Assembly (NCBI RefSeq): GCF_006717145.1
Contig: NZ_VFQF01000002.1
Coordinates: 310,001-374,000, forward strand
DNA: 64,000 nucleotides
DNA from: Humibacillus xanthopallidus
GTDB taxonomy: Bacteria > Actinomycetota > Actinomycetes > Actinomycetales > Dermatophilaceae
Direction of reading: 5' to 3'
The translations under genes were made by a program, and so were the position numbers. Below the pieces are notes generated by a model. It saw nothing but the letters and a program-made list of their open reading frames with translations, made no database searches and was not told the origin of the DNA. Shown piece by piece: positions 1 to 64,000 of this stretch (position 1 is the first letter of the stretch; every line of letters begins with the position of its first letter).

Positions 1-828
1 GGTGTCGTGCTCGACTCCCTCACCTTCACCGGTGACGGCGTCGCTGACGTCACGCCTCCCACCGTCTCGGTGACGCTGAACCCGGCGACCCCGAACGGCG
101 CGAACGGCTGGTACACGAGCAACGTCACCGTGACGGTCAACGCGACCGACAACGGCACCGTCGCCTCGCGCCAGCGCTCCACCGACGGCGGCACCACGTG
201 GGTCAACGCGAACACGGCGCTGACGGTCTCGACCGAGGGCACGACCACCGTGCTCTACCGGGCCACCGACAACGGCGGCAACGTCTCGCAGGTCGGGTCG
301 GTGACGATCAAGCTCGACAAGACGGCACCCACCGTCTCGGTCACCGGTGCGGCCGAGGGAGCCTCGGTCGGCAACGCGGGCGACATCACCTGGACGGCGA
401 CCGACGCCACGAGCGGCATCGACTCCGTGACGGCCACCGTCGACGGCGCTGCCGTCGCGGGCGACAAGCCGCTCGCGCTGTGGAAGCTGCCGCTCGGCAG
501 CCACACGCTCGTCGTCAAGGCGACCGACAAGGCTGGTCTCGTCACGACGACGACGAGGACGTTCACCACGACGACCTCGATCCTGTCGCTGACGGCGCTG
601 ACGGAGCGACTGGCCCGCGAGGGTCTCGTCACCCCGGCCGGCGAGAAGGAGCTCGAGAAGCGACTCCAGCAGGCCGAGAAGCACATCGCGGGCGGACGCA
701 CCAGTGCGGCCATCTCGCAGCTCGAGGGCTTCATCGCAGCGACGAAGTCCACCTCCAACGTCCGTGACGCGGCGGCTGCGGCCGCCCTGGCTCGCGACGC
801 CAACGCGGTCATCGCCTCGCTGCGCTGA
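1..828 (+). CDS. C-terminal part of a large secreted Ig-like protein (5' end outside window)
   Basis: The frame is already open at base 1, so the gene starts upstream. The visible ~275 residues begin with what looks like the last strand of a carbohydrate-binding beta-sandwich (LDSLTFTG), then two Ig-like modules opening with TPPTVSV and TAPTVSV, then an alpha-helical tail of about 80 residues (LTERLAREGLV, GRTSAAISQLEGF). The same Ig module (GANGW..) and a similar tail occur in the 1701-residue ThuA protein at 9741, and a related tail ends the ThuA protein at 16216. It is therefore probably another exported sugar-active protein of this locus. The catalytic part cannot be seen. Confidence 0.75.
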   Translation, partial: GVVLDSLTFTGDGVADVTPPTVSVTLNPATPNGANGWYTSNVTVTVNATDNGTVASRQRSTDGGTTWVNANTALTVSTEGTTTVLYRATDNGGNVSQVGSVTIKLDKTAPTVSVTGAAEGASVGNAGDITWTATDATSGIDSVTATVDGAAVAGDKPLALWKLPLGSHTLVVKATDKAGLVTTTTRTFTTTTSILSLTALTERLAREGLVTPAGEKELEKRLQQAEKHIAGGRTSAAISQLEGFIAATKSTSNVRDAAAAAALARDANAVIASLR

Positions 829-839
829 CCGGAACGGTT

Positions 840-873
840 CCCGGCGGCGAGGGCCCATCTCCTCGCCGCCGGG
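840..873 (+). terminator. Hairpin after the truncated secreted protein gene
   Basis: A perfect 13-bp inverted repeat (840-852 and 861-873, CCCGGCGGCGAGG arm) with an 8-base loop lies 11 bases after the stop codon. There is no U tract, as is common in high-GC actinobacteria. Confidence 0.7.
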
Positions 874-879
874 GCACCG

Positions 880-954
880 GCCCCACCCCAGCACCACCCC
901 GCACGCGCACCACAGCACCACGCACCATCCGCACGCAGCACCACCCGCACCCCG
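880..954 (+). promoter_or_regulatory. CAC-rich leader before the inositol phosphate synthase gene
   Basis: About 75 bases made largely of GCACCAC/GCACGCA units precede the Shine-Dalgarno GAGGAG at 961-966. The stretch is poor in U and nearly free of G-runs, so the RNA should be unstructured. A more regular CAC-rich repeat leads into the ThuA gene at 16216. Function unknown. Confidence 0.4.
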
Positions 955-975
955 ACTCGATGAGGAGAACGAGAC

Positions 976-2121
976 ATGAGCGACGCACGAACAGGTCTCT
1001 GGCTGGTCGGAGCCCGCGGCTCCGTGGCCACCACCGTGGCGACCGGACTCGCCCTCATCACCGCCCGCGGCCACGGCACCGACGGCCTCGTCACCGAGCA
1101 GCCCGACCTCGCAGCAGCCGGGCTCGTCGCGCTCGACCACCTCGTCGTCGGCGGCCACGACGTCGTCGACGTGCCGCTCGTCAAGCGTGCGGCTCAGCTC
1201 GCCGACGCAGGCGTCATCCCGCACACCGCCCTCCACCTCGTCCACGACGAGCTCGAGCGCACCGACCACCGGGTCCGCGGCGGCTACCGGGCCGGCCACG
1301 AGGACCAGGCCGCTGCCGTCGAGCGGCTCGCCGCCGACATCCGAGCCTTCCGTGACGACGAGGGGCTCGCCCGCGTCGTCGTCATCAATGTCTCCTCGAC
1401 CGAGGCCGTCGTCGAGCAGCAGCCCGGTCACGAGAGCCTCGACGCGCTCGAGCGCGCCTGGGCGGCAGGGGACTCGCCGCTCCCGCCGAGTGCCGTGTAT
1501 GCCGCTGCGGCCTTCAGTGCAGGCGCTGCCTTCATCGACTTCACCCCCTCGACGGGGGCGCGGCTGCCGGCGCTCGAGCAGCTCGCCGAGCGGCACGGTG
1601 TGCCGTGGGGAGGCAGTGACGGCAAGACCGGCGAGACGCTCGTCAAGTCGGTGCTCGCCCCGATGTTCGCCGCCCGCTCGCTCCGCGTCCGCTCGTGGGC
1701 CGGAACGAACCTCCTCGGTGGCGGCGACGGCGCCACCCTCGCCGACCCCCAGGCGATGGAGAGCAAGGCCCGCAGCAAGGCCCGCGGCCTCGAGGCCATG
1801 CTCGGCCACCCGGTCGACGGGCCCGTGCACATCGACAACATCGCCGACCTCGGCGACTGGAAGACGGCGTGGGACCACCTGACCTTCTCGGGCTTCCTCG
1901 GCACGCGCATGTCGATGCAGTTCACTTGGCAGGGCTGTGACTCCAGCCTCGCGGCACCGCTCGTCATCGACCTCGCGCGGCTCGCCGACCTCGCGCTGCG
2001 CCGCGACGAGGTGGGCCCGTTGCCCGCTCTCGGCTTCTTCTTCAAGGACCCGGTCGGCTCCGACGAGCACCGTCTCTTCGAGCAGCTCCGCGTGCTGACG
2101 GAGTGGGCGACCGCGCCGTGA
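976..2121 (+). CDS. Inositol-3-phosphate synthase family cyclase
   Basis: 381 residues. Family members use NAD to convert glucose 6-phosphate to 1L-myo-inositol 1(3)-phosphate in the cytoplasm. Seen here are the N-terminal Rossmann loop (GARGSVATT, residues 12-20), the family motifs GGSDGKTGETL and NLLGGGDGATL, and a C-terminal GFFFKDP segment. Start: ATG with GAGGAG about 10 bases upstream. It is first in a seven-gene operon and its stop overlaps the next start (GTGA). In described Ebo clusters a DHQS/EEVS-like cyclase (EboD) supplies the cyclitol; no EboD is visible here, so this enzyme may fill that role (inference). Whether it makes bulk inositol or a dedicated precursor cannot be read from sequence. 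Confidence 0.9.
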   Translation: MSDARTGLWLVGARGSVATTVATGLALITARGHGTDGLVTEQPDLAAAGLVALDHLVVGGHDVVDVPLVKRAAQLADAGVIPHTALHLVHDELERTDHRVRGGYRAGHEDQAAAVERLAADIRAFRDDEGLARVVVINVSSTEAVVEQQPGHESLDALERAWAAGDSPLPPSAVYAAAAFSAGAAFIDFTPSTGARLPALEQLAERHGVPWGGSDGKTGETLVKSVLAPMFAARSLRVRSWAGTNLLGGGDGATLADPQAMESKARSKARGLEAMLGHPVDGPVHIDNIADLGDWKTAWDHLTFSGFLGTRMSMQFTWQGCDSSLAAPLVIDLARLADLALRRDEVGPLPALGFFFKDPVGSDEHRLFEQLRVLTEWATAP

Positions 2122-3029
2122 CCCGACTGCGCGACCTCGCCGAGCTGGTGCGGGCGCCGGCCGCGCTGAGCGTGCCCGGTGACTCCCTCGCCGGTGCGTC
2201 GAGCTCCGGCTGGCCGCTGGGCACTGGACTGTCGGGTGGCGTCCGCTCAGCAGCGCTGCCTCTGGCCTCGACCTGCCTCTACTGGGCGGGGATGGCGCTC
2301 AACGACTGGGCCGACCGTGAGGTCGACGCGGTCGAGCGTCCCGAGAGGCCCATCCCGTCCGGGCGTGTCTCTGCGACAACGGCGCTCGCGGTGGCCGGCG
2401 GCCTCACCGCAGCGGGCCTCGGCATCGCCGGGCTTGCAGGTGGGCGTCGGACCCTGGCCGTGGCCACTGTGCTCGCCGCCGCCGTGTGGGCCTACGACCT
2501 CGGGCCCAAGGAAGGGCCGCTCAGCGTCGCCACGATGGCCTCGACGCGAGGTCTCGACGTGCTGCTCGGTGCGAGTGCCGGCGGCTGGCCGGCGCTCCAG
2601 CGTGCCGCGGCACCAGCCGCGCTCGTCGCGCTGCACACTGCCGGGGTCACTGCCCTCAGCAGGGGAGAGGTGCGCGGCGGCTCCGTGGCGGTCGCCCAGG
2701 GCTGCGTCGCGACGACGAGTGCCGTCGCCGTCGGCTCGGCGGTGCGGGCACTGACCGCACCCGTCTCTGGCAGAACGGGTTTCGCCTCGCGCGCCGTCGC
2801 GCTCGCCCTGACGGGGTGGTATGCCGTTGGCGTCCTGCGCGCCCAGGTGGCCGCCGTGCGCACTCCCGATGCAGCCACGGCACGACGGGCGACCGGCATC
2901 GGCATCCGCGGTCTCGTGCCACTCCAGTCGGCTGCCATCGCTGCTGCGGGCAACCCCGGCCTGGCGCTCGGTGTCGCCGCGTCGGCCCCGGTCGGCGCCT
3001 TCGCGATGAAGCGGGTGTCGGCCACATGA
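2118..3029 (+). CDS. UbiA-type prenyltransferase (EboC-like / SCO3242 family)
   Basis: 303 residues, an integral membrane protein with many hydrophobic helices. The UbiA metal-diphosphate signature is present as NDWADREVDAVERP; family members transfer a prenyl chain to an aromatic, sugar-phosphate or glycerol acceptor at the membrane. The GTG start overlaps the upstream stop by four bases, so the two are translationally coupled. EboC of the Ebo cluster is a UbiA-family protein. Because the neighbours make and handle cyclitols, a prenylated cyclitol phosphate, in analogy to decaprenyl-phosphoribose synthase, is a reasonable but untested product. Confidence 0.85.
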   Translation: MTRLRDLAELVRAPAALSVPGDSLAGASSSGWPLGTGLSGGVRSAALPLASTCLYWAGMALNDWADREVDAVERPERPIPSGRVSATTALAVAGGLTAAGLGIAGLAGGRRTLAVATVLAAAVWAYDLGPKEGPLSVATMASTRGLDVLLGASAGGWPALQRAAAPAALVALHTAGVTALSRGEVRGGSVAVAQGCVATTSAVAVGSAVRALTAPVSGRTGFASRAVALALTGWYAVGVLRAQVAAVRTPDAATARRATGIGIRGLVPLQSAAIAAAGNPGLALGVAASAPVGAFAMKRVSAT

Positions 3030-3907
3030 GCCTGCGCTTCGGCTACGGCCTCAACGGCTTCACCGACCACCGCCTGGCCGATGCCCTCGCGGTCCTCGCC
3101 GACCTGGGCTACGACGGGGTGGCCCTGACCCTCGACCATGCCCACCTCGACCCCTTCGCCCCGGACCTCGCCGGCCGCACTGCGGCTGTCGGCGCCCTTC
3201 TCGCCCGTCACGACCTCGGTGTCATGGTCGAGACGGGCGCCCGCTACGTGCTCGACCCGCGGCGCAAGCACGAGCCGACGCTCGTGTCGCACGAGGGTCG
3301 CGAGCGACGGATCGAGCTCTTGCACAGAGCGATTCAGGTCGCTGCCGATCTCGGCTCGCCCGCCGTCTCCTTCTGGAGCGGCATCGCGCCGCGCGACGCG
3401 AGTCGCGACGTGTGCTGGGCTCGCGTCGAGGAGGGCGTCGAGTCGCTGCTCCCCGTGGCCGAGGCGCACGGCGTCGACCTCGCCCTCGAGCCCGAGCCCG
3501 GCATGTTCGTCGAGCGCATCGGCGACGTCATCGAGCTGCGACGCCGGCTCGGGTCGCCCGACCGGTTGCGCCTCACGATCGACGTCGGCCACCTGCGGTG
3601 CACCGAGGACGCCGACCCCGCCGCCTGCGTGCTCGGCGCTGCCGACCTCGTCGCCAACGTGCAGATCGACGACATGCGCCGAGGGGTCCACGAGCATCTG
3701 CCGTTCGGTGAGGGCGAGGTCGACTTCCCGCCTGTCCTCGCCGCGCTGTCGGCGATCGACTTCACGGGGCTCGTCGCCGTCGAGCTGCCGCGTCACACGC
3801 ACGCCGCCCCCACCCTCGCGGCCGCGAGCCTCGACTTCCTGCGCGACGCCGAGCGGCTCGCGCAGGTGGACCGTCCGGACCGACGACCGCAGGAGGTGGC
3901 CCGATGA
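3026..3907 (+). CDS. Sugar phosphate isomerase/epimerase, TIM barrel
   Basis: 293 residues of the xylose-isomerase-like TIM barrel family (AP endonuclease 2 fold). The likely metal ligands sit at the expected strand ends: LEPEPG (Glu), TIDVGH (Asp/His), VQIDD (Gln/Asp) and VELPRH (Glu). These enzymes isomerise or epimerise keto/aldo sugars and cyclitol intermediates (IolE- and IolI-like). The ATG overlaps the prenyltransferase stop (ATGA), and its own stop overlaps eboA in the same way. In this operon it probably acts on the cyclitol or its oxidised form; the substrate is unknown. Confidence 0.85.
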   Translation: MSLRFGYGLNGFTDHRLADALAVLADLGYDGVALTLDHAHLDPFAPDLAGRTAAVGALLARHDLGVMVETGARYVLDPRRKHEPTLVSHEGRERRIELLHRAIQVAADLGSPAVSFWSGIAPRDASRDVCWARVEEGVESLLPVAEAHGVDLALEPEPGMFVERIGDVIELRRRLGSPDRLRLTIDVGHLRCTEDADPAACVLGAADLVANVQIDDMRRGVHEHLPFGEGEVDFPPVLAALSAIDFTGLVAVELPRHTHAAPTLAAASLDFLRDAERLAQVDRPDRRPQEVAR

Positions 3908-4518
3908 GCCCCAGCACGACCCCCGCGACGAACCCCATGACAACCCGGGACGCGATCGCGCAGGTCGCGAGCGACCCTGCCACGATCGAGCGGCACTTCC
4001 CTGCCGCGGCACGCATCGCGACCCGAGAGGGGCGTGACGGGGACGCGGCGCGCAGGGAGCTGCTGCTCGCGATCCCCGGCCCGGCGGCATACGTCGTCGA
4101 CCTGGTGCGCCGGGTCTACGAGCACGGCGACCCCGCCGAGCGGCGGGCGGTGCTGCTCGCGCTCCCCGCGCTCGACGCCCCCGAGCGGAGCAACGCCGTC
4201 GGCGACGCCGCCCTGCCCATCGTGCGAGATGCGTTGCGCACCAACGACACCCGTCTCGTCGCGGCTGCTCTCGGGCCGTATGCCGCCACCTACCTCGACG
4301 ACGATGCCTGGCGTCAGGCGTTGCTCAAGGTGATCTTCATGGGCATCCCCGTCGAGCAGGTCGCCGGCCTGGCCGAGCGATCCGACGCCGAGCTCGCCCG
4401 CATGGTGCGCGACTTCGCTGCCGAGCGCGAGGCCGCCGGACGCATCGTGCCCCCGGACGCCCTCACCGTCCTCGCCCTCGTCGACACCCCCGACCCCAGC
4501 CCGTCCCGGGCAGACTGA
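3904..4518 (+). CDS. eboA: EboA domain protein
   Basis: 204 residues. After a Ser/Thr/Pro-rich N-terminus there is a helical repeat-like body (AARRELLLAIPGPAAYVVDLVRRVYEHG, written here only as its two ends AARRELL and VVDLVRRVYEHG). The most family-like piece is KVIFMGIPVEQVAGL followed by RMVRDFAAERE. No catalytic motif is apparent. EboA proteins occur in Ebo clusters, which are linked to moving or exporting metabolites such as the scytonemin precursor in cyanobacteria; the molecular role of EboA is not known. It is coupled to the isomerase gene (ATGA) and 11 bases ahead of the TatD-like gene. Confidence 0.8.
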   Translation: MSPSTTPATNPMTTRDAIAQVASDPATIERHFPAAARIATREGRDGDAARRELLLAIPGPAAYVVDLVRRVYEHGDPAERRAVLLALPALDAPERSNAVGDAALPIVRDALRTNDTRLVAAALGPYAATYLDDDAWRQALLKVIFMGIPVEQVAGLAERSDAELARMVRDFAAEREAAGRIVPPDALTVLALVDTPDPSPSRAD

Positions 4519-4529
4519 AGGAGCCTCAC

Positions 4530-5420
4530 GTGCGCATCTTCGACCCGCACATCCACATGACTTCCCGCACGACCGACGACTACGTGCGCATGCACGCGGC
4601 CGGGGTGCGGGCCGTCGTCGAGCCGTCCTTCTGGCTCGGCCAGCCGCGCACCAGCGTCGGCTCGTTCACCGACTACTTCGACTCGATCCTCGGGTGGGAG
4701 CCGTTCCGCGCCTCGCAGTACGGCATCGCCCATTTCGCGACGATCGGGCTCAACCCCAAGGAGGCCAACGACGCCCGCTGTCGCGAGGTGCTCGACGTGC
4801 TGCCGCGCTACCTCGTCAAGGATCGCGTCGTCGCGGTCGGCGAGCTTGGCTACGACTCGATGACCCCGGAGGAGGACGACGTCTTCGCCGCGCAGCTCGC
4901 CCTCGCGGCCGAGCACGAGCTGCCGGCGCTCGTGCACACCCCGCACCGTGACAAGCTGACCGGCACGCGGCGCACGCTCGACGTCGTGCGCGAGTCGGCC
5001 GTGGCCCCGGGCGCCATCATCGTCGACCACCTCAACGAGATGACGGTCGGCGTCGTCGCCGAGTCCGGCTGCTGGATGGGATTCTCGGTCTACCCGGACA
5101 CGAAGATGGACGAGCACCGCATGGTCGAGATCCTGCGCCGCTACGGGCTCGACCGGATGATCGTCAACTCCGCCGCCGACTGGGGCAACAGCGACCCGCT
5201 CAAGACGGTGCGGGTTGCCGAGGCGATGCTCGCGGCGGGCTACACCGACGACGACGTCGACCGGGTGCTGTGGCGCAACCCCGTCGAGTTCTACTCGCAG
5301 AGTGGGCGACTCGAGCTGCCGGACACGCTGGCGGACGGCGCGCAGCCCCGCGACGAGGAGCTCGTCGGTGCCGGCGCGACGTTCGAAGGCAACTCCGTGC
5401 TGCGCGGCGCGAGGGACTGA
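4530..5420 (+). CDS. eboB: TatD-family metal-dependent hydrolase (EboB-like)
   Basis: 296 residues. The N-terminal metal motif FDPHIHM is the amidohydrolase H-x-H, followed by AVGELGYDSMT (Glu), ALVHTPHRD (His), IIVDHLNE (His) and SAADWGNSDP (Asp): the ligand series of a TatD-type TIM barrel. The GTG start is chosen because AAGGAG sits seven bases upstream. Canonical TatD proteins are 3' exonucleases, but the Ebo-cluster branch (EboB) is kept with metabolite genes, so the substrate is more likely a small molecule (inference). Confidence 0.85.
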   Translation: MRIFDPHIHMTSRTTDDYVRMHAAGVRAVVEPSFWLGQPRTSVGSFTDYFDSILGWEPFRASQYGIAHFATIGLNPKEANDARCREVLDVLPRYLVKDRVVAVGELGYDSMTPEEDDVFAAQLALAAEHELPALVHTPHRDKLTGTRRTLDVVRESAVAPGAIIVDHLNEMTVGVVAESGCWMGFSVYPDTKMDEHRMVEILRRYGLDRMIVNSAADWGNSDPLKTVRVAEAMLAAGYTDDDVDRVLWRNPVEFYSQSGRLELPDTLADGAQPRDEELVGAGATFEGNSVLRGARD

Positions 5421-5422
5421 CC

Positions 5423-6649
5423 GTGCGCCTGCGCCACTCCGACGGGCAGACGGTCCACGTCGCCTACTGCACCAACGTCCACCCCGGCGAGGACGTCGAC
5501 ACGATCATCGGCCAGCTCGACCGCTTCGCGCTGCCGGTGCGCCGGCACCTCGGCGCCGACGTGCTCGGTCTCGGTCTGTGGCTGAGTGCACCCGTCGCCC
5601 GGACCCTCGCTGAGGACCCCACTGCCACCGAACGGCTGCGCGGTGAGCTCGACTCACGTGCCCTCGAGGTGGTCACCCTCAACGGCTTCCCCTACCGCGG
5701 CTTCCAGGACGAGGTCGTCAAGCACCGCGTCTACCACCCGGACTGGACCGAGCGGGCGCGGCTCGACTACACCGTCGACCTCACCGAGGTGCTCGCTCGC
5801 CTCCTGCCTGACGACGCCGCACGCGGCAGCATCTCGACGCTGCCGCTCGGGTGGCGCCACCCGTGGTTCGGGGACCGCCAGGCGCTTGCCGCCGAGCAGT
5901 TCGACCGGCTCGCCGACCACCTCCACGCCCTGCGAGCGCGCACCGGCCGCGAGATTCGGGTCGGCGTCGAGCCGGAGCCCGGCTGCGTCATCGAGACGAC
6001 GAGCGACCTCGTGGAGCGCATGGACGGCTGGGACACCGACGTGCTCGGGGTCTGCCTCGACCTCTGCCACCTCGCCGTCGGCTTCGAGGACGCCGCCGTC
6101 GCCGTGCCCCGGCTCGCGGCCGCGGGACGCCGCGTCGTCAAGGCCCAGGTGTCGGCGGGCCTGCACCTCGAGCACCCGGCCGACGCCGACGCCCGCCTCG
6201 CGCTCGCCGCCTTCGACGAGGACCGGTTCCTCCACCAGGTGCGGGCCCCCGGCGACACGGCAGGACGGGGGGAGCGAGGGGAGCGCGGCGAACCCGGCCC
6301 CCTGCGAGCCCGCGACGACCTCGGCGACGCCCTCGGCGGCATACGGCCACTCGACCCGGCGCCGGGCGGGGTCGAGCGGCCGTGGCGCGTGCACTTCCAC
6401 GTGCCGCTGGGGCACGCGCCCGAGCCGCCCCTCGCGTCGACCACGGACGACCTGCGTGCCTCGCTGGGCGTGCTCGTCGGTGGCGAGACGGCCCTGACCG
6501 ACCACCTCGAGGTCGAGACCTACACGTGGTCGGTCGTGCCCGAGGCGCACCGGCCCACCGACGACGCCGCCCTCGCCCGGAGCATCGCGGGCGAGCTGGC
6601 CTGGCTGCGCGACACGCTCATCGACCTCGGACTCAAGGAGCCCGCATGA
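5423..6649 (+). CDS. eboE: Metabolite traffic protein EboE
   Basis: 408 residues. It opens with VHVAYCTNVHPGED, typical of EboE, and continues as a TIM-barrel isomerase-like domain with VGVEPEPGCVIE, GVCLDLCHLAVGFED and VVKAQVSAGLHL. The second half contains WRVHFHVPLGH and VETYTWSVVP, also family hallmarks. A glycine/arginine-rich insertion (GRGERGERGEPG, near residue 285) is probably a flexible loop. GTG start two bases after the eboB stop; stop overlaps the next ATG. Cytoplasmic, no signal peptide. Its reaction is unknown. Confidence 0.85.
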   Translation: MRLRHSDGQTVHVAYCTNVHPGEDVDTIIGQLDRFALPVRRHLGADVLGLGLWLSAPVARTLAEDPTATERLRGELDSRALEVVTLNGFPYRGFQDEVVKHRVYHPDWTERARLDYTVDLTEVLARLLPDDAARGSISTLPLGWRHPWFGDRQALAAEQFDRLADHLHALRARTGREIRVGVEPEPGCVIETTSDLVERMDGWDTDVLGVCLDLCHLAVGFEDAAVAVPRLAAAGRRVVKAQVSAGLHLEHPADADARLALAAFDEDRFLHQVRAPGDTAGRGERGERGEPGPLRARDDLGDALGGIRPLDPAPGGVERPWRVHFHVPLGHAPEPPLASTTDDLRASLGVLVGGETALTDHLEVETYTWSVVPEAHRPTDDAALARSIAGELAWLRDTLIDLGLKEPA

Positions 6650-8061
6650 CGACCGACGCCCACTCCACCCAGCAGCCGGCCAAGGTGCTGCTCCTCGACG
6701 TCGTGGGGCTCACCCCGCGGGCGCTGCAGGACATGCCACGACTGCGCCGGCTCGCGTCGGCAGGCTGGCAGGCGCCGCTCGAGACCGTGCTGCCCGCCGT
6801 CACCTGCTCCGTGCAGTCGACGATGTTGACCGGGCGACCCGTCGCCGAGCACGGCGCCGTGGGCAACGGGTGGTACTTCCGCGACCTCGGCGAGGTCTTC
6901 CTCTGGCGCCAGCACAACGCGCTCGTCGAGGGCGAGAAGGTCTGGCACGCGCTGCGCCGCGCGCACCCCGGTGCCCGCGTCGCCAACGTCTGCTGGTGGT
7001 ACGCGATGGGCATGGACGTCGACTCGATCGTCACCCCGCGGCCGATCTACCACGCCGACGGCCGCAAGTCGCCGGACTGCTACACGCGGCCGGCTTCCTT
7101 GCACGACAGGCTGATCGAGCGCCTCGGCGCGTTCCCGCTCTTCCAGTACTGGGGCCCGACGGCCTCGATCGCATCGTCGCGCTGGATCATCGAGGCGACC
7201 CGCATCCTCCTGCCCGAGCACGACCTCACGCTCTCCTACGTGCCCCACCTCGACTACGACCTGCAGCGCTTCGGCCCGGAGTCGCAGCAGGCCCGGGCGG
7301 CCGCCGCGGAGCTCGACGTCGCGCTGACACCGCTCCTCGATGACGCCGAGCGCCTCGGCGTCAGCGTCGTCGTCGTGAGCGAGTACGGCATCACCGCCGT
7401 CGACGAGCCCGTCGACGTCAACCGCGTTCTGCGCCGCGCCGGCCTGCTCGAGGTGCACACGCAGGCGGGGATGGAGTACCTCGACCCGTGGGCCTCGCAG
7501 GCCTTCGCCGTCGCGGACCACCAGGTCGCCCACGTCTACGTCCGCGACGCGGAGCGGCTCGGCGAGGTGCGCGCCCTGCTGGAGGCCGCCCCGGGCGTCG
7601 ACCAGGTGCTCGACCGGGCCGGCCAGGCGGCATACGGCCTCGACCACGAGCGCAGCGGTGACCTCGTGCTCGTGGCGACGCCCCGCGCGTGGTTCACCTA
7701 CTACTACTGGCTCGACGACGACCGCGCGCCCGACTTCGCCCGCGGTGTCGAGATCCACCGCAAGCCCGGCTACGACCCCGCCGAGCTCTTCTTCGACCCC
7801 GCCGACCGCTCCGCCAAGGCGCGCGCGGGGCTCAGCCTCGTGCGCAAGAAGCTCGGGCTGCGGTATGCGATGAGTGTCGTCCCGCTCGACCCGCGGTGGG
7901 TGCGGGGCAGTCACGGGCGCCTGCCGCAGGACCCGACCGACGGGCCCGTCGTCATCACCTCCGACGCCGGCCTGCGCCGCGAGGCGGTGGCTGCGGCCGA
8001 CGTCCACGACCTCGTGCTCGAGGCGGCCGGGGCCGCCGTCACGACGAGCGGGACCGCGTGA
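6646..8061 (+). CDS. Alkaline-phosphatase-superfamily phosphodiesterase/pyrophosphatase (EboF-like)
   Basis: 471 residues. Nucleotide pyrophosphatase/phosphodiesterase fold: first metal Asp in LLLDVVGL, nucleophile Thr53 in LPAVTCSVQSTMLTG, then YVPHLDYDLQ. The usual second metal box S-D-H-G reads SEYGI here, so one site is altered. No signal peptide, so it should act inside the cell, unlike secreted alkaline phosphatases. It is the last gene of the operon, with ATGA coupling to eboE. A role in hydrolysing a phospho- or nucleotidyl-cyclitol is inferred from context. Confidence 0.8.
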   Translation: MTTDAHSTQQPAKVLLLDVVGLTPRALQDMPRLRRLASAGWQAPLETVLPAVTCSVQSTMLTGRPVAEHGAVGNGWYFRDLGEVFLWRQHNALVEGEKVWHALRRAHPGARVANVCWWYAMGMDVDSIVTPRPIYHADGRKSPDCYTRPASLHDRLIERLGAFPLFQYWGPTASIASSRWIIEATRILLPEHDLTLSYVPHLDYDLQRFGPESQQARAAAAELDVALTPLLDDAERLGVSVVVVSEYGITAVDEPVDVNRVLRRAGLLEVHTQAGMEYLDPWASQAFAVADHQVAHVYVRDAERLGEVRALLEAAPGVDQVLDRAGQAAYGLDHERSGDLVLVATPRAWFTYYYWLDDDRAPDFARGVEIHRKPGYDPAELFFDPADRSAKARAGLSLVRKKLGLRYAMSVVPLDPRWVRGSHGRLPQDPTDGPVVITSDAGLRREAVAAADVHDLVLEAAGAAVTTSGTA

Positions 8062-8160
8062 GCGGCTCTCGACCTGCTTCCCACGGAGGCTCCACGGGCG
8101 CCGGCGGCACCCGCGCATCCCATGACGTACAGGGAGAACACAGGAAAATGGCGGGAAACC

Positions 8161-8207
8161 TTGACGTTCGCGACACGTCCTCTTTAGTTTGTTGTCCCAA
8201 CGTACTA
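8161..8207 (+). promoter_or_regulatory. Promoter and palindromic operator of the ROK repressor gene
   Basis: A -35 TTGACG (8161-8166) and -10 TTTAGT (8183-8188) are 16 bases apart. An imperfect palindrome at 8185-8207, TAGTTTGTTG then TCC then CAACGTACTA, overlaps the -10. The half-sites share TAGTnnGTTG, similar in layout to operators of other actinobacterial ROK regulators. Autorepression is the natural reading. Confidence 0.65.
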
Positions 8208-8240
8208 GCGATGACGCTGGTCACTTCGGAGGTGGCGGCC

Positions 8241-9524
8241 GTGACGGTCTCGGAGGGTTCGGCGTCACGCTTCGGCGCCCGCAGCACGGCCGACCAGATG
8301 AGCGTGCGACGCCACAACCTCTCCGTGGTGCTCAACCACCTACGCCTCCACGGTGGGCGCTCGCGGGCCCGCATCGCCGCAGAGACGGGGCTCAACAAGG
8401 CCACCGTCTCGAGCCTCGTCGCCGAGCTGCTCGCACGCGGCCTCGTCCGCGAGGGGGAGATCGAGCGGGGCAGCGTCGGCCGTCCGGGTCAGACGATCGA
8501 GCTCGACGCGCACAACTTCATCGCCCTCGGCGCCGAGGTCGCGGTCGACTACGTCTCGGTCATCGCGACGAACCTGCGCGGCGAGCCGGTCTCCGAGCAG
8601 CGGCTGGCCCTCGACACCGCTCGCCTGCGGGCCGAGTCGGTGCTGGGCCGCCTCGCGGGCCTCGTCGACGCCGTCATCGACCCGCTCGCCGCCGCGGGGG
8701 CGGTGCCGGTCGGTCTCACCCTCGCCCTGCCCGGCATCACCGACCCGGCCTCGGGGCTGGTGTGGGACGCCCCCAACCTCGGGTGGCACGAGACCGCCGT
8801 CCTCGAGCCGCTGCGGCGCCACCTCGGCGACCCGGCCTATCCCCTGCTCATCGAGAACGAGGCGAACGCCGCGGTCCTCGCCGAGCTCGACGTGCGCGGC
8901 CGCACGGCGCCCCCGGACCTGCTGCTCATCACCGGCGCGACGGGCGTCGGCGGCGGCATCGTCACCGGCGGCCGGCTGCTGCGCGGCAGCCGCGGCTTCG
9001 CCGGCGAGCTCGGCCACATGCAGGTCGACCCCGCCGGGCGCCGCTGCCGGTGTGGGCGGGTCGGCTGCTTCGAGACCGTCGTCGGCCTCGGCGCCCTGCT
9101 GCGCGCCCTCGCCCCGGCCGACGACCCGGTGCGCGACCCGTCGATCGACGTCGTCCAGCGGCTCGACGAGGTGCGGAGCCGGCTCGAGGCAGGTGACCCG
9201 CGCGCGCTCGCCGCCGTCGAGCAGATCGGTGACGGCCTCGTCCAGGGCTGCGGCAGCCTCGTCAACATCTTCAACCCCGGCATGGTCGTCCTCGGCGGCT
9301 ACTTCGCCGCCCTCGGACAGTGGTTCGCGCCGCGGCTGCGGTCCGAGCTCGACACGGAGGTCTTCGCCCCGAAGTCGGGGGGCTGCCGCATCGAGCTGTC
9401 CACCCTGGGCTTCTCGGGCGCCGTCCGCGGGGGCGCCCTGCGTGCGACGCGCCACGTCTTCGACGAGCCCGGCCTCGTGCCCTACCGGGCCGATGCCGGT
9501 CAGCTGTCGGGCGCCATGTCCTGA
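8241..9524 (+). CDS. ROK-family transcriptional repressor
   Basis: 427 residues. N-terminal winged helix (RARIAAETGLNKATVSSLVAELLARGLV) is followed by a ROK sugar-kinase-like domain with ITGATGVGGGIVTGG and the zinc loop CRCGRVGCFE. Such proteins bind a sugar or sugar phosphate and release DNA. I prefer the GTG at 8241 because GGAGG lies at 8228-8232 at proper spacing; an in-frame ATG at 8211 has no such site. It sits between the Ebo-type operon and the exported sugar genes, so control of one or both is likely. Confidence 0.85.
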   Translation: MTVSEGSASRFGARSTADQMSVRRHNLSVVLNHLRLHGGRSRARIAAETGLNKATVSSLVAELLARGLVREGEIERGSVGRPGQTIELDAHNFIALGAEVAVDYVSVIATNLRGEPVSEQRLALDTARLRAESVLGRLAGLVDAVIDPLAAAGAVPVGLTLALPGITDPASGLVWDAPNLGWHETAVLEPLRRHLGDPAYPLLIENEANAAVLAELDVRGRTAPPDLLLITGATGVGGGIVTGGRLLRGSRGFAGELGHMQVDPAGRRCRCGRVGCFETVVGLGALLRALAPADDPVRDPSIDVVQRLDEVRSRLEAGDPRALAAVEQIGDGLVQGCGSLVNIFNPGMVVLGGYFAALGQWFAPRLRSELDTEVFAPKSGGCRIELSTLGFSGAVRGGALRATRHVFDEPGLVPYRADAGQLSGAMS

Positions 9525-9541
9525 CCGGCGCCACGGATCGC

Positions 9542-9562
9542 CTGCTCGGTTGCAGCGAGCAG
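9542..9562 (+). terminator. Hairpin after the ROK gene
   Basis: CTGCTCG (9542-9548), a seven-base loop and CGAGCAG (9556-9562) form a short perfect stem 17 bases after the stop codon. No U tract. Confidence 0.45.
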
Positions 9563-9740
9563 TGAGGGGGCGCCGGCCCGAGACCCCGGCGCAGAAGGAC
9601 ACCACCTCGACCGCAGGACCCGAGCTCGACCTCCGAGCTCGACCACTGAGCCGTACCGCAGGACCAAGGGCCGAACGACCGGGGACCCGCCCCGGACAGC
9701 AGGGAGCGCACCACACCACCTTCTCAAGGAGGAGCAGGGG

Positions 9741-12700
9741 ATGAGATTGCTCACGAGTAGGGCATGGCAACGCACACGACGGCTGATCGCCGTCGTCGTC
9801 GCCATGCTCGTTGTCCTGCCCATGGCGGTCACCTGGTCGGCCGGTGCGGCTTCGGCCCACGACGGCCACGGAGAGACCGACCCGTTCACCGCTCTGGTCT
9901 TCAGCAAGACCGCAGCCTTCCGGCACGGGTCGATCCCGGCCGGGGTCGCCGCGATCCAGAAGCTCGGCACCGACCACGGCTTCACCGTCGACACGACCGA
10001 GGACGCCGGCGCCTTCACCGACGCCAACCTCGCCAAGTACGACGTCGTCATCTGGCTCTCGACGACCGGTGACGTCCTCGACACCAGCCAGCAGGCGGCC
10101 TTCGAGCGCTACATCAAGGCCGGCGGCGGCTACGCCGGCGTCCACGCCGCATCCGACACCGAGTACGACTGGCCGTGGTACGGCGAGCTCGTCGGGGCCT
10201 GGTTCTCCGGCCACCCCGCCGGCACCCCCGCCCACACCGTCAAGGTGCAGGACCACGCCCACCCGTCGACGGCCGAGCTCCCCAGCCTGTGGAACCGCAC
10301 CGACGAGCTCTACAACTTCCGCACCAACCCGATGGGCAAGGTGCACGTCCTCGCCTCGCTCGACGAGAACTCCTACTCCGGCGGCACGATGGGCGCGGAG
10401 CACCCGATCTCCTGGTGCCGCGACTACGACGGCGGCCGCGCCTGGTACACCGGTCTCGGCCACACCGACGCCAGCTTCACCGACCCGCAGTTCCTCACCC
10501 ACCTCCTCGGTGGCATCCGGACCGCGGCGGGCGTCGTCTCGGCCGACTGCGCGGCGACGCTGCCCGCGAGCTTCGAGAAGGTGACGCTCGACGACAACAC
10601 GGCCAACCCGATGGAGCTCGACATCGCCGAGGACGGTCGCGTGTTCTACGTCGACCGCAACGGTGAGGTCCGGGTCATCCAGCCGAACGGCAACGTGTCC
10701 ACCGCCGGGACCCTCCCGGTCTACACCGGCCAGGAGTTCGGTCTCCTCGGGATCGCCCTCGACCCCGACTTCGCGACGAACAGCTGGATCTACCTCTACC
10801 ACTCGCCGGCAGGCGCCGCGTCGGTCGACCGGGTGACGAGGTACACCGTGAGCGGCAACACCCTCACCATGGCGTCGGCGACCGAGATCATCGAGATCCC
10901 CGTGCAGCGCAACGAGTGCTGCCACGCCGGAGGAGCCCTCGAGTTCGACAACGACGGCAACCTCTACATCGCGACGGGTGACAACACCAACCCGTTCGCC
11001 TCCGACGGCTACGCGCCGCTCGACGAGCGCGCCGGCCGGTCCGCCTGGGACGCCCAGCGCTCGTCCGCCAACACCAACAGCCTGTCGGGCAAGATCCTCA
11101 AGATCACGCCCAAGGACGCCGGCGGCTACGACATCCCCGCCGGCAACCTCTTCGCCCCGGGCACCGCGAAGACCCGTCCCGAGATCTTCGGCATGGGCTT
11201 CCGCAACCCGTTCCGCATCGGGCTGGACGAGCAGACGGGCGCGGTCCTCGTGGCCGACTACGGCCCCGACGCCGGGTCCGCCAACCCGAGCCGCGGGCCG
11301 GACGGGCGCGTCGAGTGGAACATCGTCGACAAGCCCGGCTTCTACGGCTGGCCGTACTGCGTCGGGACGAACACCCCCTACGTCGACTACGACTTCGCCA
11401 CGACCCAGTCCGGCTCGGCCTACAACTGCGCCGCCCCGGTCAACGACTCGCCCAACAACACGGGCCTGACCCAGCTGCCGCCGGCCATCGGCGCGGAGCT
11501 GTGGCAGGGCAAGTCGAGCACGGCGAACCCGGAGATCGGCGGCAGCGGTGCGCCGATGACCTCGGGGACGTACGCGTACGACCCCGACCTCAAGTCGGAC
11601 CGCAAGTGGCCGGCGTACTTCGACGAGAAGGCGATCTGGGCCGACTGGAACAACAGCCGGCTGTTCACGGTGCAGCTGAACGAGCAGCACACCGACGTCG
11701 TCGACCTGAACCGCTTCCTGCCCAACCTGCCGATGACGCGGCCGCACGCGCTGCAGTTCGGCCCGGACGGTGCGCTCTACATGATCGAGTGGGGCAGCGG
11801 CTTCGGCGGCAACAACGCCGACTCGGGGATCTACCGGATCGACTACGTCCAGGGCAACCGGGCACCCATCGCCCGCGCGACCGCCACGCCCCTGTCCGGG
11901 CCGGCGCCGCTCAAGGTCGACTTCGACGGGTCGGGGTCGCGAGACCCGGACGGCACCGACGTCACCTACGCCTGGGACTTCGACGGTGACGGCACGACCG
12001 ACTCGACCGCCGCGGTCACGTCGCACACCTACACCACGGTCGGCGACTACACGGCGCGTCTCACCGTGACCGACGCGGACGGCCGCACGGCCGTGTCGAA
12101 CATCGACATCGTCGTCGGCAACACGGCGCCGAAGGTCGAGATCATCGCGCCGGTCGACGGCGGCTTCTTCGAGTTCGGCGACACGATCTCCTACGAGGTC
12201 AAGGTCACCGACCCGGAGGACGGCGTCATCGACTGCGACAAGGTCGTCGTCCAGCCGGCCCTCGGCCACGACGAGCACGCCCACGGCTACGAGCAGTACA
12301 CGGGCTGCTCCGGCACGTTCCCGCTGCCGGGCGACGAGGGCCACGTGGGAGCCGACATCTTCGGCACCATCACGGCCTCCTATACCGACAAGGGTGCGTC
12401 CGGCGCCTCGGCCCTGACGGGCCAGGACACCGTCGTCGTCCACACGAAGCGCAAGGAGGCGGAGTTCTTCGACGCCACCGGTCGCGTCGGCTCGGGCACG
12501 AACGGCGACCCCGGTGTCGTCGTCGAGGCCGCGAGCGACACCCTCGGTGGAGGCAGCAACATCGGCTACATCGAGCCCGGTGACTGGATCCGGTGGGACG
12601 TCATGAACCTGACGAACATCGACACCATCACCATGCGCGCGGCGTCCGATGCCGGCGGAGCCGACTGGGAGGTCCGCACCGGATCGCCCGACGGCCCGGC

Positions 12701-14846
12701 CGTCGCCAAGATCCGGGTGGAACCCACGGCGGGCTGGCAGAGCTACCAGTACTTCTCGGGCAAGGTGAGCGGCGAGACCGCCACGGTGTCCGGGCCGCTC
12801 TACTTCGTCCAGCTCACCGGTGGGTCCAACATCAACTGGATCGACTTCGGTGGTCGTGGGGTCACGGAGAACCAGCGGCCGGAGCTGCGCCTGACGGCGA
12901 CGCCGACGACCGGTGACGGGCCCCTCGCAGTCGCCTTCACCGCGACGGCGACCGACCCCGACGGGGACGACCCGATCACCTACACGTGGAACTTCGGTGA
13001 CGGAGCGACCGGCGACACCGGCCAGACCGGTGCGGCGACGCACACCTACACCAAGCCGGGCAGCTACCGGGCGACGGTCACGGCGACCGACTCCCGGGGT
13101 GCGAAGGCGTCCACGTACGTGGCGATCCGGGTCAACACGCCGCTCCCGACATGCTTCACCGGACGTTCGGACGGCTTCGACGGCACGGCGCTCGACACCA
13201 AACGGTGGGACAGCAACGTGCGGGCCAACAGCGACCTGTCCGTCGCGGACGGCCACCTCGTCATCAAGCTCGCGGCGGCCGACCTCTACGGAGCCACAGG
13301 CGGCGCGACGCCGAACCTCGTGCTGCAGCACCTCCCGGGTGGTGCGTTCGAGGCCACGACCAAGGTGACGTTCCCGGCAGTCCGCCAGTACCAGCAGGCG
13401 GGTCTGATCATCTACGGGGACGACAACAACTACATGAAGCTCGTCATGCAGGGCAGGACGGCCTCGCCCGACCCCGCGGGCCGGGTCATCCAGTTCCTCA
13501 CCGAGGTGGGTGGCACCGCGTCGGAGACGAACTCGGCCGCCCTGGGCGCCTCCTTCCCGGAGACGTTCTGGCTGCGCCTGTCGAGCAGCAACGGGCTCGA
13601 CGTCACGGCTCAGTACAGCGCCGACGGCAACACGTGGAACACGATCAGCGGAACGCGGTCCCTCACCGGGATCAACGAGCCGCGCATCGGTCTCTGGGGC
13701 ACGGCCAACCAGGCCGCCGCCCTGCCGATCACCGCGAAGTTCGACTACTTCACGCTGACCCCGGACGACACCGCCACGGACTGCACCGTCAAGGACACGA
13801 CCGCCCCGGTGGTGAAGGTCGCGAGCGACCCCGCCTCCCCGGACGGCGCCAACGGCTGGTTCAACGGGCCGGTGACGCTCACGGCGTCGGCCACGGACGA
13901 CGTGACCAAGGCCCCCGCCATCGAGTACCGCGTCGGTGACGGAGCGTGGGCGGCATACACCGGCCCGGTCGGCCTCACCACGGACGGCACGTATGCCGTG
14001 CAGTTCCGGGCGACCGACGAGGCCGGCAACACCTCGGCGGCCACGACGGTCGACGTGAGGATCGACTCGGCCGGCCCGAAGGTGACCGTCAAGGACGGCG
14101 CCGAGTTCACAATCGGCTCGGGCGGGGTCTACTCGAAGGTCTCGTTCAAGCTGAACGATGCGAACAAGGTCGACCGGCTGACCCTCAACGGCGTCGAGAA
14201 GGACCTCACTGACGACGTGTGGTCCGACCTCAACGGCGTCAAGCCAGGCGTCTTCGGTGGCAAGGAGGGGACCAACACGCTCGTCGTCTTCGACGTCGCG
14301 GGCAACAGCACGACGGTCGCCTTCACGCTCGACTCGAAGGGGCCGGAGGTGACGGTCAAGAACGGCGCCGAGTTCACGCTCGGCTCGGGTGGGGTCTACG
14401 CGAAGGTGTCGTTCAAGCTCTACGACCTCAACAAGGTCGACCGCCTCACCCTGAACGGGAAGGAGAAGGACCTCACGGACAACGTCTGGTCCGACCTCAA
14501 CTCGGTCGTGCCTGGTGCCTTCGGCGCCACGCTCGGTGTGAACACCCTCGTGGTCACGGACGTCGCCGGCAACGCCACCACCGTGACGTTCACGCTGGAG
14601 ACCCCGGCGAAGGTCGCGAGAGTCGTGATCGCGGACCGCGTCGACGCCGGTGACCTCACGGCCCAGCAGGCCAAGGGGCTCACCGACCGGCTCGACAACA
14701 TCGACAAGCACACCGCGGCCGGTCGCACGGACGCGGCGAAGGGCGCCGTCGACGCGTTCGCGACACGGGTGGAGACCACGGTGAAGCAGGCGGAGCCCAA
14801 GGCCGTCCTGCTCGCCCTCGCGGGCCTCATGCGGACGGGGCTCTAG
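9741..14846 (+). CDS. 1701-residue secreted ThuA / PQQ-sugar-dehydrogenase multidomain protein
   Basis: Signal peptide (residues 1-40, ends ASAHDG). Domains in order: ThuA-like (about 48-270; [30 protein letters not shown]); glucose/sorbosone dehydrogenase beta-propeller (about 275-720; [37 protein letters not shown]); PKD (about 725-805); a CBM6-like module ([12 protein letters not shown] .. NINWIDFGG); second PKD; a concanavalin/DUF1349-like module ([13 protein letters not shown]); an Ig-like module; two near-identical 89-residue repeats; a helical tail. It probably oxidises or binds sugars outside the cell. ATG with AAGGAGG upstream. The family normally carries only some of these modules. 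Confidence 0.85.
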
Positions 14847-14908
14847 GCAGTGTTCCGTCACGAGAAGCTCGGTCTCGACCCGGACTCGCGCCGGTGGACC
14901 ACCCGACC

Positions 14909-15034
14909 GCCGGTGGATTTTCGGCCCACCGGCAGCCGGGAGCCGCGCTCCCCGTGACGGAGGGGCGCGGGTGCCGCAAGCACCCGCGTCCCGGCGGGCC
15001 GGTGCCGGGGCAGTGCGCTCCGTCCCGGCACCGG
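14909..15034 (+). terminator. Three consecutive hairpins between the ThuA giant and the isomerase
   Basis: Stem 1: GCCGGTGG with CCACCGGC (14909-14933). Stem 2: CGCGGGTGC, five-base loop, GCACCCGCG (14966-14988). Stem 3: CCGGTGCCGGG with CCCGGCACCGG (14999-15034). They fill the 250-base gap and probably end the 5.1-kb transcript; a processing role is equally possible. Confidence 0.6.
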
Positions 15035-15096
15035 TTCGCCGCAACCTACCAACGTCCCGCACCCCCGGGACCGCACTGAGAGAAAGAGAGCACCTC

Positions 15097-16104
15097 ATGA
15101 CACGACCCATCACCCTCTTCACCGGACAGTGGGCCGACCTGCCTTTCGAGGAGGTCGCGAGACTTGCGGGGGAGTGGGGTTACGACGGTCTCGAGATCGC
15201 GTGCTGGGGCGACCACCTCGACCCCTGGCGCTGGGACGACGCCGCCTACGTCCAGTCCAAGCGGGACGTGCTGGAGCGCAACGGCCTCAAGGTCTGGACC
15301 ATCTCGAACCACCTCAAGGGTCAGGCCGTCTGCGACGACCCGATCGACAGCCGGCACCGCGACATCCTCTCTGACCGCGTCTGGGGCGACGGGGACCCCG
15401 AAGGGGTGCGCCAGCGCGCGGCCGAGGAGATGAAGAACACCGCGCGGCTCGCGGCAGCGCTGGGCGTCAAGACGGTCACCGGCTTCACCGGGTCGTCGAT
15501 CTGGAAGTACGTCGCGATGTTCCCGCCCGCATCGGAGGCGCTCATCGACGCGGGGTACCAGGACTTCGCCGACCGGTGGAACCCCATCCTCGACGTCTTC
15601 GACGAGGTCGCGGTCCGCTTCGCCCACGAGGTGCACCCGTCCGAGATCGCCTACGACTACTGGACGACCGTGCGCACGCTCGAGGCCATCGGGCACCGTG
15701 ACGCGTTCGGCCTCAACTGGGACCCCAGCCACATGGTCTGGCAGGACATCGACCCGGTCGGGTTCCTCTGGGACTTCAAGGACAAGATCGCCCACGTCCA
15801 CTGCAAGGACACGAAGAAGCGGGTCGGCAACGGCCGCAACGGCCGGCTGTCGTCGCACCTGGCGTGGGCGGATCCCCGGCGCGGCTGGGACTTCATCTCG
15901 ACCGGCCACGGCGACGTGCCGTGGGAGGACGCGTTCCGCATGCTCAATGCCATCGGCTACGACGGCCCCCTCTCCGTGGAGTGGGAGGACGCCGGCATGG
16001 ACCGCCTCGTCGGGGCACCCGAGGCGCTCTCCTTCGTGCGTCGCCTCTCGTCCTACGAGCCGTCGGCCGCAGCCTTCGACGCCGCGTTCTCGACGAAGGA
16101 CTGA
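15097..16104 (+). CDS. Sugar phosphate isomerase/epimerase, TIM barrel
   Basis: 335 residues. Xylose-isomerase-like TIM barrel with ligands visible as FAHEVHPSE (Glu), GLNWDPSHM (Asp/His), [10 protein letters not shown] (His) and LSVEWEDAG (Glu). This subgroup is often next to ThuA and Gfo/Idh/MocA genes in sugar or inositol catabolism, which fits the two ThuA proteins on either side. Start ATG with AGAAAGAGAG upstream. It is only distantly similar to the isomerase at 3026, so it is not a recent copy. Confidence 0.85.
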
Positions 16105-16137
16105 CCCCAGCAGTCATCGACTGCACCTCACCCGGAG

Positions 16138-16207
16138 CGCCCCACACAAAGCACCTCACACAAAGCACCTCACACGCAGCACCTCACACGCAGCACCTCA
16201 CACAAGG
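16138..16207 (+). repeat. Five 14-bp direct repeats forming the leader of the ThuA gene
   Basis: Units CACCTCACACAAAG or CACCTCACACGCAG start at 16152, 16166, 16180 and 16194; a 12/14-matching copy starts at 16138. The last unit runs directly into the Shine-Dalgarno AAGGAGA (16204-16210). The RNA would be unstructured and nearly free of G and U. Confidence 0.85.
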
Positions 16208-16215
16208 AGACCACC

Positions 16216-17409
16216 ATGACCACGACACACCGACGTGTCGGTGCCGGACGCCTGCTCGGCACCGTAACGGGGCTCGCCGCCCTCGTGCTCGGGTTCGGGG
16301 CGGCGTCGGCGGGCGCCGCCGACAGCGCCGCCAACGCCGCCAACGCCGCAGCAGCGCCTACGGCTGCGGCGGCAGGGGACTACAAGGTCCTCGTCGTCGG
16401 CAAGACCCTCGGCTTCCGGCACTCGCACATCGACGAGACGACGCACGCCGTCATCGACATGGGCCGTGAGAGCGGCTTCACCGTCGACGTCTGGGACCCG
16501 CCGAACAGCTCCGGCGGCTGGTGGGGACCGGGGTCGCCGGGCCAGCCCGACGTCACGATGGCGAGCACGCCGTTCACGAGCGCGGCGAACCTGTCGCAGT
16601 ACGCGACGATCATCTTCGCCTCGCCGGTCGACAACACGAACAGCATGAACCCGGCCACGCCGAGGCTGCTCAACGACGCTGAGCTCGCAGCGTTCCAGGG
16701 CTACATCCGCGGCGGCGGTGGCTACGTCGGGCTGCACGCCGCGACCGACACCATGCACTCGGTGCCGTGGTACAGCAAGCTGTCGGGCGGCGGGGCCCGC
16801 TTCGTCAACCACCCGGCGCAGCAGACGGCGACGATGCGGGTCGAGGACCCGACGCACCCCTCGACGGAGCACCTGCCGCGCACGTGGGTCCGCTTCGACG
16901 AGTGGTACAACTTCAGCTCGAACCCCCGTGACTCCGTGCGGGTCCTCATCACCCTCGACGAGTCGACCTACACCGGCGGTCGGATGGGCGCCGACCACCC
17001 GATCTCGTGGTGCCACAACTTCGAGGGTGGCCGGTCCTGGTACGAGGGCGCCGGTCACGTCGACTCCTCCTACTCCGACCCGGTCTTCCTCGAGCACCTC
17101 AAGGGCGGCATCGAGTGGACCGCCGGCAAGGTGAGCGGCGGTGGCGACTGCGTGACGTTCAACGAGGTCAAGGGCCTGCTCGGCGCGTCCGACGACGGCT
17201 CGATGCGCACCCAGAAGCTGACGGCGCAGGTCGGAGAGCGGCTCGCGGCCGCCGAGACGGCGGCCGACGCCGGCGACCGTGACGCCGCGCTGCAGGCGCT
17301 GCAGACGGCCCGCGGCAAGGCCAACGGCCTCATCGACCAGCACGCGGTCTCCGGCAAGATCGCCGACCTCATGGAGTGGCAGGAGGGCCTGCGCGCCGCT
17401 GGCCTGTGA
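16216..17409 (+). CDS. Secreted ThuA-domain protein with helical C-terminal tail
   Basis: 397 residues. Signal peptide of about 35 residues, then an Ala-rich linker. The ThuA domain (about 55-300) shows VVGKTLGFRHSHIDE, GGGGYVGLHAATDTMHSVPWY, MGADHPISWCHNFEGG and SWYEGAGHVD. The last ~80 residues are helical (LTAQVGERLAAAETAADAGDRDAALQAL) and resemble the tails of the proteins at 1 and 9741. ThuA proteins act in trehalose and related sugar use; the exported form probably binds or modifies sugar polymers. Start set by AAGGAGA six bases upstream. Confidence 0.88.
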   Translation: MTTTHRRVGAGRLLGTVTGLAALVLGFGAASAGAADSAANAANAAAAPTAAAAGDYKVLVVGKTLGFRHSHIDETTHAVIDMGRESGFTVDVWDPPNSSGGWWGPGSPGQPDVTMASTPFTSAANLSQYATIIFASPVDNTNSMNPATPRLLNDAELAAFQGYIRGGGGYVGLHAATDTMHSVPWYSKLSGGGARFVNHPAQQTATMRVEDPTHPSTEHLPRTWVRFDEWYNFSSNPRDSVRVLITLDESTYTGGRMGADHPISWCHNFEGGRSWYEGAGHVDSSYSDPVFLEHLKGGIEWTAGKVSGGGDCVTFNEVKGLLGASDDGSMRTQKLTAQVGERLAAAETAADAGDRDAALQALQTARGKANGLIDQHAVSGKIADLMEWQEGLRAAGL

Positions 17410-17433
17410 GCCGACCGGCGTGAAACCCAGCCA

Positions 17434-17469
17434 CAGGGGCGTGGCCGCAGCACTGCGGCCACGCCCCTG
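17434..17469 (+). terminator. Strong hairpin after the ThuA gene
   Basis: A perfect 17-bp inverted repeat (17434-17450 and 17453-17469) with only two bases between the arms starts 25 bases after the stop. The following 17490-17570 is low-complexity, with CCGGCGGCCCCCGCGGGCC occurring twice. Confidence 0.8.
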
Positions 17470-17594
17470 CGGCATACCCCGGCCTCGACGGGCGACGGCG
17501 CGCCGGCGGCCCCCGCGGGCCCCGCGGCCCCCCGGCGGCCCCCGCGGGCCGCGGCGGACCTCGGTAGGCCTCGACGCGCCTGCTGGCCCGGGGC

Positions 17595-17600
17595 TAGCGT
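17595..17600 (+). promoter_or_regulatory. -10 element of a leaderless promoter (VOC gene)
   Basis: TAGCGT lies exactly six bases before the ATG at 17607, which puts transcription start at or next to the start codon. No Shine-Dalgarno is present, in keeping with leaderless initiation. Confidence 0.55.
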
Positions 17601-17606
17601 GCGGGC

Positions 17607-17978
17607 ATGAGGCTCGTGCAGATCGCCCAGCACGCCGACGACCTCGGGCGTGCGGCCGCCTTCTATGCAGACCTGCTGGGCGCTGCGCCGGTCGCCACCT
17701 TCGACCCGCCGGGACTCGTCTTCTTCGACGTCGGGGGTGTGCGTCTCCTGCTCGACCGGGCGGCGCCGAGTGCCCTGCACTACCTGTCCGTCGACGACAT
17801 CGACGCCACCGTCGAGCGCCTCCGCCACGCGGGTGCCCCCGTCGAGGCCGAGCCCCACGTCATCTTCGCCCACGAGGACGACTCGCTCGGGCCGGCCGGC
17901 AGCGACGAGTGGATGGCCTTCGTGAGGGACAGCGAGGGCAACCTCGTCGGCCTCGTCGAGCACCGCCCACGAGCCTGA
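17607..17978 (+). CDS. VOC (glyoxalase/bleomycin-resistance fold) protein
   Basis: 123 residues. Paired beta-alpha-beta-beta-beta modules: MRLVQIAQHADDLGRAAAFY at the N-terminus, LLLDRAAPSALHY in the middle, and EWMAFVRDSEGNLVGLVEH at the end, whose Glu is the usual metal ligand. The small-molecule substrate is unknown. Likely transcribed alone from a leaderless promoter, just upstream of a DGPF/sigma module. Confidence 0.85.
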   Translation: MRLVQIAQHADDLGRAAAFYADLLGAAPVATFDPPGLVFFDVGGVRLLLDRAAPSALHYLSVDDIDATVERLRHAGAPVEAEPHVIFAHEDDSLGPAGSDEWMAFVRDSEGNLVGLVEHRPRA

Positions 17979-17999
17979 CGCGAAGAGCTCGGCGACAGC

Positions 18000-18026
18000 T
18001 GTCGATCGCGCCCGGCCCCGTTCGTG
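18000..18026 (+). promoter_or_regulatory. ECF42-type promoter (TGTCGA, 17 bases, CGTG)
   Basis: TGTCGA at 18000-18005 and CGTG at 18023-18026 are separated by 17 bases, about 80 bases before the DGPF gene. An identical layout precedes the second DGPF/sigma module on the minus strand (30547-30521). From memory, ECF42 targets carry TGTCGA at -35 and a CG(A/T)C-like -10. Confidence 0.65.
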
Positions 18027-18107
18027 TAGAGGGTGAGCGGCGACCGTCCGGCCTCCGCCACCCCACCGCCACACCGCCATCACCCGGCACGAGCACCAGG
18101 AGCGATC

Positions 18108-18494
18108 ATGGACACCACGCGGACCTACCTCATCAGCCTCTTCTCGGGTGACGGACCTCCGCCGCCCGAGGTCGACCTCGCCGCGATCATGGCCGACCTC
18201 GAGAAGGTCAACGACGACATCCGTGCCGCGGGTGGCTGGGTGTTTGCCGGCGGCCTCGCGGCCAGCACGTCGGCGACCGTCGTGCGCAAGCGCGACGCCG
18301 TCAGCGACGCGCTGCTCACCGACGGCCCGTTCATCGAGGCCAAGGAGCACCTCGGTGGCATCTCGATCGTGCGCGCCGCCGACTACGACGTCGCGCTCGG
18401 GTGGGCCGAGCGCATCGCCGGAGCCACCGGGCTCACCGTCGAGATCCGCCCCTTCGAGCAGGGCGGCCCCGGGCAGCAGCCGACCTCGGAGTGA
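18108..18494 (+). CDS. DGPF/YCII-domain protein paired with an ECF sigma factor
   Basis: 128 residues, YCII-like fold. The family motif is LLTDGPFIEAKEHLGG. Such proteins are regularly encoded beside ECF42 sigma factors; their biochemical role is not settled. Start is the ATG at 18108 with CCAGGAG upstream, rather than the in-frame GTG at 18033. The last codons overlap the sigma gene (GTGA), so both are made together. Confidence 0.88.
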   Translation: MDTTRTYLISLFSGDGPPPPEVDLAAIMADLEKVNDDIRAAGGWVFAGGLAASTSATVVRKRDAVSDALLTDGPFIEAKEHLGGISIVRAADYDVALGWAERIAGATGLTVEIRPFEQGGPGQQPTSE

Positions 18495-19735
18495 GCGTGA
18501 CCGACCCCGCCGGTCGGCCCCCGGTGACGAGCGCCGACATCGCCCGTGTCTTCCGCGAGGAGCACGGGCGGGCGGTGGCCGTCCTCATCCGCGCGCTCGG
18601 TGACATCGACCTCGCCGAGGACGCGGTGCAGGACGCGTTCGCCGTGGCAGTCGAGCGGTGGCCCCGAGACGGTATGCCGCCCAGCCCCGCCGGCTGGATC
18701 ATCACGACCGCGCGCCGCCGGGCCATCGACCGGCTGCGCCGGGAAGCGAGCCGTGACGCCCGGCAGTCGGAGGCCGCCCTGCTCGCCACCCCCGACGAGC
18801 CCCGAGAGGAGGGACCTGTGCGCGACGAGCGACTTCGCCTCGTCTTCACCTGCTGCCACCCGTCCCTGTCGAGGGAGGCCCAGGTGGCGTTGACCCTGCG
18901 CCTGCTCGGCGGGCTGACGACACCGGAGATCGCGCGAGCCTTCCTCGTGCCCGAGGCGACCATGGCCCAGCGAATCGTGCGTGCCAAGAAGAAGATTCGC
19001 GACGCGGGCATCCCCTACCGGGTGCCCCGCGACGCCGACCTGCCGGCCCGGGTCACGTCGGTCCTCTCCGTCGTCTACCTCGTCTTCACCGAGGGCCACA
19101 CGGCGACCTCGGGCAGCGAGCTGGGCCGCCCAGACCTCGCGGCCGAGGCGATCCGGCTGGGGCGCGCCATCGCCCTGCTCATGCCCGACGAGCCGGAGGC
19201 GAAGGGGCTGCTCGCACTCATGCTGCTCACCGAGGCGCGGCGCCCGGCGCGCACCGACATGGCCGGCGAGCCGGTGCTGCTCGCTGACCAGGACCGAGCC
19301 CGCTGGGATGCCGCGCTCATCACCGAGGGGCATGCCCTCGTGCGGGAGTGCCTGCGCCGCAACGCTCCCGGACCGTTCCAGATCCAGGCTGCGATCAACG
19401 CCGTGCACACCGATGCTGCGACGGCCGCCGAGACCGACTGGGTGCAGGTCGTCGCGCTCTACGACCAGCTGCTCGACGTGCTGCCGACCGACGTCGTGCG
19501 ACTCAACCGCGCCGTGGCCGTGGCGGAGGTGGCGGGGCCGGGCGTCGGGCTCGAGCTGGTCGAGGACCTCGACCTCACCGGCTACCACGCCTTTCACGTC
19601 GTGCGGGCGGACCTGCTCGCCCGGCTCGGTCGCTCCGCGGAGGCGGCCGCTGCCCTCGGCCGTGCCCGGGAGCTCACCGACAACGCGGCCGAGGAACGGC
19701 TCATCGAGCTGCGCGCCGCGCGGCACGACACCTGA
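18491..19735 (+). CDS. ECF42-like RNA polymerase sigma factor with TPR-like C-terminus
   Basis: 414 residues. Sigma region 2 (about 12-80, LAEDAVQDAFAVAVERW, WIITTARRRAIDRLRR) and region 4 (about 118-170, LTTPEIARAFLVPEATMAQR) are followed by ~240 residues of helical TPR-like extension (EAKGLLALMLLTEARRPARTD, AVAVAEVAGPGVGLELVEDL). That extension and the adjacent DGPF gene define group ECF42. There is no anti-sigma gene nearby; in this group the extension is thought to modulate activity. The GTG at 18491 overlaps the DGPF stop; a second GTG at 18497 is possible. Confidence 0.88.
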   Translation: MSVTDPAGRPPVTSADIARVFREEHGRAVAVLIRALGDIDLAEDAVQDAFAVAVERWPRDGMPPSPAGWIITTARRRAIDRLRREASRDARQSEAALLATPDEPREEGPVRDERLRLVFTCCHPSLSREAQVALTLRLLGGLTTPEIARAFLVPEATMAQRIVRAKKKIRDAGIPYRVPRDADLPARVTSVLSVVYLVFTEGHTATSGSELGRPDLAAEAIRLGRAIALLMPDEPEAKGLLALMLLTEARRPARTDMAGEPVLLADQDRARWDAALITEGHALVRECLRRNAPGPFQIQAAINAVHTDAATAAETDWVQVVALYDQLLDVLPTDVVRLNRAVAVAEVAGPGVGLELVEDLDLTGYHAFHVVRADLLARLGRSAEAAAALGRARELTDNAAEERLIELRAARHDT

Positions 19736-19756
19736 GCCGTCGTCAGGTCCGGAAGG

Positions 19757-19762
19757 TAGGTT
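19757..19762 (+). promoter_or_regulatory. -10 element of a leaderless promoter (hydrolase gene)
   Basis: TAGGTT is six bases before the ATG at 19769, the same spacing as at 17607, 21298, 23380, 37328 and 43519. No Shine-Dalgarno. Confidence 0.55.
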
Positions 19763-19768
19763 GCGCTC

Positions 19769-20776
19769 ATGTCGACCCAGCACACCGCCGCGCCCCGGGA
19801 ATCAACGCCGGCACCGACGCCGGCACCGACGCCGGCGCCGGACCAGCCACTCGACCTGGCCGCACCGTGGGGCGCGCCGAGCCGCACCGTCGACCTCGAC
19901 GGGCCGGTGCACTACGTCGACTTCGGCGGCCCGGACGGGTGCGACGACGACGACGCTCCGCCGCCGGTCGTCCTCGTGCACGGTCTCGGCGGCTCCCACC
20001 TCAACTGGGTCGGCATCGGAGCGCAGCTCGCCCGCGGCCGGCGCGTCGTCGCCCTCGATCTCGCCGGCTTCGGGCTGACGCCGTCGTCGGGCAGGTCGAC
20101 GTCGGTGCACCACAACGCGGCCCTGCTCAGCCGTTTCGTCCACCGGGTGCTGCGGCGCCCTGCAGTCCTCGTCGGCAACTCGATGGGCGGCATGGTCTCG
20201 CTCCTTCTCGCCGACCGGCGCCCCGAGCAGGTTGCCGGTCTCGGCCTCATCGACCCGTCCCTGCCGATCCCCGGCCAGAGGCCGGACCCCCAGGTCGCCG
20301 CGACCTTCGCCCTGTATGCCGTCCCGCGCGTGGGCGAGGCCGTGCTCACCCGCTACAACGCGCGCTACACCGACCGTCAGCGGGTCCTCGGCACGATCGC
20401 GCTCTGCTTCGCCGACGCCTCCCGAGCCGATGACGACCTCATCGGGGCGAGCGTGCAGCTCGCCGCCTGGCGTCGCACCACGCCCGCCCCGGAGGCAGAC
20501 TTCCTCGGGGCCGCTCGCTCGCTGCTCGCGGTGCTGCGCCGCCCGCGGCGCTACGACGCGCTCATCGCGGGCATCGACCGACCTGTGCTGCTCGTCCACG
20601 GCGAGCTCGACCGCCTCGTGCCGGTGGCGGCAGCCCGACGGACCGCGGCGCTCAACCCGAGGTGGCACACGGCATACCTCGAGGGGGTCGGGCACACGCC
20701 GCAGCTCGAGGTGCCCGGCGACGTGCTGGCGGTCCTCGAGCCCTGGCTCGAGACGGCGGTCGATCAGAAGGCGTAG
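19769..20776 (+). CDS. Alpha/beta hydrolase
   Basis: 335 residues. Oxyanion motif LVHGLGGSHLNW, nucleophile elbow VGNSMGGM (Ser138), acid HGELDRLVP (Asp281) and base GVGHTPQLE (His309) make a complete catalytic triad. The N-terminus carries a TPAP repeat encoded by a tandem 12-bp DNA repeat (19802-19842), a flexible tail of variable length. Substrate unknown. The 3' end overlaps the convergent DoxX gene by 13 bases. Confidence 0.88.
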   Translation: MSTQHTAAPRESTPAPTPAPTPAPDQPLDLAAPWGAPSRTVDLDGPVHYVDFGGPDGCDDDDAPPPVVLVHGLGGSHLNWVGIGAQLARGRRVVALDLAGFGLTPSSGRSTSVHHNAALLSRFVHRVLRRPAVLVGNSMGGMVSLLLADRRPEQVAGLGLIDPSLPIPGQRPDPQVAATFALYAVPRVGEAVLTRYNARYTDRQRVLGTIALCFADASRADDDLIGASVQLAAWRRTTPAPEADFLGAARSLLAVLRRPRRYDALIAGIDRPVLLVHGELDRLVPVAAARRTAALNPRWHTAYLEGVGHTPQLEVPGDVLAVLEPWLETAVDQKA

Positions 20777-21135
20777 GGCCCGAAGCGACCCCAGGCGACC
20801 AGCGCGGCGAGCACGAGCAGCACCGCGTTGACGACGACTCCGCTGTACTCCTTGCGGCGCACGTGCACGGCGGCGGCGAGCACCATGACGATGACGAGCC
20901 CGGTGGCCGCGAGCGGCGTGAGGATCGGTGCGATGCCGGTCAGGGCGGGCAGCACGAGCCCGATCGCCGCGAGGATCTCGACGACCCCGATGAGGCGCAC
21001 CGTGCCCTGCGAGAAGTCCTCGACCCAGGGCAGCTTCTCCTGGAGCTTCGCCTTGGGCTGGGTGGACTTCATGATGCCGGCGGCGAGGAAGGCGGCGGCG
21101 AGCACGCCCTGGATGATCCAGAGGACCACGTTCAT
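20764..21135 (-). CDS. DoxX-family membrane protein
   Basis: 123 residues, four predicted membrane helices (LWIIQGVLAAAFLAAGIMK, VEILAAIGLVLPAL, GLVIVMVLAAAV, AVLLVLAALVAW) with the family motif LIGVVEILAAIGLVLP. DoxX proteins are linked to redox/thiol stress, but the function is vague. Start is the ATG at 21135 with AAGGAA 13 bases upstream. It is divergent from the TetR gene 162 bases away, which probably controls it (inference). Confidence 0.85.
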   Translation of the reverse strand: MNVVLWIIQGVLAAAFLAAGIMKSTQPKAKLQEKLPWVEDFSQGTVRLIGVVEILAAIGLVLPALTGIAPILTPLAATGLVIVMVLAAAVHVRRKEYSGVVVNAVLLVLAALVAWGRFGPYAF

Positions 21136-21285
21136 GGTGGGGAGTTCCTTCTGCGAGAGCGTCGACACTCCAAGTGGAGTACCTGTTCCGCTTACAGTGC
21201 AGGACAACATCGCTCGCGTGCATCTCATTCCACGCTCGTCCCACCCTGTGCTCGCCCAGCCGGGGAGCGGACCGTCAGACCTCGC

Positions 21286-21291
21286 TAGTCT
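21286..21291 (+). promoter_or_regulatory. -10 element of a leaderless promoter (TetR gene)
   Basis: TAGTCT followed by six bases and the ATG at 21298. Confidence 0.5.
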
Positions 21292-21297
21292 CGACGG

Positions 21298-22005
21298 ATG
21301 GGGCAGGGCTGCGGTGCGACCGGGGTGGGGAGCGGGCTGCGCGCCGACGCCGAGCGCAACCGTCTGCGGATCGTCGAGGCGGCGCGCGAGGTCTTCGCCG
21401 AGGAGGGCATCGACGCCCCCCTCAACGAGGTCGCCCGACGGGCCGAGGTGGGCATCGCGACGCTCTTCCGTCGCTTCCCGACCCGCGACGACCTCGTGAC
21501 CGCGGTCTTCGCCGACCGCATGAGCGCCTATGCCGCGGCCGTGGATCGCGCGCACGCAGAGCCCGACCCGTGGCTCGGCTTCTGTCGTTATCTCGAGCAG
21601 GTCTGCGCGATGCAGGTCGGCGACCGGGGCTTCACCGACGTCATGACGCAGAGCTTCCCGCGCTTCCGCTCGTTCGAGGCCGAACGGCGGCGCTCGCTCG
21701 ACCGGTTCGGCGACCTCGTGACCCGGGCGCAGCAGGCAGGCCGGCTGCGCGCCGACTTCGTCGTCGAGGACCTGCCGCTGCTCCTCATGGCCAACGCCGG
21801 CGTCGTCTCCGGCATGGGCGATGCCGCGCCAGACGCGTGGCGACGGTTGGTCACCTATCTCGTGCAGGCCTTCGCGGCCGAGACGGCCGAGGGCCCGGTG
21901 GCGACGGCCCAGCCGCTGCCCGAGGCTCCGACACCGCGCCAGGTCGCCCGGGCGCTGGCACGGGTGCAGGCCCGTGCGGCGCGTGGCCCGGGGCGAGCAC
22001 AATGA
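21298..22005 (+). CDS. TetR-family transcriptional regulator
   Basis: 235 residues. N-terminal HTH: NRLRIVEAAREVFAEEG, then PLNEVARRAEVGIATLFRRFPTRDDLV. The ligand-binding helices follow, and the last ~30 residues are Pro/Ala-rich. It is divergent from doxX and translationally coupled (ATGA) to the methyltransferase gene, so those two are the best target candidates. Start ATG is supported by the TAGTCT -10 box six bases upstream. Confidence 0.88.
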   Translation: MGQGCGATGVGSGLRADAERNRLRIVEAAREVFAEEGIDAPLNEVARRAEVGIATLFRRFPTRDDLVTAVFADRMSAYAAAVDRAHAEPDPWLGFCRYLEQVCAMQVGDRGFTDVMTQSFPRFRSFEAERRRSLDRFGDLVTRAQQAGRLRADFVVEDLPLLLMANAGVVSGMGDAAPDAWRRLVTYLVQAFAAETAEGPVATAQPLPEAPTPRQVARALARVQARAARGPGRAQ

Positions 22006-22628
22006 CCTCCATGGACGCCAACGCGTGGAACGAGCGGTATGCCGCCTCCGAGCTCGTCTGGTCGGCCGAGCCCAACCGTTTCGTCGCCGAGATCGTCGGG
22101 CCGCTGGAGCCGGGCAGCGCCGCCGACATCGCGGCGGGAGAGGGGCGCAACGCGATCTGGCTCGTCGAGCAGGGCTGGACGGTGCTCGCCACTGACTACT
22201 CCGACGTCGCGATCAGCCGCCTGCGCGACCGGGCCGCGGCGGTGCTCGGTGACCGGGCCGACCGGCTCACCGCGGTCGTGGCGGACGCGACCCTTGCCGT
22301 CCCCGGCGAAGGAGGACACGACCTCGTCCTCTTCTCCTACCTCCAGCTGCCACCCGAGCAGATGCGTGCGGCCCTGCGCGCCGGACTCGCGGCGGTGCGC
22401 CCGGGTGGGCGCCTCGTCGTCGTCGGCCACGCGGGCCGCAACCTCGAGCACGGGTGGGGAGGTCCGAGCGAGCGCACTGTCCTCTACGACCCCGACGAGG
22501 TGCTGGCCCACCTCGACGCCGCTGGCGCTGGGGCTGTGGTCGAGGTGGCCGAGATCCGGGTGCGGCCGGTCGACACCTACGACGGTCCCCGCGAAGCCCT
22601 CGACACGGTCGTCATCCTCCGCCGCTGA
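22002..22628 (+). CDS. Class I SAM-dependent methyltransferase
   Basis: 208 residues. Tellurite-resistance/thiopurine-like methyltransferase: WNERYAASELVWSAEPNRFVAEIVG, SAM-binding ADIAAGEGRNAIWLVEQG with acidic Asp in TDYSDVAI, then VLFSYLQLP. Start at 22002 overlaps the TetR stop; an internal ATG at 22011 is possible. Substrate unknown. Its 3' end faces the repeat array at 22642. Confidence 0.87.
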   Translation: MTSMDANAWNERYAASELVWSAEPNRFVAEIVGPLEPGSAADIAAGEGRNAIWLVEQGWTVLATDYSDVAISRLRDRAAAVLGDRADRLTAVVADATLAVPGEGGHDLVLFSYLQLPPEQMRAALRAGLAAVRPGGRLVVVGHAGRNLEHGWGGPSERTVLYDPDEVLAHLDAAGAGAVVEVAEIRVRPVDTYDGPREALDTVVILRR

Positions 22629-22641
22629 GCCACCCCCTCCA

Positions 22642-22814
22642 CAATCGAGAGAGCACTTCGTCGGGTTGCGCAAGCCCATCGCCCTCTCGATCGGGCTGCG
22701 CATCGGCGCTCTCGCCAATCGAAAGAGCAGTTCGTCGGGTTGCGCAAGCTCGTCGCCCTCTCCATCGGGCCGCGCATCGGCGCTCTCGCCAATCGAACGA
22801 GCAGTTCGTCGCCC
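22642..22814. repeat. 74-bp tandem repeats, first half of a compound array
   Basis: Two full 74-bp units and a partial third start at 22642, 22716 and 22790. Each begins CAATCGA(G/A/C)(A/G)GAGCA(C/G)TTCGTCG and continues TTGCGCAAGC, CCCTCT, ATCGGCGCTCTCGC. The core is the reverse complement of the core in the 42-bp array that follows, so the arms can pair. The region lies between converging gene ends. Confidence 0.9.
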
Positions 22815-22830
22815 CTTCCACGCGACCGCA

Positions 22831-23012
22831 CGGGCGCGCTCGACGGCGACGAACTGCTCTTTCGATTGTCTTGGGGCGCGCTCGACGGCGACGAACTGCT
22901 CTTTCGATTGTCGTGGGGCGCGCTCGACGGCGACGAACTGCTCTTTCGATTGTCGTGGGGCGCGCTCGACGGCGACGAACTGCTCTTTCGATTGTCTTGG
23001 GGCGCGCTCGAC
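22831..23012. repeat. 42-bp tandem repeats, second half of the compound array
   Basis: Four 42-bp units contain CGACGAACTGCTCTTTCGATTG starting at 22847, 22889, 22931 and 22973, joined by GGGGCGCGCTCGACGG. Units differ only at one T/G position. Units abut with no unique spacers. The core is shared, inverted, with 22642-22814 and with the hairpin at 25133-25208. The 386-base gap between genes holds nothing else. Confidence 0.92.
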
Positions 23013-23014
23013 CG

Positions 23015-23230
23015 TCAGCGCCGCCCGTACTTCTTGTGCACCGCCTGGCGCGAGACCCCCAGCTGCGCGGCGATCTCCGCCCACGCCATGCCGCCCACCC
23101 GGGCGCGGCGCACGACCGCGGCCTCGGTGCGGTCCGCCGCGCGGCGCAGCTCGCGAGCCGCGGCGAGCGCCACCCGCGGGTCGTCGTCACCGGTCGCACG
23201 TGCGATCGACAGCACCTCGTCCACCTCCAT
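23015..23230 (-). CDS. Small helix-turn-helix protein
   Basis: 71 residues. A short helical N-terminal half (VALAAARELRRAADRTEAAVVRRAR) precedes a C-terminal HTH, MAWAEIAAQLGVSRQAVHKKYG, ending two residues later. The ATG at 23230 is chosen because GGAGGG lies just upstream; a TTG further out would fall inside an operator. Two identical-spaced palindromes cover its promoter, so autoregulation is likely. Similar tiny HTH proteins are widespread in actinobacteria without known function. Confidence 0.8.
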   Translation of the reverse strand: MEVDEVLSIARATGDDDPRVALAAARELRRAADRTEAAVVRRARVGGMAWAEIAAQLGVSRQAVHKKYGRR

Positions 23231-23246
23231 GCGCCCTCCAGAATCC

Positions 23247-23303
23247 GTCAACCTCAGTTGACACCGTACGCATGGACCACTCTGAGTGTCAACCGTGGTT
23301 GAC
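23247..23303 (-). promoter_or_regulatory. Promoter with two GTCAAC-N4-GTTGAC operators
   Basis: Perfect palindromes lie at 23247-23262 and 23288-23303, centres 41 bp apart (about four helical turns). On the minus strand a consensus -35 TTGACA (23292-23287) sits inside the upstream operator, and the -10 TACGGT (23268-23263) is 18 bases on, immediately followed by the second operator over the start point. This is a classic repression layout. Confidence 0.75.
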
Positions 23304-23367
23304 GCAGTGGTGGGCCACGGGCATGAGCGCGTGTGGCATGCGCGTGCGCGCCTCAGCGGCCGCCACC

Positions 23368-23373
23368 TATGCT
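23368..23373 (+). promoter_or_regulatory. -10 element of a leaderless promoter (GlsB-like gene)
   Basis: TATGCT, six bases, then the ATG at 23380; no Shine-Dalgarno. Confidence 0.5.
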
Positions 23374-23379
23374 CGGCGC

Positions 23380-23643
23380 ATGCTCATCATCGGCATCATC
23401 CTCTTCGGCATGCTCGTCGGCGCCGCGGCCCAGCTCATCCTCGGTCGGGGAGGCAAGGGCATCGACTGGACGATGGCCTTCGTGGCCGGCCTCGTCGGCT
23501 CCTTCGTCGGCGGCCTGCTCTCCAGCCTCATCGCGGGCGACGGCCTCGAGCTGCGTCCCAGCGGCATCATCGGCTCCATCGTCGGTGCGGTCATCGTCAC
23601 CGCGATCTGGCGCTGGAGCGCCACGCGCCGCAAGGTCGGCTGA
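23380..23643 (+). CDS. GlsB/YeaQ/YmgE-family membrane protein
   Basis: 87 residues, three membrane helices: MLIIGIILFGMLVGAAAQLIL, AFVAGLVGSFVGGLLSSLIA and IIGSIVGAVIVTAIW, with GRGGKGIDW in the first loop. This is the transglycosylase-associated, stress-induced family found across bacteria; its function is unknown. Probably leaderless. Confidence 0.87.
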   Translation: MLIIGIILFGMLVGAAAQLILGRGGKGIDWTMAFVAGLVGSFVGGLLSSLIAGDGLELRPSGIIGSIVGAVIVTAIWRWSATRRKVG

Positions 23644-23701
23644 CACCAGCCCCTTCGGCCGCCACAAACTGCGTGGCGGTCGCGTGTGCCACCGCGACAG
23701 G

Positions 23702-24109
23702 ATGACGGGCATGGCCCTCGCCCTGTCGCACACGACTGTCAACGCCCTCGATGCCTACCGCCAGTCGGTGTGGTGGGCCGACCTGCTCGGCTACCACGAG
23801 GCCGCCGACGACCCCAACGAGCCGGGTCACGAGGAGTGCATGATCTTCTCGCCGGACGAGTCGCACCGCATCCTCTTCATCGACGTGCCCGACGCGAAGC
23901 AGCTGCGCAACCGCGTGCACTTCGACCTGCGCCCCACCGACCGCCCACGCGACGAGGAGGTGGAGCGGGTCACCGCCCTGGGGGCGTCCGTCGTGCAGGA
24001 CTGCCGCACCCCTGACGGGCGAGGCTGGGTCGTGATGGCGGATCCCGAGGGCAACGAGTTCTGCATCCTGCGCAGCGACGACGAGCGCCGCGCGGCCGGC
24101 GACCTCTGA
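23702..24109 (+). CDS. VOC-family protein
   Basis: 135 residues. SVWWADLLGYHEAADDPNE, VHFDLRPTDRPRDEEVERV and VVMADPEGNEFCIL give the paired VOC modules with a His and a Glu as likely ligands. This belongs to the actinobacterial subgroup often annotated as glyoxalase; no substrate is known. Start could also be the ATG at 23711. Confidence 0.85.
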   Translation: MTGMALALSHTTVNALDAYRQSVWWADLLGYHEAADDPNEPGHEECMIFSPDESHRILFIDVPDAKQLRNRVHFDLRPTDRPRDEEVERVTALGASVVQDCRTPDGRGWVVMADPEGNEFCILRSDDERRAAGDL

Positions 24110-24169
24110 ACCGTCTGCCCCCACTCGTCACGCCCGCCTCCCGGCGCGCTGTGGTGCGACGATGACCCC

Positions 24170-24505
24170 GTGACCGTCGCGCGATCGATCCTGCTCTTCG
24201 TGCTCGCAGCAGTCGCCGAGATCGGTGGTGCCTGGCTCGTCTGGCAGGGCGTGCGCGAGCACCGCGGCTGGGCGTGGATCGGGGCGGGTGTCATCGCGCT
24301 CGGCCTCTACGGCTTCGTCGCCACCCTCCAGCCCGACGCCAACTTCGGAAGGATCCTCGCGGCATACGGCGGCGTCTTCGTGGCCGGCTCGCTGATCTGG
24401 GGGATGGTCGTCGACGGCTTCCGCCCCGACCGCTGGGACGTCGGCGGCGCGCTGCTCTGCCTCGTCGGCGTCGCCGTCATCATGTATGCGCCACGCCACG
24501 GCTGA
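24170..24505 (+). CDS. YnfA-family membrane protein
   Basis: 111 residues in four membrane helices: [56 protein letters not shown] and [18 protein letters not shown]. The motifs [11 protein letters not shown] and [10 protein letters not shown] are diagnostic. Related to small multidrug-resistance proteins; function unproven. GTG start (the ATG at 24162 runs into a stop at once). Confidence 0.92.
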
Positions 24506-24583
24506 GCCCATGGCTCGTCTCACGTGCGCCTCCTCTGGACGGCGCCACGCTCGCGGCGGGACCATGGGAGCAGAGAGGTGGTC

Positions 24584-25075
24584 ATGATGCAGACTCAGCC
24601 CGACACCGCTCGGCCCGCCACCACGGGCTCCGAGCTCACCGCCTACCTCGACCAGGTGCGCACGAGGCGCGCCGAGCTGCACGACTCGTTGAGCGCCGTC
24701 GACCTCGCCCTCGAGTCGGCGATCGGGCGAGGTGGCGTCTGGCGAGAGCGGCTGCACGCGGCGCTCGCCGAGCTCGCGCACGACTTTTCCGACCATGTCG
24801 AGGTCACCGAGCGACCCGGCGGCATCTACGACCGGATCAGCGCGTCCGCGCCGCGGCTCGTGCCGGCGATCGAGCGGCAGCGCGCCGAGCACCGCGACTT
24901 CGCCGAGGCCATTGACGGCTTCCTGGCCGTGCTCGAGCACGGTGGCACGGTCGCCGACCTGCCCGCCTTTCGCGAGGAGGTGACGACCCTCGTGGGCCGG
25001 CTGCGTCGTCACCGCCAGGTCGGGGGCGACCTCGTCTACGAGGCCTACGAGGTCGACCTCGGCGGCTCCGGCTGA
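24584..25075 (+). CDS. Hemerythrin-like helical protein
   Basis: 163 residues, almost all helix. LHAALAELAHDFSDHVEVTER, EHRDFAEAIDGFL and RHRQVGGDLVYEAYEVDLGG resemble the four-helix hemerythrin-like domain, with His in DFSDH, EH and RH plausible iron ligands. Not every canonical ligand is clear, so iron binding is tentative. Start ATG with GAGAGGTGG upstream; a second ATG follows directly. Confidence 0.7.
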   Translation: MMQTQPDTARPATTGSELTAYLDQVRTRRAELHDSLSAVDLALESAIGRGGVWRERLHAALAELAHDFSDHVEVTERPGGIYDRISASAPRLVPAIERQRAEHRDFAEAIDGFLAVLEHGGTVADLPAFREEVTTLVGRLRRHRQVGGDLVYEAYEVDLGGSG

Positions 25076-25132
25076 CCGTCGGCCGGGCCGACCCCCCCGG
25101 ACCGTGGCCCCCGACGGCTTGGGCCACTGACC

Positions 25133-25208
25133 AATCGAGAGAGCAGTTCGTCGGCCTTCTCCCGGGCTGTGCATCCCCGGGGTGGGCCGACGAACTGCTC
25201 TCTCGATT
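25133..25208. terminator. 24-bp perfect inverted repeat with T run (repeat family A)
   Basis: Arms 25133-25156 and 25185-25208 are exact reverse complements around a 28-base loop, and the right arm runs into TTTT. The core TCGAGAGAGCAGTTCGTCG matches the array at 22642-23012. It sits between converging genes and would serve both as a terminator. Confidence 0.85.
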
Positions 25209-25216
25209 TTGTGGGG

Positions 25217-26500
25217 TCAGAAGTCCGAGGGTTCGTAGCGCGGGCGGAGGGGGAAGCCGGAGGCGCCCTCCCGCGTCGTACGTGACGCCAAGACCTGATG
25301 TAGCTGGATCTCGTTGCGCTCGAAGGCAACTCGCGATCCGGCGAGGTAGAGCCCCCACACCCGCGCCGTGTCGACCCCGGCGATGGCGACGCAGTCGTCC
25401 CAGTTCTTCGACAGGTTGGTGTTCCACCCGGCGAGGGTCTTCGCGTAGTGCTCGCGGAGGTTCTCGTGGTGGCGCACCTCGAAGCCCTCGTCCTCCATGG
25501 CCCGCACGATGTCGCCCGACCCGGTGAGCTCGCCGTCGGGGAAGACGTAGCGGTTGATGAAGCCGCGCGGGGGCAGCCCGGCGTGCTGGTTGTCCGGGCG
25601 GGTGATGCAGTGGTTGAGCAGGCGCCCCTCGTCGCGCAGCCGTTCGCGCAGGAAGCGGAAGTAGGCCGGATAGTTCTTGACCCCGATGTGCTCCGTCAGC
25701 CCGATCGAGCTCACCGCGTCGAAGCCGCGCTCCGACACGTCGCGGTAGTCGGCGTGCCGCACCTCCGCGCGGTCGCCGAGGCCCTCGGCCTCGATGCGTG
25801 CCTGCGCCCAGGAGGCCTGCTCCTTCGAGAGGGTGACGCCGAGGGCGGTGACGCCGTAGTGCTGCACGGCGTGCCGCACCATGCCGCCCCACCCGCAGCC
25901 GACGTCGAGCAGCCGCATGCCCGGCTCGAGGCCGAGCTTGCGCGCGACGAGGTCGTACTTGTAGGCCTGCGCGTCCTCGAGCGTCGAGGCGTCGGCCGGG
26001 TAGCAGGCGCAGGTGTAGGTCATCGACGGGCCGAGGACGAGCTCGTAGAACTCGTTGCTCACGTCGTAGTGATGGTGGATCGCCTCGGCGTCGCGCTCCC
26101 GTGCGTGGCGCAGCCCGTGGCTGAGGCGGCGCAGCGGGCTGGGGGTCTCGACCGCGGGCAGCTCCGGCACGTGCAGGCCCGAGCGGCCCACGAACGCGGC
26201 CAGCTCGGCGATGTCGCGCGGGGTCAGGCGCCGGGGCACGAGGCCGCCGTCGACGAGGCGCATGACCTCGTAGGGGTCGCCCTCGTCGAGGCCGTCGAAC
26301 TCGAGGTCGCCCATGAGGTAGGCCCGGGCGAGGCCCAGCTCGCCCGGCGACGTGAGGAGGTAGTTGAGCCCGCGCGCGCTCTTCAGCCGCATCACCCGGC
26401 CCGACGGCGTGCCGCCCGTCGAGCCGTCGAACGCCACGAGATGGAAAGGGGCATCTGCACCGAAGATCCGGTCGAATGCCGCGCCCACCGTCATCGTCAT
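25217..26500 (-). CDS. Cyclopropane-fatty-acid-synthase-like methyltransferase (10-methyl fatty acid synthesis)
   Basis: 427 residues. An N-terminal lipid-binding domain precedes the SAM domain, with AIHHHYDVSNEFYELVLGP, MTYTCACYP, RLLDVGCGWGGM and SSIGLTEHIGVKNY, all CFA-synthase hallmarks. The adjacent FAD reductase makes it more likely to be the BfaB/TmsB-type enzyme that methylates oleoyl chains at C10, giving a methylene intermediate, as for tuberculostearic acid. Its start overlaps the reductase stop by four bases. A plain cyclopropane synthase is the alternative. Confidence 0.85.
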   Translation of the reverse strand: MTMTVGAAFDRIFGADAPFHLVAFDGSTGGTPSGRVMRLKSARGLNYLLTSPGELGLARAYLMGDLEFDGLDEGDPYEVMRLVDGGLVPRRLTPRDIAELAAFVGRSGLHVPELPAVETPSPLRRLSHGLRHARERDAEAIHHHYDVSNEFYELVLGPSMTYTCACYPADASTLEDAQAYKYDLVARKLGLEPGMRLLDVGCGWGGMVRHAVQHYGVTALGVTLSKEQASWAQARIEAEGLGDRAEVRHADYRDVSERGFDAVSSIGLTEHIGVKNYPAYFRFLRERLRDEGRLLNHCITRPDNQHAGLPPRGFINRYVFPDGELTGSGDIVRAMEDEGFEVRHHENLREHYAKTLAGWNTNLSKNWDDCVAIAGVDTARVWGLYLAGSRVAFERNEIQLHQVLASRTTREGASGFPLRPRYEPSDF

Positions 26501-27963
26501 CTTGCCTGCACCGCCTTCTCGTAGAGGGTCGGGAACCGACCGTCGGGGTCGTAGCGCCGCTTGACGGGCCGGTATGCCGCGTCGCCGTAGAGCCGGGCGA
26601 AGGTGGCCTCGTCGTAGTAGGCGTCGGAGTAGAGCGACTTGTGGCCACCGAGGTCGGTGACCTGCCGCTCGATGGCGCGGTTGACATCACCATCGGCTGC
26701 GCCGGGCGCGATGGGGACGGTCGACCAGAAGCCGACGTTGACGTAGCGCTCGTCGGGGCGCATCGGGTAGAGCGGCCAGGGCGGGTCGTCAGCCGCACCG
26801 GAGCCCTCGCTGGGCTCGACCTGCCCACCGTGCGCACCGGGACGGAGCTGGATGGGGCAGAGCCAGATCGGCTCGATCGGCACCTCGCGCAGGAACCACG
26901 AGACGAAGTCGGCCGTGCGATCCAGGGGGATCTCGACGTCCTGCACGACCCGCTCGTTCGGGGGGCGTCCGCGCCAGCGGTCGATGCGCCCCATCACGTG
27001 GTGCCGGTTCTCGAGGGCGACGATGCGCCAGTAGACGTCGCTGCGCAGCAGGTGCCGCGGCCAGAGGCGGCGCACGGCCGGGACCTGCGCCCCGAAGGCG
27101 CGGCTGCACCAGAACCAGTCGGTGTCCCACCGCCACAGGTAGTCGTGCGCCGTGAGGACGTCGCGGCGCCGGGTCTGCATCGAGCGGTAGAAGATCTCGT
27201 CGCCGGTGTAGTCGCTCGGGCGCACCCGCCCCTCGAGGTCGTCGGTCCACCGGGCGAGGGTCAGGTAGGACTCGGTCGCGCTGAAGACGACGCCGTCGAC
27301 GAAGTCGACCCGCTCGCCCCCGTGGGCCCGAGTCGACATCACCTCGTCGACGACGTCGAGGAGGTCCGTGACCGACGGGAAGCGGACGTGGCGGAGGCAG
27401 ACGTAGGGCAGCGCCGGCTCGAGCTCGATGACGAGGTCGAGGGCGTAGCCGAGCGACCCGTAGGAGTTGGGGAAGGTGCGGAAGAGGTCGGCGTGCTCGC
27501 CGTCCGGGGTCGCGGTGACCACCTCGCCCCCGCCGGTGAGGATGCGCATCTCGCGGACCGACTCGTGCGGCAGCCCGTTGCGGAAGGACGCGGCCTCGAT
27601 GCCGAGCCCCGTCACGGCGCCGCCGATCGTGATGGTGCGCAGCTGGGGCACGACGAGAGGCACGAAGCCGTGGGGGAGCAGCTCGTCGACGAGCTGCTCG
27701 TAGGTCGTCAGGCCCCCGACCCGCGCCGTGCAGGCGCCGGCGTCGACCTCGACGACGCCCTGGAGGGACGACAGGTCAAGGCCGGGAGCAGTCGCCGCGG
27801 CGCGCGTGCGGAAGAGGTTGGACGTGCGCTTGGCCAGCCGGACCGGCTGGTCGGTCGGCAGGGCGGCATACGCCGCGGCGGCCTCGGCGATGGCGTGCTC
27901 GTGTTGACGGGCCCGCGCGTGCGTGTCTGGCGGGCCCGTCAACACGGACGTGCCGAAGGTCAC
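26497..27963 (-). CDS. FAD-dependent oxidoreductase (DHCR24/BfaA-like, 10-methyl fatty acid reductase)
   Basis: 488 residues. FAD-binding type 4 domain (about 40-215; SSLQGVVEVDAGACTARVGG, VVPQLRTITIGGAVTGLGIEA, GSLGYALDLVIELEP) and a DWF1/DHCR24-like C-terminal part (VFSATESYLTLARW, RVVQDVEIPLDRTADFVSWF). In described actinobacteria the enzyme reduces the 10-methylene intermediate to the 10-methyl branch. It is first in a two-gene operon with the methyltransferase, the reverse of the order I recall from mycobacteria. Membrane-associated use of phospholipid acyl chains is expected. Confidence 0.85.
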   Translation of the reverse strand: MTFGTSVLTGPPDTHARARQHEHAIAEAAAAYAALPTDQPVRLAKRTSNLFRTRAAATAPGLDLSSLQGVVEVDAGACTARVGGLTTYEQLVDELLPHGFVPLVVPQLRTITIGGAVTGLGIEAASFRNGLPHESVREMRILTGGGEVVTATPDGEHADLFRTFPNSYGSLGYALDLVIELEPALPYVCLRHVRFPSVTDLLDVVDEVMSTRAHGGERVDFVDGVVFSATESYLTLARWTDDLEGRVRPSDYTGDEIFYRSMQTRRRDVLTAHDYLWRWDTDWFWCSRAFGAQVPAVRRLWPRHLLRSDVYWRIVALENRHHVMGRIDRWRGRPPNERVVQDVEIPLDRTADFVSWFLREVPIEPIWLCPIQLRPGAHGGQVEPSEGSGAADDPPWPLYPMRPDERYVNVGFWSTVPIAPGAADGDVNRAIERQVTDLGGHKSLYSDAYYDEATFARLYGDAAYRPVKRRYDPDGRFPTLYEKAVQAR

Positions 27964-28064
27964 CCTTCCGTCCTACCAAAGGCAGAGGCCTGCTGTCGCA
28001 GGGATTGTGCTGGGAATCTGCTGGGAGTTGGTGCGGCCCGCCGTCGTCGGGCGACCGCGCGGGC

Positions 28065-28691
28065 TCACTCGCGGGCGAGCAGCGTCACCCCGAGGCCGAC
28101 CATCATCGTGCCGCCGGCCGCGCCGAGCCGGTCGAGGCGGTGTGGCTGACGCGCGAACCAGTCGCGCGCCTTCGACGCGAGCAGCGCCCAGATGCTGTCG
28201 GAGCAGATCGCCATGACACCGAAGACGAGCCCGAGCACGGCCATCTGGATGCTGACGTGGCCGGCCGCGGTGTTGGTGAACTGCGGCAGGAAGGCGACGA
28301 AGAAGAGGATCGTCTTCGGGTTGGTGACCCCGACGACGAAGCCGATGCGCAACGCGTGCCCGTGGGGGGCGGCGGTCTCGGTCTCGAGGGCCTGGCGTGC
28401 CTCGCCCCGGTGCCGGATGGCCTGGATGCCGAGCCAGATGACGTAGGCCGCACCGGCGACCTTGATGACCGAGTAGGCGGTGGCGCTCGCAGCCACGACG
28501 GCGCCGAGCCCGACGGCGACGAGCAGCACCTGAACCGTCACGCCGATGCCGTTGCCGACGACGGAGAGCAGGGCCTCGCGCCGGCCCACGGTGAGCGCGC
28601 GGCCGATGGTGAAGAGCAGGCTCGGACCCGGCACCTGGATGAAGAGGATCGAGGCGACGAGGAAGGCGAGCCACTGGCTTGAGGTGGGCAC
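28065..28691 (-). CDS. LysE/RhtB-family amino acid exporter
   Basis: 208 residues, six membrane helices. Family motifs: FIQVPGPSLLFTIGRALTVGRR, GNGIGVTVQVLLVAVGLG, VIKVAGAAYVIWLGIQAIR and GFVVGVTNPKTILFFVAFLPQF. Exports amino acids or their derivatives; substrate unknown. The GTG at 28691 is used because upstream in-frame sequence lacks membrane character. Only 31 bases from the sigma gene that reads in the same direction. Confidence 0.88.
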   Translation of the reverse strand: MPTSSQWLAFLVASILFIQVPGPSLLFTIGRALTVGRREALLSVVGNGIGVTVQVLLVAVGLGAVVAASATAYSVIKVAGAAYVIWLGIQAIRHRGEARQALETETAAPHGHALRIGFVVGVTNPKTILFFVAFLPQFTNTAAGHVSIQMAVLGLVFGVMAICSDSIWALLASKARDWFARQPHRLDRLGAAGGTMMVGLGVTLLARE

Positions 28692-28722
28692 GGCACCAGT
28701 GTGAGGGATGAGCAGGTGCCGG

Positions 28723-30006
28723 TCATCCCGTTTCCGAGGTGTGGTCGCCGGGCTCGGCGGCGCGCCGCAGGCAGAAGCGCCGCAGCGGCTCCGCCTCCAT
28801 GACCTCGGCGAGGTCGCGGTAGAGCGCCGCAGCCTCCCCACGCCGCCCCGTGCGCCATGCGATGTCGGCGAGCGCCAGGGCCGCATCACGACGGGCGTAT
28901 GCCGCCGCGCCGGCTTCCAGGGTCCGCAGCTCCCGCTCGACCTCGGCGGTGTCGCCGCCGCGGGCGAGGCGCCCGTGCGCGGTCGCCGAGAGTCGAGCGA
29001 CCTGCACGGCGGGCGAGGGCCAGCGCTGCTCGAGCGCGACGTAGAGCTGGACGATCCGCTCCCAGTCGGTGTCGGCGAAGGACCTCGCGCTCGAGTGCAG
29101 CCCCGCGATCGCGGCCTCGAGGGCGAAGCGGCCGTCGCCTGCCGCAGCCAGGGTCGCGTCGGCGAGCCCGGCCCGAAGCAGGGCGAGGTCCCACCGGCTG
29201 CGGTCGACCTCGTCGAGGGCGAGCCCCGTGCCCGTCTCGTCGATGCGACCCGGTCGACGGGCCAGCCCGAGACGGATCACGGCGCGCAGGCCGCGGGCCT
29301 CGGTGTCGGACGGGTAGGCCGCGACGACGGCGTCGGCGATGGAGAGCGCCTGGCGCCCGGTGTCGGCCACACCGTCGGCCGGGTCGAGCACCGTCCGGTG
29401 GGCGACGGTGAACATGCCTGCGACACAGGCGAGCACGACGGGCAGCCGGCGCTCCCGCTCAGACGCGTCGGGGATGTGGAAGCTGCCGCGCGCCTCGCTC
29501 AGAGCGCGCTTGGCCCGGGTGAGCCGGGCTGCTGCCGCGGTCTCCTGGATGCCGAGATGGCCGGCGATCTCGGGCACGGTGAGCCCGCAGACGACCCGGA
29601 GCGCGAGCACCATGCGCGAGGCAGGAGAGATCGCCTCGTCGCAGGCGACGAAGAGCAGGGCGAGCCGGTCGTCGAGGCCAGCACGGGAGAGGTCGTCGGC
29701 ATCCATGGCGGTCCGGTCGGTGACGGGGGCAGCCGTGAGGTCCGTGTCGGGGCGGGCGAGCTCGGGGGCGAGCCGGCGCAGGGTGGTCCGGCGCCGGGCG
29801 TCGTCGAGCCAGGCTCGCCTCGCCACCGAGGTGCACCACGCGGCATACGACTCGATCGGCCTGCCGCCGGCCCGCTCGTGGGCGGCGGCCCGCGCGACGG
29901 CCTCAGCGGCATATTCCTCGGCGTCGTCGAGGCTGCCGGTGAAGGAGGCGAGGGCGCGCACGATGCGCGGCCACGCCTCCTCGAACTCACCCGGCCCGAG
30001 CGGCAC
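28723..30006 (-). CDS. ECF42-like RNA polymerase sigma factor (second copy)
   Basis: 427 residues. Region 2 (about 10-75, DDAEEYAAEAVARAAAHER, WCTSVARRAWLDDARRR), region 4 (about 125-180, LTVPEIAGHLGIQETAAAARLTRAKR) and a long TPR-like C-terminus (LDEVDRSRWDLALL, AGRRGEAAALYRDL-like). Region 2 is more diverged than in the copy at 18491. The GTG directly follows the stop of the DGPF gene (TGAGTG), so the two are one unit behind the TGTCGA promoter. Confidence 0.87.
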   Translation of the reverse strand: MPLGPGEFEEAWPRIVRALASFTGSLDDAEEYAAEAVARAAAHERAGGRPIESYAAWCTSVARRAWLDDARRRTTLRRLAPELARPDTDLTAAPVTDRTAMDADDLSRAGLDDRLALLFVACDEAISPASRMVLALRVVCGLTVPEIAGHLGIQETAAAARLTRAKRALSEARGSFHIPDASERERRLPVVLACVAGMFTVAHRTVLDPADGVADTGRQALSIADAVVAAYPSDTEARGLRAVIRLGLARRPGRIDETGTGLALDEVDRSRWDLALLRAGLADATLAAAGDGRFALEAAIAGLHSSARSFADTDWERIVQLYVALEQRWPSPAVQVARLSATAHGRLARGGDTAEVERELRTLEAGAAAYARRDAALALADIAWRTGRRGEAAALYRDLAEVMEAEPLRRFCLRRAAEPGDHTSETG

Positions 30007-30444
30007 TCACATCCCCGTCGGGAAGACCTTGCGCCACTCGATGCGGCCGCCCGTGGGCACGAGGGCGGCGATGCGGCGGGCCGTGTCCTCGTCGTCGGTC
30101 TCGACGAGGTAGAAGCCGGTGATCACCTCGGCGGTGTCGGTGAACGGCCCGTCGGTGTAGACGGCGTCCTCGACGAGCCTGTCCTTGCCCCCGGGCCGGA
30201 CCGTGCCGCCGTGGCGGGAGTTCTGCAGGGCCGCCCCGCCGACGACCCGGGCGCCGAGGTCCGCGACCGCGAGCTGGAAGGCCTCGTGCTCGGGGAAGGA
30301 CGCGTTCATGTCGGGTGGAGCTGCCTGGGCGCCGGGGGCGCTCGGGTCCTTGCCGGCCGGGGCGGCGCCGGGATCCCCGCCGCCCAGGTAGGCGTCGGAG
30401 TTCCAGTCGGGCTCGTGGATCAGGTAGGCGTACGTGTCGGCCAT
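30007..30444 (-). CDS. DGPF/YCII-domain protein (second copy)
   Basis: 145 residues. Carries VYTDGPFTDTAEVITGFYLVE, the DGPF signature, followed by EDTARRIAALVPTGGRIEWRK. Compared with the copy at 18108 it has a Pro/Gly/Ala-rich N-terminal insertion (DPGAAPAGKDPSAPG). Start ATG with GAAGGAG upstream. Paired partner of the sigma factor at 28723; exact function unknown. Confidence 0.87.
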   Translation of the reverse strand: MADTYAYLIHEPDWNSDAYLGGGDPGAAPAGKDPSAPGAQAAPPDMNASFPEHEAFQLAVADLGARVVGGAALQNSRHGGTVRPGGKDRLVEDAVYTDGPFTDTAEVITGFYLVETDDEDTARRIAALVPTGGRIEWRKVFPTGM

Positions 30445-30520
30445 GGCCGGCTCCTTCGTGGTCTGGCGCGCCGGGTCGGGTTGACGCCTGCGCTCGTGGC
30501 GACCCTCGCCACATCATCCT

Positions 30521-30547
30521 GACGAACTCGGCCGTCTGGAATCGACA
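30521..30547 (-). promoter_or_regulatory. ECF42-type promoter (TGTCGA, 17 bases, CGTC)
   Basis: On the minus strand TGTCGA (30547-30542) and CGTC (30524-30521) are exactly 17 bases apart, upstream of the second DGPF gene, matching the promoter at 18000. Confidence 0.65.
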
Positions 30548-30558
30548 CGATGGCCGAA

Positions 30559-32079
30559 TCAGTCGCGCAGCTTGTGCAGCCGGGTCTCGAGCGACGCGCG
30601 GCGGTGCTCGTTGCCGGGCAGCTCGACGTAGCGCTCGCCGAACGTCGCGAGCAGGGCGTCGTCGAGCCGCCGCACGGCGCCGGGCGGGTAGCGGTAGCCC
30701 ATCCGCGCGCTGAGGTCGGCGCCGTCGACGGGGGCGATGACCTCGGCCAGCTGCTCCACCGACGTGATGCCGAGCTCGAGCAGCAGCCCCGACACCCACG
30801 TGTAGTGGTCACCGCGCGACCAGCCGGCGTCGGCGTACTTTCCCGCGAGGAACTTCGCGAGGTCCTGCGCGTCGATGCCGCCCCCGCCGCCGGGCTCGTC
30901 GGGGTCTGCGGGCCGCTCGGGCAGGGCCTGCTGGAGCCGGTCGCGGATCGCGGAGAACTCGCGGTCGGCGAGCTCGAGCAGCCCTGCGGCGAGGGTGAAG
31001 CGCCGGTCGAGGTCGTGGGCGTGCTCCTCGGGCACGGTGCCCTTGTAGCGGATGTCGTGCTCGAACTCGGCCCACGCGTGCTGGAGCACCGTCCGGATCT
31101 GCACCGAGGCGCTCCGCCGCCGCAGCGAGGCGTATGCCGCCGGGATCGTCCTGCTCGCGTCGACCGACACGAGCAGGTGGCGGCTGGCATAGCCGAAGCG
31201 ACCGGCCCGGGCCGTCTCCTGGCCCATGTCGCGGTCGTCGATGACCGCGAGCTCCTCCGCGAGCAGCTTGGCCACGGCGGTGACGTCGTCGGGCACGAAG
31301 GTGATGACCCGGACGCCGATCTGGTCGGTGATGTCGACGAGCGGGTGGGGGTGCAGCAGCTTGCCGTCGCGGCGCTGCTCGGCCTTGGCCGCGAAGGACT
31401 CGACGCTTTTGGTGCGGCCCGTCACCGACAGGTAGTTGATGCCCGCGTCGTCGAGCAGCTCGCGCACCAGCTGCACGAAGCGCTCGGTGGCCTCCTCGAG
31501 CTCCGGGCGACCGGCGGCATACGCGGCGATGGCCGTGCTGATGGCCGTGGTGGTGGCTGACTCGTCGGGCATGGCGCCATCCTGCCGTGCGCGTCGCTGC
31601 TGTGGCAGCCAGACCCCCGGCGGTTGCGGGGGCAGGGCCACCCGGTCGGAGGTCCGCCGCCGGGTCCACCAGTGCGCGCTCTCGCACTCCACGCCCCAGC
31701 TGTACCTGCCGCCAAGCCAGTCGGGGACCTCGCCCACCCGGTGCTCGGCATGGGCCGGAAAGGCCCGGCCGGCCCTGTCCACGAAGGCCACCGCACCGTC
31801 GTCCTCCCAACGGCCACAGGCAGGCCCCGACGTCCCGGCCTCGGGGGGTGCGGGGCAGGGAAACAGGTGGTGCAGCCCCACGGTGAAGCCCAGCAGACGG
31901 TAGAGGCCCACCACTGACTCGAGCGAGGCGGGCAGCTGCCCAGCCTCGAGTCGCGCGATGCGGCCTGGGGGGGCGCCGGCGAGCCGTGCCAGCTCGCGCT
32001 GGCTCAGCTGCCGCGCGTGACGGACATGGCGAAGCGCGTCGGCATGGGCGTCGGGGCCGTGGCCCGCTGCTTCGATCAT
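30559..32079 (-). CDS. XRE helix-turn-helix fused in frame to a RelA/SpoT-type alarmone synthetase
   Basis: 506 residues from the ATG at 32079. An XRE HTH (about 15-75; LSQRELARLAGAPPGRIARLEAG) and a Trp/Arg/Pro-rich linker lead to a RelA/SpoT synthetase domain (about 195-335): GRTKSVESFAAK, DQIGVRVITF, FGYASRHLLV and VQIRTVLQHAWAEFEHDIRYKG, all key residues kept. A helical C-terminal part follows. No hydrolase domain. An internal ATG at 31572 (AGGA nine bases upstream) would give a 337-residue synthetase, so the gene may yield one fused product, two products, or be two merged genes. No stop occurs in the 169 codons between. Confidence 0.75.
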   Translation of the reverse strand: MIEAAGHGPDAHADALRHVRHARQLSQRELARLAGAPPGRIARLEAGQLPASLESVVGLYRLLGFTVGLHHLFPCPAPPEAGTSGPACGRWEDDGAVAFVDRAGRAFPAHAEHRVGEVPDWLGGRYSWGVECESAHWWTRRRTSDRVALPPQPPGVWLPQQRRARQDGAMPDESATTTAISTAIAAYAAGRPELEEATERFVQLVRELLDDAGINYLSVTGRTKSVESFAAKAEQRRDGKLLHPHPLVDITDQIGVRVITFVPDDVTAVAKLLAEELAVIDDRDMGQETARAGRFGYASRHLLVSVDASRTIPAAYASLRRRSASVQIRTVLQHAWAEFEHDIRYKGTVPEEHAHDLDRRFTLAAGLLELADREFSAIRDRLQQALPERPADPDEPGGGGGIDAQDLAKFLAGKYADAGWSRGDHYTWVSGLLLELGITSVEQLAEVIAPVDGADLSARMGYRYPPGAVRRLDDALLATFGERYVELPGNEHRRASLETRLHKLRD

Positions 32080-32282
32080 GGTCCGAGCCTCGGTGGCTGG
32101 CGAGGGTGAAGGAAGGGCCCGCGTCGTCGCTGTGGACGGCGCGAGGAAGCCGGGCTCCCACTCCGGGGGCTGTGGACGGCGTCGCGGACGGCGATGAAGG
32201 GCGGCCACGGGGATGGCGACAAGGCTGGGAATGTCCGGGACGGAGCCGGTCGGTTGGCTGTCGGGGCGAGGGTGTCAGCTGC

Positions 32283-32484
32283 CTCTGCGTTGAGTCGTGG
32301 GGTGACTCAGCTGCGATCCGTCGCGCATCAGGCGGCCCAGGTGGGGCGAGCTGAGTCAAGGGGTGACTCAACACAGAGGGCGTGAGGTCGTCTGCCCGGG
32401 CCGCGCCCACGGCGTACGTCGCCGGAGACTTGCACTGCGCTGGGTGGGCCCGAGCTGAGTCAACGGGTGACTCAACACAGAGGG
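32283..32484. repeat. Repeat family B: three TGAGTC/GACTCA dyads
   Basis: Copies: 32283-32310 (CTCTGCGTTGAGTC .. GTGACTCAG), 32348-32380 and 32452-32484, the last two 33 bases long with one mismatch and 104 bp apart. Each holds TGAGTC, 6-7 bases, GACTCA. The 532-base gap between the divergent XRE-synthetase and GNAT genes (32080-32611) shows no gene otherwise. A related 12-bp array lies at 63347. Confidence 0.8.
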
Positions 32485-32611
32485 AGCGCGGATCACTCGG
32501 CTGAACTGCCACGGGGGAGTGCTGTTGCGAAGGGGCGGTGGCGTGGCTGCGCGATCCTCGGCTGCAGCAATGCGGATGACGGCGGGCTCCCGGCCGTGCG
32601 AGCGTGACGTC

Positions 32612-33175
32612 ATGCACGTCGAGACCCCGCGCCTGATCATCCGCCCGTGGAGCCACGACGAGGCCGAGCGCCTCCTCGACATCCAGAGCCGCCTCGAGGT
32701 CGTGAAGTGGCTCGGTGACGGCGAGCCGGTGCTCATGAAGGACCTCGACGAGGCGCACGAGCGGATCGACCGCTACCACCGCCGGAGCGAGAACCCGCCC
32801 CTCGGCTTCTGGGCCGTCGAGGTGCGTGCCACCCGTGACGAGCCGAGCAGGATCGCGGGGTCCGTCATCCTCCTGACCCTGCCCAACGACGACCACGGCG
32901 AGGTCGAGATCGGCTGGCACCTGCACCCCGACTCCTGGGGCAGGGGCTACGCCACCGAGGCTGCGGCGGCAGTCATGCAGCACGGCTTCGACGGGGGGCT
33001 GCCCGAGATCTTCGCCCTCACGCACACCGACAACGAGCCCTCCAAGGCCGTGTGCCGTCGCCTCGGCATGGATGACCTCGGCATCATCGAGAAGTACTAC
33101 GAGGGCGAGTCGTGCCTCTTCCGGATGACGCCCGAGCGCTGGTCCGCCACCGGTGGTGGAGGAGCGACAGGCTGA
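32612..33175 (+). CDS. GNAT-family N-acetyltransferase
   Basis: 187 residues. RimJ/RimL-type: VETPRLIIRPWSHDEAERLLD at the N-terminus, the acetyl-CoA loop HPDSWGRGYATEAAAAVMQHGF, then LTHTDNEPSKAVCRRLGM. Substrate (amine or N-terminus) unknown. The last 92 bases overlap the 3' end of the convergent permease gene. Confidence 0.87.
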   Translation: MHVETPRLIIRPWSHDEAERLLDIQSRLEVVKWLGDGEPVLMKDLDEAHERIDRYHRRSENPPLGFWAVEVRATRDEPSRIAGSVILLTLPNDDHGEVEIGWHLHPDSWGRGYATEAAAAVMQHGFDGGLPEIFALTHTDNEPSKAVCRRLGMDDLGIIEKYYEGESCLFRMTPERWSATGGGGATG

Positions 33176-34424
33176 CGATCCCCAGCGCCCAGAGGGCGTG
33201 GAGCCCGTTCGCGGCCAGGAGGCCGAGCACGCTGACGAAGGCCACCGCGGCGGTCCACCACGCCGTCGACCAGCGCGGCAGCAGCACCAGCGCCGACGCC
33301 GTGCCGAGCACGTAGACGAGGGTGAAGCACCCGGTGGCCAGCAGCATGAGCGGGGTGAGGCCGAGCCCGAGCACAGCCGTGACGAGCAGCGACAGCGTGG
33401 CGGCGACGCCGATGACGACCACGCCGCGCCGGGGGACCTCTCCCACCCCGGCGCCCGGGGCGAGCCAGCCGGGCAGGGCGCCCTCGTGGGCCAGAGCCGC
33501 AGCGAGCCGCGAGCCACCGGCGAAGTAGGCGTTCATCGCCCCCAGGGTGAGCAGCACGGCGACGACCGCCGTCACCACACGGGCCGGGTCTCCGAGCGCG
33601 ATGGCGAGCAGGTCCGAGAGCGGCGCCTGGCTGCGACCGGCGTCGGCACCGAGCACGAGGATGCTCGTCGCCGCCAGCCCGAGGTAGAGCACGCCGACGA
33701 CAGTCACCGCGAGCGCGGTTGCCCGCGGCACGTCACGGCGGGGGTCGCGGTACTCCCCGGCGAGCGATGCGACCGCCTCCCACCCGGCGAAGCCCCAGAC
33801 GAGCACCGCAGCCGCGGAACCGACGGCGCCCCACCCGTTCGGTGCGAACGGCGTCAGGGACTCGGTGCTGCCGTGCGGCAGTGCGAGCGCCATCGTCGCG
33901 GTCATCAGCAGCGCCAGCACCGTCGCGAGCCCCAGCTGCACGCGCCCGGAGAGGCGCAGACCAGCGATGTTCATCGCAGCCGTGCCGAGGATGAGCGCGA
34001 GCGCGACGCCGAGTGCCGTAGCTCGTCCACCTCCGACGACATCGGCGACGTAGCCCCCGGCCATCATCGAGGCCGGTGGTGCCCCGACCGGCACGGCGAA
34101 CAGGAAGCACCACCCCACGGCTGCGGCCGCGCGGTCGCCGAAGGCCTGCCGCACGTAGGTCGACACACCCCCCGAGCCGGGGTATCGCGCGCCGAGGGCC
34201 GCGAAGGTGCTCGCCAGCGGGACCGAGAGGACGACGAGCGCGCCCCACGCCACGAGCGAGGCCGGCCCCGCAAGGTCCGCAGCCAGCGCCGGGAGAGTGA
34301 TGACACCCGTGCCGAGCACGGCGCCCACGGACAGTGCGGTTCCCTGGGCGAGCGAGAGCCCGCCGCGACGGGTGGTCGGTGCGGTGGGGGTCCGGCTCGT
34401 CGTGAGCCCCTCGGTCGTCGTCAC
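33084..34424 (-). CDS. APC-family amino acid permease
   Basis: 446 residues, about 12 membrane helices. GTALSVGAVLGTGVITLPALAA is the unwound helix-1 substrate motif; YPGSGGVSTYVRQAFGDRAA and VWGFAGWEAVASLAGEYRDPRRDVP are further family marks. Imports or exchanges amino acids. The GTG at 34424 is preferred because an in-frame ATG at 34490 would almost touch the divergent MocR start and add a charged, non-membrane leader. Likely regulated by that MocR protein. Confidence 0.87.
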   Translation of the reverse strand: MTTTEGLTTSRTPTAPTTRRGGLSLAQGTALSVGAVLGTGVITLPALAADLAGPASLVAWGALVVLSVPLASTFAALGARYPGSGGVSTYVRQAFGDRAAAAVGWCFLFAVPVGAPPASMMAGGYVADVVGGGRATALGVALALILGTAAMNIAGLRLSGRVQLGLATVLALLMTATMALALPHGSTESLTPFAPNGWGAVGSAAAVLVWGFAGWEAVASLAGEYRDPRRDVPRATALAVTVVGVLYLGLAATSILVLGADAGRSQAPLSDLLAIALGDPARVVTAVVAVLLTLGAMNAYFAGGSRLAAALAHEGALPGWLAPGAGVGEVPRRGVVVIGVAATLSLLVTAVLGLGLTPLMLLATGCFTLVYVLGTASALVLLPRWSTAWWTAAVAFVSVLGLLAANGLHALWALGIVSLSLLHHRWRTSARASSGRGTTRPRSTSR

Positions 34425-34445
34425 GGATCGAGCCTGCCTCACCAG

Positions 34446-34489
34446 TGGACCGGTCAGAAGGTCCACATCGGTCCGACTCGTATGGTCCA
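34446..34489. promoter_or_regulatory. GGTCC-repeat operator between permease and MocR genes
   Basis: TGGACC (34446-34451) and GGTCCA (34460-34465) form a palindrome; further GGTCC copies start at 34470 and 34484. TATGGT (34481-34486) may be the MocR -10. The 73-base divergent gap offers sites for the MocR protein to control both genes. Confidence 0.5.
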
Positions 34490-34497
34490 ATCACCAT

Positions 34498-35985
34498 GTG
34501 TCCCATCGTGGTGCCGAGCTGCACGTCGCGCTCTCCGGCTCGGGTGACCGTGCCGCCCAGATCTATGCCCGGCTGCGCGAGGCGATCCTCGACGGGCGCC
34601 TTGACGGCGGCGACCGGGTGCCGGCCTCGCGCGACCTCGCCGCCACCCTCGGCGTCGCCCGCGGCACGGTGACGGCTGCCTACGACCGGCTGGTGGCGGA
34701 GGAGTTCCTCGTCTCGCGACGTGGCGCGGGCACCTTTGTCGTGCAAGGCTGCTCACTGGCGGCGGGGGCCAACGCGACACGCCCCGCCCGCACGGCGCGT
34801 CACGGCGCGGTCCGGCCGACGGCAGTGTGGCAGCGCGAGACGCCACCAGCGCGCGGTCCCGACGGGGCGGCATACGACTTCTCGCTCGGTGTCCCTGACA
34901 CCACCCTCTTCCCGTATGCCACGTGGCGCCGCCTCGTCACGGCGCACCTGCGTGCCGGTCGCGTCGACCACGGCACGTACGAGACCAGCGGGCACCCAGG
35001 GCTGCAGGCCGAGATCGCTCGGTATGCCGGCCTCTCCCGATCGGTCGTCGCCTCGGGTGACGACGTGGTCGTCACCGCCGGGGCGCAGCAGGCGCTCGAC
35101 CTCGTCGCCCGCGTGGTCCTCGACCCGGGCGCGGTCGTCGCGGTCGAGGACCCGGGCTACGAGGCCGCGCACCGTCTCCTCGAGACCCACCGGGCGGTCG
35201 TGCACCCGGTGCCCGTCGACGACGAGGGGCTCGTCGTCGATGCCCTGCCGGCCGGGACGCGCCTCGTCCACGTCACCCCGTCGCACCAGTTCCCGACCGG
35301 TGTGACGATGTCACGGGCGAGACGAACTGCTCTGCTGGACTGGGCCGTTCGTCACGACGCACTCGTCGTGGAGGACGACTACGACAGCGAGTTCCGGTTT
35401 GCCGACCGGCCGCTCGAGCCGCTGCAGAGCCTCGACCGCGACGGTCGCGTCGTCTACATCGGGTCGTTCTCCAAGTCGCTGCTCCCTGCTCTGCGCATCG
35501 GCTACGCGATCGCCCCCGTCTCGCTGCAGCCGGCCCTGCGTGAGGCGCGCCGGGTCACCGTGTGGAACGGTGACGCCACCACGCAGTCGGCGCTCGCGGA
35601 CTTCCTCGCCGAGGGCCACCATGCCGCGCACGTGCGACGCGCGAGCAAGGTCTACCGCGAGCGACGCGACGAGCTGGTCGGGCGTCTCGAGTCACAGCTC
35701 GACCCGTGGCTGCGGGTCGTGCCATCGGCGGCGGGGCTGCACGTCACGACGCTGCTGCGCGACCCCGAGGTGTCGGACGTCGTCGTGGCCGAGGCGGCCG
35801 AGCGTGCAGGCGTCTTCGTCGACACGCTCTCGTCGCGGCACCGAGGGCCCGACCCCCGGCACGGCCTCGCCTTCGGCCTCGGCGGCGTGCCGGTGCACGA
35901 CATCGGCCCGGCGATCGAGCTGCTGCGAGGCTCTCTCGCGAACGCGCTCAGACCGGGGCGGAGGCGTCGACCCTCCGACGGATGA
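34498..35985 (+). CDS. MocR-family PLP-dependent transcriptional regulator
   Basis: 495 residues. GntR-type winged helix (about 20-85; IYARLREAILDGRLDGGDRVPASRDLA, TVTAAYDRLVAEEFLVSR), then a fold-type I aminotransferase domain with TPSHQFPTG, VEDDYDSEFRF and PLP lysine in YIGSFSKSLLPALRIGY. MocR proteins sense PLP or an amino acid and commonly act on a divergent neighbour, here the APC permease. GTG start. Overlaps the convergent MFS gene by 38 bases. Confidence 0.88.
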   Translation: MSHRGAELHVALSGSGDRAAQIYARLREAILDGRLDGGDRVPASRDLAATLGVARGTVTAAYDRLVAEEFLVSRRGAGTFVVQGCSLAAGANATRPARTARHGAVRPTAVWQRETPPARGPDGAAYDFSLGVPDTTLFPYATWRRLVTAHLRAGRVDHGTYETSGHPGLQAEIARYAGLSRSVVASGDDVVVTAGAQQALDLVARVVLDPGAVVAVEDPGYEAAHRLLETHRAVVHPVPVDDEGLVVDALPAGTRLVHVTPSHQFPTGVTMSRARRTALLDWAVRHDALVVEDDYDSEFRFADRPLEPLQSLDRDGRVVYIGSFSKSLLPALRIGYAIAPVSLQPALREARRVTVWNGDATTQSALADFLAEGHHAAHVRRASKVYRERRDELVGRLESQLDPWLRVVPSAAGLHVTTLLRDPEVSDVVVAEAAERAGVFVDTLSSRHRGPDPRHGLAFGLGGVPVHDIGPAIELLRGSLANALRPGRRRRPSDG

Positions 35986-37186
35986 TCGCGAACTGCGAGG
36001 CGAGCGGGATGATGCCGAGGATCAGCACCATCGGCACCGCGAAACCGAGCCGCAGGTTCTCTGAGCCGACGGCGCCGGTGAGCACCGCGCCGAGCAGCGC
36101 TCCGACGTAGTTGAACTGGTTGAAGCGCGCGACGACCTGGTCGACGCGCTCGTTGCGGCGCACGTCGTCGAGGTCCTCCCCACCTGCGATCGCTCCTGCG
36201 GCCGAGAAGGACAGCGGGGCGATCGTCGCGACAGCACCGCCGAGCACGGTGAAGCCGACGACGGCGATGACCCACGTCGGGGCGAAGACGACGACCGCGA
36301 GCGACAGTGCTGCGACGACGCCGCAGATGCGCAGCAGCCAGACGGCGCCGTAGCGGTGCACGAGCCCGTCACCGATGCCACGGGCGATGAGCGTGGCGAC
36401 GAGGTAGGGGAGGGTGGCGAGCGCGGTGAGCCCGCTCGGCGCGTCGAGCGTCCCGTCGAGGTAGACCGGTCCCCAGGTCGTCGCAGCTGTGTCGACCATG
36501 TAGAAGAGCACCATCGCGATGCCGAGCAGCATGATCCGGCGCCAGGGCACGTCGAGCGACTCTGCGGCCGGTGCGAGCCGGTCGCGGGTCACGAACGGCG
36601 CGGCCAGTGCCGCGACCGGGAGCAGCAGCAGCGGGAGCAGCGCGGCGCCCAGCGCGACCCCGGAGGTCGCGAGCGTGACGAGGGTGGCGACGATGCCGCC
36701 CGCGGTCCAGAAGGCATGGAAGGACGGGAGGATGGGGCGACGGTAGAGGTGCTCGACCGTCACGGCCTGCATGTTGCTCGACGCGTCGACGAGCCCGAGG
36801 CCCACCCCGTAGGCGGCGAGCCCGGCCACGAAGACGGGGAAGGCCGGAGCGAGCAGGAGCGTGGCGAAACCCAGGGTCGCGACGACGAGCCCCAGCCGCA
36901 CGACGACGGCGCTCGACGATCGCCCGGCGACCACCTCGGCGACGACCGAGCCGACGCCGGCGAGCAGCACCACCATGAGCAGCAGACCGCTCACGGCGAG
37001 CTCGTCGAGCGACCACCGGTCCTGGATCTGGGGCAGCCGGGTCGTCAGGGTGATGAAGAGCAGCCCCTGGACGAAGAAGGCGGCGCCGGCCGCGAGGCGG
37101 GCGCGGCGGTTCTGGGCGGCCTGGGCGGTCTCAGCCGTCTCGGCTGTCGGGGCTTTCGGGGCTGTCGCCTCGGGTGGAGGGGTCAC
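35948..37186 (-). CDS. MFS transporter
   Basis: 412 residues, about 12 membrane helices after a Pro/Ala/Thr-rich cytoplasmic tail of ~27 residues. FVQGLLFITLTTRLPQIQDRW and YGVGLGLVDASSNMQAVTVEHLYRRPILPSFHAFWTAGG (given here as family-typical ends YGVGLGLVDASSNMQ and SFHAFWTAGG) match the MFS subgroup of sugar/drug exporters. Substrate unknown. GTG start. Confidence 0.85.
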   Translation of the reverse strand: MTPPPEATAPKAPTAETAETAQAAQNRRARLAAGAAFFVQGLLFITLTTRLPQIQDRWSLDELAVSGLLLMVVLLAGVGSVVAEVVAGRSSSAVVVRLGLVVATLGFATLLLAPAFPVFVAGLAAYGVGLGLVDASSNMQAVTVEHLYRRPILPSFHAFWTAGGIVATLVTLATSGVALGAALLPLLLLPVAALAAPFVTRDRLAPAAESLDVPWRRIMLLGIAMVLFYMVDTAATTWGPVYLDGTLDAPSGLTALATLPYLVATLIARGIGDGLVHRYGAVWLLRICGVVAALSLAVVVFAPTWVIAVVGFTVLGGAVATIAPLSFSAAGAIAGGEDLDDVRRNERVDQVVARFNQFNYVGALLGAVLTGAVGSENLRLGFAVPMVLILGIIPLASQFAIIRRRVDASAPV

Positions 37187-37292
37187 GGGTGGTCACCCTG
37201 TCCCGACACGGTGCCCGGCGTCAAGAAGTGATATCCGGCAGGCCCGGTGGGACCGGTCGGGGTGCACCGGTCGCGACGTCGACGGGCGCGTC

Positions 37293-37321
37293 TTGGCGGT
37301 CGGACGGCATACGGCTAGCAT
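37293..37321 (+). promoter_or_regulatory. Leaderless promoter of the CmtR-like gene
   Basis: TTGGCG (37293-37298), 17 bases, TAGCAT (37316-37321), six bases, ATG at 37328. The spacer holds CGGACGGCATACGGC, the same sequence that lies before the -10 of the gene starting at 43437. Confidence 0.6.
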
Positions 37322-37327
37322 CGCCTC

Positions 37328-37699
37328 ATGGCGATGACAGCGTTGGAGATCGATGAAGGCGTCGTCGACGAGCCGCAGGCGCTCGCGGTGGCCGCGTTGC
37401 TCTTCCACGGTCTCAGCGACCCGAGCCGGCTCGCCATCCTGCGTCACCTGACGCTGGGGGAGCACCGCGTCGTCGAGCTCACCGCGCACCTCGGCCTCGC
37501 CCAGTCGACGGTGTCGAAGCACCTGGCCTGTCTGCGCGACTGCGGGCTCGTCGTGTCACGACCGGAGGGGCGCGCCTCGCTCTTCCGGCTGGCGGAGCCG
37601 GAAGCCATGCTCGAGGTCTTCGGGGCCGCCGAGCGACTGCTCGCGCTCACCGGGGATGCCGTGGCGCTCTGCCCGACGTCGGGTCTGGAGGCGTCATGA
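37328..37699 (+). CDS. ArsR-family metal sensor, CmtR-like
   Basis: 123 residues. Winged helix with LFHGLSDPSRLAILRHL and STVSKHLACLRDCGLVVSRPEGR. Cys68 and Cys72 in the recognition helix plus Cys115 near the C-terminus match the three ligands of mycobacterial CmtR, a Cd/Pb sensor. Coupled by ATGA to a CDF transporter, so metal-triggered release of the operon is expected. Which metal is sensed is inferred from these cysteines only. Confidence 0.85.
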   Translation: MAMTALEIDEGVVDEPQALAVAALLFHGLSDPSRLAILRHLTLGEHRVVELTAHLGLAQSTVSKHLACLRDCGLVVSRPEGRASLFRLAEPEAMLEVFGAAERLLALTGDAVALCPTSGLEAS

Positions 37700-38412
37700 C
37701 CCAGAGCCACCGGCCCGACCTCGGGCTGACGCCGGTTGCGCGCGACCACCACGATGACCACGACCACGACGGTCACGACCACGACGCGCCCGGGCACTCC
37801 CACTGGGTGAGCGACCCTGCGGAGCGGCTGCGGCTCGGCCGCCGGGCCCAGCTGCTCGCTGGGGCCTCGGTCGCCTACAACGTCGTCGAGGCCGGCGTCG
37901 CCATCGCGGCGGGGCTCGCGGCCGGGTCGGTCGCCCTCGTGGGCTTCGGGCTCGACTCCACCATCGAGGTGTCGAGCGCCCTCATCATCCTGTGGCAGTT
38001 CCGTCACGCCGTGCCCGAGTCCCGCGAGCGCGCGGCCCTGCGAGCCCTCGCGGTGTCGTTCTTCGCGCTGGCCGCCTACGTGTCCTATGAGGCAGTGGGC
38101 GCCCTTGTCGGCGGAGAGCATCCGGCGCCCTCGCCCGTCGGCATCGGGCTCGCGATCGCCTCGATCCTCATCATGCCGTGGCTGTCGTGGGCCCAGCGGC
38201 GCACCGGACAGGCACTGGGGTCGCGTGCGGTCGAGGCCGACGGCAAGCAGACCAGACTCTGCGCCTATCTCTCCGGGGTCCTCCTCGTCGGGCTGCTGCT
38301 CAACGCGACGTTGGGCTGGGGGTGGGCCGACCCTGTCGCGGCTCTCGTCATCGCGGCCGTCGCCGTCCGAGAGGGCATCGAGGCCTGGCGCGGCGACCAC
38401 TGCGACTGCTGA
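37696..38412 (+). CDS. Cation diffusion facilitator-type transporter with His-rich N-terminus
   Basis: 238 residues. The N-terminal tail DHHDDHDHDGHDHD is a metal-binding His/Asp run; six membrane helices follow, with SVALVGFGLDSTIEVSSALI containing the family Asp. The C-terminus ends CDC. This short CDF lacks most of the usual cytoplasmic C-terminal domain. Exports divalent metal, presumably the one sensed by the upstream regulator. Confidence 0.83.
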   Translation: MTQSHRPDLGLTPVARDHHDDHDHDGHDHDAPGHSHWVSDPAERLRLGRRAQLLAGASVAYNVVEAGVAIAAGLAAGSVALVGFGLDSTIEVSSALIILWQFRHAVPESRERAALRALAVSFFALAAYVSYEAVGALVGGEHPAPSPVGIGLAIASILIMPWLSWAQRRTGQALGSRAVEADGKQTRLCAYLSGVLLVGLLLNATLGWGWADPVAALVIAAVAVREGIEAWRGDHCDC

Positions 38413-38463
38413 GCCCGGCGCTGACGCACCGGCGGCGCCGCGGGCAGGTGGAGACTGTCCGTC

Positions 38464-39450
38464 ATGCTGAGGATGACCGTCACGATCCCCGGTGACTTGA
38501 CCGACCGGGTCATGCAGGTGCTGTCCGACTCGACCGCGGTGAGCACGCTGTCGGTGCTGCGCGGCGCCGCGGTGCGCCCGGTCGGCGACGTCGTCTACGC
38601 GGACGTCGCGCGCGAGGGCGCCAACGTGCTCATCGACCGGCTGCGCGAGCTGGGGGTGCACGAGTGCGGCACGCTCCAGGTCGAGCCGGTCACGACGTGG
38701 ATCTCGCGGGCCGGGTTCGAGGCCGACGAGGAGACGCCCGGCAGCAGCGCCGACGCCGTCGTCTGGGCGCAGGTCGCCCAGCGCTCCTACGACGACAGCG
38801 AGCTCAACTGGACCTACCTCTCCTTCATGGCACTCGCGACCCTCATCGCCGGCGTCGCGATCGTGCTCGACTCGCAGATCCTCGTCATCGGCGCGATGGT
38901 GCTCGGGCCGGAGTTCGGCGCGATCGCCGCGCTCGGGGTCGCCCTCGTGCGGCGACGGCCGCTGCTGCTCGCGGTCGCGGCGAAGGCACTGGTCGTCGGC
39001 TTCGGGGTGGCGATCGCCGTGACCTGCCTGGCCGGTCTCGTCGGGCGCGCCCTCGGCTGGGTGACGCTCGAGGACATCACCGGCCCGCGGCCGGCGACGG
39101 GCTTCATCTACGCACCCGACCAGTGGTCGTTCATCGTCGCGATCCTCGCCGCAGCGGCTGGCGTGCTCTCCCTCACCTCCGCCAAGCTCGGTGGCCTCAG
39201 CGGCGTCTTCATCTCGGTGACGACGATCCCCGCCGCCGGCAACGTCGGTCTGGGCCTCGCGTTCGGCGCGTGGTCGGAGGTCCGGGGCAGCGCACTGCAG
39301 CTCGTGCTCAACATCGTCGGCATGGCGCTCGCGGGGTGGGCGACACTCGCACTCCAGGGCGCGGTGTGGTCGCGGGTGCCGGCCCCACGGCGGTCGCATG
39401 CGAGGCTCGGCCACCGGATCCACGCCGACCCGCCGCCCTCGACCGACTGA
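38464..39450 (+). CDS. DUF389-family membrane protein
   Basis: 328 residues. A ferredoxin-like N-terminal domain (LRMTVTIPGDLTDRVMQVL) is followed by membrane helices with IVLDSQILVIGAMVLGPEFGAIAALGVA, the DUF389 signature. Function unknown. Start ATG 51 bases after the CDF gene, so possibly in the same transcript. Confidence 0.88.
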   Translation: MLRMTVTIPGDLTDRVMQVLSDSTAVSTLSVLRGAAVRPVGDVVYADVAREGANVLIDRLRELGVHECGTLQVEPVTTWISRAGFEADEETPGSSADAVVWAQVAQRSYDDSELNWTYLSFMALATLIAGVAIVLDSQILVIGAMVLGPEFGAIAALGVALVRRRPLLLAVAAKALVVGFGVAIAVTCLAGLVGRALGWVTLEDITGPRPATGFIYAPDQWSFIVAILAAAAGVLSLTSAKLGGLSGVFISVTTIPAAGNVGLGLAFGAWSEVRGSALQLVLNIVGMALAGWATLALQGAVWSRVPAPRRSHARLGHRIHADPPPSTD

Positions 39451-39470
39451 GCCCCCCGCGCCCGCCGAGC

Positions 39471-39510
39471 CGATGTATCCGCGAGGCCCCTGGCCCGCGC
39501 AGATACATCG
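39471..39510. terminator. Bidirectional hairpin between convergent genes
   Basis: CGATGTATCCGCG (39471-39483) pairs with CGCGCAGATACATCG (39496-39510), one bulge. The A/T-containing GATGTATC arm stands out from its surroundings. It can end both the DUF389 gene and the small membrane protein gene. Confidence 0.65.
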
Positions 39511-39534
39511 ACCGGGTGGTCCGGTGCCGCTCGG

Positions 39535-39744
39535 TCAGCGACGGGTCAGCCGGGCCGCGACGGTGCCTCCGATCGCGGCGCCGACCAGAGGTCCCCCGAA
39601 GGAGCCGAGGAAGATGACGCCCATGTACTCGGCCTCGTCCATCCCGGGTGAGTCGGCGACGAGCCGTCCCAGCGTGAGGCCCACCGCGAAGCCGAGCAGG
39701 ACCCCGACGGCGATGCCGCCGATGATCGCAAGACCACGCTGCAT
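39535..39744 (-). CDS. Small two-helix membrane protein
   Basis: 69 residues. Helix 1 LAIIGGIAVGVLLGFAVGLTLG, a short acidic loop (SPGMDEAEY), helix 2 VIFLGSFGGPLVGAAIGGTVAARL. The ATG at 39744 is preferred because GGGGGAGGG lies directly upstream. No family recognised. Confidence 0.7.
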   Translation of the reverse strand: MQRGLAIIGGIAVGVLLGFAVGLTLGRLVADSPGMDEAEYMGVIFLGSFGGPLVGAAIGGTVAARLTRR

Positions 39745-39870
39745 GGTTCCCTCCCCCTCTCGCTGACGTGGAACGCCACGGTAGTCGGGCCGGCGTCGGT
39801 CAGGGGGAGTCCGTCCTCGGATTCCCGTCGACACCCCACACATCGACAGCGACGGCCGGCCCGCCGATCA

Positions 39871-39928
39871 GGTATGCCGCCCGGCCGGGAGCGAGCCCCA
39901 CCCGCGCTCCCGGACCGGACGGCATACC
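39871..39928. terminator. Long hairpin bounded by GGTATGCC / GGCATACC
   Basis: Left arm 39871-39893, right arm 39905-39928; 20 or more pairs with three small mismatches or bulges. The outer ends are the recurrent GGTATGCC motif and its complement. It lies just past the stop of the M14 peptidase gene (minus strand). Confidence 0.75.
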
Positions 39929-39938
39929 CCTGGGTGGC

Positions 39939-40976
39939 TCAGCTGCGCTGGGCGGGCAGGGTGTCCCAGAACGACGCGTCGACGGTGTCGATCGAGCCGT
40001 CGGCGATCGCGCGGGCCGTCGACGTCAGCGTGACGACGGTCTGGCGGATGAGGTAGCCGTTGCTCTTCTGGCCGAGCACGGCGCTCTCGTTCTCGTGGTC
40101 GCTCATGCCGCGCATCTCGAAGAGCAGGGTCGAGATGCCGTACTCCGCGGCGAGGCCGTTGCGCGCGATGGTGCGCTCGCTGCCGCCGACGTACTTGCCG
40201 AGGTGGCCCCAGCCGGTCGGCTGGATGGCGTTGTAGACGACGGCGCCGAGGCGCTTGCTGCCGGCGAGGGTCTCGGCGCTGACGTCGCCGTTCGTCGGGT
40301 GGAGGATCGAGCCGGAGACGAGCTCACCGTCCGCGCGGCTCGTCGTGCCCTGGTGGTGGAGGTCGATCGCGTAGTCGATGTCGTAGACCGACAGGACCTT
40401 GTCGTGCAGCGCCTTCGTCTCGGGCTGGGCCTTGGCGACGTGGTCGCGGTTGAGGTCGACGCGAGCCGCGTTGTAGCGGGTCAGGTGCCGGCCGCCCGAC
40501 GCGACGTAGCCGTCGAGCGAGAAGTCGACGTCGCCCATCGCGCCGTCGGCGTTGAGCATCGGCACGATGAGGATGTTGACCCCGTCGAGGACGCCGCCGT
40601 TCTTGCCGGTGCCGAGGCTCTTGATGAACTCGAGTGTGCCCTCGGTCGTCAGCTGCTCGTTGCCGTGCTGCTGCGTGAGGTAGAGGATCGTCGGGTTCGA
40701 GGGATCGCTGAGGTACTTCACGAGGTGGATGTCGCGGCCCTTGATCGTCTGGCCGATCACCTCGAGCTGCATGCGGGGCTGCTTGGCCGCCTGCGCCTTG
40801 AGCTCGGCGACCATCGAGTCGTAGGTGTGCAGGATCGAGGTGTTGACCGTGCCGTTGGTGCAGCACGAGGGCCCCTCGCCGACGGCGAAGGCGGCGGGTG
40901 CGGTGACCGCGGCGATGCTGCCGAGCAGGGCTGCAGCGGCGAGGGAGACGGTGGTGCGGGTCAGGCGTCTGGACAT
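39939..40976 (-). CDS. Secreted M14 zinc carboxypeptidase-family protein
   Basis: 345 residues. Signal peptide (about 1-31, LTRTTVSLAAAALLGSIAAV, cut near AFA-VGE). Zinc ligands: His and Glu in LTQQHGNEQLTTEG, His in IDLHHQG; catalytic Glu in LLFEMRG. Also LDGVNILIVPMLNADGA and YNAARVDLNRDHV. Extracellular removal of C-terminal residues or peptidoglycan peptides is likely. The ATG at 40976 follows CAGGAA; the upstream in-frame ATG lacks a signal-like start. Confidence 0.88.
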   Translation of the reverse strand: MSRRLTRTTVSLAAAALLGSIAAVTAPAAFAVGEGPSCCTNGTVNTSILHTYDSMVAELKAQAAKQPRMQLEVIGQTIKGRDIHLVKYLSDPSNPTILYLTQQHGNEQLTTEGTLEFIKSLGTGKNGGVLDGVNILIVPMLNADGAMGDVDFSLDGYVASGGRHLTRYNAARVDLNRDHVAKAQPETKALHDKVLSVYDIDYAIDLHHQGTTSRADGELVSGSILHPTNGDVSAETLAGSKRLGAVVYNAIQPTGWGHLGKYVGGSERTIARNGLAAEYGISTLLFEMRGMSDHENESAVLGQKSNGYLIRQTVVTLTSTARAIADGSIDTVDASFWDTLPAQRS

Positions 40977-41226
40977 GTGAGTGCGTTCCTGTCGTGGTGT
41001 GTGAGTTGCGTGTGACACGCCGGCGGCGACAGCCGGCGATGCACACAGTCAACGTCCCATTTGTCCGGTCTGCAACCGCAGCAGAGCCGCTCGCCGTGGG
41101 CTCAGGTGCCCGAGACGTGCTGCAGGAGAACGCAGCTGGGCATCGAGAGCGCCAGAGCGCCCTGACGGCATACGACCGGGAAACGGCCGGACTGCAGGAC
41201 GTCGACCGCGACCGCGTGGGGTGGGC

Positions 41227-41865
41227 TCAGCGAGACGCCGTCGTCGTTGGCGTCGAGGTCGTCCGCGTGGGCGGGGCCGGCAGCGCGTAGCTCGACCTCA
41301 GGGCCCCGTTGACGAGCGAGAGCAGCACGCCCGTCTCCTGGCGGATGACCGCATAGCGGCTGGCCGCCTGCGGTGAGCCGGCCCCGGCCTCGGTCGACGC
41401 GGCCTCGGCGAAGAGCTGGAGCGAGCCGATGCGCGAGTAGTAGCTCGGGGGGTCGATGCCGGGAGGGGCGCCGTTGGCGCGCAGGGAGGCGAGGTGGCGG
41501 GCCAGCACCTCGAACTGCAGAGCCGTCGGCGACCCCGTGCCGGGCATGCCGTCGAGGACCCGGATGTCGTCGATGAGGTTGGTGTAGTCGAGCGAGGCGA
41601 GCGACCGGTTGAACGTCGTCGAGGTCGAGAGGCTGGGTCGCGGCAGCGCCGTCACGGTGACCGTCGCCGTCGTGGTCAGCGTCTGCGTGGCCGTCGTCGT
41701 CACCGTCGGGGTCATGAGCTCCGTGACCGTGACGGTCTGCATCGGCGTCGGGGTGCCTGCCGCGGCCTGGCTGAGCTCGACCGCGGGCCGGTCGCCCGAG
41801 CAGGCGCCCAGGGCGCAGGCCACGAGCGTCGCGACGGCTGCGGCGACGGCGGGCTTCGCGTGCAC
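41227..41865 (-). CDS. Putative lipoprotein with Thr-rich linker
   Basis: 212 residues. Signal peptide with lipobox LGAC (ATLVACALGACSG), then a Thr/Val-rich linker of about 45 residues (VTVTELMTPTVTTTATQ), then a helical domain (YTNLIDDIRVLDGM, LQFEVLARHLASLRANG, SLQLFAEAASTEAG). No family recognised. GTG start. The 250 bases between this stop and the M14 start (40977-41226) hold only the M14 promoter region and one GGCATAC copy. Confidence 0.75.
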   Translation of the reverse strand: MHAKPAVAAAVATLVACALGACSGDRPAVELSQAAAGTPTPMQTVTVTELMTPTVTTTATQTLTTTATVTVTALPRPSLSTSTTFNRSLASLDYTNLIDDIRVLDGMPGTGSPTALQFEVLARHLASLRANGAPPGIDPPSYYSRIGSLQLFAEAASTEAGAGSPQAASRYAVIRQETGVLLSLVNGALRSSYALPAPPTRTTSTPTTTASR

Positions 41866-42062
41866 AGGCGGCTCCGGTCGAGGCGATGGGGAGGTGGTCC
41901 GACGATTGTGTGCTCTCCGGGGCGCGGACGGAACCGCTTCGCCCGAATTCACCCAAGGCGGCGATAACGGGTGACGCGCCGTCCGCCGCGTGCCATGCTC
42001 GTCGAGGCGGTGCAGTCGGCGCGCAGTGGCTGGCTCGGGGAGCCGCCGGCCAGGAGAGCATC

Positions 42063-43034
42063 ATGCGCACGACCGTCCGCACCGTCCGCACCCTCAGCAC
42101 CACGGTCCGCACGACCGCCCTCGGCGTCGTCGCCGCCGCCCTGCTCGTCTGCTTCGCCGGCGTGGCGCCGGCACCCGCGGCGCCGCTCGCTGCGGCACCC
42201 AGCGTTGCGGCAGCGCTCGCTGCGGCACCCAGCGCGGCCCCGCCGACGCGCGACTCCGGGTCCGGGGGCTGGTATCTCGCCCTCGGCGACTCCCTCGCAG
42301 CCGGCTACCTCCACGGCAGCGGTGACCACCGCACCCAGGGCTACGCCGGCGCGACCCTTGCCGCCGTCCGCACGCACCACCGTGGGGCGACGCTCGTCAA
42401 CCTCGCCTGCTCGGGCGAGACGACCGCGTCGATGATCTCGGGCGGTACGTGCTCCTACGCGCAAGGCAGCCAGCTCGCGCAGGCCGCCGCGTTCCTGCGC
42501 GAGCACCGGCGCACGATGCGGCTCGTGACGATCGACATCGGCGGCAACGACGTCGCGAGGTGCGGCGTGCTCCTCCTGCCCCCGAGCTGCACCACCCCCG
42601 CTCTGCAGAAGCTGCGCGCGAACCTGCCGGTCATCCTCAACACGCTGCGTGCCGCGGCCGGGCCGGACGTGCAGATCATCGTGCTCGACTACTACGACCC
42701 CTTCCTCGTCTTCTGGCTGCGGCTCGGCCCTGACGCCCCGCTCTTCAGGCTGGCTGCGCTCTCCTCGGTCGCGCTGCTCGCCGGCACCGGTGGTGTGAAC
42801 GAGGCGATCACGTCGTCGGCCGCCGGCGCCCGTGCCGACGTCGCTCAGGTCGCGCGCCACTTCTCGACGACCGCGTTCGCGCCGACGCTGCCCTTCCCCG
42901 AGCACGGTGACGTGCCCCTCAACGTCATCCGCATCTGCCAGTGGACGACGATGTGCAGCAACCTCGACTTCCACCCCAACCCCAAGGGGTATGCCGTCCT
43001 CGCCGACGCCGTGGTCGACCGGCTTCGTCGGTGA
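42063..43034 (+). CDS. Secreted SGNH/GDSL hydrolase
   Basis: 323 residues. Signal peptide (about 1-40, ALGVVAAALLVCFAGVAPAPAAP), an Ala/Pro linker with repeated LAAAPS, then an SGNH domain: block I YLALGDSLAAGY (Ser), block II NLACSGETTASM, block III TIDIGGNDVARC, block V FHPNPKGYAVLADA (Asp/His, with N-P in place of the usual spacing). Lipase/esterase acting outside the cell. Start ATG with CAGGAGAG upstream. Confidence 0.87.
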   Translation: MRTTVRTVRTLSTTVRTTALGVVAAALLVCFAGVAPAPAAPLAAAPSVAAALAAAPSAAPPTRDSGSGGWYLALGDSLAAGYLHGSGDHRTQGYAGATLAAVRTHHRGATLVNLACSGETTASMISGGTCSYAQGSQLAQAAAFLREHRRTMRLVTIDIGGNDVARCGVLLLPPSCTTPALQKLRANLPVILNTLRAAAGPDVQIIVLDYYDPFLVFWLRLGPDAPLFRLAALSSVALLAGTGGVNEAITSSAAGARADVAQVARHFSTTAFAPTLPFPEHGDVPLNVIRICQWTTMCSNLDFHPNPKGYAVLADAVVDRLRR

Positions 43035-43041
43035 CCGGGGT

Positions 43042-43437
43042 CTAGAGCAGCGAGCTGGGGTCGTCGGGCACGTCTGCCGCATACGCCTCGAGCAGCTGCA
43101 GCGGGACGATGTCGAGGGCGCGCTCGTGCGTGGCCGCGAGGAAGACCGGGGCGGCGGCGCCCGCCTGCTGCGCCTCGAGCCAGCGGCTCGCCACGACGCA
43201 CCACCGGTCGCCGGGCACGAGCCCGGGGAAGCGCCACTCGGGCCGCGGGGTCGTCAGGTCGTTGCCGACGCCGAGCTGGTGGTCGAGGAACTCGTCGGTG
43301 ACGACGACGCACACCGTGTGGCTGCCGCGGTCCTCCGGGCCTGTCGTGCAGTAGCTGTCGCGGTAGAAGCCGGTCAGCGGATCAGTGCCGCACACCTCGA
43401 GCTCGCCTCCGAGCACGTTGCGTTCGCCGCGCACCAT
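43042..43437 (-). CDS. DUF2237-family protein
   Basis: 131 residues. Diagnostic stretches: RNVLGGELEVCGTDPLTGFYRD, TVCVVVTDEFLDHQLGVGNDL, RPEWRFPGLVPGDRWCVVASRW and ATHERALDIVPLQLL. Function unknown, widespread in bacteria. ATG chosen from the leaderless -10 seven bases upstream. Ends seven bases from the convergent SGNH gene. Confidence 0.9.
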   Translation of the reverse strand: MVRGERNVLGGELEVCGTDPLTGFYRDSYCTTGPEDRGSHTVCVVVTDEFLDHQLGVGNDLTTPRPEWRFPGLVPGDRWCVVASRWLEAQQAGAAAPVFLAATHERALDIVPLQLLEAYAADVPDDPSSLL

Positions 43438-43444
43438 GGGCGCA

Positions 43445-43450
43445 ACGTTA
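43445..43450 (-). promoter_or_regulatory. -10 element of a leaderless promoter (DUF2237 gene)
   Basis: On the minus strand TAACGT is seven bases before the ATG and is preceded by CGGACGGCATACGGC, exactly as at 37301-37315. Confidence 0.5.
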
Positions 43451-43506
43451 GCCGTATGCCGTCCGGTCGGCACGGTGGTTGCCGGTGTCGTCCCTGCCGG
43501 GCTGGC

Positions 43507-43512
43507 TAGGCT
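43507..43512 (+). promoter_or_regulatory. -10 element of a leaderless promoter (gene at 43519)
   Basis: TAGGCT, six bases, ATG. Confidence 0.5.
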
Positions 43513-43518
43513 GAGGGC

Positions 43519-43962
43519 ATGCTCGGCATGAGGGAGTACGACGGCGACTACATCGATGCGTGCCGCTCGCGGGTCGAGACCCAGACGGCGATGTTCCGTG
43601 AGGTCGCCCAGGCGGCCCGTGACCACGGCGACGCCGACCTCTCGGGTCTCGAGGGAGCGCTGGAGTCGCTCGAGTCCGAGTACTTCAACAACATGCTCCT
43701 CGTGCTCGAGGGCTACTTCGTGCACCGGCTGCGGGGGGTCGAGGGCAAGGACGGCAACGCCCTCAACGAGGTGCGTGTGCTCGCCCGGTCGCTCATGGAG
43801 AACGGCGGCACCCTCATGGAGGACCCGCAGATCCCCCTCGACCCGGAGCGCGCCGTCCTCGGCCTCAAGGCGGGGGAACCCGTGCGCCTCACGCTCCAGG
43901 AGTACACCCGCCTCTCCGACGCCTTCTTCCGCGAGCTCGAGCGACGGTTCAGCGCCACCTAG
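43519..43962 (+). CDS. Conserved hypothetical helical protein
   Basis: 147 residues, soluble, mostly helical: YIDACRSRVETQTAMFREVAQ, LEGALESLESEYFNNMLLVLEGYFVHRLRGVEGKDGN (two ends: ALESLESEYFNNM and FVHRLRGVEGKDGN), then EVRVLARSLMENGG and VRLTLQEYTRLSDAFFRELERRF. It looks like a genuine conserved protein by codon pattern, but I cannot assign a family. Likely leaderless; lies just upstream of the F420 enzyme gene. Confidence 0.75.
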   Translation: MLGMREYDGDYIDACRSRVETQTAMFREVAQAARDHGDADLSGLEGALESLESEYFNNMLLVLEGYFVHRLRGVEGKDGNALNEVRVLARSLMENGGTLMEDPQIPLDPERAVLGLKAGEPVRLTLQEYTRLSDAFFRELERRFSAT

Positions 43963-44001
43963 ATCACACGCGAGATCCACTGACACGCAAGGAGATTCGA
44001 C

Positions 44002-44412
44002 GTGCCCAAGCCTCCACTGCCAGATGAAGTGGCGACGTTCCTCAGCCGGCCCAACTACGCGACGATCAGTGTCGTGCGGCCCGACGGGCAGCCCGTCTCC
44101 GTGCCGACGTGGTATCTCTTCGAGCAGGGTCAGGTCGTCGTCAACATGGACGCCGGTCGCAAGCGGCTCGACTACCTGCGGGCAGACCCGCGCATCAGCC
44201 TGAGTGCGATGGACCCCGACAACTGGATCACGCACGTCAGCCTCCAGGGGCGGGTCGTCGAGATGGTCGACGACCCCGACCTCGCCGACATCGACCGCAT
44301 CGCCCGGCACTACACCGGCCAGCCCTACTCCGTGCGCGACCGGGCGCGGATCACCGCACGCATCGACGTCGACCGGTGGCACGGCTGGGGTCGGCTGCGA
44401 GCCAGCGAGTGA
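44002..44412 (+). CDS. PPOX-class F420-dependent oxidoreductase
   Basis: 136 residues, split beta-barrel flavin/deazaflavin fold. LSRPNYATISVVRPDGQPVSVPTWYLFEQGQVVVNMDAGRKR (hallmarks: NYATISVVRPDGQP, PTWYLFE, GRKRLDYLRADPR) marks the F420-binding group. Presumably uses F420H2 to reduce an unknown small molecule. GTG with AAGGAG upstream; its stop overlaps the acylase-family start (GTGA), so the two are coupled. Confidence 0.87.
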   Translation: MPKPPLPDEVATFLSRPNYATISVVRPDGQPVSVPTWYLFEQGQVVVNMDAGRKRLDYLRADPRISLSAMDPDNWITHVSLQGRVVEMVDDPDLADIDRIARHYTGQPYSVRDRARITARIDVDRWHGWGRLRASE

Positions 44413-46592
44413 GCTGGCGGGTCGACCGCGACGCCCACGGCATACCGCACCTCTGGGGCGACGACGTCTTCGAGCTGGCCCGCGCCCAGGGCCACGTCAC
44501 CGCACTCGACCGCGGGTGGCAGATCGAGCACCAGCGGTGGCGCATGGAGGGTCGCACGGCGGAGCACATCGGCGCCTCCGGCGTGCCGTGGGACACCTTC
44601 GCCCGGCAGGTCCGGCTCGAGCCCACCGTGCGCCGGGCCTACGAGGCACTCGACGACGAGACGCAGGCGTGGCTCCAGGCGTATGTCGCCGGTGTCGACG
44701 AGGGCCTGCCCGAGGGTCTGGCCAGGTCACGGGAGATCGGCATCCTCGGAATCGAACCCGTTGTCGCCCAAGCGCGCCCGTGGGAGCCCTGGACCCCTCT
44801 CGGCATCTTCTGGGCCATCCACCTGCTCTTCGGCACCTTCCCCTACAAGCTCTTCAACGGCCACGTCGCCGACACGGTGGGGCCGCACCTGCTGCCCCTC
44901 ATCAACGCCGAGGGCCTCGACGGTCGTGAGGGGGTGGAGCAGTCCGGCAGCAACGCGTGGGTGATCGGTGGCCGGCAGACGGCGTCGGGCCTGCCGCTCA
45001 TCGCCGGAGACCCGCACCGGACCGTCGAGCTGCCCGGCTGCTACCAGCAGGTGGGCCTCGCCTGCCCGGAGTTCGACGTCGTCGGTTTCACCTTCCCGGG
45101 GGTGCCCGGCGTGCAGCACTTCGCGCACACGGGGTCGGTGGCGTGGGGCATCACGAACGCCATGGCCGACTACCAGGACCTCACGATCGAGTCGCTGCGG
45201 GCGGCGTCGGGGCCCGCGGTCGACGACGGTGGCGACCGTCCCCTCGAGGCACGGGGCGTCGACGGGTGGGAGCCGGTGACGCGGTCGGTCGAGACGGTCG
45301 CAGTGCGCGGAGGATCGCCGGTCGAGGTTCCGGTCGTCGTCACGGCCCGTGGACCGATCGTCACCGGGCTCTCCGAGGCGCTCGCGGCAGCCGAGGTAGC
45401 CGACGCAGCTGAGGCAACGGTGGAGGCGCCAGCCCGCCTCAGGGCATACAGCCTGCGGACCCCGAGCCAGGTCGACCTCGACCTCGGCTTCGGGGCGCTC
45501 CTGCCACTGCTGCGTGCGCGCACGGTCGATGACGTCGAGCGGGCGCTGTCGCGCTGGGTGGAGCCGGTCAACAGCGCGCTCGTGGCCGACACGTCCGGTC
45601 ACATGCGTCACCTCGTCGTCGGGCGCGTCCCCGACCGCGACGCGCTCAACCTCGAGCGGCCCGTCGCCGCATGGGACCCCCGCCACGTGTGGCGCGGTCG
45701 CCGCTCGAACGAGGCCCGTGACGTCGACGACGTCATGGTCAGCGCGAACGACCGAGCCAGTGGCGGTGGCCTCGGTGCGGAGTACGCAACACCCTTCCGT
45801 GCCAACCGGATTCGCGAGCTCGTCGGTGATCGCGAGGGGCTGACGGCCGACGACTGCGCGTCCATCCACGTCGACACGCTCAACGGGCAGGCGGCCCTCA
45901 TGCGCGAGCTCGTCGAGGACCTGCCAGACGAGAACCTGACCGTCGATGCGGCAGCGGTGCGCTCTGAGCTGCTCGCGTGGGACGGGCTCAGCGACCCGTC
46001 GAGCCACGGCGCCGCGCTCTTCTCGGCGTGGAGGACCGCGCTGGTGCGGTGGTTCACCGCGCAACCGCAGCTGGCGCCCCTGCACCGGCCGACGGGGCAC
46101 TCGAGGATCTTCGCGTCCTGGCTCGATGTCGACGGCCAGGTCGGCGCCGGCTGGCACTCCCTGGTCCGCGGCGCCCCGCAGATCGGCATCGACGTCGCCG
46201 CTGGGGTCCGCGCTGCTCTCGATCGTGTTGCGACAGAGGTGGGCCCGCACGAGGTGTGGGGTGACCGGCACCGTCTCGACCCGCTGCACCAGCTCGACAG
46301 CGCGACCTCGCCGGACGGCATACCCCTGCGGGGTGTCCCTTCGGTGGCACCCGACCCGGTGGCCGGTGACAAGGGGTGCGTGCTCGCCGCGTCGAGTGCC
46401 CCCGGGGTCACGGACCGCGCCTACGGCGGACCGGTCGCGCGCTACGTCTGGGACCTCGCCGATCGCGACGCGAGCGGCTGGGTCGTGCCCTTCGGGGCGT
46501 CGGGGGTGCCCGACGACCCGCACTTCGCCGACCAGACGGACGACTGGCTGAAGGGTCGCCTGCGCCCCGTGGCACGCGGTCGGCGCCTGTGA
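44409..46592 (+). CDS. Penicillin acylase-family (Ntn) hydrolase
   Basis: 727 residues. Starts directly with VDRDAHGIPHLWGDDVFELARAQGHVTALDR-type sequence (ends RDAHGIPHLWG and ARAQGHVTA) typical of the alpha chain. The autocatalytic site is at Gly180-Ser181 in EQSGSNAWVIGG; Ser181 would become the N-terminal nucleophile of the beta chain. HFAHTGSVAWGITN and the C-terminal QTDDWLKGRLRPV are also conserved. No signal peptide, unlike periplasmic penicillin acylases, so cytoplasmic amide hydrolysis (N-acyl or lactone substrates) is more likely. Coupled to the F420 enzyme. Confidence 0.85.
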   Translation: MSWRVDRDAHGIPHLWGDDVFELARAQGHVTALDRGWQIEHQRWRMEGRTAEHIGASGVPWDTFARQVRLEPTVRRAYEALDDETQAWLQAYVAGVDEGLPEGLARSREIGILGIEPVVAQARPWEPWTPLGIFWAIHLLFGTFPYKLFNGHVADTVGPHLLPLINAEGLDGREGVEQSGSNAWVIGGRQTASGLPLIAGDPHRTVELPGCYQQVGLACPEFDVVGFTFPGVPGVQHFAHTGSVAWGITNAMADYQDLTIESLRAASGPAVDDGGDRPLEARGVDGWEPVTRSVETVAVRGGSPVEVPVVVTARGPIVTGLSEALAAAEVADAAEATVEAPARLRAYSLRTPSQVDLDLGFGALLPLLRARTVDDVERALSRWVEPVNSALVADTSGHMRHLVVGRVPDRDALNLERPVAAWDPRHVWRGRRSNEARDVDDVMVSANDRASGGGLGAEYATPFRANRIRELVGDREGLTADDCASIHVDTLNGQAALMRELVEDLPDENLTVDAAAVRSELLAWDGLSDPSSHGAALFSAWRTALVRWFTAQPQLAPLHRPTGHSRIFASWLDVDGQVGAGWHSLVRGAPQIGIDVAAGVRAALDRVATEVGPHEVWGDRHRLDPLHQLDSATSPDGIPLRGVPSVAPDPVAGDKGCVLAASSAPGVTDRAYGGPVARYVWDLADRDASGWVVPFGASGVPDDPHFADQTDDWLKGRLRPVARGRRL

Positions 46593-46653
46593 CGCGCGAG
46601 CGCTCAGGCGCCCGCTGCAATGCCCACGGAGGTGGCTGTGCCAGAGTGTTCCG

Positions 46654-47010
46654 GTGGGCAACGGAGTGACACGGGCGACGATGGTCTGGATCGCCGCCGC
46701 CGCCGTCGTGGGCGGGGTTTCCGGCGTCCTCTGGGTGCTGCGCTCGGAGATCGGCGGCGCGCACACGGGCACGCCGGTCGTCGTCGGCTCCATCGTGCTG
46801 ACGCTGCTCGCCGCGGCGCTGCTCTACCACGGCATCATGGTCGCGGCGCGCGAGCAGGACCGACGGTCCGACCTCGTCGCCCAGCGCCGTCGTCAGGAGC
46901 GACCGGCACCGGGGCCGGCGTCCCCGAAGCGACCGGCACCACGGTCGCAGACCCCGCCGCAGGCTGACGACGACGAGCCCCTGACCTTCCGCCGGGGCAA
47001 ACAGATCTAG
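46654..47010 (+). CDS. Small membrane protein with charged tail
   Basis: 118 residues. Two helices (MVWIAAAAVVGGVSGVLWVL, VVVGSIVLTLLAAALLYHGIM) followed by a basic, Pro-rich cytoplasmic tail. No family recognised. GTG start; ends four bases before dinB, so the two may share a transcript. Confidence 0.65.
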   Translation: MGNGVTRATMVWIAAAAVVGGVSGVLWVLRSEIGGAHTGTPVVVGSIVLTLLAAALLYHGIMVAAREQDRRSDLVAQRRRQERPAPGPASPKRPAPRSQTPPQADDDEPLTFRRGKQI

Positions 47011-47014
47011 CGCC

Positions 47015-48091
47015 ATGGGCCCGCCGTCCTGGGTGCTGCACGTCGACCTCGACCAGTTCATCGCGGCGGTCGAGGTGCTCCGGCGCCCAGAGCTGGCGGG
47101 GCTGCCCGTCATCGTCGGTGGCCGCGGCGACCCGACCGAGCGGGCAGTCGTGTCCACGGCGAGCTACGAGGCCCGCGCCTTCGGCGTCGGTTCCGGTATG
47201 CCGCTGCGACTGGCGGCGCGCAAGGCGCCGGGCGCCGTCATCCTCCCCGTGGATGCCCCGGCCTACACGGAGGCGTCGGAGCAGGTGATGGACGCGTTGC
47301 GCGGCCTCGGCGTCGTCGTCGAGGTGCTCGGCTGGGACGAGGCCTTCCTCGGCGTGCAGGCCGATGACCCCGAGACCTTCGCGAGGGGCGTCCAGGCCGC
47401 GGTCCTCGAGGCCACGCGGCTGCACTGCTCGGTGGGCATCGGTGACAACAAGGTGCGCGCCAAGATCGCGACGGGCTTCGGCAAGCCTCGCGGCGTCTTC
47501 CGGCTGACGCGCGACAACTGGTTCGAGGTGATGGGTCCGCGGCCGACGATCGACCTCTGGGGCGTTGGTTCGAAGGTCTCCAAACGCCTTGCCGCCCATG
47601 ACATCTCGACGGTTCAGCAGCTCGCCGACGCGCCTGAGTCGCAGCTCGTCGAGGAGTTCGGTCCGAGGATGGGGGTCTGGTACTCCCAGCTCGGCAGGGG
47701 CCTCGGCTCGGCGGTCGTCGACGATTCGCCGTGGATCGCGCGGGGCCACAGCCGCGAGACGACCTACCAGAGCAACCTCACGACGCCCGAGCAGGTCGAG
47801 GCAGCCGTGCGCGAGCTGGCGTCACAGGCCTTCGACGACACGGTTCGCGAGGGGCGCCCGGTCTTCCGGGTGACGCTCAAGGTGCGCTACGCACCGTTCT
47901 TCACGCAGACCAAGGCCAGGAAGCTGCCCGGCCCGACGACCGAGCGCGACGAGGTCGTCTCGGCCGCCGTCGACCTCGCCCGACGACTCGACCCCGAGCG
48001 CGAGGTCCGCCTGCTCGGGGTGCGGGCCGAGATGGTCATGCCCGACGAGGGCGACCCCGTCGAGCGGACACCGATCCGCGGTCGGCTCTGA
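47015..48091 (+). CDS. dinB: DNA polymerase IV (Y-family)
   Basis: 358 residues. Palm motifs: VLHVDLDQFIAAVEVLRRPEL (first Asp) and GWDEAFLGV (Asp-Glu pair; usual text is S-x-DEA). Steric-gate region and SYEARAFGVGSGMPLRLA, HCSVGIGDNKVRAKIATGFGKPRG and LWGVGSKVSKRL (HhH) are all intact, followed by the little-finger domain. Error-prone translesion synthesis. No C-terminal beta-clamp peptide is obvious (ends PIRGRL). Confidence 0.9.
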   Translation: MGPPSWVLHVDLDQFIAAVEVLRRPELAGLPVIVGGRGDPTERAVVSTASYEARAFGVGSGMPLRLAARKAPGAVILPVDAPAYTEASEQVMDALRGLGVVVEVLGWDEAFLGVQADDPETFARGVQAAVLEATRLHCSVGIGDNKVRAKIATGFGKPRGVFRLTRDNWFEVMGPRPTIDLWGVGSKVSKRLAAHDISTVQQLADAPESQLVEEFGPRMGVWYSQLGRGLGSAVVDDSPWIARGHSRETTYQSNLTTPEQVEAAVRELASQAFDDTVREGRPVFRVTLKVRYAPFFTQTKARKLPGPTTERDEVVSAAVDLARRLDPEREVRLLGVRAEMVMPDEGDPVERTPIRGRL

Positions 48092-48144
48092 CGGCACACC
48101 TCACCCTCCCGAGGTATGCCGTCCGGCCGGGTCCGCGTCGCGGT

Positions 48145-48168
48145 GCACCCCACCCCACCACGGGGTGC
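48145..48168. terminator. Hairpin between dinB and the GerW-like gene
   Basis: GCACCCC (48145-48151) and GGGGTGC (48162-48168), extended by flanking pairs, lie between converging genes; a GGTATGCCGTCCGG motif copy is 25 bases upstream. Confidence 0.5.
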
Positions 48169-48191
48169 GCCGCTCGGTCGGTGCCCGCGTC

Positions 48192-48530
48192 TCAGGTGCA
48201 GGCTCGGCGCCGGGCCACGAACGGCCGGGTGGCGAGCCAGGTGACGGCGACCATCCCGGCGATGAGGAGCACCCGGTTCGGGTCCACCGCAGGGCGCCAC
48301 GTCACCTCGCCGTCCTTGATGACGAACGCGCCGGCGGGTCGGCCACCCATCCCGAAGCCGCCACCTTCACCGTTGCTTCCGGACTCGTCGGTGCCGGACC
48401 CGCCCCCGCCGCCACCGGCGACCATGGCCGCAGGGATGACAGTGACGCCGTCCTTCTCGTAGGGCTCGCCGTAGACCCTCTTCACGGTGATCGCGTCCTT
48501 GGCCTTGCTCATGAGCTCGTCCAGTGTCAT
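48192..48530 (-). CDS. GerW (YtfJ)-family protein
   Basis: 112 residues. ITVKRVYGEPYEKDGVTVIPAAMVAGGGGG, (split: VKRVYGEPYEKDGV and IPAAMVAGGGGGG), a Gly/Ser-rich stretch GTDESGSNGEGGGFGMGG, then GAFVIKDGEVTWRPAVD and a C-terminal membrane helix. GerW was named in spore formers, but the family is common in non-sporulating actinobacteria; function unknown. ATG start. Confidence 0.85.
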   Translation of the reverse strand: MTLDELMSKAKDAITVKRVYGEPYEKDGVTVIPAAMVAGGGGGGSGTDESGSNGEGGGFGMGGRPAGAFVIKDGEVTWRPAVDPNRVLLIAGMVAVTWLATRPFVARRRACT

Positions 48531-48817
48531 GGCTTCTCCTCCCGGCCGGCGGCGCCGGCGCCTGAGAACCAGCGTGCTCCTCCTACGCCCGTGATGGGGA
48601 GGGCTGAAGGTCCCGACGCGGGACGCTCGGGTAGTGCAGAGCGCAGGGGTGCGACCGGTCGACGTTGCCACCGACCGCCATGACCGAGCGGCCCCAGCGC
48701 GTACGCGGGACGGCGAGGTCGGTGACGACGGCCCGGATGGTCTCGCGAGGGCCGAGGCGCGAGTTGGCGACTCGCAGGCTCGACGTGAGCCGCTGACGGT
48801 GCAGGCCCGAGCCAAGG

Positions 48818-49588
48818 TCAGGAGAGGTGGGCAGCGACCGCTGCGAGTGCGTGGTGCCGTTCCGCATTCGTCCATGGCCGCTGCCCGTCCAGGACGACCC
48901 AGTCGACACGCTCCGGGGTCAAGAACGCGACGGCAGCCGCCACACCCGACGGTTCAGACTCCGACGGCACGAACCCGACCACCGCCGGCACCCCGTGAAC
49001 GAGCTGGTCCGTGCCACCCGTGCAGTGCTCGAAGGCCGCCTGCGCGAACTGCCCCGTCTGCTTGGGGTCGTGCACGGGCAGCTCGATCTCGGCGTAGGTC
49101 ATGATCCGCGAGGCGGAGTTCGGCCGGGCTGGGTCGCTCTCCTCGGTGACGAGCTCGACGTGGCGCACCCGTCGAGCTCCAGAGACGATCAGCAGGTCTC
49201 CCCAGCCCGTGCGGGCCCACGGACCGCGTAGGCCACAGTCGACGGCCTCGAACGCCGGAAACCTCCCGGCGCACCGGCCATCGCCCGCATCCCGGCCGGG
49301 AACGAGCTCCTCGTTGATGTGGATGGCACGTTTGACACCCCGCTCGAACAGGTCCTTCACCGGCAGGTCGGCCCCCGCGCCCGCACCGAGGTCTCGAGCC
49401 TGGACGCACTCGACGGCATCCGGAATCACGGTCATCGACGGGCCCGTCGAGCTCTGGGTGAGGTCGGACGGTTGTGGGATCGACGTGCCCGAGGTGCACC
49501 CGACCAACGCAATGAGTGGAGCAACAACCTGCGCGGCCAGGGGGAGCGCCCCCAGCCGGCGTCGGCCCCGTTGGACCCCCTTGCCCAT
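48818..49588 (-). CDS. Putative lipoprotein
   Basis: 256 residues. Signal peptide with LIALVGC lipobox (Cys about residue 31), Ser/Thr-rich spacer, then a globular domain with several cysteines (AVECVQARDL, GRCAGRFPAFEAVDCGLRG, AFEHCTGGTDQ). It ends WVVLDGQRPWTNAERHHALAAVAAHLS-like (last part NAERHHALAAVAAHLS). No family recognised. An ATG three codons upstream is possible. The 287 bases between its stop and the GerW-like gene hold no gene I can support. Confidence 0.72.
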   Translation of the reverse strand: MGKGVQRGRRRLGALPLAAQVVAPLIALVGCTSGTSIPQPSDLTQSSTGPSMTVIPDAVECVQARDLGAGAGADLPVKDLFERGVKRAIHINEELVPGRDAGDGRCAGRFPAFEAVDCGLRGPWARTGWGDLLIVSGARRVRHVELVTEESDPARPNSASRIMTYAEIELPVHDPKQTGQFAQAAFEHCTGGTDQLVHGVPAVVGFVPSESEPSGVAAAVAFLTPERVDWVVLDGQRPWTNAERHHALAAVAAHLS

Positions 49589-49705
49589 GATTGGCATTAT
49601 GCCGAGCACGTCTTCGGTTGGCGCTCGTTGAGGTTCTGGAGCGGAGCAGTTCGCGGGCCTCGGTGTGTGCGGGCCGCGATGCACGTGAGCGTCGGACTGG
49701 CGAGG

Positions 49706-49732
49706 GTTACGCGAGCGTTACGCGATCGTTAC
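49706..49732 (+). promoter_or_regulatory. Three GTTAC direct repeats at 11-bp spacing
   Basis: GTTAC at 49706, 49717 and 49728, with GCGAGC and GCGATC between, give one repeat per helical turn. This is the layout of sites for OmpR/PhoB-type or AfsR/SARP regulators. They lie about 113 bases before the sugar-binding protein gene; TATTGT at 49775-49780 could be the -10. Confidence 0.6.
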
Positions 49733-49844
49733 TGGTTGCCGCGCGAACCACACCCCCTTCCCATTGCGTCGTCCTATTGTCAGTCAGCACAACGTGGCGC
49801 GTGATCGCGCTCCCACGAAGGCCACCCACTGGGAAGGGACGACG

Positions 49845-50969
49845 ATGAGTTCTGGCATAAAGCGGCGGGTGCTGCCGGTAATGGCGGCAGCCGCCTTGGT
49901 GCTCGGTAGTGCTGCCTGCGGCAGCAGCGACTCGGGCGGAGGCGGGTCCGCTGGCAGCACGGCTTCCGGAGGCGCGAGCGCCAAGACGGTCGGCGTGATC
50001 CTGCCGGACGCGACAACCTCGCCTCGCTGGGAAGCCAACGACCGGCCCAGCCTTGAGAAGGCGTTCACGGCCGCGGGTCTGAAGTCCGACATCCAGAACG
50101 CCGGTGGTGACAAGTCGAAGTTCGGCACGCTCTGCGACGCCATGATCAACGAAGGCGTCTCGGTGCTGATGATCGTGAACCTCGACTCCGAGTCCGGCGG
50201 CGCCTGCCTGAAGAAGGCTGCCAAGGCCGGTATTCCGAGCATCGACTACGACCGGCTCACGCTCGGCGGCGGCGCGTCGTACTACGTGTCGTTCGACAAC
50301 GTGAAGGTCGGCGCGCTGATGGGCACCGGTCTCCAGAAGTGCCTCGGCGACAAGGCCCAGGGCGCGGGCGTCGTGTACATCAACGGCGACCCGACCGACA
50401 ACAACGCTGCACTGTTCAAGTCGGGCTACGACACCCAGCTGAAGCAGGACGGCAAGGTCACCATCCTGTCGTCGGACGTGTCCGGCTTCTGGGACGCCAC
50501 CAAGGCAGGAAAGGCCTTCGACGGTCTGTACACCCAGTTCGGCAACAAGATCCAGGGTGTCGTCTCGGCCAATGACACGATGGCCGGCGGCATCGTCGCC
50601 AGCCTCAAGCGCAACGGCCTCGCAGGCAAGGTGCCCGTCACCGGACAGGACGCCAGTGTCGAGGGTCTGCAGCGTATTCTCGCCGGCACCCAGTGCATGA
50701 CGGTCTACAAGAACACCGCCCTCGAGGCCGACGCGGCGTCGAAGCTGGCGATCGCACTCGCCAACGGTGACAAGGCCGGGGCGGCTGCTCTGGCGACGGC
50801 GACGGTCAAGGACACCGTGACGGGCAAGGATGTCGCGTCGGCCCTTGCCACGCCAGAGGCGATCTACGCGGACACCGTCAAGAAGGTTGTCTCCGACGGC
50901 TTCCAGAAGGCCTCGGACATCTGCACGGCTGAGTTTGCGGCCGCCTGCACGAAGTACGGCGTTTCCTGA
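49845..50969 (+). CDS. xylF: XylF-like sugar ABC transporter substrate-binding lipoprotein
   Basis: 374 residues. Lipoprotein signal (cleavage before Cys25 in LGSAACGSS) and a Gly/Ser spacer, then a periplasmic-binding-protein type 1 domain with IPSIDYDRLT, YYVSFDNVKVG, GVVYINGDPTDNNAALF and VTGQDASVEGLQRI, as in D-xylose-binding proteins. Delivers a pentose or similar sugar to the permease. Start ATG with GGAAGGGA upstream. Leucine is mostly CTG here, not CTC as in neighbouring genes. Confidence 0.85.
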   Translation: MSSGIKRRVLPVMAAAALVLGSAACGSSDSGGGGSAGSTASGGASAKTVGVILPDATTSPRWEANDRPSLEKAFTAAGLKSDIQNAGGDKSKFGTLCDAMINEGVSVLMIVNLDSESGGACLKKAAKAGIPSIDYDRLTLGGGASYYVSFDNVKVGALMGTGLQKCLGDKAQGAGVVYINGDPTDNNAALFKSGYDTQLKQDGKVTILSSDVSGFWDATKAGKAFDGLYTQFGNKIQGVVSANDTMAGGIVASLKRNGLAGKVPVTGQDASVEGLQRILAGTQCMTVYKNTALEADAASKLAIALANGDKAGAAALATATVKDTVTGKDVASALATPEAIYADTVKKVVSDGFQKASDICTAEFAAACTKYGVS

Positions 50970-50978
50970 CAGACGCAA

Positions 50979-51010
50979 GAGGGCCGGCTCGCGCCGTCGG
51001 GCCGGCCCTC
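50979..51010 (+). terminator. Intercistronic hairpin after the binding-protein gene
   Basis: GAGGGCCGGC (50979-50988) and GCCGGCCCTC (51001-51010), perfect 10-bp stem, 12-base loop, 10 bases after the stop. In binding-protein operons such stems stabilise the first cistron and reduce downstream expression. Confidence 0.65.
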
Positions 51011-51126
51011 GAGCATCTGTCGCACGCTCTTGCGCGCCATGCCGCGCGGGCCAGACACCCAGGAGTATGTTCGGGCTGCTGGCAGACCCGATTGGCCAGA
51101 CAACCCGGCTCAACGTGGAGACCTCG

Positions 51127-51978
51127 ATGACGACGATCACAGCAGCGGAGTCCGTCCCAGTGGCGGACCCCACAGCGCCCCTGCTCTCACTTCGGGGGGT
51201 CAACAAGAGTTTCGGCGCAGTGGATGTGTTGCGTGGCGTCGATATCGACATCCGCCCAGGGCGGGTCACCGCACTGGTCGGTGACAACGGGGCCGGCAAG
51301 AGCACCCTGATCAAGGGCATTGCCGGCATCCACAGCTTCGACGCCGGCGAGTACACCTTCGAGGGCAAGCCCGTCACGGTGCACAGCCCGAAGGACAGCA
51401 ACGCGCTCGGCATCGAGGTCGTCTACCAGGACCTCGCGCTGTGCGACAACCTGGATGTGGTGCAGAACATGTACCTCGGTCGCGAGCTGAAGAAGAGCGC
51501 TCTGCTGGACGAGGACACGATGGAGGCCAAGGCCAAGGAGACGCTCTCCGGCCTGTCTGTGCGCACCCTGAAGTCGGTGCGCACCCTCGTGGCCAGCCTC
51601 TCCGGTGGCCAGCGCCAGACGGTCGCGATCGCCCGCGCCGTCCTGTGGAATTCGCGGATCGTGATCTTGGACGAGCCGACCGCGGCGCTCGGTGTGGCCC
51701 AGACCGAGCAGGTCCTCCTCTTGGTCCGGCGGCTCGCCGACCGCGGGCTGGGCGTGGTGCTCATCAGTCACAACCTGACCGACGTCTTCCAGGTCGCGGA
51801 TGACATCGCCGTGCTCTACCTGGGTCAGATGGTCGCTCAAGTAGAGGCCAAGTCGGTAACCAACAACCAGGTGGTCGAACTGATCACGGCCGGGCGATCC
51901 GGCGACCTGGGGCTGAAGCATCCGATGGCGGACGTGATCGAGGAAGGCGCGAGCAAGACGGGGGGCGTGTCGGCATGA
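51127..51978 (+). CDS. Sugar ABC transporter ATP-binding protein (single domain)
   Basis: 283 residues. Walker A GDNGAGKST (52-60), Q-loop VVYQDLALCDN, signature LSGGQRQ, Walker B IVILDEPTAAL, H-loop VVLISHNLTDV. XylG/RbsA proteins of enterobacteria have two such domains; this one has one, like FrcA and several actinobacterial xylose systems. Powers the permease encoded next; stop overlaps that start (ATGA). Confidence 0.88.
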   Translation: MTTITAAESVPVADPTAPLLSLRGVNKSFGAVDVLRGVDIDIRPGRVTALVGDNGAGKSTLIKGIAGIHSFDAGEYTFEGKPVTVHSPKDSNALGIEVVYQDLALCDNLDVVQNMYLGRELKKSALLDEDTMEAKAKETLSGLSVRTLKSVRTLVASLSGGQRQTVAIARAVLWNSRIVILDEPTAALGVAQTEQVLLLVRRLADRGLGVVLISHNLTDVFQVADDIAVLYLGQMVAQVEAKSVTNNQVVELITAGRSGDLGLKHPMADVIEEGASKTGGVSA

Positions 51979-53252
51979 GCACCGTCACCGAGCCCCAGTC
52001 GGCAGAATCGCAGCCCGGCTTCGCCAGCACCGCCGGGCCTGAGACGATCGGCGACGCAGCCCGCGCCTACATACAGAAGGTGCGCGGTGGCGACGTCGGC
52101 GCGCTGCCCGCCATCGCGGGCCTGATCGTGCTGATCCTTGTCTTCACGGCGCTGCGCCCATCGACCTTTCCGACCGCGTTCAACATCGCCAACCTGATCA
52201 ACCAGAGCGCCGCGGTGATCGTCATCGCCATGGGCCTGGTCTTCGTGCTGCTGCTCGGCGAGATCGACCTGTCGGCCGGTTATGCGGCCGGAACGTCGGC
52301 GGCCGTCATGGGCATATTCATGACCAACCAGGGCTGGCCCTGGCCGTTGGCCCTCGGCGCGTGCCTGCTGACCGGTGTCGTCATCGGCACCTGCATCGGC
52401 CTGCTCGTGGCATACCTGGGCATTCCGTCGTTCGTGGTCACGCTCGCCGCGTTCCTTGGGCTCCAGGGCCTGCTGCTGGTGCTGATCGGCGAGGGCGGCA
52501 CGATCCCGTTCCGCGACGACACGATCCTCGCGGTCATGAACAGCAACCTCCCGGTCTGGCTGGGTTGGACCCTGTACGTCGTCGGGATGATCGTCTACGG
52601 AGGGTTGACCTACCGGCGGTCGGTCGCCCGCCGCGCGGCCGGGCTCACCGGTGACGCCCTCCCGGTCTGGGCCTTCAAGATCGGGGCGCTGGCCGTCCTC
52701 CTCGGCCTCGCGACCTGGTACCTGAGCGGGGAGCGCAGCAAGAACATCATCGTGACCTCGCTCAAGGGTGTTCCGATCGTGGTCGTCGTCCTGCTCGTGC
52801 TGCTGATCATCACCAGCGTCGCGCTGGGACGGCTGTCGTGGGGCCGGCACGTGTACGCCGTCGGCGGTAACACCGAGGCGGCCCGACGGGCCGGCATCGG
52901 TGTCCAGACGGTCAAGCTGTCGTGCTTCGTCATCTGTTCGACACTGGCGGCCGTCGCCGGCGTGCTCCTGGCCAGCCGGGACAACTCGGTGTCGCCGACG
53001 ACGGGTGGCTCCTCGACCCTGCTGTACGCCGTTGGCGCGGCCGTCATCGGTGGGTGCAGCCTGTTCGGCGGCAAGGGCAAGCCGGTCAACGCAGTCATCG
53101 GCGGCCTCGTGGTGGCCGTCATCGACAACGGCATGTCGCTGCTCAACCAGCCCTCGGGCCGGGTTTTCATGGTGACCGGACTGGTCCTGCTCATCGCAGC
53201 CAGCGTGGACGCCCTGAGTCGTCGTCGGGCCGCGGCGAGCGGCCGAGCTTAG
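51975..53252 (+). CDS. xylH: Sugar ABC transporter permease (XylH-like)
   Basis: 425 residues, about ten membrane helices. LNIAN-like FNIANLINQSAAVIVIAMGLVFVLLLGEIDLSAGYAAG (hallmark GEIDLSAG), SWGRHVYAVGGNTEAARRAGI and VGAAVIGGCSLFGGKGK are typical of the BPD_transp_2 family. Forms the channel of the XylFGH-type importer. No xylose isomerase or kinase gene is nearby in the window. Confidence 0.88.
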   Translation: MSTVTEPQSAESQPGFASTAGPETIGDAARAYIQKVRGGDVGALPAIAGLIVLILVFTALRPSTFPTAFNIANLINQSAAVIVIAMGLVFVLLLGEIDLSAGYAAGTSAAVMGIFMTNQGWPWPLALGACLLTGVVIGTCIGLLVAYLGIPSFVVTLAAFLGLQGLLLVLIGEGGTIPFRDDTILAVMNSNLPVWLGWTLYVVGMIVYGGLTYRRSVARRAAGLTGDALPVWAFKIGALAVLLGLATWYLSGERSKNIIVTSLKGVPIVVVVLLVLLIITSVALGRLSWGRHVYAVGGNTEAARRAGIGVQTVKLSCFVICSTLAAVAGVLLASRDNSVSPTTGGSSTLLYAVGAAVIGGCSLFGGKGKPVNAVIGGLVVAVIDNGMSLLNQPSGRVFMVTGLVLLIAASVDALSRRRAAASGRA

Positions 53253-53306
53253 CGCCGCGGGGGCCGAGCAGGAGTCTGCGAAGGTCCCCGTCCGGTGCTC
53301 GCTCAC

Positions 53307-53385
53307 GGGCTGATCGGGCGGGCACCGGGCGCCGTCCCGATCAGCCCGAGCGCCCCTGCGCCACGCCGGAGGCGGCGCAGGGGGC
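53307..53385. terminator. Two back-to-back hairpins between convergent genes
   Basis: GGGCTGATCGGG (53307-53318) pairs with CCCGATCAGCCC (53336-53347); GCCCCTGCGCC (53352-53362) pairs with GGCGCAGGGGGC (53374-53385), one bulge. They separate the sugar transporter from the FAD dehydrogenase. Confidence 0.75.
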
Positions 53386-53446
53386 ACGACGCCGTGGCCC
53401 TCTGTGCTGAGTCCGTCGACAACCGAACCAGTGCCATGAGTGGCCG

Positions 53447-55093
53447 TCAGAGGGCGGCGGCGACCGCCCGTCCTGCGGTGCGGCCGCTGAAGAGGCAGCC
53501 ACCGAGGAAGGTGCCCTCGAGGGAGTTGTAGCCGTGCATGCCGCCGCCACCGAAGCCGCTGACCTCGCCCGCGGCATACACGCCCGGGAGCGGCTGGCCG
53601 TCGGCCCGCAGCACGCGACCGGCGAGGTCGGTCTCGAGGCCACCCAGCGTCTTGCGCGTGAGGATGTTCAGCCGGACGGCGATGAGGGGTCCGGCCTTGG
53701 GGTCCAGCAGACGGTGCGGGCCGGCGACGCGAATCAGCTTGTCACCGCGGTAGTTCCGCGCTCCACGGATCGCCGTGATCTGCGCGTCCTTGGTGAAGTC
53801 GTTGTCGATCTCGTTGTCGCGGGCGACGATCGTGCGACGCAGATCGTCGAGGTCGATGAGGCCCTCGCCCGTCAGGTCGTTCATGCCCCGCACGAGGTCC
53901 TCGAGCCGATCGGCGACGACGAAGTCGGACCCGTGCCGCTTGAACGCCTCGACGGGGCCCGGCGCTCCGGCGCGGGCCCTGCCGAGCACCTGACGCACGT
54001 CCTTGCCGGTGAGGTCGGGGTTCTGCTCCGAGCCGGAGAGGGCGAACTCCTTCTCGATGATGCGCTGCGTCAGCACGAACCACGAGTAGTCGTGGCCGCT
54101 GCGCATGATGTGCCCCAGGGTGCCGAGCGTGTCGAAGCCGGGGAAGAAGGGCGGCGGGAACCGCCGGCCGCGGGCGTCGAGCCACAGCGACGACGGACCG
54201 GGCAGGATGCGGATGCCGTGGTTGTCCCACACGGGGTCCCAGTTGCGTAGGCCCTCGGTGTAGTGCCACATCCGGTCAGGGTTGATGACCCGACCACCGG
54301 CCTCCTGCGTGATGCCGATCATGCGACCGTCGACGTGGGCGGGCACGCCGGCGACCATGCGCGCAGGGGGGCTGCCGAGGCGCTCCGGCCACGCCCGGCG
54401 GACGAGGTCGTGGTTGCCGCCGATGCCCCCACTCGTCACGACGACGGCCTGCGCCGTGATCTCGAAGTCGCCCACCTCCTCGCGGTTGGTGGGCCGGCCA
54501 CGGGCCGCCCCGTCGGGCGCCAGCACACGGCCGCGCACGCCCGTGACCACGCCGCCCGTCTCGACGAGGGCGTCGACCCGGTGGCGGAAGGCGAGGGTCA
54601 CCCGGCCGGCGGCCACCTCCGCCCGCACGCGGCGCTCGAAGGGCTCGACGATGCCGGGCCCGGTGCCCCAGGTGATGTGGAAGCGGGGGACGGAGTTGCC
54701 GTGCCCCTCGGCGCGACCGTCACCCCGCTCGGCCCATCCGACGACCGGGAAGAGCCGGTGGCCCTGCTGGTGCAGCCAGGCGCGCTTCTCACCCGCGGCG
54801 AAGTTGAGGTAGGCCTCGGCCCAGCGCCGGGGCCAGAAGTCCTCGTCGCGGTCGAACTGGGCCGAGCCCATCCAGTCCTGCGTCGCGAGCTCGAGCCCGT
54901 CCTTGATGCCCATCCGGCGCTGCTCGGGGCTGTCGACGAGGAAGAGCCCGCCGAAGCTCCAGAAGGCCTGGCCACCGATGGACTGCTCACCCTCCTGGTC
55001 GACGAGCACGACCCGCTTGCCGCGGTCGGCGAGCTCAGCGGTGGCGACGAGCCCAGCGAGGCCGGCTCCCACGACGACGACGTCGGCTTCCAT
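53447..55093 (-). CDS. FAD-binding dehydrogenase (fumarate reductase / ketosteroid dehydrogenase-like)
   Basis: 548 residues. N-terminal dinucleotide fold VVVVGAGLAGLVATAELADRG with VVLVDQEGEQSIGGQAFWS; internal AVVVTSGGIGGN; C-terminal FAD loop VYAAGEVSGFGGGGMHGYNSLEGTFLGGCLFSGRTAG (ends VYAAGEVSGFGGGG and SLEGTFLGGCLFSG). This group is usually annotated simply as FAD-binding dehydrogenase; substrate unknown, and a steroid substrate is only a guess by family. Confidence 0.85.
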   Translation of the reverse strand: MEADVVVVGAGLAGLVATAELADRGKRVVLVDQEGEQSIGGQAFWSFGGLFLVDSPEQRRMGIKDGLELATQDWMGSAQFDRDEDFWPRRWAEAYLNFAAGEKRAWLHQQGHRLFPVVGWAERGDGRAEGHGNSVPRFHITWGTGPGIVEPFERRVRAEVAAGRVTLAFRHRVDALVETGGVVTGVRGRVLAPDGAARGRPTNREEVGDFEITAQAVVVTSGGIGGNHDLVRRAWPERLGSPPARMVAGVPAHVDGRMIGITQEAGGRVINPDRMWHYTEGLRNWDPVWDNHGIRILPGPSSLWLDARGRRFPPPFFPGFDTLGTLGHIMRSGHDYSWFVLTQRIIEKEFALSGSEQNPDLTGKDVRQVLGRARAGAPGPVEAFKRHGSDFVVADRLEDLVRGMNDLTGEGLIDLDDLRRTIVARDNEIDNDFTKDAQITAIRGARNYRGDKLIRVAGPHRLLDPKAGPLIAVRLNILTRKTLGGLETDLAGRVLRADGQPLPGVYAAGEVSGFGGGGMHGYNSLEGTFLGGCLFSGRTAGRAVAAAL

Positions 55094-55185
55094 GCGTCAG
55101 AGCATGCCATTGCTCGTCGCCGCCGGTGTGGATGAGGGCGATCCCGGTCAGAGTCGTGACCGTCGGCGGTGCTCGCGTCACCGGC

Positions 55186-55734
55186 TCACTGGCCGGTGGC
55201 GCCGTCGATGCACTCGCGGAGCAGGTCTGCGTGGCCGCAGTGGCGGGCGTACTCCTCGATCATGTGCACCAGGACCTCGCGCAGGTTGATGCGCGTGTGC
55301 GGGTCAACGCTCACGAGGTCGAGGGACTCGGCCGCGTCCACGAAGGCGTTCGCGTTCGCGACCTCCTCGCGCCAACGCGCCCAGGCCTCTTCGACGACGG
55401 CGTCCTCGCCGACGGCGCCGTTGAAGTCGGCGTCACGGTCGTCCGGCTGGCGGTACAGCCGCGGGACGTCCTCGCCTGCCATGGTTCGCCGGAACCAGTT
55501 CCGCTCCACCGCGGCCATGTGCCGCACGAGCCCGAGCAGCGACAGGTTCGACGGCGGGACCGAGCGGGTGGCGAGCTGCTCCGCCGTGAGCCCGGCGCAC
55601 TTCATCTCGAGGGTGAGGCGATAGCTGCCGAGGTAGTCGAGCAGGGTCTCGCGCTCGTCGCCGAGCACCGCGCCCTGGGGTCGGGGGTCGTCCTCGGGGT
55701 CGACCCACATGTCGGGGTATCTCTTTCCAGCCAT
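55186..55734 (-). CDS. DinB-family (DUF664) protein
   Basis: 182 residues, four-helix DinB/mycothiol-transferase fold. ERETLLDYLGSYRLTLEMKCAGLTAEQL at the start; His in LVRHMAAVERNWF and VLVHMIEEYARHCGHADLLRE form the usual three-His metal site. May use mycothiol or another thiol (family knowledge). An in-frame ATG at 55743 is an alternative start. Divergent from the clpP pair. Confidence 0.87.
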   Translation of the reverse strand: MAGKRYPDMWVDPEDDPRPQGAVLGDERETLLDYLGSYRLTLEMKCAGLTAEQLATRSVPPSNLSLLGLVRHMAAVERNWFRRTMAGEDVPRLYRQPDDRDADFNGAVGEDAVVEEAWARWREEVANANAFVDAAESLDLVSVDPHTRINLREVLVHMIEEYARHCGHADLLRECIDGATGQ

Positions 55735-55791
55735 GCGGGCCATGGTGGTCCAGCGGCGGCCCGTGCGCCACGCGATATCAGCCGGGCGGCA

Positions 55792-55821
55792 TACGCTGTC
55801 GGCGAATCTGCCTGCGGCAGA
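55792..55821 (+). promoter_or_regulatory. ClgR-type and PopR-type operators upstream of the clpP pair
   Basis: TACGCTGTCGGCGAA (55792-55806) fits the ClgR pattern CGC-N5-GCG and matches 13 of 15 bases of the site before the regulator gene at 59460. Directly after it TCTGCC-TGC-GGCAGA (55807-55821) is a perfect palindrome matching, from memory, the Streptomyces PopR site TTCTGCC-N3-GGCAGAA. Its centre is about 50 bp before the ATG. Confidence 0.7.
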
Positions 55822-55863
55822 GCGTCATTCCAACGATCCTGTATGCCGTCCACGCTGGGTCAC

Positions 55864-56472
55864 ATGACCGAGACCCTCATGCACGGCCCGCTCGACGACC
55901 AGCTGTCGATGCAGCTGCTCCACCAGCGGATCATCGTCCTAGGGGCCGAGGTGGACGACCCGATCGCCAACCGGATCACCGCCCAGCTCCTCCTGCTCTC
56001 GGCCCGTGACCCGCGGGCCGATATCAGCCTCTACGTCAACAGCCCCGGCGGCTCGGTGACCGCCGGCCTTGCCATCTACGACACGATGCGCGTCATCCCC
56101 AACGACGTGTCCACTCTCGCAGTGGGATTCGCGGCCTCGATGGGCCAGTTCCTGCTCGGGGCGGGCACGCCCGGCAAGCGGTTCGCGCTGCCCAACGCAC
56201 GGATCATGATGCACCAGCCCTCCGCAGGCATCCAGGGCACGGCCGCCGACGTCGAGGTGCAGGCCGCCAACCTCAAGGCGGTCAAGCAGCGCGTCAACGA
56301 GCTGCAGTCCGAGCACACCGGTCAGACCGTCGAGCAGATCACCCGCGACAGCGAGCGCGACCGCTGGTTCAGCGCGGCGGAGGCGGCGGCATACGGCATC
56401 GTCGACCACGTCGTCACCTCGCTCGCTGATGTGCGCCCGGCAGGCGTCGAGCGGAAGGTGGGCCTGCGATGA
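55864..56472 (+). CDS. clpP: ClpP-type serine protease subunit (first of second pair)
   Basis: 202 residues. Catalytic Ser in [11 protein letters not shown], His in [10 protein letters not shown], Asp in the [18 protein letters not shown] region; [20 protein letters not shown] is the ClpP signature. Forms the proteolytic chamber fed by ClpX or ClpC. No tig or clpX is adjacent, so this is not the housekeeping pair but resembles the Streptomyces clpP3-clpP4 operon. ATG at 55864; one at 55843 is possible. Stop overlaps the second clpP (ATGA). Confidence 0.9.
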
Positions 56473-57080
56473 GCAGCTACACGATCCCCTACGTCATCGA
56501 GAAGACCCCGGCGGGCGAGCGCAGCTTCGACATCTACAGCCGGCTCCTTCAGGAGCGGATCATCTTCGTCGGCACCGAGATCGACGACGGGGTGGCGAAC
56601 GTCGTCATGGCCCAGCTGCTGCACCTTGCCGACGTCGCGCCCGACCGTGAGGTGTCGCTCTACGTCAACAGCCCCGGCGGCTCCTTCACCGCGCTCATGG
56701 CGATCTACGACACGATGCAGTTCGTGCCGACACCGGTCGCGACCTACTGCCTCGGGCAGGCGGCGTCGGCCGCGGCGGTGCTGCTCGCCGCCGGCGAGTC
56801 GGGGCGGCGCTTCGCGCTCAGGCACTCACGGGTGCTGCTCCACCAGCCGTCGGCGGGTGGTCAGGGGACCGTGAGCGACCTCGCCCTGCAGGCCGACGAG
56901 CTGCTCCGGGTGCGGTCGCAGGTGGAGGAGGTGCTGAGCCGGCACACCGGTCGCACGGTGGCCCAGCTGCGGGCCGACACCGACCGCGACAAGGTGCTCA
57001 CCGCCGCCGAGGCCGTCAGCTTCGGGATCGTCGACCACGTCATCGAGCGGGCCGCGGAGGCGCAGGTGGCGCAGGGCTGA
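56469..57080 (+). CDS. clpP: ClpP-type serine protease subunit (second of second pair)
   Basis: 203 residues. An N-terminal extension ([20 protein letters not shown]) precedes [41 protein letters not shown], catalytic Ser in [13 protein letters not shown] and His in [13 protein letters not shown]. Probably assembles with the upstream ClpP into a mixed double ring. Coupled translation. Confidence 0.9.
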
Positions 57081-57294
57081 CACGGCCCCGTGCCGCCCCC
57101 GGGGTGGCGCGTTTCGAGGACAGCGGTGGGTATCCGGTGCAAGATTTCCTGTGAACGGCCGAGAGACCCGTCGCCGAGGGCCATCCCAGACGTCCAGTCG
57201 ACAACAGTCCTCGCTCCCTCCTCGGCGCACCGTCGTCACGCGACTCGGGCCGCTGTGCCCCGTGGACGGGATCCACCTCCTCGAAGGGGAGACC

Positions 57295-59400
57295 ATGGGT
57301 AGTTCACGCAGGTCGCGCCTCAGGCGCATCAGTGCCATCTCCGTGCCGGTCCTCGCGCTCGCCGCGGCGCTGGGGATGTCGGTGACCCAGGCGCAGGCCG
57401 AGCCGGGTGCCTCCGCGCGGCTCGTCGGCACCTCGACGGCGACGACCGGGGCGTTCACCCCCTCGGGTGACGGTGACGTCACCCAGGTGGAGTTCGCCGG
57501 GGAGACGGACGCCGAGGCTGCCACGGCGCCCTACGCCGGCATCATCACGGACCGCAGCCTGTCGAGCGGCCACGGCAGCAGCAAGAGCATTGCGGTCAGG
57601 AGCGGCCCGCGGGCCAAGTCAAACCCTGCGCTCAAGGGAGGGTTCGACGGCCTCAACCTCTACCAGCAGCGGTATGCTCGTGGCGGCAACCAGTTCACCG
57701 TCGAGCCCCCCGACCAAGCCCTCTGCGTCGGCAACGGCCACGTCCTCGAGGCCGTCAACGACGTGCTCAACGTCTATGACACGTCGGGCGCCTCGGTGCT
57801 GCCGGACAACACGGCCACCAACATCGTCTCGGGCTCCCCGAGGAACGTCGACCACGCGGTCGACCTCAACTCGTTCTTCGGCTACGCCCCGGCGATCAAC
57901 CGCTCGACCGGAGTGCGAGCGCAGTTCGTCACTGACCCCGTGTGCCTCTTCGATGCTGCCACGCAGCGCTTCTTCGTCGGGGTGCTGACTCTGGAGACAC
58001 GGCCGAACGGATCGTTCACGACCGTGAACCACATCGACATGGCCGTCAGCCAGAGCGCCAACCCGGCGGGGTCGTGGAACATCTACAGGCTCGACGTGAC
58101 GAACGACGGCACGAACACCGGCGGCGCCAATCCCGGGCCCTACCTCGGCGACTACCCACACATCGGCGCGGACGCGAACGGGGTCTACATCACGACGAAC
58201 GCCTATCCATGGGGGACCAACGGCTTCGCCGGGGCGCAGGTCTATGCCCTGTCCAAGGCGCAGCTCGCTGCGGGTGCCTCCAGCGTGACGACTGTCCACC
58301 TCGACACCTCTGGCATGGTGCCCGTGCCGAGTGAGGCCGGCTCCACCCAACCCGGCTTCACCGTCTGGCCGGCGCAGTCGCCGGGCACGAGCTCCTTCGA
58401 GACGGCAGCCGGTGGCACGGAGTACTTCCTCAGCTCAAACGCCGCCGACGAGGCGACCCATCCGGTGTCCGGGAGCGTCGGCAGCCATCAGTCCAACCAG
58501 GTGGTCGTCTGGGCCCTGACGAACACATCGTCGCTCAACACGTCCACCCCAGCCGTCTCCCTCAGCGCCAAGGTGCTGGGCTCCGAGATGTACGCCATCC
58601 CGCCCAAGGCGCAGCAGCTGGGAGCCGGCTCGGCGCCCACGACGGCGACGCCGCAGGGCTTCTGCATCAACGACACGACGACGGCGACGATCGCCGGCGC
58701 GGGATGCTGGCGGTTGCTCTTCGGCGGCCAGCCAGCTCACAACGAGGTGGTCTCCAAGCCAGACTCCAACGACACCCGAATGCAGCAGGTCATGTACGCC
58801 AACGGCAAGCTCTGGGGCGCCCTCGACACGGCGGTCAACCCGACGGTCGACTCCGTTCCGGGCCCGCAGCGGGCCGGCATCGCCTGGTTCATCGTCAAGC
58901 CGTCGGTCGCCTCCGGCTCCCTCACGGCGAAGATGGCGCTGCAGGGCTACCTCGGTCGGGCTGGGGCGGACCTCACCTACCCGGCGATCGGGGTCACGCC
59001 GAGCGGTCGTGGCGTCATGGCCTTCAGCTACACCGACGACACGACGTTCCCGAGCGCCGGCTACGCCTCGATCGACGCTCTCGTGGGGACGGGCCCGATC
59101 TCCATCGCAAAGGAGGGGGCGGCGACCGACGACGGCTTCACGAGCTACAAGGCCCAGGTCGGCGATCCGCCTCGCACCCGGTGGGGCGACTACAGCGCGG
59201 CTGCCGTCGACGGTAGCTCCGTGTGGATCGCGAGCGAGTACGTGGCCAACGCGTGCAACTACACCACATGGGGTGGCCCTTTCTTCACGGGCGGCACGGG
59301 TGACAACCTGCTTGGCACGTGCGCGGGCGCGAGCCACGGTCCAGGTGTACGTACGGCGATCGGCAACTGGTCGACGCGCGTGAGCCAGCTGACGCCGTAG
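57295..59400 (+). CDS. Large secreted protein of unknown function
   Basis: 701 residues. Signal peptide (about 1-36, ISAISVPVLALAAALGMSVTQAQA). The mature part looks like a repeated beta-structure, perhaps a propeller: VEPPDQALCVGNGHVLEAVNDVLNVYD, AVSQSANPAGSWNIYRLDV, GPYLGDYPHIGADANGVYITTNAYPWG (split for length: YPHIGADANGVYITTNAY) and PRTRWGDYSAAAVDGSSVWIASEY. I do not recognise a named family. Start ATG with GAAGGGGAG upstream. It separates the clpP pair from the ClgR/PopR-like gene. Confidence 0.8.
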   Translation: MGSSRRSRLRRISAISVPVLALAAALGMSVTQAQAEPGASARLVGTSTATTGAFTPSGDGDVTQVEFAGETDAEAATAPYAGIITDRSLSSGHGSSKSIAVRSGPRAKSNPALKGGFDGLNLYQQRYARGGNQFTVEPPDQALCVGNGHVLEAVNDVLNVYDTSGASVLPDNTATNIVSGSPRNVDHAVDLNSFFGYAPAINRSTGVRAQFVTDPVCLFDAATQRFFVGVLTLETRPNGSFTTVNHIDMAVSQSANPAGSWNIYRLDVTNDGTNTGGANPGPYLGDYPHIGADANGVYITTNAYPWGTNGFAGAQVYALSKAQLAAGASSVTTVHLDTSGMVPVPSEAGSTQPGFTVWPAQSPGTSSFETAAGGTEYFLSSNAADEATHPVSGSVGSHQSNQVVVWALTNTSSLNTSTPAVSLSAKVLGSEMYAIPPKAQQLGAGSAPTTATPQGFCINDTTTATIAGAGCWRLLFGGQPAHNEVVSKPDSNDTRMQQVMYANGKLWGALDTAVNPTVDSVPGPQRAGIAWFIVKPSVASGSLTAKMALQGYLGRAGADLTYPAIGVTPSGRGVMAFSYTDDTTFPSAGYASIDALVGTGPISIAKEGAATDDGFTSYKAQVGDPPRTRWGDYSAAAVDGSSVWIASEYVANACNYTTWGGPFFTGGTGDNLLGTCAGASHGPGVRTAIGNWSTRVSQLTP

Positions 59401-59413
59401 CGGGGAGGGCCGC

Positions 59414-59452
59414 GAGCGACGACGGCGGGGGAGGGGCCCGCCGTCGTCGCTC
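59414..59452. terminator. 16-bp perfect hairpin between convergent genes
   Basis: GAGCGACGACGGCGGG (59414-59429) and CCCGCCGTCGTCGCTC (59437-59452), seven-base loop, serving the secreted protein gene and the regulator gene. Confidence 0.8.
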
Positions 59453-59459
59453 GTCCGCC

Positions 59460-59888
59460 TCAGGCGGCCAGCAGCGGAGCCGGGGTGTCGATGTGCGTGG
59501 CCGGCGCCAGGTCGCGCCCGGTCCACTGGTGGTCGACGGGGTCGCCGGGTCGCGCAGCCGTGAGGTCGAGCACGACTCCCTCGTCGCCCTCCTCGAGCGA
59601 CTCGGTGGGTAGGGCAGCGAATCCGCGGAGGTCGCGATGGGCCGCACCGACGAGCAACGTGACGCTCGACCCGAGGGCGATGCAGATCGCCTCGAGCACC
59701 TCCGACGACGGCTCCTTGAGGCCGCGCTCGATCTCGGAGAGGTAGGCAAGCGAGACGCCGGCCCGGGCCGACACCTCCGCGAGCGTGCGACCCTGACGGG
59801 TGCGAAGCCCGCGGAGCAGGCGACCGTAGACCTCTCGGAGCAGTGGGCGCCGCGGGGCGCGGGGCGAGTGACGGGCAGTCGTGCTCAT
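59460..59888 (-). CDS. ClgR/PopR-type XRE transcriptional activator with LLAA C-terminus
   Basis: 142 residues. [48 protein letters not shown] (hallmarks [10 protein letters not shown] and [19 protein letters not shown]), as in Streptomyces ClgR and PopR, which activate clp genes and are themselves degraded by ClpP through two terminal alanines. This protein ends APLLAA. ATG at 59888. An almost identical operator lies upstream of it and of the clpP pair 3.6 kb away. Whether it is ClgR or PopR proper is unresolved. Confidence 0.82.
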
Positions 59889-59953
59889 GGCTCTCCGATC
59901 GTCGAGACCCTCCCAGCGTCGCACGGGCGGTATGCCGTGGGGCCGCGTCCGCC

Positions 59954-59968
59954 TACGCCGTCGGCGTA
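59954..59968 (-). promoter_or_regulatory. ClgR-type operator upstream of the regulator gene
   Basis: TACGCCGTCGGCGTA is a perfect palindrome (CGC-N5-GCG) about 66 bp before the start codon, 13/15 identical to 55792-55806. Confidence 0.65.
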
Positions 59969-60024
59969 AGCGTTCGGTCGGCGCTCGAGACTGCTGGGCG
60001 GCGAGAGGGCTGGCACCAATCATG

Positions 60025-60052
60025 TTGACGGCGTGCACACCGGACGTACAGT
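60025..60052 (+). promoter_or_regulatory. Promoter of the ABC exporter operon
   Basis: TTGACG (60025-60030), 16 bases, TACAGT (60047-60052). Transcription would start near 60059, giving a leader of about 50 bases. Confidence 0.55.
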
Positions 60053-60110
60053 GTCAGAGGTCGTCCCTATCGTCGCCGAGACAGGGACCCCTCACTTCTC
60101 GGGAGCAACC

Positions 60111-61163
60111 ATGACCCTCACCTCCACGGCGCCCTCGGGGCGTGCCAGATCCTCCGGCCCGGCGATCGAGGCCGAGCACCTCGTCAAGCGCTTCGGCGAC
60201 ATGACCGCCGTCGACGACGTCAGCTTCTCCGTGCCGCAGGGCACGGTTCTCGGTCTGCTCGGTCCCAACGGGGCAGGCAAGACCACCACCGTCCGCATGA
60301 TGACGACCCTCAGCGAGCCGACCAGCGGCACGGCCCGCGTCGCGGGCCACGACGTCGTGCGCGAGCCGGAGGCTGTGCGCCGCAGCATGGGCCTGACCGG
60401 TCAGGCCGCCACCGTCGACGAGCTGCTGACCGGTCGCGAGAACCTCCGCCTCATGGGCTCGCTCTACGGGCTGCCCAAGGCTGCGATCCGCCGGCTCTCC
60501 GACGAGCTCCTCGAGCGCTTCTCGCTCACCGACGCCGGTGACAAGGTCATCAAGGACTACAGCGGTGGCATGCGCCGGCGGCTCGACCTCGCCGTCAGCC
60601 TCATCGCGACACCGCCGGTGCTCTTCCTCGACGAGCCGACCACAGGCCTCGACCCGCGCAGCCGCGTCGAGCTGTGGGAGGTGCTGCGCGGACTCGTGCG
60701 CGACGGGACGACCCTGCTCCTCACGACGCAGTACCTCGAGGAGGCCGATCAGCTGGCCGACCGCATCGTCGTCATCGACCACGGCCGCATCATCGCCCAG
60801 GGCACGCCGCTCGAGCTCAAGGACCAGTCGGGCAAGGCCGCGATCGTGCTCACGGTCTCGCACGCGGACCAGCTCGAGGCCGCGCGGGCACTCCTGGCCG
60901 CACACGTCCCCGAGGTGCACGTCGACGTCGCGGCGCGACAGCTGACCGCCCCGGCCGACGGACTGTCCGACATGACGCGGGTCGCGACGGTCTTCGAACG
61001 TAGCGAGATCGTCCTCGACGACCTCGGCCTGCAGCGGCCCAGTCTCGATGACGTCTTCCTCAGCCTCACGGGTCACCGCGCCGAGCCGCCGGCCGGTGAC
61101 GGTGCGTCCAGCCCGTCTCCCACCACGTCTCCCGGCACGCCGAGCGAGGAGCGCCAGTCATGA
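60111..61163 (+). CDS. DrrA-type ABC exporter ATP-binding protein
   Basis: 350 residues. Walker A GPNGAGKTT, Q-loop GLTGQAATVDELLTGRENL, signature YSGGMRRRLDLA, Walker B VLFLDEPTTGLDPRSR, H-loop LLLTTQYLEEADQLADRI. The daunorubicin-resistance group C-terminal domain follows (RPSLDDVFLSLTGHRAE) and a Ser/Pro/Thr tail. Drives the permease encoded next; exports a hydrophobic compound. The stop overlaps the permease start (ATGA). Confidence 0.9.
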   Translation: MTLTSTAPSGRARSSGPAIEAEHLVKRFGDMTAVDDVSFSVPQGTVLGLLGPNGAGKTTTVRMMTTLSEPTSGTARVAGHDVVREPEAVRRSMGLTGQAATVDELLTGRENLRLMGSLYGLPKAAIRRLSDELLERFSLTDAGDKVIKDYSGGMRRRLDLAVSLIATPPVLFLDEPTTGLDPRSRVELWEVLRGLVRDGTTLLLTTQYLEEADQLADRIVVIDHGRIIAQGTPLELKDQSGKAAIVLTVSHADQLEAARALLAAHVPEVHVDVAARQLTAPADGLSDMTRVATVFERSEIVLDDLGLQRPSLDDVFLSLTGHRAEPPAGDGASSPSPTTSPGTPSEERQS

Positions 61164-62014
61164 CCGACGCAGCAGTCCAGGACGCCACACGCGTGGCGCC
61201 GGCATCACCTCACGACTTCCAGCCACCGGGCTTCGTCCGCCAGGTCACGACGATGGTCTGGCGCAGCCTGAAGCACATCAAGCGCCAGCCCGAGATGCTC
61301 ACCGACGTCACCATCCAGCCGGTGATGTTCGTGCTCCTCTTCGCCTTCGTCTTCGGCGGCTCGATCGTCATCCCCGGCTTCAACTACCGCGAGTGGCTGA
61401 TGCCGGGGATCATGGCCCAGACGATGGCGTTCTCCGCCTTCATCGTCGCGATCGGCCTCAACATGGATCTCGGCAAGGGCATCATCGACCGGTTCCGCTC
61501 GCTCCCGATCTCACGGGGCTCGGTGCTCGTCGGGCGCAGCATCTACAGCATCATCCACTCGAGCATCGGCATCTTCGTCATGTCGCTGACGGGGCTGGCG
61601 ATCGGCTGGCGCATCCACAACGGCGTCGGCAAGGCGCTGCTCGCCTTCGGGCTGCTGCTCCTCTTCGGCTTCGCGATGATCTGGGTGGGCATCCTCGTCG
61701 GCTCGTCGATGCGCTCACCCGAGGCCGTCAACGGGCTGATGTTCACGACGATCTTCCCGGTGACCTTCCTCGCCAACACGTTCGCACCGACCGTCGGCAT
61801 GGCGAGCTGGCTGCGCACCATCGCCGAGTGGAACCCGATCAGCGCGCTCGTGCAGGCGATGCGAGAGCTGTGGGGCAACGGCCCGCCGGCGCTGCCGGAT
61901 GCTGCACTGCCACTCCACTACCCGGTGATCACGACGGTCATCTGGTCCGTCGCCATCACGGCCGTCATGGCGCCGCTCGCCGTGCGAGCGTTCATCCGCC
62001 GCACGACCGACTGA
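61160..62014 (+). CDS. DrrB-type ABC-2 permease
   Basis: 284 residues, six membrane helices. Family motifs: TIQPVMFVLLFAFVFGGSI, EWLMPGIMAQTMAFSAF, DRFRSLPISRGSVLVGRS and FPVTFLANTFAPTVGMASWL. Pairs with the upstream ATPase; substrate unknown. Confidence 0.9.
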   Translation: MTDAAVQDATRVAPASPHDFQPPGFVRQVTTMVWRSLKHIKRQPEMLTDVTIQPVMFVLLFAFVFGGSIVIPGFNYREWLMPGIMAQTMAFSAFIVAIGLNMDLGKGIIDRFRSLPISRGSVLVGRSIYSIIHSSIGIFVMSLTGLAIGWRIHNGVGKALLAFGLLLLFGFAMIWVGILVGSSMRSPEAVNGLMFTTIFPVTFLANTFAPTVGMASWLRTIAEWNPISALVQAMRELWGNGPPALPDAALPLHYPVITTVIWSVAITAVMAPLAVRAFIRRTTD

Positions 62015-62041
62015 GGCCGGGGGCGGCGTCAGGGACCGACG

Positions 62042-62461
62042 TCAGGCGTCGGTGCCGCGCGGTGGGAGGTCGTGCTCGAAGTCCATGCGGTGCGTGCCGT
62101 CAGCATCGATGTGCAGCCGCACGGTGCCGGTGATGCCCGTGAGCTCCTCGGTGCCGCTCTCGGGCACGATGACGCCGTACTCGTTGAAGCGATCGGCGCC
62201 GCTGGTCGACGCGGCGTGCACGAAGTTGAACGCGCCGTGCCGACCGTCGACCGTGCCCTCGAACGACTCCAGGGCGACGTAGGTGCCGACTCCGCGCTCC
62301 GGGTCGAAGGCCGACGTGAACTGGGTGATGCTGCGACCGGCCACGTCCCCGGCATACGTCTTGCTCATCCGCAGGTGGCCGCTCGGGAGTCCCGTCGCGA
62401 TGCTCGGGGTGTAGTCGGTCACGTCGAAGTCCGACGTCGTGAAGGTCGAGGTGCTGATCAT
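62042..62461 (-). CDS. DUF3224-family protein
   Basis: 139 residues. ISQFTSAFD-like SITQFTSAFDPERGVGTYVALESFEGTVDGRHGAFNFVH (hallmarks VGTYVALESFEGTVDG and GAFNFVHAAS), then PESGTEELTGITGTVRLHIDADGTHRMDFEH (end part GTHRMDFEHDLP). Allene-oxide-cyclase-like beta barrel; function unknown. ATG fixed by the leaderless -10 seven bases upstream. Confidence 0.88.
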   Translation of the reverse strand: MISTSTFTTSDFDVTDYTPSIATGLPSGHLRMSKTYAGDVAGRSITQFTSAFDPERGVGTYVALESFEGTVDGRHGAFNFVHAASTSGADRFNEYGVIVPESGTEELTGITGTVRLHIDADGTHRMDFEHDLPPRGTDA

Positions 62462-62468
62462 GCGCGAG

Positions 62469-62474
62469 ACGCTA
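62469..62474 (-). promoter_or_regulatory. -10 element of a leaderless promoter (DUF3224 gene)
   Basis: TAGCGT on the minus strand, seven bases before the ATG at 62461. Confidence 0.5.
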
Positions 62475-62574
62475 ACCGTGTGGAGCCGGCCGCGATAGAA
62501 CGTTCCCGTCAAGATCACGTCAGGGAGGTGGCGATCGTGCGTCACGGCCGCTCGGGCGGGTGTTTGCTGGAGTC

Positions 62575-63348
62575 ATGACGAGGAGCTGGCTGGCTGACCA
62601 CCGGGCGTGGTCGCGCTGGGGCGCGGCCCTGCTGCCGGTGGCCGTGGGTGCCGTGTTGGCACTGCTGCGCGGCAGCATGAACCAGAGCACGGCAGCGATG
62701 GTGCTCGTCCTCACCGTCGTGGCTGCCGCGGCCACGGGTGACCGCCTCTGCGGAGTCCTCGCGGCCCTGACGGCGGCGGGCAGCTTCGACTTCTTCCTCA
62801 CCGAGCCCTACTACTCGCTCTCGATCCACCAGAGCGACGACCTCGAGCTCGCGATCGTGCTCGTCGTCGTGGGCCTCGCGGTCACGGAGATCGCTCTCTG
62901 GGGACGACGGCAGGAGTCCACGGCCCAGCGCCGCGACGGCTACATCCAGGGCCTGACGCAGCTGCTCGACCTGCCCCCCGACACGAGCGAGGCGGCCCGG
63001 GCCGAGGCGATCGCGGCAGCCATCACCCGCACGCTCGGCGCCGACCGGAGCGAGTGGGTCGGGGCGCACCCCGCCGCGCTCGACGCCGTCGTCGATGCCG
63101 ACGGTGAGGTGCGCGTCGGCGGCAGCCGCGTGGCGGTCACGCGCTCGGGCCTGCCGACAGAGGCCTGCACCGCCGTCCCCGTGACCCGTGGCGGTATGCC
63201 GCTCGGCCACTTCCGCGTCGTCGCCTCGACCCGTGTCGCGCGCCCGACGCAGGAGCAGCTGCGGGTGGCCGTGCTGCTCGCCGACCGGATGTCGGCTGTC
63301 GAGTCCCTTCCGGCCCTGCCCGCACCACCGGAGGCGACTCTGCGTTGA
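62575..63348 (+). CDS. DUF4118 (KdpD-like) membrane protein
   Basis: 257 residues. Three to four membrane helices with AATGDRLCGVLAALTAAGSFDFFLTEPYYSLSI (hallmark FDFFLTEPYYSLSI) as in the KdpD membrane domain, then a soluble GAF-like region (about 125-250). There is no kinase domain, so it is a stand-alone sensor-like protein of unknown role. Start ATG with GGAG five bases upstream. Its stop codon is the first base group of repeat family B. Confidence 0.82.
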   Translation: MTRSWLADHRAWSRWGAALLPVAVGAVLALLRGSMNQSTAAMVLVLTVVAAAATGDRLCGVLAALTAAGSFDFFLTEPYYSLSIHQSDDLELAIVLVVVGLAVTEIALWGRRQESTAQRRDGYIQGLTQLLDLPPDTSEAARAEAIAAAITRTLGADRSEWVGAHPAALDAVVDADGEVRVGGSRVAVTRSGLPTEACTAVPVTRGGMPLGHFRVVASTRVARPTQEQLRVAVLLADRMSAVESLPALPAPPEATLR

Positions 63349-63449
63349 GTGACGGGTCGAGTCACGGGTTGAGTGACGGGTTGAGTGACGGGTTGAGTGA
63401 CGGGTCGAGTGACGGGTCGAGTGACGGGTCGAGTCACGGGTCGAGTCAC
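63347..63449. repeat. Repeat family B: nine 12-bp tandem units
   Basis: GAGT(G/C)AC followed by GGGT(C/T), period 12, starting at 63347, 63359, 63371, 63383, 63395, 63407, 63419, 63431 and 63443. The left flank CTGCGTTGAGT is shared with 32286. It begins inside the upstream stop codon and lies between converging genes. Confidence 0.88.
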
Positions 63450-63481
63450 GGCGTGACTCCGCGCGGCCGATCAACCGCGTG

Positions 63482-64000
63482 TCAGTCGACCGTCTGGTAG
63501 AGCGCCTGCTCCACGGTGCCGAAGTACGGGCCGTACATGACGTTCTTCTCGCCGCGGTAGCCGAACGAGTTGAGCGAGTTGAGATAGCCACCCGTGATCC
63601 AGCCTCCGCCCGACGAGCCGCCGGTCATGCTGCACGGCAACCGGTTGTCGGTCGAGCCCCTCGTGTCCTTGGTCGTGGGGCCGGAGCAGCGCCAGAGCGT
63701 CTGCCCGTCGTAGGGCGTCGCCGCGGGGTAGCCGTAGGCGTCGAAGGTGAGGTTGTAGCCCTTGTTGAACGCGATGGGGTAGGCAGAGCCCACGGCGCCC
63801 ACGAGAGTCTTGCCGTTGAGGGGGTTCATCGTCGCGAAGCCGATGTCGTGGTCGAAGTCGCCGCTCGTGCGCCACTGCTCCGTCGTCACCAGGGTCGCCG
63901 CCGTGAACGTGCCGTAGGGCCTACTGCCGTTCTCGTACTTCGGTACGAAGGCGAAGTTGCTCACGTAGGCGCCGGGGCCCTCGTTGACGCAGTGGCCGGC
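63482..64000 (-). CDS. Secreted trypsin-like serine protease (N-terminus outside window)
   Basis: 172 residues visible, continuing past the window edge. The catalytic triad is seen: AGHCV right at the edge (His), FDHDIGFATM (Asp) and MTGGSSGGGWI (Ser). Cysteine pairs RCSGP and LPCSMTGG support an extracellular S1 protease. The C-terminus is intact (VEQALYQTVD). The signal peptide and any prodomain are missing. Confidence 0.85.
   Translation of the reverse strand, partial: AGHCVNEGPGAYVSNFAFVPKYENGSRPYGTFTAATLVTTEQWRTSGDFDHDIGFATMNPLNGKTLVGAVGSAYPIAFNKGYNLTFDAYGYPAATPYDGQTLWRCSGPTTKDTRGSTDNRLPCSMTGGSSGGGWITGGYLNSLNSFGYRGEKNVMYGPYFGTVEQALYQTVD

Follow-up and report, generated by a model that had tools for sequence, protein, structure and literature searches.

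The window analyzed here, a stretch of 64,000 nucleotides (C2:310001-374000) of the 5.39 Mb genome of Humibacillus xanthopallidus, very probably carries a PopR-ClpP3P4 switch for a backup protease, as in Streptomyces, and the gene identities, orthology, operator, spacing to a –10-like element, conservation and Ala-Ala tail of the regulator, all read from sequence, point in this direction. Our best reading is that of a known kind of switch, found well outside Streptomyces, ordinary in kind and useful in breadth: tests of ClpP-targeting antibiotics on actinobacteria should allow for a backup ClpP, and the loci assembled here form a set of comparative data for PopR/ClgR specificity.

Binding, activation, degradation and the backup role are taken by analogy from Streptomyces, in which clpP3P4 is activated by PopR, itself a substrate for degradation by ClpXP1P2 in vitro (PMC9765437; PMC12607617). 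PopR would normally be degraded as soon as it is made, the housekeeping Clp protease (ClpP1P2 together with an ATPase) recognising it via the Ala-Ala tail. Failure or inhibition of ClpP1P2 would let PopR accumulate and, probably in the form of two dimers, occupy the tandem operator at 55792-55821. From this place just upstream of the –35 region it would recruit RNA polymerase to the –10 element and thereby switch on clpP3-clpP4. The circuit had been called self-contained in an earlier note on this DNA, which is too strong, because the proposed sensor step, the degradation of PopR by ClpP1P2, needs the other clpP pair of the genome.

Organization of the Locus

The three motifs and the genes lie where the earlier note had placed them, all positions being correct on re-reading (Table 1). 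The clpP4-type gene overlaps the clpP3-type gene by 4 bp, and the popR-type gene is convergent with the pair, its stop codon lying 2.38 kb past the end of the second clpP, in agreement with the approximately 2.4 kb given before. The 701-aa ORF has an N-terminus that looks, by eye, like a signal peptide; among the loci compared, those of Humibacillus and of two Terrabacter are the only ones in which it separates clpP4 from popR, and it is present in Terrabacter sp. Ter38 and partial in Root85.

Table 1. Features of the clpP3-clpP4-popR locus, in window coordinates.
Feature	Position	Strand	Basis or remark
Left operator site, ClgR-like half-sites, TACGCT-GTC-GGCGAA (TACGCTGTCGGCGAA)	55792..55806	+	Sequence reading
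Right operator site, PopR palindrome, TCTGCC-TGC-GGCAGA	55807..55821	+	Sequence; published PopR site
–10-like element CACGCT	55851..55856	+	A at +31, T at +35 from the operator end
clpP3-type gene, 202 aa	55864..56472	+	PF00574, 1.3e-72; clpP3 clade
clpP4-type gene, 203 aa	56469..57080	+	PF00574, 6.7e-72; clpP4 clade
701-aa ORF	57295..59400	+	No family match in Pfam or NCBIfam searches
popR-type regulator gene, 142 aa, HTH_31/HTH_3, C-terminus LLAA	59460..59888	–	
Single palindrome TACGCC-GTC-GGCGTA (TACGCCGTCGGCGTA)	59954..59968	–	Sequence reading; in the popR upstream region, which faces the divergent drrAB-like operon
DrrA/DrrB-like ABC exporter, divergent from popR	60111..62014		DrrA model above cut-off, DrrB-type models below

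The Second clpP Pair

The window pair is not the only one of the genome, an outcome on which the earlier note had made its reading depend: there are four clpP genes in two pairs, the other being located at C1:1743437-1744684. In a tree built from 74 of the 191 ClpP rows, the first window protein falls in the popR-linked ClpP3 clade (99/93) and the second in the popR-linked ClpP4 clade (95/82), which bears out the assignment to the clpP3-clpP4 type. Both clades take in genus g37, which we infer to be Streptomyces-like from the number and layout of its clpP genes, among others, and the housekeeping ClpP1/ClpP2 pairs fall outside. First genes cluster with first genes and second with second, a grouping that fits what is expected of a duplication of the whole operon.

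The Regulator

Judged by its sequence, the regulator is of the PopR type and paralogous to the canonical ClgR, as had been proposed: a 100/99 branch splits it and the other PopR-types from 13 ClgRs, in a tree of only 120 columns with many forks unresolved, for which 81 of 119 rows were used, leaving out duplicates, two truncated rows and most Micromonospora rows. All the ClgRs compared adjoin cinA (13/13); the window regulator does not, and in this genome that place is taken by another gene (L006, the canonical ClgR), on C1 behind a CDP-alcohol phosphatidyltransferase gene and cinA. The closest solved structures of the window regulator are nonetheless ClgRs (5woq, 3f51), it matches the NCBIfam ClgR model NF041677 with 80.7 bits, and its own promoter bears a ClgR-type palindrome, so that it might be a ClgR governing both clpP pairs, with no separate PopR switch. 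We consider this highly improbable, because the score lies under the cut-off of 170 bits, the cinA neighbourhood belongs to a different protein of the same genome and the tree separates the two groups; the identification as a plain ClgR was dropped on these grounds. Its NCBIfam matches include no PopR model, and the name PopR rests therefore on tree, linkage and operator.

The regulator of the window ends in LLAA, and a C-terminal Ala-Ala is a ClpXP signal, as stated in PMC7142297; enrichment of such tails is expected if PopR is a ClpP-degraded activator. They are found in 38 of the 43 PopRs linked to a clpP pair (the exceptions being three from Terrabacter, with VA, L139, with AS, and L152, with AG), in 14 of 30 regulators linked to one clpP, in 12 of 15 unlinked ones and in 13/13 ClgRs, against 13 of 617 gene-like background ORFs of the same loci, a crude gene set; two truncated regulators (L130, L158) were excluded from this count. 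In the class sample described below, 15 of 20 regulators end in AA and five otherwise.

The Tandem Operator Upstream of clpP3

The two sites before clpP3 abut, without overlap, to give TACGCT-GTC-GGCGAATCTGCC-TGC-GGCAGA. The PopR site of S. lividans is TCTGCC-N3-GGCGAATCTGCC-N3-GGCAGA in a review (PMC9775585), through which the Streptomyces palindrome named in the earlier note is confirmed. The right-hand 21 bp of the window operator match this site exactly and the leftmost half-site has diverged (TACGCT, not TCTGCC). The pattern GGCGAATCTGCC-N3-GGCAGA, with 18 fixed letters, occurs once in the 5.39 Mb of the genome; genome-wide there are no sites at one or two mismatches, and within three mismatches there are 13, including that of the window, compared with 19 for a reversed control pattern. 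The exact right-hand 21 bp recur in 8 of 394 genomes of the class, window genome included, and the reversed control in none. Five of these eight belong to genus g37 (only 5 of its 39 sampled genomes, which speaks against the reading), in which the full published PopR site stands upstream of clpP with a convergent popR behind; these five loci were chosen by the right-hand pattern, so their left half alone is independent evidence. The ClgR-like pattern WCGCYNANRGCGW is matched at 367 places in the genome and its reversed control at 85, and a ClgR-like motif on its own was dropped as evidence for being too frequent.

A single tandem PopR operator is the simplest reading of both motifs. The earlier note had spoken of two overlapping operators, implying dual control; the motifs in fact abut and jointly match a single published PopR site, found as a tandem in most of the related loci, and this one site suffices. 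One tandem operator was preferred to two independent ones as the more economical account, given the published site and the conservation of the tandem, and dual control by ClgR and PopR is possible but not required for explaining the motifs.

Conservation was followed in 73 distinct regulator-linked clpP loci, drawn from the best 80 of 581 regulator relatives and from earlier loci, with two duplicates (L079 and L086, from the same contigs as L067 and L069) excluded from the counts. The tandem scores at least 22/24 in 64 of the 73 and 24/24 in 48, figures that overstate the evidence, since related genomes are non-independent. Micromonospora-type loci, which have one clpP, make up 28 of the 64, and several of them are near-identical. 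The scoring alphabet was fixed after 11 loci had been viewed; among the remaining 62, unseen when the scoring was devised and counted apart, 54 reach at least 22/24, a score attained by 0 of 1,687 control segments of 330 bp taken from elsewhere in these loci (maximum 20). The nine loci below 22/24 comprise one of the window's own family (L071), two of Asanoa, four of Jiangella, one of which has just 77 bp of upstream sequence, one of Streptosporangiaceae and one of Sanguibacter. A left half that is PopR-like as well, TCTGCC-N3-GGCGGA or -GGCAGA, is seen in many other species. Over the loci collected, the strict tandem gives 108 both-strand matches, corresponding to 54 sites, a number that includes copies of one site from overlapping loci, and all but one are upstream of clpP; none is found with any of eight alternative gaps between the halves (1-6, 8 and 10 bp). 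The exception, near 8772-8801 of L072 (genome G339), is a 24/24 tandem upstream of a non-clpP gene, and the same genome has a second 24/24 tandem near its own popR and clpP (L210).

A less selected sample consisted of 20 stretches around the second ClgR-family gene of genomes of the class, two of which (L217, L226) repeat Jiangella loci (L147, L122). A clpP is close by in 17 of the 20 (none in L216, L230 and L231), and the tandem reaches at least 22/24 in 10 of these 17 and stays below in seven, of which one (L226) has insufficient upstream sequence and four (L213, L217, L222, L227) have one good palindrome alone. The tandem operator is widespread, not universal. Since one palindrome stands alone in some sampled loci, the left site may have been added independently, and the rejection of two operators is weakened to that extent. 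Dual control, with ClgR on the left site and PopR on the right, so that clpP3P4 would answer to the general Clp activator as well as to the backup switch, is a possibility to which we give a minority share: such lone palindromes speak for it, as do the likeness of the left site to the clpP1 box of the same genome (TGCGCT-CAG-GGCGAA) and to the core of the ClgR consensus, the presence of TACGCT, TACGCC or TTCGCT at the left in Humibacillus and Terrabacter loci and the existence of a canonical ClgR in the genome. However, the tandem is kept where its left site is PopR-like (Micromonospora, Cellulomonas), a tandem is what has been published as the PopR site, half-site types trade positions between species (G413, G408), and the base after GGCGAA is T, as opposed to C in the Streptomyces ClgR motif, GTTCGC-5N-GCG, of the same review (PMC9775585).

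Spacing to the –10-Like Element

When the 64 operators are aligned, the most informative downstream positions are those of an A (+31) and of a TGG (+35 to +37), which together form an AnnnTGG element spanning about +31 to +37; in some loci it is displaced by roughly one base. In the window, the –10-like element lies about 30 bp downstream of the operator and 7 bp before the start codon of clpP3, and on account of this short distance the clpP3P4 transcript may be leaderless. Such a spacing would fit an activator that binds beside the –35 region. Proteins of the HTH_3 type are often repressors, and an operator adjoining the –35 region could also serve PopR in repressing clpP3P4, but this is very unlikely, as the operator leaves the –10-like element uncovered, ending some 30 bp before it, and as the PopR of Streptomyces is described as an activator.

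The popR Promoter and the Divergent Exporter

The palindrome upstream of popR in the window scores 12/12, a value equalled in 0 of 60 shuffles. A scan of popR promoters in chosen loci, with the Micromonospora-type ones left out, gave 12/12 in seven and 11/12 in four of 11 Intrasporangiaceae loci, one of the latter (L068) being no better than chance (11 of 60 shuffles). The right half of the site is GGCAGA in 9/9 Cellulomonas loci and GGCGAA in 5/5 Jiangella loci, and the sites are weak or absent in the five g37 loci and, on separate inspection, in the Micromonospora-type ones. An alignment of eight popR-drrA intergenic regions shows the popR site among the few conserved blocks, degenerate in G418. 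We propose that this single site, related to those before clpP3, would let PopR (or ClgR) control popR as well.

Of 11 distinct Intrasporangiaceae loci, 8 have a DrrA/DrrB-like exporter divergent from popR (L067-L069 and L080-L083, for example), and in G418 it is still so although clpP3P4 is missing. Within the promoter region of the exporter, an imperfect inverted repeat resembling ATGTTGACGGCGTTCAC is conserved, to which another regulator may bind. It is conceivable, if improbable, that a hybrid ClgR/PopR operator and the popR-drrAB site were gained in Intrasporangiaceae, on a ClgR-ClpP1P2 circuit that had been duplicated as a whole early in the evolution of actinobacteria and kept as a backup that senses the loss of ClpP; were this so, a drug poisoning ClpP1P2 would induce both a replacement protease and a DrrAB-type exporter.

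Relation to Known Systems

The closest known system is the PopR-clpP3clpP4 system of S. lividans (Viala 2000, 2002, as cited in PMC9775585, PMC9765437 and PMC12607617), with which the window shares the second clpP operon, the linked popR, the tandem operator, the paralogy with ClgR and the Ala-Ala tail. It differs in the leftmost half-site, as described above, in the roughly 2.4 kb with the 701-aa ORF that separate clpP4 and popR, and in the palindrome before popR, which is stronger than in five Streptomyces-like loci compared. The ClgR-clpP1P2 regulon of Streptomyces, Corynebacterium and Mycobacterium resembles it in HTH family, half-site type, Ala-Ala tail and clpP target; its ClgR, however, is the cinA-adjoining regulator, tied to the housekeeping pair, and the sites found before clpP1 in the loci compared here are single. 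In the PopR literature, as far as titles and the beginnings of abstracts go, most subscription papers lying beyond this scope, none describes the circuit outside Streptomyces, and the main text of PMC4255298 mentions neither clpP nor ClgR nor PopR.

Distribution Among Actinobacteria

A second ClgR-family gene goes together with extra clpP genes: among 98 genomes of the class, two ClgR-family genes are present in 22, and at least three clpP genes in 20 of these 22, against 7 of the other 76, which have one or no ClgR-family match (Fisher p = 5e-13, a value that ignores kinship and genome incompleteness and, the genomes being non-independent, overstates the evidence). Two genomes (G064, G079) have two regulators and two clpP, and seven (G021, G031, G078, G085, G089, G093, G094) have an extra clpP and one regulator. 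Within the window's family the regulator is a minority trait, a close match being found in 6 of 58 relatives, window genome counted. One of the family's genomes, G418, keeps popR and the neighbouring exporter and has two clpP genes only, apparently by loss of the second pair.

The regulator is found beside clpP in Humibacillus, Terrabacter, Intrasporangium, Cellulomonas, Isoptericola, Jiangella, Nocardioides, Nocardiopsis, Micromonospora and others, and the linkage of operator, regulator and protease outside Streptomyces, suggested from the window, is supported. In L101, L105-L110 and other Micromonospora/Salinispora loci, a single clpP3-like gene, preceded by the tandem operator, lies behind the regulator and in the same direction; the Ala-Ala tail is often gone, and no clpP4 partner was found within the stretch. 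PopR-like regulators ending in AA with no clpP in the stretch occur in Tsukamurella (L085, L088, L090-L093), Luteipulveratus (L087) and G418 (L068), and in L216, L230 and L231. The regulator of L089, a 6.6 kb contig labelled Acidobacteriaceae, is nested among those of Tsukamurella and comes perhaps from a contaminated bin.
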